From positions 1-36,164 of the forward strand of contig DASWJH010000013.1 in the NCBI GenBank assembly GCA_036397255.1: DNA of 36,164 bases. The letters are read 5' to 3'. A model generated the notes under the pieces. That model was not told where the DNA came from and ran no database searches. It saw only the letters and a program-made list of their open reading frames with translations. The translations under genes and the position numbers were made by a program. The stretch is from Nitrospiria bacterium. GTDB lineage: Bacteria; Nitrospirota; Nitrospiria; DASWJH01. Each line of letters opens with the position of its first letter. The first letter of the stretch is position 1. This document shows, piece after piece, positions 1 to 36,164 of the stretch.

Positions 1-201
1 GGTTTGAAGAAGAACGTGGTAATGATTTCCCATCAAACAATAGGCAAACACTTCAATGCCCCACATCTGATGGCATTCACCCAGCAGGTTTAAAAACAAT
101 TCTCGGTCTACCCGATCAGTGAAAATTTTCTGATAGGCCAGGCCCCGGTTCATGACATGATAATAGGCATCAGGAAATTCGATTCGAAGTGGACGGGACA
201 T
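1..201 (-). CDS. REP-associated tyrosine transposase (RAYT, Y1_Tnp family), N-terminal part, cut by window edge
   Basis: The 67 visible residues start MSRPLRIEFPDAYYHVMNRG and reach GNHYHVLLQT. This is the N-terminal half of the IS200/RAYT fold, including the HxH metal-binding motif (H-Y-H). The catalytic tyrosine lies beyond position 1. Family members are single-strand HUH-type nucleases linked to dispersal of REP hairpins. The ATG is at 201-199. The upstream sequence follows a broken membrane-protein gene directly, which suggests an insertion. The family call is firm; activity cannot be judged from the fragment. Confidence 0.85.
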   Translation of the reverse strand, partial: MSRPLRIEFPDAYYHVMNRGLAYQKIFTDRVDRELFLNLLGECHQMWGIEVFAYCLMGNHYHVLLQT

Positions 202-265
202 GAGCAGAGCATACCATAATCTCCAAACATGACTCAAGACGAGATTTGACCCCTTTCCTTTCCCT

Positions 266-373
266 TTCCATTTGCACGAAAAAATTTATTGAACCCATAA
301 CGTTCCAGATCAATGCGACAGCACCGATTGCCCAGAAACTCCAGTGAACACCACCAACGGTCTCATCGCTCAT
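266..373 (-). pseudogene. N-terminal fragment of a small conserved membrane protein, interrupted by the RAYT unit
   Basis: The first 36 residues, starting MSDETVGGVHWSFWAIGAVA, form one hydrophobic helix (WAIGAVALIWNVMGSINFF) typical of the start of a multi-helix inner-membrane protein. After about Glu36 the reading frame turns into charged, non-membrane sequence that runs into the leader of the transposase and stops at 170. No later helices are found downstream. The homologous family is recalled only as uncharacterised membrane proteins, so no function is assigned. It looks like a gene truncated by insertion. Confidence 0.5.
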
Positions 374-501
374 TACATTCCCCTATTACTTGTTATTCTG
401 TTGCCCGGGTAGCAGGTGTGACAACATCTTCCTCTCGGGTCGATGAGAACGGCGCCTCGATTCCCTCGAATAAGCCAATGCTACTGATGGCCAACCTGAG
501 A

Positions 502-900
502 CTACTCTGCCTCAAGACGCTGCTTCATATCAATGTATGCAGATTCGATCAGTTTGATTAGATCTGTGGCAGCGATGTCGCCATCGGGACTGAGCTTTAC
601 GTGGCGCATGTACTTCCCGGTACCTTCCAGCAGGCCCACTGGATCCGCGAGTTCGGCGCCACGGAAAAATCCGACATTGACATGGGCTTTGAACGCGTTG
701 ACATAGGCGAAGGCGGCATCAGCGACGCACGCGGTAGGGTGGCCATCATGCAGCAATTCGCGTACATCATCTCCACAATCGCGGATAACGTCGAACCAAT
801 GCCGCGCGATACCGCCCAAATCACCTGAATGCTCGTTCATCCAGGCACTGATTGCAGGATCTCGCTTGACCGAACCGTAGAACCGAAGGATTTGATTCAT
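502..900 (-). CDS. DUF1801 domain protein
   Basis: The product has about 132 residues. The core HVNVGFFRGAELADPVGLLE followed by GTGKYMRHVKL is characteristic of the DUF1801 (YdhG/YdeI-like) family, small cytoplasmic alpha/beta proteins of unknown biochemical role. The ATG at 900 (MNQILRFYG) is preferred over the GTG at 936, because the 12 extra residues are not part of the domain. No strong ribosome-binding site is visible. It lies in the accessory patch on the same strand as higBA; its start is about 60 bp from an inverted repeat at 961-972. It could be a cassette-borne gene. Confidence 0.7.
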   Translation of the reverse strand: MNQILRFYGSVKRDPAISAWMNEHSGDLGGIARHWFDVIRDCGDDVRELLHDGHPTACVADAAFAYVNAFKAHVNVGFFRGAELADPVGLLEGTGKYMRHVKLSPDGDIAATDLIKLIESAYIDMKQRLEAE

Positions 901-960
901 AACGATTACGCTCGGAATTGGGGCCCCAAAACCCAATTGCCCGAAGTAGCGACCTCAATC

Positions 961-1195
961 GCCGTATAACAAAAATTAGACTGAACTGCCTAATATCCCA
1001 AACACTGCAAAATTCTGCAGCCTATGACGTCGCTCCAAAGTGACAGATCACAACCAGACCCTCCGAATTCCGATATGTTTTCATACGGTGTCCCTTCCTA
1101 TCCCCAGCGTGTTAGGATGCAACGGCTTGCAGTTTATCTCAGACCTCCACCACATCAACCTGCTGTAGTTGACATCCATGGCCTTGTTATGCGGC
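961..1195. repeat. Inverted-repeat pair bounding the higA-DUF1801 intergenic segment
   Basis: GCCGTATAACAA at 961-972 is matched in inverted orientation by TTGTTATGCGGC at 1184-1195 (11 of 12 positions). The right copy overlaps the stop codon of higA and the left copy lies just upstream of the DUF1801 gene. The 235-bp segment has no convincing gene. End sequences of the xTAACAA...TTGTTAx type recall the outer boxes of integron attC sites, but the length exceeds the classical attC range. Integron origin is only a possibility. Confidence 0.4.
1112..1140. repeat. Left 29-bp direct repeat flanking the higBA module
   Basis: It matches 1857-1885 at 26 of 29 positions. The shared core TGCAACGGCTTGCAGT contains a small inverted repeat (TGCAA CGGC TTGCA). 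The two copies bracket higA, higB and their promoter in a unit of about 745 bp. Confidence 0.7.
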
Positions 1196-1501
1196 ACTTA
1201 GCGGTTTGATTCGAGCCACGTCTTTCTTAATTGCCTGTGCGGCGTCCCATAGATCCACAGCCCGTTGAGCGTTTAGCCAAAACTCCGGCGAGTTGCCAAA
1301 CAGGCGTCCCAGCCGCAGTGCCATCTCCGGACTAACACTCCGGCGCTCACGTAGCAACTCATTAACCGACTGTCGTGATACTCCCACGGCTTCAGCCAAG
1401 CCGGAAACGGTAAGTCCATAGTCGGGCAGGAAATCTTCACGCAGCATCTCACCCGGATGGGTGGGCCTGCGCTTCATCTTGCTTGTGTTTGGAATGCTCA
1501 T
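1187..1501 (-). CDS. higA: HigA-family antitoxin, XRE-type helix-turn-helix
   Basis: About 104 residues. HPGEMLREDFLPDYGLTVSG is the HigA signature, followed by a helix-turn-helix (LAEAVGVSRQSVNELLRERR) and the usual NSPEFWLNAQRAVDLWDA tail. It binds and neutralises HigB and represses the operon. A GGTGAGG Shine-Dalgarno sequence lies close upstream of the ATG at 1501; an in-frame GTG at 1510 is the alternative start. The gene follows higB with almost no gap, in the toxin-first order typical of higBA. The stop codon lies inside an inverted repeat at 1184-1195. Confidence 0.88.
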   Translation of the reverse strand: MSIPNTSKMKRRPTHPGEMLREDFLPDYGLTVSGLAEAVGVSRQSVNELLRERRSVSPEMALRLGRLFGNSPEFWLNAQRAVDLWDAAQAIKKDVARIKPLSAA

Positions 1502-1515
1502 ATGCCTCACCTCGT

Positions 1516-1797
1516 TCAGTGATAATCGCAGATCTCAACATCATAGGCGTCACCGTCGATGAACCGAAAACAGATGCGCCACCGGTCGTTGATGGAGATC
1601 GAGTACTGCCCCTTTCGGTCGCCTTCCAGCGCATGGAGCCGGTTACCGGGTGGAACCTTCAGATCATCCAGTCGACTAGCCAAATCCAAATACTCGAACT
1701 TACGCGAAGCCCGTTTGGCAACATCCGCCGGAAACCGCTTCGCTTTGCCCGTGGTGTACAGTTCCTGGGTGCGCTGATCTGCGAACGTCCTGATCAC
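1516..1797 (-). CDS. higB: HigB-family toxin (RelE/ParE superfamily mRNA interferase)
   Basis: The 93 residues match the HigB fold: N-terminal RTFADQRTQELYTTGKAKRF, the PPGNRLHALEGDRKGQYSIS core, and the DRWRICFRF...YDVEICDYH C-terminus with the conserved basic and aromatic residues. HigB cleaves mRNA at the ribosome, and higA downstream is its antitoxin. Translation probably starts at the GTG at 1797. The predicted -10 element ends only six bases upstream of this codon, so the message may be leaderless. The protein is full length with no disruption. Confidence 0.88.
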   Translation of the reverse strand: MIRTFADQRTQELYTTGKAKRFPADVAKRASRKFEYLDLASRLDDLKVPPGNRLHALEGDRKGQYSISINDRWRICFRFIDGDAYDVEICDYH

Positions 1798-1803
1798 CCA
1801 TCA

Positions 1804-1832
1804 AGTGTATACTGTCACGTGACACACGTCAA
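1804..1832 (-). promoter_or_regulatory. Predicted higBA promoter with embedded operator palindrome
   Basis: On the minus strand, TTGACG (1832-1827) and TACACT (1809-1804) are separated by 17 bases. Between them lies the perfect 12-bp palindrome TGTCACGTGACA (1813-1824), a plausible HigA or HigBA binding site for autorepression. Confidence 0.55.
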
Positions 1833-1856
1833 CCCCCGGCGCCTCCAAATGATCTA

Positions 1857-1885
1857 TTAGGCTGCAACGGCTTGCAGTCTATCCC
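1857..1885. repeat. Right 29-bp direct repeat flanking the higBA module
   Basis: Partner of 1112-1140 (26 of 29 identical). It lies just upstream of the higBA promoter. Confidence 0.7.
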
Positions 1886-1930
1886 CGATCTCGGATCAGC
1901 GTCAATCCCTCGCTGACCCAAGAGTCTGCA

Positions 1931-1950
1931 CCTGCCTGACCGCAGGCAGG
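1931..1950. repeat. REP-like hairpin
   Basis: CCTGCCTG and CAGGCAGG form a perfect 8-bp stem around the loop ACCG. It sits about 1.7 kb from a RAYT gene, the enzyme type associated with REP hairpins; a link is speculative. The gene-free stretch 1886-2267 otherwise holds only the C-rich hairpin repeat at 2095-2140. Confidence 0.5.
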
Positions 1951-2094
1951 CCAGCCGATCCGCAGGACTTCGGACAGCGGCAGGGCCTCGGTTCTAGCCT
2001 TGCTTTTCAACCGCAATTGCCTCACCCAAGAACAGAGAACTTCAATATTTCCCTTTCCCTCGAATATGGGAGAGGGTAAAAGATCACCTCGAAG

Positions 2095-2140
2095 GTTCCC
2101 CCCTCCCCTTTATCCCCTCCCACGAGGGGAGGGGATTTAA
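2095..2140. repeat. C/T-rich intergenic hairpin repeat
   Basis: A perfect 9-bp stem, TCCCCTCCC (2113-2121) with GGGAGGGGA (2127-2135), closes a 5-base loop. Similar C/T-rich hairpin sequence recurs between genes near 16,615, 23,890 and 25,165. Confidence 0.5.
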
Positions 2141-2267
2141 ATAACAAAACCAGTTCCCATCTGTGTTCTTGGGTTTCATTTTTATGGTGACATCCCTCTT
2201 TAAAATTCACTGAGTGTGATATTCCGGAAATACCTTGAATCGTTGAAATCTCAAGAGGACAAGGGAA

Positions 2268-3518
2268 CTACACGAGCTCTTTGATGAGGCGGAGTTCATC
2301 CCGAATCATTCGGGGAAGAAGGAATTGTTGACGGACACGCTCCCGTCCCGCTCTTCCAAAATCCCCCCTTTCCCCCGCGTGGTTTAAAAGATGAACCACT
2401 TCTTTCGCACAATCCTCTACGTTATCAATCAAGTATCGATTAAATCCTTCGGGAAATTGCATGGGAATCCCTCCTGCTCTTCCCGCCACAACGGGTTTTT
2501 CCTTCCACAGCGCCTCGGAAACAACGAGGCCGAATCCCTCCCGGAGTGATTTTTGTATGACCACATCGCATCCCCTTTGGAACACATTGACTTCCATACT
2601 ACCCACACCACCCAGGTTGGTAAAAACCAACAAATCGGGGTCATTGGCCGATTCCTCCTCTATTCGGTCGAGAAGTGCCCATCCCTCCGGATCATCACCC
2701 GCCATGGCACCCAGCAATGCCAATTGAATCCCAGGAATCTCCTCCTTAATCAAACGATAGGCCTGGATCACACCCAAAGGATCTTTCCAGGGGTCAAAGC
2801 GCGAGACCTGAATTAAAAGGGGCCGGTTCAAATCGATCCCAGAATCAGCAATGGCCCTTTTACAAACATCCAAAGGAAGATCCATGTTCTTTGTTGCAAG
2901 GGGATCGATTGCGGGGGGAATAAAGGAAACCTTCTTGATTTGAATATTGGGAAGAAGAAATTCGGGCATTGTAAAAATGAGCTCATCATACTCCTCAATA
3001 AAGGGTTTCAAGAAGGCGCTAAAATTTAAATCCGGGGAAGAGCTATCGATATGGCATCGCCAGATCCATTTACTCCCGCGGGATCCTGCAAAATGACGAA
3101 TGGCAATCGGTTGAGGGTCGTGCACAAAATAAACATCATAATCAGAATCAAGCAGTTTCGCGCTCTGTTCATTGACTTCCAAATACAGGGATCGTTCCAC
3201 ATCTTGAAAATCATAATGGCTACCCTGTAAGGCATTGTGGAAAGATTTCGTGACCGCAAAAAACTCTGGCCGGGCATGAATGAGCCGCCAATCAGCGGAA
3301 ATACCCAACGCCTGAAGGAGAGGAATATATCGAGACAATAATTCAGCCACCCCTCCTCCAAAAGGGGTGGAGTTGATATGGCAGATCCTTACTCCTTTTA
3401 AATCCTTGGATAAGGAAATCACCTCCTCCACCAGATCATCTCCCACCAAAGATCGATAATTCTCTACATTGCTATAAGTCGTACAACACTGCCTGCCCAT
3501 AGAGACTTTAGGTAACAT
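2268..3518 (-). CDS. treT: Trehalose synthase-like GT4 glycosyltransferase (TreT type)
   Basis: 416 residues. The N-terminal nucleotide-fold half carries ICHINSTPFGGGVAELLSRY, and the C-terminal half carries LIQVSRFDPWKDPLGVIQAY and EGFGLVVSEALWKEKPVVAG, the GT4 donor-site region with the E-x7-E spacing. Together these mark the TreT family, which joins NDP-glucose and glucose into trehalose. Family members differ in donor and acceptor, so the substrate is inferred. The ATG at 3518 is chosen because GGGGAG stands seven bases upstream; the open frame extends to 3551 without such a signal. A two-CBS protein lies upstream on the same strand, 92 bp away. Confidence 0.8.
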   Translation of the reverse strand: MLPKVSMGRQCCTTYSNVENYRSLVGDDLVEEVISLSKDLKGVRICHINSTPFGGGVAELLSRYIPLLQALGISADWRLIHARPEFFAVTKSFHNALQGSHYDFQDVERSLYLEVNEQSAKLLDSDYDVYFVHDPQPIAIRHFAGSRGSKWIWRCHIDSSSPDLNFSAFLKPFIEEYDELIFTMPEFLLPNIQIKKVSFIPPAIDPLATKNMDLPLDVCKRAIADSGIDLNRPLLIQVSRFDPWKDPLGVIQAYRLIKEEIPGIQLALLGAMAGDDPEGWALLDRIEEESANDPDLLVFTNLGGVGSMEVNVFQRGCDVVIQKSLREGFGLVVSEALWKEKPVVAGRAGGIPMQFPEGFNRYLIDNVEDCAKEVVHLLNHAGERGDFGRAGRERVRQQFLLPRMIRDELRLIKELV

Positions 3519-3610
3519 TTTTGATCTCCCCGCTGAACCATTATAGCCCACACCCCTCTTCCAAATTCAAGTGGGCCAGGTTCGATTCATTCTTTTCGAC
3601 CCTTTTTTCC

Positions 3611-4048
3611 CTAGGGCCAATACTGGTTGGTCGCCTTGATATAACCGAACAGGATGTCCCTTCGCGCCAATACCCCCACCAGTTTTCCGCCATTCACCAC
3701 CGGCATCCGAATTAAATACTCGGCCTCAAATATCCGAATGGCTTCCTCTACCGGGGTATCTTCTTGAACCACTTTTAAATTTTTGCTCATGACCTCTCCC
3801 GCTTCAACCGAATCCAAACCACCCCCCTTCATTAAAACTTTTAATAGGTCAAACTCGCTGATGAGGCCCACCAATTTACCACTTCCATCAACCACGGGAA
3901 GAGATCCAATATTAAAATGGGTCAGTTTAGAAGCAATTTCCTTCCCAGTGTCTTCCTCCCGGCAGGAAACCACCTCCCGTTCCATAACCACCCCAACGGT
4001 GAGGGAATGAAAGTCACGCTGGCTTGAAAAAAACTCACTTTTTCTCAT
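3611..4048 (-). CDS. Two-CBS-domain protein, copy 1
   Basis: 145 residues form a stand-alone tandem CBS pair. The first domain covers about residues 15-75 (IGSLPVVDGSGKLVGLISEFDLL) and the second about 83-142 (IRMPVVNGGKLVGVLARRDI). Such Bateman modules bind adenine nucleotides and regulate partner proteins; the partner here is unknown. A paralogue of identical length lies at 28,930-29,367, with the same ending pattern (GYIKxTxxYWP). No membrane or catalytic domain is attached. Confidence 0.85.
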   Translation of the reverse strand: MRKSEFFSSQRDFHSLTVGVVMEREVVSCREEDTGKEIASKLTHFNIGSLPVVDGSGKLVGLISEFDLLKVLMKGGGLDSVEAGEVMSKNLKVVQEDTPVEEAIRIFEAEYLIRMPVVNGGKLVGVLARRDILFGYIKATNQYWP

Positions 4049-6308
<2,260 letters not shown>

Positions 6309-6325
<17 letters not shown>

Positions 6326-6590
6326 GGAAAGCCTTCGGTTGAAAAAAGAAGTCGAACAGAAGATCCGGCGACTAGAAAAGGCTAAAAAGGAAGGAACTTC
6401 TCTTTTAGGCCAAACGGTTTATCTAGGCGTTCTAGGGTTGTTACTTGTTTTACCTGTTGTGGGCGGGGCTTATTTGGGGCAGTGGCTCGATGAACTTTCT
6501 GAGGGGTATTCCATCCGCTGGACCCTGAGCCTGATCGTGTTGGGATTAGGTTTAGGAATCATCAACGTTTACCTGTTTATTCGAGAATAA
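6309..6590 (+). CDS. atpQ: N-ATPase AtpQ-like membrane protein (ATPase_gene1/AtpI type)
   Basis: About 93 residues. A basic amphipathic N-terminus precedes two transmembrane helices (VYLGVLGLLLVLPVVGGAYL and LSLIVLGLGLGIINVYLFI). The GGAYLGQWLD turn between them is typical of AtpQ. It belongs to the AtpI-related accessory group implicated in ion transport or c-ring assembly. The gene overlaps the end of atpC. The start is either GTG 6309 or TTG 6318; the G-run at 6303-6309 is better spaced for the latter. The following gene is atpB, so the usual atpR is not found next to it. Confidence 0.8.
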
Positions 6591-6610
6591 ACCGGGGGGA
6601 AACCTTATAT

Positions 6611-7285
6611 ATGAATTCCGGTTTTGTTATTGAAATTGGTCCTTTGGGGATTTCCGAAACGGTGATCATCACTTGGGGAATCATGGCAGTGCTGGTTGGT
6701 TTGGGCTTTTTATTAACGCTTCGACTTCGCCTTGATCCGGATTCCGTCCAGGTGGCCCTTGAGGGGATCGTGTCGGGAATCGAAGCCTCCATCGTCGCTA
6801 TTTTACCCGAACAGGGCCGAAGGGTTCTCCCTTTTGTGGGTACCTTGTGGATATTCATTGTGGTGTCCAATCTGGCGGGGCTTATCCCGGGTTTAACATC
6901 CCCGACGGGGAATTTGTCCGTAACAGCGGGGTTAGCCATTTTGGTCTTCTTTTCCGTTCATTGGTTTGGAATTCGCAGCAATGGGTTAAAACGGTATTTA
7001 AGGCACTACATCCAACCCAACCCTCTTTTGTTTCCTTTTCATGTGGTGAGCGAATTGACGCGAACCGTTGCGCTGGCTGCTCGGTTATTTGGAAATATGA
7101 TGAGTTTGGAAATGGCCGCTTTGTTGGTCCTTATGGTGGCCGGATTTTTGGTGCCGATTCCGATTCTGATGCTGCATATTGTGGAGGCTTTGGTACAAGC
7201 CTATATTTTTGGAATGCTGGCCCTTATCTATATTGCAGGGGGAATTCAATCCCAACAACTAAAACGAACAGAACAGAAGGAGTAA
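6611..7285 (+). CDS. atpB: N-type ATPase subunit a
   Basis: 224 residues with five or six hydrophobic helices. The segment SELTRTVALAARLFGNMMSL carries the essential stator arginine of subunit a, and the C-terminal helix IVEALVQAYIFGMLALIYIA matches the family. Subunit a forms the ion half-channels facing the c-ring in the membrane. GGGGGGA lies about nine bases upstream of the ATG. Only 20 bases separate it from atpQ, leaving no room for atpR. Confidence 0.93.
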   Translation: MNSGFVIEIGPLGISETVIITWGIMAVLVGLGFLLTLRLRLDPDSVQVALEGIVSGIEASIVAILPEQGRRVLPFVGTLWIFIVVSNLAGLIPGLTSPTGNLSVTAGLAILVFFSVHWFGIRSNGLKRYLRHYIQPNPLLFPFHVVSELTRTVALAARLFGNMMSLEMAALLVLMVAGFLVPIPILMLHIVEALVQAYIFGMLALIYIAGGIQSQQLKRTEQKE

Positions 7286-7288
7286 TCC

Positions 7289-7564
7289 ATGACCGATATG
7301 ACCTGGTTTACTTTAGTTTCAACAGTGGCCGCGGCATTGGCCATAGCAGTGGGTGTCATGTTTCCAGCGATGGCGATGGGCCGTTCCATTGCGCAAGCCC
7401 TGGAAGCTTTGGCTCGCCAGCCAGAAGCGGAACGATCCATCACACGAACTTTATTTATTGGCTTGGCCATGATCGAGTCCCTCGCTATTTATGTGCTGGT
7501 CATTGTGCTGATCATTCTATTTAGGAACCCCTTGCTTGAATATTTGTTGAAGGGAAATATTTAA
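7289..7564 (+). CDS. atpE: N-type ATPase subunit c
   Basis: 91 residues, two transmembrane helices joined by the ALARQPEA loop (41-47). The ion-binding carboxylate is Glu63 within MIESLAIY; Ser64 and Tyr68 match Na+ ligands known from the Ilyobacter tartaricus ring. The helix-1 ligand (Gln32 in Ilyobacter, usually Gln or Glu in N-ATPases) aligns with Met30 when counted 13 residues back from the Arg of the RQP loop. That makes Na+ specificity uncertain. GGAG is seven bases before the ATG. A hairpin follows at 7586-7606. Confidence 0.93.
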   Translation: MTDMTWFTLVSTVAAALAIAVGVMFPAMAMGRSIAQALEALARQPEAERSITRTLFIGLAMIESLAIYVLVIVLIILFRNPLLEYLLKGNI

Positions 7565-7585
7565 AATAACATGTATACGCCAGTG

Positions 7586-7606
7586 AAAAGGGAGGCCAGC
7601 CCTTTT
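7586..7606 (+). promoter_or_regulatory. Stem-loop between atpE and atpF
   Basis: AAAAGGG and CCCTTTT form a perfect 7-bp stem with a 7-base loop (AGGCCAG). It lies in a 97-bp gap inside an otherwise tight operon, directly after the c-subunit gene. It could protect the upstream message or attenuate transcription, adjusting the high c-to-other-subunit ratio. No U-run follows, so full termination is unlikely. Confidence 0.5.
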
Positions 7607-7661
7607 AGGGAGTTCATGTTTATCTTTTCAATTTAAAGAAAGACTCTCCGGAGGAAAGTTC

Positions 7662-8429
7662 GTGGAATGGAATTGGACAACGTTTATTCTTGAAATTCTC
7701 AATTTTCTTGTTTTGGTGTGGCTTCTGAAGCGATTTTTGTACGTTCCCGTATTGAACATTATCGCCAAACGAAAATCCATTGTGGATAAAGCCCTTTCAG
7801 ATTCCAAAACCCTGAGGGAAGAGGCTAACGGTTTAAAAAACCAATACCAGGAACGTTTCTCAGATTGGGAAAAGGAGAAAGAAGCCCTACGGGGAAAATT
7901 CCTCGAAGCCATGGAAAGGGAACGGGAGGAACGGTTGGTTTTCTTTCAGAAAGAAATAGAACTGGAGCGGGAAAGATCTCGGGTTCTTGATGAAAGACGA
8001 CGGGGGGAGTGGATCCGCCATACGGAAGAGGTCGCAATCTCCCAGGCAGGGAAATTTTTATCGAAGTTATTATCCCGAATGGCCAACCCAGATTTGGAAA
8101 AACGAATGATTGGACTATTTCTTGAAGATCTTGAACATTTATCCCAAGAGCAGACCGAAGCGTTGAGGGTCTCTCTGTCAAAAGAAAAAGGAAAGGTGTC
8201 GGTCCTCAGTCGGTTCCCCATCGATCCCGAGCAACAAAAGGCCATTTCCCACGGGCTTTCCATTCTGGGTGGAACCAGGGTTGTTTGTACTTATTCACAG
8301 GATCCCCATCTGGTATCAGGATTAAGGATAGGGGTTGGATCTTGGGTTTTGCGGGCCAATTTATTGGATGAAATAAAATTTTTCTCAGAAGTTCCCAATC
8401 CAGAAGGATCTTCTTCCCATGAAACCTAA
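7662..8429 (+). CDS. atpF: N-type ATPase subunit b with delta-like C-terminal extension
   Basis: 255 residues. One N-terminal transmembrane helix ([20 protein letters not shown]) is followed by a long charged coiled-coil stalk (about residues 35-150). The C-terminal 100 residues ([20 protein letters not shown]...[20 protein letters not shown]) resemble the C-terminal part of the delta subunit. No separate atpH is present, as is usual for N-ATPases. The start is GTG at 7662, with GGAGG seven bases upstream. The 3' end overlaps atpA by 11 bases. Confidence 0.9.
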
Positions 8430-9894
8430 AGAATCCCTTCTGTCATCTCAAATGGCCCGGCTTGACCAATACCACTATGAATTGCGCCTGGCAGAACAGG
8501 GGACAGTAATATCTGTAGGGGATGGTATTGCATGGATCCGAGGATTGCCTTCGGCCCAAATGGATGAAATTCTAAATTTTGAAGAAGGGAGTCAGGCCCT
8601 GGTATTTCATCTAGAGCAGGAAATTCTTGGGGCCATTCTTTTACGCCAAACCAATCAAATGACCGCAGGAACGATAGCTCATCTTTCTGGACAAAGGCTA
8701 AGTGTTCCGGTTGGAGACGAGCTTTTGGGAAGGGTCATTGATCCCCTGGGGGTCCCACTGGATGGCCTTTCTAAACCCGGATGTTCGAACCGGAGAAACC
8801 TGGAAATGCCATCCCCTCCGATCCTGGCGAGGGATTTTGTAAAAAAACCTCTGTATACGGGTATTAAAGTGGTGGATTCTATGATTCCCATCGGTAAAGG
8901 TCAGCGACAGTTAATCGTGGGTGATAACGGTTTGGGAAAAACCTCCTTTGCCTTGGATTCCATAATTAATCAAAAGGGAAAAGGGACCCATTGCGTATAT
9001 GTGGTTATTGGGCAAAAACGCTCGGGTGTGGTGGAAATTATAGAAACCCTACGACGTACGAGGGCGTTGGAATACACCTCCGTGGTCGTTGCAGAAGCCA
9101 CCGCCCTACCCGGACTGAAATATTTGGGGCCTTTTGCGGGTTGTGCTGTAGCGGAAGCTTGGATGTGGCAGGGAAAAGATTGTCTTGTGGTATATGATGA
9201 TTTAACTTCCCATGCTCGAACCTACCGGGAACTGTCCCTTTTGCTTAGGCGGCCTCCAGGTCGGGAGGCCTACCCGGGGGATATTTTTTACCTTCATTCT
9301 AGATTATTGGAACGCTCTACCTGTTTGCTACCTTCTTATGGGGGAGGCAGTATGACCGCTTTCCCCATCGTGGAAACGGAACAAGGAGAGATTGCAACGT
9401 ATATTCCAACCAATTTAATTTCCATAACAGATGGACAGATTTATTTTGAGAGAGGTTTGTTTTCGAGAGGGATTTTACCTTCCATTGATGTCACACATTC
9501 TGTTTCCCGAATCGGGGGAAATGCCCAACACCCAAAGGTCCGAAACGAAGCCGGACGGATCAAACTAGATTATCTACAATTTCTTGAACTTGAAGTGTTC
9601 ACCCGGTTCGGCTCCCGTATCGAGGCCTCCATGGAGGCAAAGATTAACAGGGGAAGGGTAATACGTGAGATTTTAAAACAGAACCGGTTTTCATCCCATT
9701 CGATAGAATTCCAAATGGCCTGGATGGTGGCTTTTAATGAAGGATTGTTGGATGGATTGAAGCTTGAAAATGTTTCGGACCAATTAAAACGGTTGGAGGA
9801 AAATTTAAAAGGAAATACCATAACCCTTAGTGATACCAGGGAACAATGGGTTCAGGCTCTCCAGCGTTGGTTGGAAGATCGAGAAAAAAAATGA
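8419..9894 (+). CDS. atpA: N-type ATPase alpha subunit
   Basis: 491 residues. The N-terminal barrel (about 25-95) is followed by the nucleotide-binding domain with P-loop GDNGLGKT (168-175), preceded by [11 protein letters not shown]. This departs from the usual GDRQTGKT but keeps Gxxxx[23 protein letters not shown] and [20 protein letters not shown] are hallmark alpha motifs, and VSRIGGNAQ occupies the position of the conserved VSRVGG. It overlaps atpF at its start and atpG at its stop, implying coupled translation. Confidence 0.95.
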
Positions 9895-10772
9895 CTAAAA
9901 GCCGTCAGATTGAAGAAAGTTTAAGATCTTTGAATGAAATAAAGGACGTCATGACCGCAATGAAAAACCTTTCTTTTTTGGAAATTCGCAAGTTATCCCG
10001 TTTTCTATCGACGCAACACAGAGTTTTTAAAAGCATTGAGACCATGGTTGGAGACTTTTTGACCTTTTTTCCCTCTCTTTTGGAAGCCCTTCCCCCTATG
10101 CAAAAAATTTATCTTTTGATCGGTTCCGAGCGGGGATTCTGTGGTGATTTCAATGAGATTTTGTGGTCCACGTTTGAGAGGGATGCTTGGGATCAAACCG
10201 GGGTATCCCCGAGGGTTTTAATTGTTGGGAGAAAACTAAACGCGAAGGTTGCGAAAGATCCTCGGGTTGCTGCTTTTTTCGAGGGGCCCAATTCCGTTGA
10301 AGAAGTTCAACCCGTTCTCTCCAAAATCATGGATTGGCTAAAGACATTTCAATCCCAGCAGGAACAATTCTTCCCTCTTTGCCTTACCGTGGTTTACCAC
10401 TTGGTGGATCAGAAAGGTCTGGAGATTTCGATTTTTGAACCCTTTGAAAAATTGGGCGATGAAGCGATTCCTTTTCCGTTTCCCCCGCAATTACATCAAC
10501 CTCCCGAGGATTTCCTTTTAGAACTGATCGACCATTACCTTTTTGCTGCCCTTCACGAGGTTTTTTACAACTCCTTAATGGCAGAGAACCATAGGCGGTA
10601 CCAGCACATGGAGAATGCAATCCAAAGGTTGGATCGAAAACTTGTGGAACTCTCGCAAAAACGGAATCTTCTTCGGCAGGAAGAAATTACAAATGAGATA
10701 GAGATCATTATGCTTAGCTTAGAAGCCCTGATGGAGGTCAGGGATAAAGATTTTGACGGTCAGGCCAATTAA
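9891..10772 (+). CDS. atpG: N-type ATPase gamma subunit
   Basis: 293 residues. The N-terminal helix [20 protein letters not shown] and the C-terminal [20 protein letters not shown] helix form the central rotor coiled coil; [11 protein letters not shown] matches the conserved S-RGLCG-N segment of gamma. The ATG at 9891 overlaps the atpA stop (ATGA). The sequence is divergent from housekeeping gamma subunits, as expected in N-ATPases. It is the last operon gene; 27 bases separate it from the convergent uspA-like gene, and no strong terminator is seen. Confidence 0.92.
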
Positions 10773-10799
10773 TATAAAAGGAAAATCTTTTAACTCCCC

Positions 10800-11342
10800 T
10801 TAACCCCAGTACCCCTTTTCCTCAAGGTCTTCTATTTTTGGCTTCATCCCTTTGGGTCTCAAGGTGAGAACCGGGCAGGGGGCGAGGCGAACCACTTTTT
10901 CCGCCACACTCCCCATTAGAAAATGCGCCATTCCGGTTCGGCCATGTGTCCCAAGAATAAGAAGATGGGCATCGATATCTTTCGCTGTCTTAATGATTTC
11001 TGAAAATGGAACTCCCGTTTTAAAAATAGGAGTTACATTTTCAACCTGAGAACCCAAGGATTCCACCAGTGCCGCTAAACGCTTACCTTCTTCCTCTCGG
11101 ACGTCAAACATCCACTGAGAAATTTCCGGAGCGAGGCTTCCCTTGGAACGCCCTTGCACGACATTCATCATCTTTTTGACATTGAAAGTCTCAGCCGAGG
11201 GAAGGGTCAAGGGTTCCTGAAAAACGTGAAGAACATAAAGCTCTCCCCCCAATTCCTTGTTTAAATAAACCGCATAATCAAGGGCCTCTTGGGAAAAGGA
11301 GGAAAAGTCTGTTGCAACTAAAATCCGTTTTAACTTTTCCAT
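10800..11342 (-). CDS. Universal stress protein, UspA family
   Basis: 180 residues, one Usp domain. The N-terminus is KRILVATDFSSFSQEALDYA, and the ATP-binding signature G-T-H-G-(9 residues)-G-S is complete near the C-terminus (GTHGRTGMAHFLMGS), followed by CPVLTLR. It is therefore probably an ATP-binding Usp. The ATG at 11342 follows GGAG by six bases; the frame stays open to 11411 without a better start. It is the last gene of the minus-strand oxidoreductase cluster, about 80 bp after a cytochrome c gene. Confidence 0.9.
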   Translation of the reverse strand: MEKLKRILVATDFSSFSQEALDYAVYLNKELGGELYVLHVFQEPLTLPSAETFNVKKMMNVVQGRSKGSLAPEISQWMFDVREEEGKRLAALVESLGSQVENVTPIFKTGVPFSEIIKTAKDIDAHLLILGTHGRTGMAHFLMGSVAEKVVRLAPCPVLTLRPKGMKPKIEDLEEKGYWG

Positions 11343-11423
11343 TTCTTTCTCCTTTATGGGTTTAAACCCCGGATTTTTGAGAGCCCTGGGGTCAACCCAC
11401 CAATCGTCCAACCGAAAAACATT

Positions 11424-11870
11424 TTAATGATCCGTCTCTCCCAGTGTGCGAATATAGGAAATTAACCCCCAAAGCTCTTCATCTGTAAAAAAGAAATCCA
11501 TCCGCATCATTTCAGAATCGTGAGACCCATGTTTGAGAACCCAAAAAAGCTCCCCGTCACTCCGGATCCGTTGAAATTCCGGGTTTGTGAAATCCCGAGG
11601 TTTAGGGTCCATTTGAGTCTCTCGGGCAACAGGTCCATCCCCTTTGCCTCCAGGACCATGGCACGCAACACAGGACCGTGAAAAAAGTTCTCTCCCGTTT
11701 TTGATGACGGTTCCCGATATAAGCAGAGGATTTTTCATCTGCTTCACTTTTTCCAACTCTTCTGGAGGAACTCGTGGGATTTGAATATCCCGTTCTTGGG
11801 AACCTCCCAAAGCGAACCCCACCGTCCAGAAAAACACAAACATAAAGGCAGAGCATTTGAGAAAACCCAT
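11424..11870 (-). CDS. Secreted monohaem cytochrome c
   Basis: 148 residues. A signal-type hydrophobic N-terminus (FMFVFFWTVGFALG) is followed by a class I cytochrome c domain with one haem site CVACH (67-71) and a C-terminal helix DEELWGLISYIRTL. A Met in MMRMDFF is the likely distal ligand. It should be exported to the periplasm. The ATG at 11870 lies after the stop of the upstream gene (11890) and follows AGAGG; the frame extends further only inside that gene. Its place in a cytosolic 2-oxoacid oxidoreductase cluster is unusual, and no electron partner is visible. Confidence 0.85.
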   Translation of the reverse strand: MGFLKCSAFMFVFFWTVGFALGGSQERDIQIPRVPPEELEKVKQMKNPLLISGTVIKNGRELFSRSCVACHGPGGKGDGPVARETQMDPKPRDFTNPEFQRIRSDGELFWVLKHGSHDSEMMRMDFFFTDEELWGLISYIRTLGETDH

Positions 11871-11889
11871 CCTCTTTTTTATCTCCCCC

Positions 11890-13518
11890 TTAGTCTTTCT
11901 CCCTAACCATCTCGATGGCCCCGCAGGGACATTCCTGGACACAAATTCCGCAACCTTTACAATAATCATAGTGAAATGAATACCGCTTCCCTGAACCGAG
12001 TTTAATCACGGCGTTGTCTGGACATAAACCATAACAATTGTCACATTCAAAACAATTCCCGCATGACAAACAGCGCCTGGCTTCCAGGAGAGCTGTTTTC
12101 TCATCCAATCCCCCTACCACTTCATCGAAACCCCTTCGCCGCTGGGCCATATCCAAATAGGGTTGTCTGGATTGGTCTGCATCAGTATAGTACCATGTAT
12201 TCAATAAATCAAAAGTGGCAAGGGGATGCTTCGGATGTGGAACGTAACGCGCCCCATTTAAGAAAGCATCCAGGTTCCGGGCGGCCTTTTTTCCATGCCC
12301 CATGGCCACAGTCACGGTTCTCTCCGAAGGGACCATATCCCCTCCTGCAAAAATACCTGAAGCCCCGGTCATCATGCCTTCATCGACTTCAATAACCCCA
12401 TCCTTTGAAATCTTTATCCCTTGAACCCCTTCTAAAAACCTTAAATCAACCTCTTGGCCCAGGGCCAAAATTAATGTATCCGCTTCGATCTTTTCAAATT
12501 GCCCGGTGGGCTTGGGTTTTCCGTTCTTATCCATCTCCATCACCTCCACCGTAAAGGTGGTTTCATCCACCCGCTTGATGGTCCGAAGCCATCGGAACAG
12601 AACCCCTTCTTCAAGGGCTTCCTCCACCTCGAAAGAATGAGCGGGCATATGCTCCGAATCCCTCCGATAGATGATCATGGTTTCCTCCGCCCCCAACCGT
12701 TTGGCCGTCCGGGCGGCATCAATGGCTGTATTTCCTCCACCATACACGGCAACCCGTCGCCCGATTTTGGGTTGTTCTTTTCGTTCCATATCCTCTAAAA
12801 AGGTAACCGCATGGAGAATTTTACCCACTTCCCTTCCTGGAATCTCAACCCGTTTGGAAAGATGTGCGCCAATGGCAAGAAAGGTTGCATCATATTTTCC
12901 TTTCTTCACGGTTAACTCGAGATCATCTACTTTTACGTTCAATTGACTGGTTACTCCCATAGATTCAATTCTTTGAATCTCCGCATCTAATATGGGGCGA
13001 GGAAGCCGATAACTCGGAATTCCAAAGCGCATCATTCCCCCCAGTTTTGGACCGGCCTCCATTATGGTTACAGAATACCCTTTCCGAGCCAAGTGGTAGG
13101 CAGCTGATAAACCGCTTGGACCTCCCCCCACCACCAATATCCTCTTTCCCGTTGGGGCTTTACATTCAATGGTCCAGCCTTTTTGAATCGCCAGGTCCCC
13201 TAAAAACCGCTCCACCGCATGAATATTTACGGCCTCATCCAACTGGCCCCGGTTACAGGCCGCTTCACACGGATGATAGCAAACCCGTCCCAGAACAGCC
13301 GGCATTGGATTGTCCTGCATGATCTGTTTCCATGCCTCAAAATATCTCCCTTCTTCCGCATAATATAACCAGGCCTGCACATTTTCACCCGCCGGGCAGG
13401 CGTGATTACATGGAGGGAGACGATCCAAATAAACGGGTTTGTTTGTTCTCCAATTCCCCGTATGATTGGCTAAACTCGAATTGGGATCGAGGGTAATGGC
13501 AAAGGGTTTTCTTTCCAT
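11890..13518 (-). CDS. FAD/NAD(P)-binding iron-sulfur oxidoreductase (GltD/PadH-like) with C-terminal ferredoxin domain
   Basis: 542 residues. The N-terminal Fe-S domain uses Cys37, Cys41, Cys80, Cys84 and Cys88. The FAD Rossmann motif GGGPSG is at 131-136, and a second dinucleotide motif (AVYGGGNTAIDAARTAKRLG) lies near 265-285. The C-terminal tail from about residue 483 carries two 4Fe-4S clusters, one in a Cys-rich CLSCGNCFECDNC segment and one CKGCGICVQECP (Cys520-530). The layout matches NAD(P)-linked subunits of 2-oxoacid oxidoreductases such as PadH, with a delta-type ferredoxin fused on. It lies ten bases after porB, so it probably connects that enzyme to NAD(P)H. A free-standing glutamate synthase small subunit is less likely. 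Confidence 0.88.
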   Translation of the reverse strand: MERKPFAITLDPNSSLANHTGNWRTNKPVYLDRLPPCNHACPAGENVQAWLYYAEEGRYFEAWKQIMQDNPMPAVLGRVCYHPCEAACNRGQLDEAVNIHAVERFLGDLAIQKGWTIECKAPTGKRILVVGGGPSGLSAAYHLARKGYSVTIMEAGPKLGGMMRFGIPSYRLPRPILDAEIQRIESMGVTSQLNVKVDDLELTVKKGKYDATFLAIGAHLSKRVEIPGREVGKILHAVTFLEDMERKEQPKIGRRVAVYGGGNTAIDAARTAKRLGAEETMIIYRRDSEHMPAHSFEVEEALEEGVLFRWLRTIKRVDETTFTVEVMEMDKNGKPKPTGQFEKIEADTLILALGQEVDLRFLEGVQGIKISKDGVIEVDEGMMTGASGIFAGGDMVPSERTVTVAMGHGKKAARNLDAFLNGARYVPHPKHPLATFDLLNTWYYTDADQSRQPYLDMAQRRRGFDEVVGGLDEKTALLEARRCLSCGNCFECDNCYGLCPDNAVIKLGSGKRYSFHYDYCKGCGICVQECPCGAIEMVREKD

Positions 13519-13527
13519 AAAACCTCC

Positions 13528-14517
13528 CTATTCCAACAGGCCATAGGTCCGAATATTTTCATCGGCCATGGTTTGGATAGCCGCAATGGCCTCCCGGTTC
13601 GGAGAATCACCAAATAAATGCTTAAACCGGCCCTGCAATTTTAAATATTCTTCCACGGGGACTTTTCTCCGGATGGGCGTGCAGTCGGTGACCTTTCCAT
13701 CTTCAGCCTCAAACAGGGGGAAAAGCCCAGACTCCCCGGCCAACCGGGCGACTTGAATGGTCAGCGCGGGATCGTGGGCCCACCCCAACGGACAGGGAAC
13801 AAAAATATGGATATAACGGGTTCCGCACATCTTCATGGCTTTGGTCACTTTTTTTTCTAAATCATGTAAATCCGCTACGGACGCCGTTGCCACATAAGGA
13901 ATCCCATGTGCCATGGCAATTTTTGGAAGGTTCTTTCCGCTTCCAAACCGGTTTCCAGGGTTCACACCCACCGCTTGCGTCGTCGCAGTCCGTGCGGTGG
14001 GGGGTGTAGACCCCGATCGCTGGACTCCCGTATTCATATAGGCTTGGTTATCATAACAGATATACAAAACGTCATCATTGCGTTCAAACATTCCTGACAA
14101 ACACCCAAAACCGATATCCACCGTTCCCCCATCGCCTCCTTGTGCAAGGACTTTTATTTCTGTTTTTCCTTTGGCCCTTAAGGCGGCGGCCACACCTGTG
14201 GCAACCGCAGGGGCATTACCAAACAAGGAATGGATCCAGGGAATTCGCCAGGAGCTCTCTGGATAAGGCGTTGAAAAAACCTCCAAACACCCCGTTGCAT
14301 TCACCGCCACCAAACGATTTCCTGAAGCCCGCATGGCAGCATCCACCGCATACCTTGCGCCCAAGGCTTCTCCGCATCCCTGACAGGCTCGGTGTCCTGA
14401 ATTCAGCGAATTGGTTCGGTCCATCCTAGACTGAACGGTCCGGTCTTCTTCTTTTAAAAGTCGGTTCCCCACTGAAAAAGTCCCGGTTTGATAAAATTTT
14501 ATTTGTGGCTGACTCAT
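13528..14517 (-). CDS. porB: 2-oxoacid:acceptor oxidoreductase beta subunit (thiamine diphosphate-binding)
   Basis: 329 residues. HRACQGCGEALGARYAV carries the beta-subunit Cys pair, and GDGGTVDIGFGCLSGMFERN with downstream YDNQAYMNTG forms the thiamine diphosphate/Mg2+ motif. With the alpha and gamma subunits it interconverts a 2-oxoacid plus CoA and an acyl-CoA plus CO2; pyruvate is the commonest substrate of this branch but is not proven. The ATG at 14517 is chosen because GGGGGAG stands just upstream; the frame extends to 14580 only inside porA. Confidence 0.92.
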   Translation of the reverse strand: MSQPQIKFYQTGTFSVGNRLLKEEDRTVQSRMDRTNSLNSGHRACQGCGEALGARYAVDAAMRASGNRLVAVNATGCLEVFSTPYPESSWRIPWIHSLFGNAPAVATGVAAALRAKGKTEIKVLAQGGDGGTVDIGFGCLSGMFERNDDVLYICYDNQAYMNTGVQRSGSTPPTARTATTQAVGVNPGNRFGSGKNLPKIAMAHGIPYVATASVADLHDLEKKVTKAMKMCGTRYIHIFVPCPLGWAHDPALTIQVARLAGESGLFPLFEAEDGKVTDCTPIRRKVPVEEYLKLQGRFKHLFGDSPNREAIAAIQTMADENIRTYGLLE

Positions 14518-14527
14518 ATCTCCCCCC

Positions 14528-15781
14528 TTAGACCACCTTTGAGGCAACAGACCGAATATCCCGAAGCACATTTTCGGCAATGGGACCTGACCGTCGTGTC
14601 TCTTTTTGTCTGGCCAGCTCCCGGTTGATCAGATGCCAATTCAGATCTAAAAAGTAAGGTTCGGTCAAACGATCGGCGCGGGCCTCTTCAATCACCTTCT
14701 TCATTGATGCTTTGGTAATGGAGCGTCCCCCTAAACCCGCTATCACGGTATGAACCGTCATCGGTAATCCCCTCAAAGCCATCTTAACATCTCCTGAAAC
14801 TATCCCCCCTTTTCCAAGAGAAAGGTCTTTCTCCACGACAATCACATGCTGGACATTCTGAAGTGCCGAACGCAAAGGGACAGAGGGAAAGGGCCGGTAG
14901 GATCCGACTTTCAAAGACCCTACAGCCATTCCCTCTTCCCTCAAATCATCCACACATTCCTGAAGAGTTCCATTTACAGATCCTAAACCCAGCACAACCG
15001 TATCCGCATCCGTCAACCGATAGGGAGAAACCAGTTCTCCGGAAGGCCTTCCAAACCATTGCCGAAATTCCTCTGCAAGACGGGGGATCAAATCCAGGGC
15101 CTGAATCTGTTTGTAGTGGGAAAGGTAGCGGACTTCCGCAAAAGCCTCAGGCCCAACCATGGCCCCGATGGAAACAGGGTCATCGGGATCTAACACCTGA
15201 ACAGGATCGTAAGAAGGCAGAAAGGAATTCACCTGCTCCTTGGAAGGCAAATGAACTGCTTCATAGGCATGGGTCAATATAAACCCGTCCATGCAAACCA
15301 TGACAGGGCAACTCAACTCTTCCGCCAAACGAAAGGCTAAAATATGTAAATCGACCGCTTCTTGGTTATCCGCAGCATAAAGCTGAATCCACCCCGCATC
15401 TCGCATGGACATACTATCCGAATGGTCATTCCAAATATTAATCGGGGCGCCGATGGCCCGATTCCCGATGGTCATGACAATGGGTAATCCCAATCCGGAG
15501 GCGTTATAAACCGCCTCTGCCATGAACAGTAATCCTTGGCTGGCCGTAGCGGTATAAGTCCGGGCCCCCATGGCCGAAGCGCCAATTAAAATACTCAGTG
15601 CACCGAATTCGGATTCCGCATTGATGAATTGACAGTTTCCAAGTTCTCCCTTTTTCACCCGCGCTGAAAGGGTCTCTACAATATGGGTTTGTGGGGTAAT
15701 GGGATAGCAGGAGATAACTTCGGGGCAACATAGGGAAACCGCCGCAGCAACCGCTTGGGAACCTTCAATTTGGGTCAGCAT
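14528..15781 (-). CDS. porA: 2-oxoacid:acceptor oxidoreductase alpha subunit
   Basis: 417 residues. The start GSQAVAAAVSLCCPEVISCY followed by PITPQTHIVE, the glutamate region INAESEFGALSILIGASAMG, and ATASQGLLFMAEAVYNASGL mark the alpha subunit. The C-terminal half has the domain II features VVLGLGSVNGT and HVIVVEKDLSLGKGG. ATG 15781 is preferred because GGAGG is six bases upstream; GTG 15784 is in frame. Gene order on this strand is gamma-alpha-beta-NAD(P) subunit, as in Pad- and Por-type clusters. Confidence 0.92.
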   Translation of the reverse strand: MLTQIEGSQAVAAAVSLCCPEVISCYPITPQTHIVETLSARVKKGELGNCQFINAESEFGALSILIGASAMGARTYTATASQGLLFMAEAVYNASGLGLPIVMTIGNRAIGAPINIWNDHSDSMSMRDAGWIQLYAADNQEAVDLHILAFRLAEELSCPVMVCMDGFILTHAYEAVHLPSKEQVNSFLPSYDPVQVLDPDDPVSIGAMVGPEAFAEVRYLSHYKQIQALDLIPRLAEEFRQWFGRPSGELVSPYRLTDADTVVLGLGSVNGTLQECVDDLREEGMAVGSLKVGSYRPFPSVPLRSALQNVQHVIVVEKDLSLGKGGIVSGDVKMALRGLPMTVHTVIAGLGGRSITKASMKKVIEEARADRLTEPYFLDLNWHLINRELARQKETRRSGPIAENVLRDIRSVASKVV

Positions 15782-15784
15782 CAC

Positions 15785-16375
15785 TTACCTCCTTCCAGAA
15801 AACGAAACAGGATTGAAAGTGTTCTTGACTTCGCTAAACGCCTCTTCCGCGGCCCTGGCATTGGCCTCTCCCACAACACCGGGGAATTTCTCCAGAATCC
15901 CTTTTTGTACAGAGGAAAGGGAAACAACACCAATCATCGCGGCCAGACCTCCTAAAAGGACTGCGTTAGGAACGGGCCGACTCAAATGCTTTAATGCGAT
16001 ATCTGTTGCATGAACGACACATATATGGTTTTCCGGAACTCTTGAACCCAACTCACCTATTCCCATTTCTGAAAGGGAGCGTGTAGAGTTAATAAGAACA
16101 TATCCTTTTTCCCTTAATCCTGAAAAGAGATCCACTTGATGCAGTAGTGAGGGATCTTGAACGATGACCACATCCGGTTCTATGACCGGTTCCCTCAGGC
16201 GAATGGGTTTTTGATCAATACGGCAAAAAGCCATCACGGGGGCTCCCATGCGCTCAGAACCAAAACTGGGAAAAGCCTGACCCCACTTTCCATCTTTAAA
16301 AGCCGCAATCGAGAGAATTTCCGCAGCAGTAACAACCCCTTGACCTCCTCGGCCATGAATTCGAACCTGCAGCAT
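15785..16375 (-). CDS. porG: 2-oxoacid:acceptor oxidoreductase gamma subunit
   Basis: 196 residues. The N-terminus MLQVRIHGRGGQGVVTAAEI is the gamma-subunit signature, followed by FGSERMGAPVMAFCRID and PNAVLLGGLAAMIGV. This subunit takes part in CoA binding and assembly of the enzyme. A run of six Gs (AAGGGGGG) lies four bases before the ATG at 16375; an in-frame GTG at 16396 has no comparable signal. It is the first gene of the minus-strand operon and is divergent from the hydrogenase operon across a 388-bp gap. Confidence 0.92.
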   Translation of the reverse strand: MLQVRIHGRGGQGVVTAAEILSIAAFKDGKWGQAFPSFGSERMGAPVMAFCRIDQKPIRLREPVIEPDVVIVQDPSLLHQVDLFSGLREKGYVLINSTRSLSEMGIGELGSRVPENHICVVHATDIALKHLSRPVPNAVLLGGLAAMIGVVSLSSVQKGILEKFPGVVGEANARAAEEAFSEVKNTFNPVSFSGRR

Positions 16376-16763
16376 CAAACCCCCCTTCATCTTCACCCTT
16401 TTTGGGTTTCCTAAATAGAATCAACGGCTTCTTAAGAACTTAAAAGAGCAATTACGATGCCAGGGGACCCGTCAGACAATTAAGATTTAATAAAGTAAAA
16501 ATCCCAGAATTTTCATAATAGTATTTTTTTTTAAACCCAAAAAACCCCTAATTTAAGAATAAAAGGAAGACACAATGTCCCAAAAACCTGGTTGTTGGAT
16601 GTTGCATAATGCCTCAGTCCCCCTTTCATAAAAATGAGGGAATTCATGTATTGATTTTGAAAGGGGATGGAGGTAGGATGAAAAATTCATAAGCAAAATT
16701 TTCCAATCATTCCTTTTTTTTCTCCCAAAATGTTTTGGAACGTTTATCCATAAACCGAAAAAA
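16376..16763. other. Divergent control region between the oxidoreductase and hydrogenase operons
   Basis: No gene is visible. The region is AT-rich and contains a C/T-rich intergenic repeat (about 16,615-16,680) and two palindromes at 16,725-16,755. Neither operon has a clear consensus sigma-70 promoter here. Confidence 0.5.
16725..16755 (+). promoter_or_regulatory. Pair of 6-2-6 palindromes in front of the hydrogenase operon
   Basis: CCAAAA-TG-TTTTGG (16725-16738) and GTTTAT-CC-ATAAAC (16742-16755) have the same geometry, with centres 17 bp apart; the second ends eight bases before the hydB start codon. They could be regulator sites or small hairpins affecting initiation. hydB lacks a clear Shine-Dalgarno sequence. 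Confidence 0.4.
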
Positions 16764-17876
16764 ATGAATAAAACCTACATCATTGACCGTTCCTCTCTTG
16801 ATCTTTTATTTTCCGAAATAAAAAAACGAGGTTACCAGTTGATTGGACCGACTATCCGGGAAAACACCATTGTGTACGATGAAATTAACACCACATCCGA
16901 TCTTCCGGTTGGATGGACCGACGAACAAGAGGGGGGAACCTACCGGATTAAAAAAAGAGAAGATAAGGCTTTATTTGGTTATGTTTTGGGTCCCAATTCA
17001 TGGAAAAAATTTTTGCATCCCCCCAAAAAAAGGCTTTGGCAAGCTAAAAAGGAAAAAAAAGGATTTACCATTCTTGAAAATCAGGTCACTCCCCCCCAAC
17101 TCGCCTTTATCGGAATGCGTTCCTGTGAACTGCATGCCATTTCAATTCAGGATCGGGTTTTTATAAACGGAAATTGTGAGGATCCTTTCTACAAAACACA
17201 GAGAAAAAATAGTTTTACCCTTGCCGTCAACTGTGGCCAGGCGGGTGGAACCTGCTTCTGCGTTTCAATGAACACAGGTCCCAAGGCGACAACCGGGTTT
17301 GACCTGTCACTCACGGAGGTCATTGAACCTAGCCGGCATTATTTTGTCATCGAAATAGGGACCGATGCAGGTAGGGACATCTTCCGAACCATTCCCTCCA
17401 GGGTGGCGGGAGATTTAGAAATAAAAGCTTCGGAAACCATTCTAGATAAAACCGCTGAACAAATGGGACGGACGCTGAATACCAACGGTATTCAAGAAAT
17501 GCTTTACCAGAATTATGACCATCCGCGTTGGGAACAGGTTGCAGCACGCTGTTTAACCTGCGGAAACTGCACCATGGTCTGTCCCACCTGTTTTTGCACA
17601 ACCGTAGAGGATGTAACCGATTTAACCGGGGAGATCAGCGAAAGGTGGCAGCGGTGGGACTCCTGTTTCACCATGGATTTTTCTTATGTGCACGGAGGGG
17701 TTGTTCGCTCCTCCGGAAAATCCCGTTATCGACAATGGATGACGCATAAACTGGCCACTTGGATTGAACAATTTGGCGTATCCGGATGCGTCGGCTGCGG
17801 GCGATGTATCACCTGGTGCCCGGTCGGAATCGATATTACCGAAGAAGTACAAGCCATCGCTGGATCCAATCCATGA
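16764..17876 (+). CDS. hydB: Group 3b [NiFe] hydrogenase beta subunit, Fe-S protein (HydB/HyhB type)
   Basis: 370 residues. The C-terminal third has two 4Fe-4S motifs: [15 protein letters not shown] from Cys263 and [16 protein letters not shown] from Cys342. The middle holds the conserved [20 protein letters not shown] segment of this family. In the soluble sulfhydrogenase-type complex it passes electrons between the NAD(P)-binding gamma subunit and the small subunit. The stop overlaps the start of the next gene (ATGA). It is the first gene of a four-gene structural operon. Confidence 0.9.
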
Positions 17877-18703
17877 ATCCATTTGTCCCCGCTCTTGCGG
17901 AAATTGTGGACAGAAAACAGGAAACCTCCCACATTTTTACCCTTCGCCTTCGGTTAAAAGACAAAAACCGTCAGAAAGCCTATCAATTTAAACCAGGACA
18001 ATTTAACATGGTCTACGCCCTGGGTGTAGGTGAGGTGCCCATCTCCATTGTTTCAGATCCAACAAACCCAGACCTTCTGGACCATACTATCCGCACCGTC
18101 GGAACGGTAACCACCGCATTGGAGAAAATGAAAAAAGGCCATGTGGTGGGACTTCGGGGTCCCTTTGGTAGTGCTTGGCCCTTAGAGGAGGCACAGGGGA
18201 AAAATGTGATTATCGTCACCGGAGGTCTTGGTTGCGCCCCCACGGTTTCCGTCATTAACTACGTCGTAAATCGCCGACCATTTTACGGGACGATAAAAAT
18301 TTTGCATGGGGTCAAAACCCCCAAGGACCTTTTGTATCGGAACCGGTTCCGGTCGTGGCAAAAAAATCCCAACACCGAGGTTTTCCTCACGGTAGATCAT
18401 CCGGATCGAAACTGGAAATACCGCGTAGGGGTTGTCACCAATTTGTTTGACGAAATTCGGGTTGATCCCCAAAAAAGCGTGGTCATGCTGTGCGGACCGG
18501 AAGTGATGATGCGATTTGCCGTAAAAGGCCTCCTCTCACAAAGATTTTTAGGAAGCCAGATTTTTCTTTCCTTGGAACGAAACATGAAATGCGCCATTGG
18601 ATTCTGCGGACACTGTCAGTTTGGCCCTTCTTTTGTGTGCAAAGATGGACCCGTTTACCGGTACGACAAAATACAAAAGTGGTTTAATCAACATGAAATA
18701 TAG
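17873..18703 (+). CDS. hydG: Group 3b hydrogenase gamma subunit, FAD/NAD(P)-binding (HydG/HyhG type)
   Basis: 276 residues of the ferredoxin-reductase fold: an N-terminal FAD barrel (about 1-100, with [20 protein letters not shown]), an NAD(P) domain ([20 protein letters not shown] and [13 protein letters not shown]), and a C-terminal iron-sulfur motif with Cys in [19 protein letters not shown]. It exchanges electrons with NADP(H) or NAD(H). The ATG at 17873 overlaps the hydB stop. The open frame upstream lies wholly inside hydB and is not used. The 3' end overlaps hydD by 11 bases. Confidence 0.9.
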
Positions 18704-19493
18704 GCAGCCCCGGCCCCGAAAACCAAAATTAGCAGTTTGGAAATTTGCTTCCTGCGATGGGTGCCAACTTAGCCTTCTGGACTGCGAAGATGACCTGCTT
18801 CTCCTTTCTGAGCAAATTCAAATTGCAAATTTTCCCGAAGCCTCTAAGGCCATCATCAAAGGGCCCTATGATCTTTCTTTGGTTGAAGGTTCCATCACGA
18901 CCCCCCATGATGCCGATCGGATTAAAAAAGTCCGGGAGTCCTCAAAATTTCTGGTGACCATCGGTGCCTGTGCCACTTCGGGGGGAATTCAAGCCCTTCG
19001 AAACTTTAAAGATGTGAATGAGTTTATTTCCATCGTCTACGCAACGCCCCAATACATTCAGACACTGGATCTCTCCACCCCCATTTCGGAGCATGTACGC
19101 GTTGATTTTGAACTCAGAGGCTGCCCCATTAATAAATCTCAACTCGTGGAAGTCATCAATGCCTTTCTTAACGAAAGGAAACCGAATACCCCTTCCCATA
19201 GTGTCTGCATGGAATGCAAATTGGCACAAGTTACCTGTGTGATGGTTGCCCATGGAACCCCGTGCTTGGGCCCGGTGACCCATGCCGGGTGCGACGCCAT
19301 TTGCCCCACGTATCACCGGGGTTGTTATGGGTGTTTCGGTCCCATGGAAACCCCCAATACACAAGCCCTTCGCACCCAATGGCTTCATCTGGGGAAAAAC
19401 GTAGACGAAATTAACCGTACCTTCCGCAGCTTTAACGCATATGCTGAACCCTTTCGCACAGAGGGCAGTTCTAATGACCCATCAAAAAAATAA
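18693..19493 (+). CDS. hydD: Group 3b [NiFe] hydrogenase small subunit
   Basis: 266 residues. The proximal-cluster motif [10 protein letters not shown] (Cys21, Cys24) lies near the N-terminus, followed by [14 protein letters not shown] and [17 protein letters not shown] with the third ligand. The C-terminal region is Cys-rich ([20 protein letters not shown] and GCYGCFGP), fitting medial and distal 4Fe-4S clusters. No Tat signal peptide is present, so the enzyme is cytosolic as expected for group 3b. The start overlaps hydG, and the stop lies 20 bases inside the large-subunit gene. Confidence 0.92.
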
Positions 19494-20775
19494 AACCATA
19501 AAAGTTGATTATCTCTCGAGGGTTGAGGGAGAGGGGGGGCTTTACATCAAGGTAAAGGATAACAAAGTCGTTGATGTCAAATTAAAAATATTCGAACCTC
19601 CCCGGTTTTTTGAAGCGTTTTTAAGAGGAAGATCGTTCACCGAGGCCCCTGATATTACCGCTCGAATTTGCGGGATCTGTCCCGTGGCCTATCAGATGAG
19701 TACGGTTCACGCCATTGAAGATGCATTTGGAATTCAGGTAGAGGAACCCATACGGCAGCTTCGCCGGCTCATTTATTGCGGGGAATGGATTGAAAGTCAC
19801 ACCCTCCACATTGTGATGCTCCATGCCCCGGACTTCCTTGGGTATGAGGATGCAATTCAGATGGCCAAAGACCACCCGGAAATTGTCCAAAGAGGACTTC
19901 AACTTAAAAAAACCGGAAACGAACTGTTAACCTTTATGGGGGGAAGGGAAATTCATCCTATTAACGTAAAGGTGGGAGGCTTTTATAAGGTCCCAACCCA
20001 AAAAGATCTACTTCCTCTCATGGAGAAATTAAAATGGGCGCGTGAGGCCGCTTTGGAAACCGTTCGATGGACGGCAACCCTTCCCTTTCCCGACATCGCC
20101 CACGATTATGAATTCGTGGCGCTGCACCACCCGGATGAGTACCCTTTTAATGAAGGCCGATTGCTTTCCAATAAAGGGTTAAACATACACATTCGGGATT
20201 ATGAACAACATTTTTCGGAAGAGCAGGTACCCTATTCCAATGCCCTTCACTCTGTATTAAGAAACAGGGCCCCCTACTTTGTGGGACCCATGGCCCGTTA
20301 CAATATCAATTTCGAAAACCTGTCACCTTTAGCTCAGCAAATATCCCGTGAGGCGGGATTATCCCCCATCTGTACCAACCCCTTTCAAAGCATTATTATT
20401 CGAAGCATTGAGGTTCTCTATGCGTGTGACGAAGCCCTGCGAATCATGGAGGATTACGAGAAGCCCAACCAACCCGCAGCCCCGGTTTCTCCACAAAAAG
20501 GAACAGGATATGGCTGCACGGAGGCCCCCCGGGGAACCCTTTATCACCGTTTTCAAGTAGATGACAATGGAATGATCAGGGATGCTAAAATTGTTCCTCC
20601 CACCTCTCAAAATCAAAAAATAATCGAAAGCGACCTTAAGGCATTCGTTGAAAAAAATTTTCATCTCTCAAAAGAAAAACTCACCTACCAATGCGAGCAA
20701 TCCATTCGAAATTATGATCCGTGTATTTCGTGTTCAACCCACTTTCTTAAACTGAACATCGATCATCTACCATGA
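19474..20775 (+). CDS. hydA: Group 3b [NiFe] hydrogenase large subunit
   Basis: 433 residues. The L1 motif [13 protein letters not shown] (Cys66, Cys69) and the C-terminal L2 motif DPCISCSTH supply the four Cys ligands of the NiFe centre. The N-terminal [18 protein letters not shown] is typical. The ten residues after His ([10 protein letters not shown]) should be the peptide removed by the maturation protease encoded next. GAGGG lies about nine bases before the ATG at 19474. All catalytic Cys are intact, so the enzyme should be functional. Confidence 0.94.
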
Positions 20776-20826
20776 CCCCTTCTTGATATAGGACCCCTAA
20801 GAAATGGGAGCAAAATTTTCTGTGCC

Positions 20827-21321
20827 ATGATCCAGCCAAAACAAAAAATCAGTTCAAAAACCCTACTCATCGGGGTCGGGAACGAATTTCAACATGATGA
20901 TGGAATCGGCCTCGAAATTGTTCGGGCTTTCAGAAATAAAAGAATTCCCTTTGTGATCACTAAGGAGCAAACCGGTGAGGGAACCGCCCTCCTGGAGGCC
21001 TGGAAGGGAAGCCATAGCGTTTTTCTCTTTGATGCCATTCAACCCGCTAAAAAAGCCGGGACCATTCATCGGGTGGATATTCAACAACAATCCCTCACCC
21101 CTAGATTTCTCAAATTCTCCACCCACGGTTTCAGTATTTTTGAGGCCATTGAATTATCACGGGCGTTGGAACAGCTTCCAACCCATTTCGTCGTATATGG
21201 TATCGAAGGAAAAAATTTTGAGACGGGTGTGGGACTCTCCCCTGAAGTGCAAGAGGCCTTACCTGCGATCATTCAAAAAAGTGAAGCAGAAATTTATGAA
21301 CGAATTAATTGGAAAGACTAA
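20827..21321 (+). CDS. Hydrogenase maturation protease (HyaD/HycI family)
   Basis: 164 residues. LLIGVGNEFQHDDGIGLEIV contains the Ni-sensing Glu and Asp positions of the family, VFLFDAIQPA the second acidic site, and STHGFSIFEAIELSRAL the conserved His region. It cleaves the C-terminal peptide of the hydrogenase large subunit after nickel insertion. It sits 51 bp after hydA and overlaps hypF by 26 bases, suggesting one transcript. It probably serves the adjacent enzyme. Confidence 0.9.
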   Translation: MIQPKQKISSKTLLIGVGNEFQHDDGIGLEIVRAFRNKRIPFVITKEQTGEGTALLEAWKGSHSVFLFDAIQPAKKAGTIHRVDIQQQSLTPRFLKFSTHGFSIFEAIELSRALEQLPTHFVVYGIEGKNFETGVGLSPEVQEALPAIIQKSEAEIYERINWKD

Positions 21322-23611
21322 TCAGATCAAGCGCTTCCGGCTTTCTTTAAAAGGGACAGTTCAGGGAATGGGGTTTCGCCCCTTTATCCACCGCAAAGCA
21401 TCCCGCTTGGGGCTATCCGGTTGGGTCTGCAATACATCGGAAGGGCTTTTGATTGAAATAGAAGGCCCCCTCCCCCAATTGAACTCCTTTATTGATCATT
21501 TTTCTGAAAACCAACCTGCCCATTCCACGTTGGAAAAAATGGAAATGACCCTTCTGGCCCCCAGGGGGTACAAAAATTTTACCATCCTTCCCAGCAAAAA
21601 GGGCCAAAGCACATCAGGAATTCTCCCCGATATTGCAGTTTGCAGGGAATGTCTTGAGGAAATGTTTAACCCCAATGACCGTCGTTATCAATTCCCTTTT
21701 ACCACCTGCTCCCTTTGCGGACCTCGATTTTCGATTATCGAAGGAACTCCCTTTGACAGGGAAAAAACAACCATGAAAATTTTTAAAATGTGCAAAAATT
21801 GTGAACGGGAATATGAAAATCCTAAAGACCGGCGCTTTCACGCACAAACCATTTCATGCCGGGAATGCGGTCCCCACCTTGAACTATGGGACCAAGAAGG
21901 TAAAAAAATCAATGAATTCCACCCAGCCCTTCTGCAAGCAACGAAAGCCATCAGAAAGGGAAAAATAGTGGCATTAAAGGGATTGGGAGGATTTCATCTG
22001 ATCGCCAATGCGACCCTTGAAAAGTCGCTTCACCGGTTACGGCGCAAGAAAAACCGCCCTGAAAAACCCTTTGCAATCATGGCCCCGGATTTGGGTTGGG
22101 TTAAGATCCTTTGCGAGGTTTCCGAAGAGGAAAAAAAAATATTACAATCTCCGGAAAGTCCCATTGTCCTGCTTCAATACCGGGAGCCCCTTAAATCATC
22201 CCCTGTGGCACCATCCGTTGCCCCGGGATTAACCACCTTAGGGATCATGCTTCCCTATACCCCCCTCCACCATCTCTTTCTAAAGGAGCTCGGTCTCCCT
22301 GTGGTTGCCACCAGCGGAAATCTTTCAGATGAACCTTTATGCATTGATGAGCATGAAACCATTAAAAGATTGAATCCCATCGCCGATCTTTTTTTGGTTC
22401 ACAACCGTCCCATTGCAAGGCAACTGGATGACTCCTTGGTCCGCTTTGTAAATAATCGTCTTATGATCCTTCGAAGGGCGCGGGGATATACACCGGTTCC
22501 CATTGGCCTCAATAAAATTATTTCCCCTACCTTATCCGTTGGTGCCCATTTAAAAAACACCATTGCCCTCTCATCAGGAAACCAGGTTTTCATCAGCCAA
22601 CACATCGGAGATTTAAACAGCGCACTTTCATTTCATTCCTTTCGCAAAACCATTTCGGATTTTAAACGCCTGTTCAATATTATCCCTGAAAAAATCGTGA
22701 GCGATGCCCACCCTAATTACACATCAACCCAATATGCACAAGAAACAGAATTGCCCAATGAATCCGTTCAGCATCATTATGCCCATGTTCTCTCCTGCAT
22801 GGCAGAACATCAACTGGAAAGTCCCCTCCTGGGAGTGTCTTGGGATGGAACCGGCTTTGGGTTAGATGGAACAATCTGGGGGGGAGAGTTCCTGCAGATC
22901 CATGAAAACTCTTTTTCCCGTGTCGCTCATTTTAGAAATTTTCCACTGCCCGGTGGTGAAAAAGCCATTAGAGAACCCAGAAGATCGGCTCTCGGTCTGC
23001 TCTATGAGGTCTTCGGAACATCCCTTTTCGAAAATACGGACAGTCCATTTCTAAAATCCTTTTTACCCTCCGAACTAAAAGTTTTTCAAAAAATGCTTTC
23101 TCAAAAATTGAATTCCCCTTATACCTGCAGCGTAGGGCGCCTATTCGATGCCATTGCGGCTATCATTGGAATTCGGAATAAAACCTCTTATGAAGGCCAA
23201 GCGGCCATGGAACTGGAGGTTGCCAGTGAAAACGCCCAATGCATGGAGAGCTACCCCTTTCAAATCAATGTAGGGAAAACGAAAAATGACGGTATTTTAA
23301 TTGTAGACTGGGGGCCTATGGTTTCAAAGATCCTAAAAGAGATTTCATCACGGAAATCAAAAGGGACTATTTCTTCCAAATTTCATAATACCCTGGTTGA
23401 GATCATTATTCAGGTTACGAAGCAAGTCGGTGAGAAAAGAGTCATTTTGACGGGGGGGTGTTTTCAAAACAAAACCCTTACCGAAAAAGCCACCGCCCGT
23501 CTGACCCAAGAGGGATTAATCCCTTATTGGAACCAACAAGTCCCCCCCAATGATGGGGGAATTTCTTTAGGCCAAATCATAGCAGCTTCAAGAAAAACGG
23601 GTGAAAGATAG
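21296..23611 (+). CDS. hypF: Carbamoyltransferase HypF
   Basis: 771 residues, normal for HypF. An acylphosphatase domain (GTVQGMGFRPFIHRKA, about 1-95) is followed by zinc-finger Cys pairs (from Cys116, including CSLCGPRF, CKNCE and CRECGPH), a YrdC-like domain (ALKGLGGFHLIANA, TSGNLSDEPL) and a Kae1-like C-terminal domain with HHYAH at about 493-497 and DGTGFGLDGTIWGGE. HypF makes the carbamoyl group that becomes the cyanide ligands of the NiFe centre. The ATG at 21296 lies inside the protease gene; the longer frame back to 20975 is only overlap. Confidence 0.95.
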   Translation: MNELIGKTNQIKRFRLSLKGTVQGMGFRPFIHRKASRLGLSGWVCNTSEGLLIEIEGPLPQLNSFIDHFSENQPAHSTLEKMEMTLLAPRGYKNFTILPSKKGQSTSGILPDIAVCRECLEEMFNPNDRRYQFPFTTCSLCGPRFSIIEGTPFDREKTTMKIFKMCKNCEREYENPKDRRFHAQTISCRECGPHLELWDQEGKKINEFHPALLQATKAIRKGKIVALKGLGGFHLIANATLEKSLHRLRRKKNRPEKPFAIMAPDLGWVKILCEVSEEEKKILQSPESPIVLLQYREPLKSSPVAPSVAPGLTTLGIMLPYTPLHHLFLKELGLPVVATSGNLSDEPLCIDEHETIKRLNPIADLFLVHNRPIARQLDDSLVRFVNNRLMILRRARGYTPVPIGLNKIISPTLSVGAHLKNTIALSSGNQVFISQHIGDLNSALSFHSFRKTISDFKRLFNIIPEKIVSDAHPNYTSTQYAQETELPNESVQHHYAHVLSCMAEHQLESPLLGVSWDGTGFGLDGTIWGGEFLQIHENSFSRVAHFRNFPLPGGEKAIREPRRSALGLLYEVFGTSLFENTDSPFLKSFLPSELKVFQKMLSQKLNSPYTCSVGRLFDAIAAIIGIRNKTSYEGQAAMELEVASENAQCMESYPFQINVGKTKNDGILIVDWGPMVSKILKEISSRKSKGTISSKFHNTLVEIIIQVTKQVGEKRVILTGGCFQNKTLTEKATARLTQEGLIPYWNQQVPPNDGGISLGQIIAASRKTGER

Positions 23612-23617
23612 AAAAAA

Positions 23618-23878
23618 ATGTGCCTTGGAATCCCCGGGAAAATCATCAACATTCTTGACGATGGACCGTTGACGCGGACGGGAAAGGTCAGTTTCGGAGG
23701 GATTCTCAAAGAGATCAATTTGGCCTATACCCCTGAAGCATCCGTTGGCGATTATGTGATTGTCCATGCCGGTTTTTCGATAAGCAAAATAAATGAACAG
23801 GAAGCGAGCAGGGTATTTGATTATCTCGATCAAATGGGAGAAATTCAAGAATTAGATTCCGATAACCCGAAACCATAG
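23618..23878 (+). CDS. hypC: Hydrogenase assembly chaperone HypC
   Basis: 86 residues. It begins MCLGIPGKI with the essential Cys2, and continues with the small OB-fold ending in VGDYVIVHAGFSISKINEQE. HypC binds HypD and the large-subunit precursor while the Fe(CN)2CO unit is built. It starts seven bases after hypF and precedes hypD across a 160-bp repeat-containing gap. Confidence 0.93.
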   Translation: MCLGIPGKIINILDDGPLTRTGKVSFGGILKEINLAYTPEASVGDYVIVHAGFSISKINEQEASRVFDYLDQMGEIQELDSDNPKP

Positions 23879-23884
23879 ACCTTT

Positions 23885-24020
23885 TGCTTCAATCCTACTC
23901 TTTAGAAAAGGGGCTAAGGAAGATCCTATAATCCTTAAATCTCCCCTAACCACTCTTTTCCAAAGAGGGGAATTATAGTGCTCTCCCCCTTTAGCAAAGG
24001 TGGATGAAGGGGGATTAAAA
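23885..24020. repeat. C/T-rich intergenic hairpin repeat between hypC and hypD
   Basis: CTCTTT-TCC-AAAGAG forms a hairpin, flanked by CTCCCC and GGGGGA tracts. It resembles the sequences near 2,100 and 16,640. Confidence 0.5.
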
Positions 24021-24038
24021 AATTAAGAGAAAAAACAA

Positions 24039-25172
24039 ATGAAATTCCTTGATGAATATAGGAACGAAAAAGAAGTCCAACAATATGCGCAGCGGATTAG
24101 GACCATCACGACAAAACCCTGGACCATCATGGAGGTTTGCGGAGGACAAACCCACACCATTGTTAAATTCGGAATTGATGAACTCCTACCACCCTCTTTG
24201 GAATTGGTCCATGGTCCGGGCTGTCCTGTGTGTGTCACTCCAGTTGAACTCATCGAAAAAGCCATCCGGATTTCCTTAATGCCCGATGTGGTTCTTTGTT
24301 CTTTTGGGGATATGCTTCGAGTTCCCGGGGCAAAAGGAGACCTCTTCTCCGCAAAGGCAAAAGGGGCAGAGGTGAGAGTGGTCTACTCCCCCTTAGACGC
24401 CTTATCACTTGCCGAGAAATTTCCCCAAAAACAGGTTGTTTTTTTTGCCGTCGGTTTTGAAACCACTGCCCCGGCCACGGCCATGGCCGTCTATCAGGCA
24501 AAACAAAAAAGCATTCTTAATTTTTCTCTTTTAGTTTCCCATGTCAACGTTCCCCCTGCAATGGAGTCCATCCTGTCCTCTCCCAACAACCGGGTGCAAG
24601 GTTTCTTAGCGGCTGGGCATGTCTGTACAATTATGGGTTATGAAGAATATGAACCGATTTCAAACAAATACAACGTTCCTATCGTCGTTACAGGTTTTGA
24701 ACCCCTGGATATTCTCCAAGGGGTATACATGTGCGTTAAGCAGTTGGAGGAAGCCCGCGCTCACACTGAAAACCAATATACCCGTTCGGTTCAGCGGAAG
24801 GGAAACCGCCCGGCCCAAAAAATTCTTCAGGAGGTCTTCAAAGTGGTTTCAAGAAAATGGCGGGGAGTCGGGCAGATCCCAAAAAGTGGTCTTGGTTTTC
24901 AGGAGCCCTTTGAGAGCTTCGATGCCGAAAAACGGTTTCAGGTTGAAGGATTTCATCTGGAAGAACCCACTGAATGTATCAGCGGATTAATTTTACAGGG
25001 GATCAAAAAACCCCCTGAATGTTCTTGCTTTGGGAAAAGCTGTACTCCGGAGCATCCTTTGGGTGCAACCATGGTTTCTTCCGAAGGCGCGTGTGCCGCA
25101 TATTATAAATACCGGAAGAATGAAGTTCCTCGCGTCCAGAGCGTAGAGTATCTAAAAACCCCTCTCCCTTAA
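24039..25172 (+). CDS. hypD: Hydrogenase maturation protein HypD
   Basis: 377 residues. The conserved motifs are in order: [56 protein letters not shown], and a C-terminal Cys set (CSCFGKSC...[18 protein letters not shown]) that should bind the 4Fe-4S cluster. HypD is the scaffold on which the iron with CN and CO ligands is assembled, together with HypC and HypE. The ATG at 24039 gives the standard family N-terminus. Confidence 0.95.
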
Positions 25173-25245
25173 TCTCTCCCCCTTTGAGGGGGGTAAGGTG
25201 GGGGATAAATCTTTCTCCTGGTTTCCCGCTTCCGCGGGAATGACG
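25165..25245. repeat. Intergenic repeats between hypD and hypE
   Basis: A C/T-rich and G-rich inverted stretch (25,165-25,205) is followed by TTCCCGC-TTCC-GCGGGAA (25,223-25,240), a perfect 7-bp hairpin. The CGGGAATGAC motif after it recurs near 29,680. Confidence 0.55.
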
Positions 25246-25315
25246 CGAAAAGCCTCGGTGTATTTTAACTGAATTAAGATAAAATGGTTTATTCAAAAAC
25301 AGAGGAGTTTTAGGA

Positions 25316-26371
25316 ATGAAATCCCCACAACCTTTTTCCATCAACTGCCCCCTACCCGTATCCGACTACCCCAATCTGCTCTTGGCCCATGGGGGTGGCG
25401 GAATACTCACCCATCAACTGATCGAAAAAATGTTTCTACCCGGGTTTAAAAACGAATTTATAACCCAACGGCATGATTCCGCCGTTCTTCCCCTTAAGGG
25501 AATAAATGTTGCCTTTACCACCGATTCCTATGTGGTCAATCCTCTTTTCTTTCCAGGTGGAGACATCGGGTCACTTTCGGTTTACGGAACGGTCAATGAC
25601 TTGGCCATGAGCGGAGCGCGGCCGATGTTTTTAAGCCTGGGTTTAATAATCGAAGAAGGGTTAGACATGCAAACCCTCTGGAAAGTGGTTCAATCCATTC
25701 GTGAAGCAGGAAAGAAAACCGGTATTCAAATCGTCACTGGGGATACCAAAGTCGTAGACAAAGGAAAAGGGGACCAACTGTTTATTAATACCTCAGGAAT
25801 AGGACTCATTGAGCACGGCCAAACCATAGGCCCCTCCCAGGTTCAACCCGGCGATTTAATCCTCCTAAGCGGGGACATTGGACGACATGGCATTGCCATC
25901 ATGGCGATTCGGGAAGGATTAGAGTTTGAAACCTCCATTGAATCCGACTCCGCCCCACTCTCCCCAATGGTATTAGACCTTCTTTCTCATGATGTGGAAA
26001 TTCACTGTATGAGGGATTTAACCCGTGGGGGACTGGCGAGCGCCCTCAATGAAATCTCCCGTGTTGCACACCGTGGAATAATGACGGATGAGAAGAAAAT
26101 TCCCTTTCGTGAAGATGTAAAAGGGGCATGTGAGATTTTAGGGTTTGACCCTCTTTACGTTGCCAACGAGGGCCGTTTTGTGGCTTTTGTTCCTCCCCGG
26201 GATGCCGAACGCGCGCTTGCCGTTATGCGGTCACACCCATTGGGGAAAGGAGCTTCGATCATTGGATGGGTTGAAGAAAAATCAGAACCCTTGGTTAAAT
26301 TGAAAAGCTCAGTGGGAACCACCCGGTTGGTTGAAATGCTCAGCGGTGAGCAATTACCGCGTATCTGCTAA
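25316..26371 (+). CDS. hypE: Carbamoyl dehydratase HypE
   Basis: 351 residues of the PurM/AIR-synthase-like ATPase fold. [53 protein letters not shown] and [14 protein letters not shown] are conserved HypE segments. It ends PRIC; the terminal Cys receives the carbamoyl group from HypF and is dehydrated to thiocyanate. GAGGAG lies upstream of the ATG. It closes the maturation set; hypA and hypB are not in the window. Confidence 0.95.
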
Positions 26372-26530
26372 CTATTAGAGGGTCTTTTTTAAAAATGACA
26401 TTCTCTATTTAATTAAAGCTTGAAATTAAAACTCTAGAAAGCGGAATTTTTTGGATTTGAAAATTTTCTTTTATGGCCTTGATCATGGTAACAAGGCAAA
26501 AGGGTTTGCGGCGAATCCTCCCCGGCTGTG

Positions 26531-26962
26531 TCAAACCTTCCCAATCTGAACGTTCTTTGTCATCACTGTCCGCAAAATCTTTTTTAGTTTTCGGATTTTC
26601 AAAGGTTTTTCTACTATCGCGTCAATGTGGTGATCTTTTGAATAGAGGCAGTAATTGGTCGTGCCCGTGTCTCCTGTAATAAGGACCTTTGCCATATGGA
26701 GCGATGTATTATTGAGCAGTTTGATCAGATCCAATCCAGTCAAATTACCCCGTAATTTCTCATCTACGATCATCAGATCGATTCTCCATCGGCAAATGAC
26801 TTGAATTGCCTCATCCAACGAAGGTACCGGATAGATCACGATCGCCCGGAGGTTTATCTGATCGGAAACTGTGTCAATTGCTTCACCCAACGTATGTGCT
26901 AGATTAATATCGTCTTCAGCGATAAGGATAGATCGATGCATTACTTGGTGAATTTTTCTCAT
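26531..26962 (-). CDS. Stand-alone response-regulator receiver domain
   Basis: 143 residues, REC domain only. The acidic pair is at Asp17-Asp18 (ILIAEDD), the phospho-acceptor is Asp67 (LMIVDEKL), the switch Thr is Thr96 (VLITGDT) and the conserved Lys is Lys119 (VEKPL). All phosphorylation residues are present, but there is no output domain. It begins three bases after the stop of the PilZ gene, so the two are probably co-transcribed. The cognate kinase is not in the window. Confidence 0.82.
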   Translation of the reverse strand: MRKIHQVMHRSILIAEDDINLAHTLGEAIDTVSDQINLRAIVIYPVPSLDEAIQVICRWRIDLMIVDEKLRGNLTGLDLIKLLNNTSLHMAKVLITGDTGTTNYCLYSKDHHIDAIVEKPLKIRKLKKILRTVMTKNVQIGKV

Positions 26963-26965
26963 CTT

Positions 26966-27460
26966 TTAAGATTTCTTCGTGAAAATATGAACAAATTCGA
27001 GTATACGTTTTTTATCTTCAGGTGAAATTCTTTTGAATTCAATTCCCATTCCAGGAAAAAAAATGGTACGTTCCATCTTGGTCCGGTTCCAGACCACCTT
27101 ACCTGAAGCGTATACTGGTTCAGTTGGCCTATAAGGCAGTTTAATTTCAAGATCAAGGAGACTCCCAATAGGATAGGGAGATCGCGACTCAATGAAAAGT
27201 CCACCACCTCCGATTGTGCCACTAATCCCTTCAAATGTGGTCCCCTTTCCATAGGTAAACTTCAGCTGTAGGGCCGCGTTTACCCGAGTCTCACTGCGTC
27301 TTAGGTCGGGATGGATGAGAGGGGCTACGAACGTAGCCAGAAGTTCATCGACTGAGATGATTCGGAGGATTTCTTGGTTCTCATTCCGAATAGCAAAATT
27401 TTGACCTGTTGCATCCACTTCGATTGTATAACCCAGGAATAGATTTGAATGGAACTCCAT
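26966..27460 (-). CDS. PilZ-domain protein with altered c-di-GMP motif
   Basis: 164 residues. A short N-terminal domain (about 1-50) is followed by a PilZ barrel. The RxxxR motif is present (Arg55 to Arg59, RSETR), but the second motif, usually (D/N)xSxxG, reads GTIGGGG at 81-87 and lacks the acidic or amide residue and the Ser. C-di-GMP binding is therefore doubtful. The ATG at 27460 follows AAGGAGG by nine bases; the longer frame to 27661 has a different composition and is not chosen. It is followed directly by the receiver-domain gene. Confidence 0.75.
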   Translation of the reverse strand: MEFHSNLFLGYTIEVDATGQNFAIRNENQEILRIISVDELLATFVAPLIHPDLRRSETRVNAALQLKFTYGKGTTFEGISGTIGGGGLFIESRSPYPIGSLLDLEIKLPYRPTEPVYASGKVVWNRTKMERTIFFPGMGIEFKRISPEDKKRILEFVHIFTKKS

Positions 27461-27702
27461 TTTTTTTGACCTCCTTGTTTTAGAGACTAGGTAACTCATC
27501 TGGTAACCCCTTGTATAATGCTTTTCGGTGTATTCGATCAGCTCTCCCATGAATAACCACCGGCGTTGCATGACCGTGCTGGTTGGCGTTCGCCGGATAG
27601 CTACGGCCTGCTGGTTCGTTCGCTGGCCCGGCATGGGATCTGACCACGCAATGTCGGACATGCTTCATGGCAGCCGCTTACGCCGCTGTCATCTGTCCCC
27701 AA

Positions 27703-27951
27703 CTACCTCCCCGGCCACAAATGCCCCTCCGGCTTTCCTAAAAGCCGGGAAATGGCCCAGCGGATCTTCCGCGCCGAAGGCCCCGGCCCTCGCTCCCCCC
27801 TTAGCACCTTTCCCATCAAGTTATAGTCAACCGGCTCATTGAGCTGCTTTTCCACCGCCAGCTTGAGGTCATACTTCAGGCTCAGGTACCCCTTCTCGTA
27901 AATAAGGGCCTTCCGCCACGCGTAAATTGCCTTTTGATTTTTAAATTTCAT
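27703..27951 (-). CDS. Small basic protein of a divergent phage-like regulatory module
   Basis: 82 residues, start MKFKNQKAIYAWRKALIYEK; helical and basic, with a possible DNA-binding character (LMGKVLRGERGPGPSARKIR). No family is recognised with confidence. It is transcribed away from an XRE repressor gene from a near-consensus promoter, and the pair resembles a phage or integrative-element switch. The 240 bp between this gene and the PilZ gene (27,461-27,702) is more GC-rich than its neighbours and holds no gene I can support. Confidence 0.5.
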   Translation of the reverse strand: MKFKNQKAIYAWRKALIYEKGYLSLKYDLKLAVEKQLNEPVDYNLMGKVLRGERGPGPSARKIRWAISRLLGKPEGHLWPGR

Positions 27952-27961
27952 ATATGGTAGG

Positions 27962-27979
27962 TTGTCCTTAAAGGGACAA
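27962..27979. promoter_or_regulatory. Operator-like palindrome in the divergent module
   Basis: TTGTCCTTAAAGGGACAA has 6-bp arms (TTGTCC/GGACAA) and lies just downstream of the -10 element of the minus-strand promoter, over the expected transcription start. A TTGTC half-site recurs at 28,006-28,010. It suits binding by the adjacent XRE repressor. Confidence 0.55.
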
Positions 27980-27984
27980 TGAAG

Positions 27985-28012
27985 ATTATAATCATTTACT
28001 AATAATTGTCAA
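27985..28012 (-). promoter_or_regulatory. Near-consensus sigma-70 promoter for the 82-residue gene
   Basis: On the minus strand, TTGACA (28012-28007) and TATAAT (27990-27985) are separated by 16 bases, 34 bp ahead of the start codon at 27951. Confidence 0.7.
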
Positions 28013-28039
28013 TACAAAATTTAGGTATTGCTAATATTT

Positions 28040-28438
28040 ATGGATCTGGATCGGGAGAGGGTCATTAACCGGATCGAGCGGTTGGTGAAAGCGGCTTTTG
28101 GGGTTGGTTGGGGTTCATTAAAGGCGGCTTCAGAATCTTTAAATATTCCATCAGGGGTTCTATTAGGATATTTTAAAAGAAGAAGTCTGCCGGATGCTGA
28201 AAACCTTTACAAAATAGCTCAGGGACTTGGGGTAACGGTTGATTTCCTGCTGACCGGCGACGACCCGGACATCGCGTCCTTAGTAAAGGAAAGCGAGGTA
28301 ATATACGGGTTTAAATTAACGCTTGAGGAAAGGAAGGTTATCAAGCTATGGCGCAACGCGTCTGGAAAAGGGAAGGAGGTGGCGAAGCGGATCCTAGAAT
28401 CGGAGCAAATCAAACCCACCAAACAAAAAAAAACCTAA
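28040..28438 (+). CDS. XRE-family transcriptional repressor (phage CI-like)
   Basis: 132 residues. The N-terminal helix-turn-helix covers about residues 10-75 (LKAASESLNIPSGVLLGYFK and LYKIAQGLGVTVDFLLTGDD). The remaining C-terminal part is short and lysine-rich, without a LexA-type protease domain. It is divergent from a small gene across an 88-bp region with an operator-like palindrome. ATG 28040 is chosen; TTG 28028 is in frame. Such repressors control phage or element genes, but no other phage gene is nearby, so it is probably a remnant or a domesticated switch. Confidence 0.75.
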   Translation: MDLDRERVINRIERLVKAAFGVGWGSLKAASESLNIPSGVLLGYFKRRSLPDAENLYKIAQGLGVTVDFLLTGDDPDIASLVKESEVIYGFKLTLEERKVIKLWRNASGKGKEVAKRILESEQIKPTKQKKT

Positions 28439-28690
28439 AAGCTGGATGATCCTCGCTGCGGCCTTAGGGTTGAGGATAATAGATAGTAAGAGACTGAAAT
28501 ATTTATAGGAAGAGTAAATAATAGCGGGTATTGGCGGCTTAGAAGGTGTTTTTTGAGGCTAAAAGGGAGGTTATGAAGAACGGTTGTCACCCCTCACACT
28601 GTTATAAAAGCCTTTTTGAGGGTGAAAAGGATGATTTAATGCATCGAAAACGGTCTTATTCTTGATTTTGTATTTCCTCCATTCAGTCCT

Positions 28691-28915
28691 TTAGGCTGGT
28701 TCGACACTGCCCGCAAATACAGTTACTGTCACCAACAAAATTCCTACACCTGCCCAGCCCACAACTCGGTACCGTTTTCCAACTGCTCGGACCAGGTTTG
28801 GTCGATTAGATGGAGAAAGCCCTTCACGGACAGCGGGCATCAGAACAAAAGAAAAAAAGATCATGCTTCCCGTCCAGATTATCGCAGCAAGCAAATGAAT
28901 AAATTGCAGGATCAC
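28691..28915 (-). pseudogene. Truncated CopD-like membrane protein
   Basis: 74 residues starting ILQFIHLLAAIIWTGSMIFF, with two transmembrane helices and the HLLAAIIWTG start seen in CopD/YtcJ-type and related membrane proteins. After GWAGVGILLV the sequence changes and stops at VEPA, whereas family members continue with further helices. No continuation is evident downstream. The start would be GTG 28915, 14 bases after the CBS stop, without a ribosome-binding site. It is probably a decayed gene, though a short functional protein cannot be excluded. Confidence 0.5.
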
Positions 28916-28929
28916 TGAGGAGGAAAAAA

Positions 28930-29367
28930 TTATGGCCAGTATTTGGCAGTGGATTTAATGTAACCCAGCAAAACATCTCTCCGCGCAACAATTCCCACCA
29001 GATGGCCATTATGAACCACCGGAACACGAATCAGGTGTTTGTTTTGGAGAATGTCACAGATTTCTTTTGCAGGTGTATCATACTGAACCACCTGGACGTC
29101 TTTTGACATCACTTCAGAAACCAGAACATCAGCCAAATTTCGCTCTTCCCTAAGCAAGTCGAGCAAGTCATATTCGCTAATAATTCCTAACAACCGATTT
29201 TGATCATCCACTACAGGAAGGCTGCCAAAACCGCCCTTTGTCAATTGCGAAGCCGCATACCTGCAACTATCGGTGGGCTGAATCGTCACCACGTTCCATT
29301 CCATTAACACATCTGCGGGGAGGGTCTTAAACTCCCGCTGTGTTGAAAGATACTCCACACGTCTCAT
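28930..29367 (-). CDS. Two-CBS-domain protein, copy 2
   Basis: 145 residues, the same length and domain layout as the CBS protein at 3,611-4,048. It shares STQREFKTL at the N-terminus (SSQRDFHSL in copy 1), FGSLPVVDDQNRLLGIISEY in the first CBS, VVQYDTPAKE between domains, and the GYIKSTAKYWP ending. It probably senses adenine nucleotides as a Bateman module; the target is unknown. AAGGAGG is six bases before the ATG. Confidence 0.87.
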   Translation of the reverse strand: MRRVEYLSTQREFKTLPADVLMEWNVVTIQPTDSCRYAASQLTKGGFGSLPVVDDQNRLLGIISEYDLLDLLREERNLADVLVSEVMSKDVQVVQYDTPAKEICDILQNKHLIRVPVVHNGHLVGIVARRDVLLGYIKSTAKYWP

Positions 29368-29828
29368 TTTAAACCTCCTTTATGCCTAAGCATCCTTTAA
29401 AAAACCATGGCTTTTTCTCTATTAAAAATCAATATTCAATTAACATGCCCTTGTCCCCATAAATCTTATAACTATTTAAAATAATTAAAATTTAATGATT
29501 CAAACGGGGATCTGATTTTCAAAAAAAAACCGAATTTGTGGAAATTTGCCCCACCTCATGGCAAAAGGAGGGGGGCTATTTGTCTGAAATTTAGGGCTTC
29601 AAAGATTTTATTACCCCTTCCCACTGTAGCGCCCCACAAATAACTTGAAATTTTAGGCTGTCATTTCGGCAATTACCCCCCAGCGGGAATGACGTGACGG
29701 CCTTAATTTTTTCAAGGTATTTATAAAACCCACACCAGTTAAGTTTTTTCCTTCTTTGTTTTGTTTTCTTTTTTTTAAAAACCCCCATTCATGTTCATTT
29801 AATGTTCCTATTTTATAATAAGCTTGAA

Positions 29829-29979
29829 AATCAGGATCGGGAGGAACCCGGGGGCCACGGACTGGGTGTGGGAATTGTGCAGGATATTGTGGACCAATAT
29901 TCCGGAAGTATAAAGTTTGGAAAATCCAAAAAATGGGGGGGGGTTTTTCGTTCTGGTTAAGATCCCAACCTTAAAATAA
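29829..29979 (+). pseudogene. C-terminal scrap of a sensor histidine kinase
   Basis: The + strand encodes GGHGLGVGIVQDIVDQYSGS followed by IKFGKSKKWGG, the G2-box end of a HATPase_c domain. After a run of Gs at about 29,935-29,943, the natural ending (FFVLVKIPTLK, stop at 29,977) is in another frame. No start, dimerisation helix or N-box is found upstream. The rest of the 29,368-30,089 gap holds only intergenic repeat sequence and the DUF2934 promoter. Confidence 0.7.
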
Positions 29980-30027
29980 TAATCCGGGGGAAAAATTAAC
30001 GTTTTATCTCCTCCTATCTGATAACCG

Positions 30028-30055
30028 TTGACAATTTTTTGGTTTAATATAATAT
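30028..30055 (+). promoter_or_regulatory. Predicted promoter of the DUF2934 gene
   Basis: TTGACA (30028-30033) and TAATAT (30050-30055) are 16 bases apart. The region is AT-rich and lies 35 bp before the start codon. Confidence 0.6.
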
Positions 30056-30089
30056 ATCAACTGGTCAATTCTAAAAAAAGGAGGATGCC

Positions 30090-30389
30090 ATGAATGGCCA
30101 ATTAGACGTTGTTCAAATCGTTCGAGAAAAAATAACCAAAAAAGCGTATGAGGTCTATGAGCTAAAAGGAAATATCCCGGGCCACGAACTCGAGGATTGG
30201 TTGGAAGGAGAAAGGTTAGTGTTTACTGAACTTTTATTTCCAGCTCCAGCCAAAAAACAAAAGGCACCAGCCAAAAAAAAGACTATGGCTCAAACAAACG
30301 CGAAAACCCCATCCGATACAAGGTCCAAAAAAAGAGGAGCTTCAATTCCTAAAGCGGATAAACCGACTTTTTTTTCACCTTTCTGGTAG
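30090..30389 (+). CDS. DUF2934 domain protein with basic tail
   Basis: 99 residues. The first half contains the DUF2934 motif (VREKITKKAYEVYELKGNIP followed by GHELEDWLEGERL). The second half is a Lys- and Ala-rich, probably disordered tail (APAKKQKAPAKKKTM), histone-like in composition. The domain has no established biochemical role. AGGAGG stands five bases before the ATG, and the gene has its own near-consensus promoter. It is full length. Confidence 0.8.
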   Translation: MNGQLDVVQIVREKITKKAYEVYELKGNIPGHELEDWLEGERLVFTELLFPAPAKKQKAPAKKKTMAQTNAKTPSDTRSKKRGASIPKADKPTFFSPFW

Positions 30390-30405
30390 ATGCAGCTACT
30401 CCCAT

Positions 30406-30954
30406 TCAATTTCCTGAATTTTTTGATATCAGCACCTGTAAGGCATCCGAATAGGCTTTGAAGGCTCTTTCCCCGAACAGAACAAAACGGACCTGTTCAA
30501 TTTCTGGGTGTTCCTTTATATATTCTATGACCGTTTTCAAAGCCAATTGGGCTGCCAACTCTAATGGGTATCCATAGGCCCCTGTGCTAATAGAAGGAAA
30601 AGAAATGGTTTTAATTTGATGCTGCGAGGCAAGTTTTAAGGAGTTCCGATAGGCACTCGCCAAAAACTCTGCTTCCTTTCCTTTACCATCCTTATAAAAC
30701 GGGCCCACGGTATGAATCACATATTGGACTTTTAACCTTCCTCCCGTGGTTATCCGGGCTTCACCTGTAGGACAGCCCCCTATTTTTTTGCATTCCTCCA
30801 AAATTTTTGGACCTCCCACACGATGAATCGCACCATCCACTCCCCCACCCCCCAGGAGGGTTGTATTCGCCGCATTGACAATGGCATCGGTATTCTGCTG
30901 GGTAATATCCCCTTCAACACACTCAATGGTAGATTGACTTATTTTGACTTTCAT
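30406..30954 (-). CDS. Macro-domain protein (YmdB-like ADP-ribose hydrolase)
   Basis: 182 residues. IECVEGDITQQNTDAIVNAA, LLGGGGVDGAIHRVGGP and FPSISTGAYGYPLELAA are the ADP-ribose-binding motifs of the O-acetyl-ADP-ribose deacetylase group. It should remove ADP-ribose from proteins or hydrolyse O-acetyl-ADP-ribose. Its ATG overlaps the stop of the upstream methyltransferase (ATGA), so the two are translationally coupled. Confidence 0.9.
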   Translation of the reverse strand: MKVKISQSTIECVEGDITQQNTDAIVNAANTTLLGGGGVDGAIHRVGGPKILEECKKIGGCPTGEARITTGGRLKVQYVIHTVGPFYKDGKGKEAEFLASAYRNSLKLASQHQIKTISFPSISTGAYGYPLELAAQLALKTVIEYIKEHPEIEQVRFVLFGERAFKAYSDALQVLISKNSGN

Positions 30955-31745
30955 TTCTTTTTTCCCCAGGTGGAAAAAGTTGCATAATAGGTTGCCCAGA
31001 AAGAGAGTTCATCACAAAGTTTTATATAAAGGTCCACATCCTTGGAAAGGGTTTTTCCCGTTTTTAATAAAGGTTCTCTCAAATACTCAACGGATCTTTT
31101 CATGATTTGAGAAACCCCGGATCCACCTTTGGACATAAAAGCAGAAACATCCGTACCCAAATTCTGAAGACCGTGGTTTTGAAAAAGAGATGGTACCTTT
31201 CGGCCCATTCGCCATTGGATCCCCATCGATTGATATAATTCCTTAATAGCTTCCGATATTCGGGTAAACGTTCTTCCCCAATCATCCTCAAAATTTGAAG
31301 GAAAGGCTATTCCGAAATCAGGTTCCTCCAATAAAATCCAACCTCCAGGTTTTAGTGAATGATTCAAAATGGAAAGGGCCCTCTGATATTCAGGGATATG
31401 CATCACCACATACCTCCCATGGATCATATCAAAACTTTCTGGTTTAAGTTTCGAATCCAAGATGTTCATTTTTTGAATAGTTAAATTGGATGCTTTTGTT
31501 TGGGCCGCAAACCGGATGTCCAAATCAATCGCGGTAACCTGCCCTTTAGGACCGACTTTTTCCAGCATCCAGTTCATGACGGAACCTGCCCCGGGACCTA
31601 ACTCGAGGCATTCCATGCCAGATTGTATCCCTAGCTGATGGAGGAGGTGAAATGTTTTAGGGTCAAACTCCCGTTCAATGAGGCGCAACCTTTCCCATTC
31701 TTGTTTCTCGGTTGTATCCGCAAATACGTATTTTTCTTTTTTCAT
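30951..31745 (-). CDS. Class I SAM-dependent methyltransferase
   Basis: 264 residues. Motif I is MECLELGPGAGSVMNWML, followed by VTAIDLDIRF, FDMIHGRYVVMHI and LKPGGWILLEEPDFGIAF, the canonical Rossmann methyltransferase order. The substrate is not evident. The gene is the first of a two-gene operon with a macro-domain protein. Confidence 0.85.
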   Translation of the reverse strand: MKKEKYVFADTTEKQEWERLRLIEREFDPKTFHLLHQLGIQSGMECLELGPGAGSVMNWMLEKVGPKGQVTAIDLDIRFAAQTKASNLTIQKMNILDSKLKPESFDMIHGRYVVMHIPEYQRALSILNHSLKPGGWILLEEPDFGIAFPSNFEDDWGRTFTRISEAIKELYQSMGIQWRMGRKVPSLFQNHGLQNLGTDVSAFMSKGGSGVSQIMKRSVEYLREPLLKTGKTLSKDVDLYIKLCDELSFWATYYATFSTWGKKK

Positions 31746-31925
31746 CTCTTTTTTATTTTTTCTTCATAGTTCTTGCTTCCTTTCGGAAATCGGTTACTCC
31801 TATTTCATTTTCAACCCGTTCATTTGTAAAAAAAGGTCGGTTTAATTAAACAGTTTTTAACTTCCTTCCTTTTCAATTACCTGTTATCCTTAAAGGCAAT
31901 ATTGGTTTAAAAAGGGTCCGGGTTT

Positions 31926-32249
31926 ATGGAGAAAGAAGAAAAACTATTTCTAAAAATTTCCAAAAAACTTGAAAAGGAGAACCGTTCTGTCCGCCCTGGC
32001 AAAATGATGTCTTCCCCCGGGATCAAATACAAAGACAAAGTGTTTGCATTTTATCACAAAAAGCAAATGGTATTCAGACTGGGGAAGGGTTTTGATCCGA
32101 ATTCATTTAAAATCAAAAAATATAGTCTACTCAACCCTTTTAAAAATAAAGCTCCCATGTCAGGGTGGTTTGAAATACCTTTTTCCGAACAGACCAAATG
32201 GGAAATCCTGGCAAGGGACGCCTTACGAAACCTATTCCCGAAAAATTAA
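31926..32249 (+). CDS. TfoX-N/YjbR-like small protein
   Basis: 107 residues. MMSSPGIKYKDKVFAFYHKK followed by QMVFRLGKGFD and PMSGWFEIPF follow the pattern of small TfoX-N/YjbR-related proteins (short alpha/beta proteins with no catalytic signature). Function unknown. AAGGG is about nine bases upstream of the ATG. Its stop overlaps the ancestral stop of the convergent pseudogene. Confidence 0.6.
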   Translation: MEKEEKLFLKISKKLEKENRSVRPGKMMSSPGIKYKDKVFAFYHKKQMVFRLGKGFDPNSFKIKKYSLLNPFKNKAPMSGWFEIPFSEQTKWEILARDALRNLFPKN

Positions 32250-32643
32250 TTCTTTTTAACATATTTCTGTTTTTTATAAAAGTGATAACCCATTTTCGTA
32301 AGATTTTTAAGTTCCTTAAAAAGGACCCGATCAATGGTTTTGAAGTTGAAGCAATGGTTTTGAAGTTGAAGCAATACTTTCCATGCATCCGCTTCCGAAG
32401 TGAGTCTGATATTATTTTTAGAATCCTGGGATCTACATAAACAGGCATGAGATGAAAACTGACATAACTTTTTCGGGTTTGAACTGCCCCAAAAAAGAGG
32501 GGTTTCTTATTCTCCAAGATATGAAAAGTATCCAAATAGATATTCCCTGGCCCATCTTCTTTGCAGTCTAATACCCTCTTGTAGGGAAGCATTATTCTTC
32601 GCAGTATCCGAAAAACCGGTGTCAGTTGCTTATTTTGAACCAT
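32246..32643 (-). pseudogene. DUF1801-like or related small protein, frameshifted by a 20-bp tandem duplication
   Basis: The N-terminal 97 residues are intact, with NIYLDTFHILENKKPLFFGA and VSFHLMPVYVDPRIL of a family of small uncharacterised proteins. A 20-bp unit is present twice in tandem (32336-32355 and 32356-32375), which shifts the frame. Removing one copy restores DRVLFKELKNLTKMGYHFYK and then KQKYVKKN with a stop at 32246, giving a 125-residue protein. The unshifted frame instead reads through to 32140 inside the neighbouring gene. Confidence 0.8.
32336..32375. repeat. Perfect 20-bp tandem duplication inside a gene
   Basis: GGTTTTGAAGTTGAAGCAAT occurs twice without a mismatch. The length is not a multiple of three, so the duplication destroys the reading frame of the minus-strand gene. 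Confidence 0.95.
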
Positions 32644-32913
32644 TGGAGTTGCTCAAAAGGTCGCGGGACATAGAAAGGTCATCTGTTTTAATTTTGATTA
32701 GATTTTTTATAAAAAAAAATTCTAAATCCTCATTTTTAAAAGTTAATTTTTGCCCTGCTCAACTATATCCCTCAATGGGTATGTAAAGACATTCCAATGG
32801 ACAAACCATTTAAAAAAGGTTCTGCTTATATAAGCATTGATTATGAAAACCCACCCATGTTATAGAACATAATTCAAAAATAGACCCTATCATTTCTTTA
32901 AAGTGGAAAAAAG

Positions 32914-33504
32914 ATGAATCACCGCTGCGGCTGGGTAACGGAAGATCCGCTTTATATCGAATATCATGATCAGGAATGGGGCGTACCCGTTTTTGATGAT
33001 CGGAAACTGTTTGAATTTCTGATTCTCGAATCTTTTCAGGCAGGTTTAAGTTGGTTGACGATCTTAAAAAAAAGGAGAAACTTTACAAAATCGTTTAGCC
33101 ATTTTAACCCCAAAAAAGTTGCACAATACAGCAAGAAACAGTTTGATGAATTAATGGCCAATGCTGGGATTATACGGAACAGGTTAAAAATTGAGGCTGC
33201 CATTAATAATTCAAGACAATTTTTGAATATTCAAGAAGAATTTGGAAGTTTTTCCAATTACAGTTGGGAATTTGTGGATAAACAACCCATTCAGAACCGA
33301 TGGAAAAACCTAAAGCAGGTTCCCGCAACAACCAAAGAATCTGACGCTTTCAGCATGGACCTCAAAAAAAGAGGCTTTAAATTTATGGGATCAACTGTTG
33401 TTTATGCCCACATGCAGGCCGTAGGGATGGTCAATGATCACACGATCAACTGTTTTCGGTATAAGGAGGTCACTAAAATCTCAAGGAAAAACCAACAGAA
33501 ATAA
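32914..33504 (+). CDS. tag: DNA-3-methyladenine glycosylase I
   Basis: 196 residues. It begins HRCGWVTEDPLYIEYHDQEW with Cys5 and His18; His176 and Cys180 (NDHTINC) complete the zinc site known from Escherichia coli Tag. The catalytic-pocket glutamate corresponds to Glu39 in ESFQAGLSW. It removes 3-methyladenine from alkylated DNA. It appears single-gene, with 260 bp of AT-rich, gene-free sequence upstream. Confidence 0.93.
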   Translation: MNHRCGWVTEDPLYIEYHDQEWGVPVFDDRKLFEFLILESFQAGLSWLTILKKRRNFTKSFSHFNPKKVAQYSKKQFDELMANAGIIRNRLKIEAAINNSRQFLNIQEEFGSFSNYSWEFVDKQPIQNRWKNLKQVPATTKESDAFSMDLKKRGFKFMGSTVVYAHMQAVGMVNDHTINCFRYKEVTKISRKNQQK

Positions 33505-33572
33505 AAAAGCGGAGAATTTAACACCAGGAATTACGGGAGTCCGGTACCAGCGGGCTAACCTCAATGAATGGT

Positions 33573-34106
33573 TCATAAACCGTCTTCTTTTATATATCGG
33601 AGTTGAACAATTCCATTTGGGTAAAATTTAGGGTCAACCATTTTTATTTTTTCCAATGAGCCTTTTGGGGCAAAGAGGGAGATCCCCCCGCAAAGAAAGA
33701 TAGGAATGATCGAAATAATATATTCTGTGATGAGTCTTTCCGCTCTGAAAGAAGAGGCTAATTTTCCACCCCCCACTAACCATACCCGCAGTAGCCCATG
33801 TTTTATAATTTCCTCCTTAAAATCACAAGGTTCACCTGAAAAAATAGTGACCTCTGGCTCTTGTGTTTTGAAGCTGCGTTTGGAAAACACCCAACAGGGT
33901 TTATGGGGATAAGGCCATTCACCAATCGCCAGAACCTGTTCATAGGTTTTGCTTCCCATAACAAGCCCATCAACGGATCCATAAAAGCGCTGGTATCCGT
34001 AGTCTTCTCCAGTATTTTCAAAGGGGGATAGCCATCGAACACCACCATCAGGGGTCGCAATAAACCCGTCGAGGCTAGTGGCCACATAATAGATAATCTC
34101 TGACAT
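33573..34106 (-). CDS. Dihydrofolate reductase-family protein (RibD C-terminal domain-like)
   Basis: 177 residues. The N-terminus YYVATSLDGFIATPDGGVRW, then VDGLVMGSKTYEQVLAIGEW with VWLVGGGKLASSF near residues 105-125, match small RibD_C/DHFR-like reductases (YyaP/YwjB type). These bind NADPH; the substrate is unknown. ATG 34106 is preferred, and GTG 34115 is in frame. It is convergent to tag with a gap of 68 bp. Confidence 0.85.
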   Translation of the reverse strand: MSEIIYYVATSLDGFIATPDGGVRWLSPFENTGEDYGYQRFYGSVDGLVMGSKTYEQVLAIGEWPYPHKPCWVFSKRSFKTQEPEVTIFSGEPCDFKEEIIKHGLLRVWLVGGGKLASSFRAERLITEYIISIIPIFLCGGISLFAPKGSLEKIKMVDPKFYPNGIVQLRYIKEDGL

Positions 34107-34203
34107 GGCGTTCACTTCTGCTTACAAACGGCTCCTGTTCCTAACCATTTTTTTAAGAGACCTATTACTTTCTTCCCCGGTATTTTTACCAACGGCAACA
34201 AAA

Positions 34204-34602
34204 TCATTTCAACATCTTTCCTAATTTTTCTTTATCATCTTCCGTCGGTTTATGGTTCAAATCATAAATAATAGCGGCCAATTCCCGAACAGCAGGTGGG
34301 GCCGATTTATCTTCCATAATTTCGGTCAGCTTCTTTTTATCTGATGAAGAGGGCTTATGGTTTAGGTTAAGCATGACATTCGCCAAGGTCCGCTCCCAAT
34401 TTGAAGCAGATTTATCTTTAATCATTTTTTCAAGCGTGGCTTTTTCAGAAGAACTTGGACTATGGTTTAAGTGAATCATAATATCAGCCATTTCATGGAC
34501 CCCTTTACTCATGGATGATTTCTCTGACCCCGCAAATCCAAGCTGTCCCCCTGAGAAGACCAAGAAAGCGAACAGAGCAAATAGGAACAATTGTTTCTTC
34601 AT
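34204..34602 (-). CDS. Secreted protein with three 35-residue repeats
   Basis: 132 residues. An N-terminal signal peptide (LFLFALFAFLVFSGGQLGFA) precedes three consecutive repeats with a period of 35 residues, with LNH at 45-47, 80-82 and 115-117. Each repeat has a helix, LNHxP, a Ser/Asp-rich turn and a Lys-rich helix ending in DKSAx. Function unknown; a periplasmic helical scaffold is plausible. GGAGG is six bases before the ATG at 34602; ATG 34605 is directly next to it. Confidence 0.75.
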   Translation of the reverse strand: MKKQLFLFALFAFLVFSGGQLGFAGSEKSSMSKGVHEMADIMIHLNHSPSSSEKATLEKMIKDKSASNWERTLANVMLNLNHKPSSSDKKKLTEIMEDKSAPPAVRELAAIIYDLNHKPTEDDKEKLGKMLK

Positions 34603-34689
34603 CATACACCTCCTTTAGATTGCCTAAAACACCTTGAAAGGTTAAATACTTTTTCCCAAAAAAAAAAGAACAATCCTTTTCCTTAATTT

Positions 34690-34821
34690 TCAACCCTCAT
34701 TGGCATTGGAATATTCTTTCTGTAGTTCAATGAAGCATTGTTCACATACATCCTGATAAGATGTCCGTTGATCATATAAAGTCACCGGGACTTCTTTTCC
34801 ACATTGATGGCATAAATACAT
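34690..34821 (-). CDS. Very small zinc-ribbon protein
   Basis: 43 residues starting MYLCHQCGKEVPVTLYDQRT and ending IELQKEYSNANEG. Two Cys pairs, Cys4/Cys7 and Cys26/Cys29, form a likely zinc ribbon. AGGAG lies six bases before the ATG, strongly supporting translation. Function unknown. It is 85 bp upstream of the repeat-protein gene, on the same strand. Confidence 0.7.
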   Translation of the reverse strand: MYLCHQCGKEVPVTLYDQRTSYQDVCEQCFIELQKEYSNANEG

Positions 34822-35632
34822 TATTTCTCCTTTATCATTTAAAAAAAACAGGCCGAAAAAAAATAAAAAGCTCTGTCGAAAAAATTACACCCCCTTGAAT
34901 TTGGTAAAACCCAGGAGATGAATTCAATAATGGACTCTCTAATGAAACCCTCTTGGTCTGAGTGGACCCGAATACCATTTCGGTTGGGCTCGGGAACTCT
35001 AACCACCAATGAGTTTCAAATTAAGGGGTAGAAATTGAATTCAAATGATAAGGAAGAAAGGAGGGGGTCTAATAAAAAACCAAAAATGATCGGTTTGACC
35101 AGTGCGGTTTCCTGTAAAAATGGCCTGTGGTTCAAAACTTGGGAATAAAACTGGGATCAGGGTTTGACCTGAGGAATGAACAAAGGTTGCGGAAGAACAC
35201 GTGCCATTACAAAAATTAGATAAATGCTGTGAAGCAAGGCGTGTTGGTTTCCCAGCGGTCAAGGGGTTCTCCACCCATTCGAAATTTATTGGTCCCGAAA
35301 GAAAAAGAAAAACGCCGGTTAAGCAAAGAGCGGTTTGTTTTAAGTTCAAAGTTATTTTTTTCAATTTATCAACCAATTTCCAATTTTTAAGAGTCTTTTT
35401 ATTCTTATTTAAAAAAATAAAGCCCTATCATATTTTTTTAGACCTTTTTATGTCAAGTTTTTTTTTAAAGTTTAAAGGGGAAGAAATGCTGAAGTAATTA
35501 GAATTTACTAATTTTTTTAAGGCATGTAATATTAATTATAAAAACAAAGGGTATCTTTTCACGTTTGATGTGATCTTAAAAAAAGTAAATCCTATGTTCT
35601 GCTAAACGGGTCCCTTTCGAGTGCCCAAGGGT
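34822..35632. other. Long AT-rich stretch with at most one doubtful gene
   Basis: Apart from the possible secreted-protein frame at 35,041-35,376, no gene, RNA or strong repeat is seen. The 35,380-35,600 part has long A and T runs. Confidence 0.4.
35041..35376 (-). CDS. Possible secreted hypothetical protein
   Basis: 111 residues from a TTG start, with a hydrophobic segment near the N-terminus (ALCLTGVFLFLSGP) like a signal sequence, then HLSNFCNGTCSSATFVHSSG and QTDHFWFFIRPPPFFL. The two Cys could form a disulphide. No family is identified, and the start lacks a good ribosome-binding site. Gene status is uncertain. Confidence 0.35.
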   Translation of the reverse strand: MVDKLKKITLNLKQTALCLTGVFLFLSGPINFEWVENPLTAGKPTRLASQHLSNFCNGTCSSATFVHSSGQTLIPVLFPSFEPQAIFTGNRTGQTDHFWFFIRPPPFFLII

Positions 35633-36001
35633 TTAACCCCCAGAGCGTTTTACGGTCCAACCCTGTTTCTTAAGCTCATCCACCAACCGATCACGGTGAT
35701 CGCCCTGAATCTCAATGACACCTTCTTTGACCGTCCCTCCAGAACCACACTTTTTCTTTAGCTGTTTTCCAAGATTTATAAGCTCAGAATAAGCAAGGGG
35801 TACCCCCGTAATAATGGTCACACCTTTTCCCTTACGTCCTTTAGTTTCCCTTCCCACCCGAACAACCCCATCTCCTTTAGCGGTTGACCTACCCCGACCA
35901 CACACACATAAGCTCTTTGGTTTGCTGCAAGCGGGACACATTTTCCCATGCTCAGTGGAATAAACAAGACCGCTATCCTCTCTAGCTCCTTTTGCTTTCA
36001 T
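35633..36001 (-). CDS. yciH: SUI1/eIF1-like translation factor (YciH)
   Basis: 122 residues. The N-terminus has a Cys set ([13 protein letters not shown], Cys22-Cys34) that could bind zinc. The SUI1 domain follows, about residues 55-120 ([40 protein letters not shown] and [15 protein letters not shown]). Homologues act on the small ribosomal subunit and improve start-codon selection. The remaining 163 bp to the window end holds no supported gene. Confidence 0.9.
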
Positions 36002-36164
36002 CTGTTGGCTTTTCTTCTTAAAAAATTGGGTCTTCGTGTAATCGAGTGGGTAAAAATTGTTAAAAAGTGTTTAAGGTCCATACAGGGCAAGGGTCAAGTC
36101 AAAGTCATTCTGTGGTTGAAGCCTTTGAAGTATTAGAGGTTCCTGCAAAATCCAGTTCGTCATT

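Follow-up and report, generated by a model that had tools for sequence, protein, structure and literature searches.

The small minus-strand gene considered here, within a 36,164-nt stretch of DNA that was analyzed as a whole (the window), raises the question of whether it has been broken by a 20-bp tandem duplication and, if so, whether this is a recent mutation, a reversible switch or an error of assembly. An original prediction, made from the letters of the sequence, had left these readings side by side. The features on which our answer rests are listed in Table 1.

Table 1. Positions of the broken gene, its duplication and its convergent neighbor in the window
Feature	Positions	Strand	Basis
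ORF in its present form (167 aa; ~97 family residues followed by ~70 out-of-frame residues)	32140..32643	-	ORF list
N-terminal part of the DUF1801/YdhG-like gene (model positions 3-96; frame of the ATG at 32643)	32347..32628	-	Profile match, E 4.4e-38
C-terminal part of the DUF1801/YdhG-like gene (model positions 87-119; another frame)	32258..32356	-	Profile match, E 5.7e-8
First copy of the 20-bp unit (+ strand: CAATGGTTTTGAAGTTGAAG)	32332..32351	-	TRF and repeat search
Second copy of the 20-bp unit, identical	32352..32371	-	TRF and repeat search
CAAT, 4-bp continuation of the match beyond the second copy	32372..32375	-	TRF and sequence; mechanism inferred
Convergent neighbor (107 aa), weakly TfoX_N-like (E 0.0042, below the Pfam cut-off)	31926..32249	+	ORF list and domain search

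The exact duplication claimed at the outset is real. TRF described positions 32332 to 32375 as a tandem repeat with a period of 20, 2.2 copies and 100% matches, its score of 88 being the highest among the 16 TRF rows for the window, and the repeat search likewise returned two copies of 20 nt each that are 100% identical. The tetranucleotide CAAT opens each copy and also follows the second one, giving 44 bp in all with this period. We compared the duplication with other exact tandem units (periods of 9 to 300) in a genome sample consisting of the window and 40 other stretches (648,549 of 3,346,016 bases, 19%). Only two units of at least 17 bp were present, namely the 20-bp unit and a 19-bp unit in another stretch (L078, positions 3719 to 3756), which follows closely on an ORF and falls within none of the ORFs (40 aa or more) listed for that stretch; no other exact tandem unit in the sample reaches 20 bp. 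In 20 first-order Markov simulations of these 41 stretches of the same genome (648,549 bases, window included), no exact tandem unit exceeded 13 bp at the same periods, indicating that chance is not a reasonable explanation. As a separate observation, several of the few short tandem duplications contain TGACCCC (L078, 3719 to 3756; L041, 149 to 191; L040, 774 to 795), and the ORF that ends 12 bases before the L078 duplication presumably resembles a REP-associated (RAYT) transposase; duplications of this kind may belong to REP-like elements.

The perfect second copy lies inside coding sequence, and its length is not divisible by 3. The frame that carries the family-like C terminus ends with a TAA at 32246 to 32248 on the minus strand, as had been predicted for a stop at 32,246. 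The interval from 32246 to 32643 measures 398 bp, compared with 378 bp for 125 codons plus a stop codon, a difference of 20. Removal of one copy would therefore leave the 125-residue protein foreseen in the original prediction, a length within the range of the relatives described below (105 to 128 aa). The extended ORF is overlapped by the 3′ end of the convergent neighbor over 110 bp. Automatic annotation would probably list a 167-aa hypothetical protein, the last 70 residues of which are not natural family sequence. A scan around the gene returned a single promoter match and a single terminator match, which does not exceed what shuffled sequences yield, and searches with Rfam (gathering thresholds) and ARAGORN found nothing in the window. 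A full-length gene for DNA-3-methyladenine glycosylase I (tag), at 32914 to 33504 on the (+) strand, adjoins the broken gene.

A scan of GTDB species genomes with the present 167-aa protein yielded 36 loci with relatives, 29 of which entered a profile alignment, with start codons chosen by a script. The other seven did not enter it: L007 was longer (190 aa), L037 and L038 had short ORFs, and L015, L028, L030 and L034 nearly duplicated rows already in the alignment, as assessed by eye. Common to the aligned relatives are FHLMPVYV, GKSCF and a C-terminal region in which L and G are conserved. When this profile was run against the gene's own genome, it produced two overlapping matches in different frames (Table 1), which together cover model positions 3 to 119; these 117 positions need 351 nt and span 371 nt, so that the profile changes frame at the repeat and the gene is too long by exactly 20 nt, as much as one repeat unit. 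In a piecewise tblastn search (E up to 0.01), the N-terminal piece matched all 36 loci, which follows by construction since the loci had been found with the same protein, while the 35-residue C-terminal piece from the other frame matched 25 of 36, beginning at each locus where the match of the first half stops. In comparison, the present out-of-frame tail of ~70 residues, searched by itself at the same threshold, matched none of the 36. Full-length tblastn spans for L005, L007, L021 and L025 reached query residues 117 to 166, within this tail, and we read these extensions as chance because the tail alone found nothing. The match counts of the C-terminal piece and of the tail and the split profile with its 20-nt excess therefore indicate that the gene is frameshifted relative to its 29 profiled intact relatives. 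A programmed frameshift is not needed to account for two frames that are separated by an exact 20-nt repeat. The predicted gene inactivation accordingly stands as regards a frameshift caused by the duplication, whereas the actual loss of function is something that we infer.

Assignment of the family is less direct. The DUF1801 model (PF08818) matched 23 of the 29 relatives at E up to 0.1 (best 0.00046), with the relative from L003 scoring 14.8 bits against a cut-off of 27.2, and did not match the broken protein at E up to 0.1. No NCBIfam or PHROGs model matched more than one family member, and a profile search of PDB sequences gave no convincing relative (best E 0.76). The predicted fold of the L003 relative (pLDDT 96) contains a C-terminal helix at residues 96 to 115, and the first three Foldseek matches of this model in the PDB were to Bacillus YdhG and to two chains from a YdhG-like protein of Listeria that carries the title frataxin. 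These entries (9t2w, titled frataxin, and 2oc6) matched with a TM score of about 0.5 and E-values of 0.0038 to 0.035, none reaching 0.001. We call the encoded protein DUF1801/YdhG-like, a divergent relative rather than a member. For the frameshifted 167-aa protein, AlphaFold gave a pLDDT of 77.5, with residues 135 to 145 and 147 to 167 below 50, and still placed a helix at 102 to 125, from an input alignment that set the out-of-frame tail against the tails of the relatives. Retention of this helix in the prediction means that total loss of function is not proved; given the replaced conserved C terminus, the frameshifted product has most likely lost its function.

Searches of the other 39 genomes in a first relatives sample did not find the gene, nor was there a match in the remaining 195 genomes of the class sample (E up to 0.001) or in the remaining 394 of the phylum sample (E up to 1e-6); the three samples overlap. 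From this patchy distribution the gene appears to be sporadic, dispensable and probably acquired horizontally. The 36 relatives comprise, by record titles and by what we take to be the placement of the genera, 29 Proteobacteria, 3 Chloroflexi, 2 Bacillota, 1 Acidobacteria and 1 Planctomycetota, and tblastn of the neighboring TfoX_N-like, Tag, methyltransferase and macro-domain proteins gave no match (E up to 0.01) at their loci. A plasmid collection yielded a single relative, from Croceicoccus marinus (1.03-Mb record; 46% identity, E 4e-14), and no DNA match. Among viral contigs, a profile scan confirmed no relative in 9 candidate stretches. The 20-mer occurs exactly in four viral contigs, and these were rejected as variants of the gene, since tblastn with the N-terminal piece found nothing in three of them and a 15-residue match (E 0.49) in the fourth; we took all four occurrences as chance. 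Elsewhere in the window, the region from 4524 to 26371 contains a nickel-dependent hydrogenase gene (19441 to 20775) with HypF and HypD, as well as an AIR-synthase-like gene that we take to be a hypE candidate. A POR_N/PFOR_II gene lies at 14528 to 15784, and there are two genes of the ATP-synthase alpha/beta family, one at 4524 to 5918 (with a V/A-type C-terminal domain) and the other at 8419 to 9894.

Next, we consider how far the gene has decayed. Aligned as separate rows, its two halves keep 26 of the 29 columns that are conserved at 90% or more and deviate at 3; in a leave-one-out comparison, at least as many deviations at these columns occur in 5 of the 29 intact relatives. Among 16 strictly invariant columns, which are not an unbiased set because the relatives were partly chosen by conserved peptides of the query, the broken gene differs at two (L to I, and S to Y beside the duplication), a number matched by only 1 of 29 relatives when each was left out in turn. 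A Q to H change at a nearly invariant column is also near the duplication. The two differences at invariant columns could reflect older relaxation or simple divergence, and overall the sequence suggests no clear decay and a mild sign of divergence, located partly beside the duplication. The broken gene is probably young, as each half still looks almost like an ordinary member of the family; perfect copies and family-like halves agree with the originally proposed event having been recent, though undated. The tyrosine that replaces the strictly invariant serine is encoded at 32374 to 32376 on the minus strand, and the codon for it contributes to the outer ATTG (CAAT) microhomology. As speculation, the substitution may have preceded the duplication and favored it.

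Strand slippage between two short direct repeats during replication gives rise to a tandem duplication with flanking microhomology. The reading that we favor, with a probability of about 76%, is that slippage produced the 20-bp duplication and so frameshifted a sporadic DUF1801/YdhG-like gene, i.e., that this is an ordinary loss-of-function mutation. Specifically, a small gene (~125 aa) of sporadic occurrence and probably horizontal origin would have acquired the 20-bp tandem duplication spontaneously, probably when the replicating strand slipped between two CAAT tetramers, which read ATTG on the coding strand and lie 20 bp apart. An insertion of 20 bp, not being divisible by 3, would have shifted the frame from about residue 97 onward; ~70 unrelated residues would have taken the place of the conserved C-terminal helix, and the ORF would now run into the convergent neighbor. 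With a product that is most likely non-functional, the locus would be either a pseudogene of recent origin or a loss-of-function allele that is still segregating, and reversion would be possible at low frequency, as for any short perfect tandem duplication. The locus may offer a clean example of a dispensable gene lost in one step, with the likely mechanism, a duplication flanked by microhomology, still legible.

Other sources of the duplication were considered and set aside. As a partner for recombination, a second genomic copy is not apparent, the protein matching itself alone in its own genome (E up to 0.001). The window also carries a canonical DUF1801 domain at 538 to 807 (−), which exceeds the Pfam cut-off (40.2 bits), and blastp found no match between it and the broken gene at E up to 10. 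As for the footprint of a mobile element, the repeat search found three imperfect inverted pairs of 11 to 20 nt between 32200 and 32700; none abuts the unit, and a pair of 14 nt (86%) flanks the site at a distance of over 80 bp in each direction.

The alternative that survives best, while still unlikely, is that the cell carries a single copy and that the second was added in assembly or consensus building, for example by an uncollapsed 20-base contig overlap or an error of read correction. An overlap of 20 bp is what graphs with k = 21 leave behind, and the unit is exactly 20 bp, its copies are perfect, both halves of the gene are otherwise nearly intact and the assembly is in 122 contigs. However, no recurrent 20-bp signature is present in the 19% sample, where the only other unit of at least 17 bp is the 19-bp one in L078, and this lack of recurrence makes a systematic fault of assembly unlikely. 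In addition, slippage predicts the 4-bp extra match beyond the second copy, whereas a blind 20-bp join seldom yields as much: doubling each possible 20-mer of the window gave 4 or more extra matching bases at 746 of 35,964 sites (2.1%).

Spontaneous sequence duplications in pneumococcal capsule ORFs (the type 3 capsule locus, cap8E/wchA and tts) were reportedly described by Waite et al. in 2001 and 2003. By analogy, the duplication might arise and be excised often enough for the population to be mixed, as in those capsule genes, which we regard as very unlikely for this gene. An even more specific form, in which CAAT-flanked slippage adds or removes the unit, one-copy and two-copy cells coexist and a YdhG/frataxin-like protein is turned off and on, receives scant credence from us. 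The configuration, a tandem duplication within an ORF that abolishes the product, is the one described for pneumococcus in PMC4022640, and reversibility in principle is the other point in favor of a switch. The same paper reports that tandem duplications within capsule ORFs abolish the product, are potentially revertible and cause phase variation, and gives an expected reversion of about 1e-5 at most, with insertions of at longest 9 bp. Against a switch, there are only two copies here rather than a multi-copy tract. The 36 relatives' loci contain no exact tandem unit of 12 to 120 bp inside the gene; their exact tandem units of at least 12 bp (three rows, in L025 and L028, periods of 12 to 120) all lie outside it, so that the site does not appear to be recurrently unstable in the family. 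Nor did the family and fold searches point to a surface or capsule enzyme. The phase-variation-like switch of the original prediction thus found no positive support in two copies seen in one sequence, and an ordinary loss-of-function mutation is preferred as the simple reading. The locus would bear on a larger question only if a mixed population of one-copy and two-copy cells were true.

Finally, it is scarcely credible that the frameshifted protein functions with its new C terminus: 167 codons are open, AlphaFold predicts the helix at 102 to 125 and tblastn spans enter the tail at 4 of 36 loci, but the tail alone matches at none of the 36 (E up to 0.01), 110 bp are antisense to the convergent gene, confidence is low from residue 135 on and the conserved C-terminal L and G columns are replaced.

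Compared with known systems, the broken gene resembles the pneumococcal capsule ORFs in having a tandem duplication within an ORF, a probably abolished product and the potential to revert; it differs in that high-frequency capsule phase variation is named in the titles of that literature, whereas the broken gene is known from one sequence and has no assigned role. Its resemblance to DUF1801/YdhG proteins (PF08818; PDB 2oc6 and 9t2w) consists of the weak Pfam matches of its relatives and of best fold matches that are YdhG-like, while its group is divergent and has moderate fold matches, the L003 relative falls below the Pfam cut-off and the broken protein itself has no Pfam match to the model at E up to 0.1. 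With ordinary pseudogenes made by slipped-strand duplication, as generally understood, it shares a unit of tens of base pairs, a short microhomology (CAAT), a frameshift and a sporadic gene, and from these it shows no evident difference.
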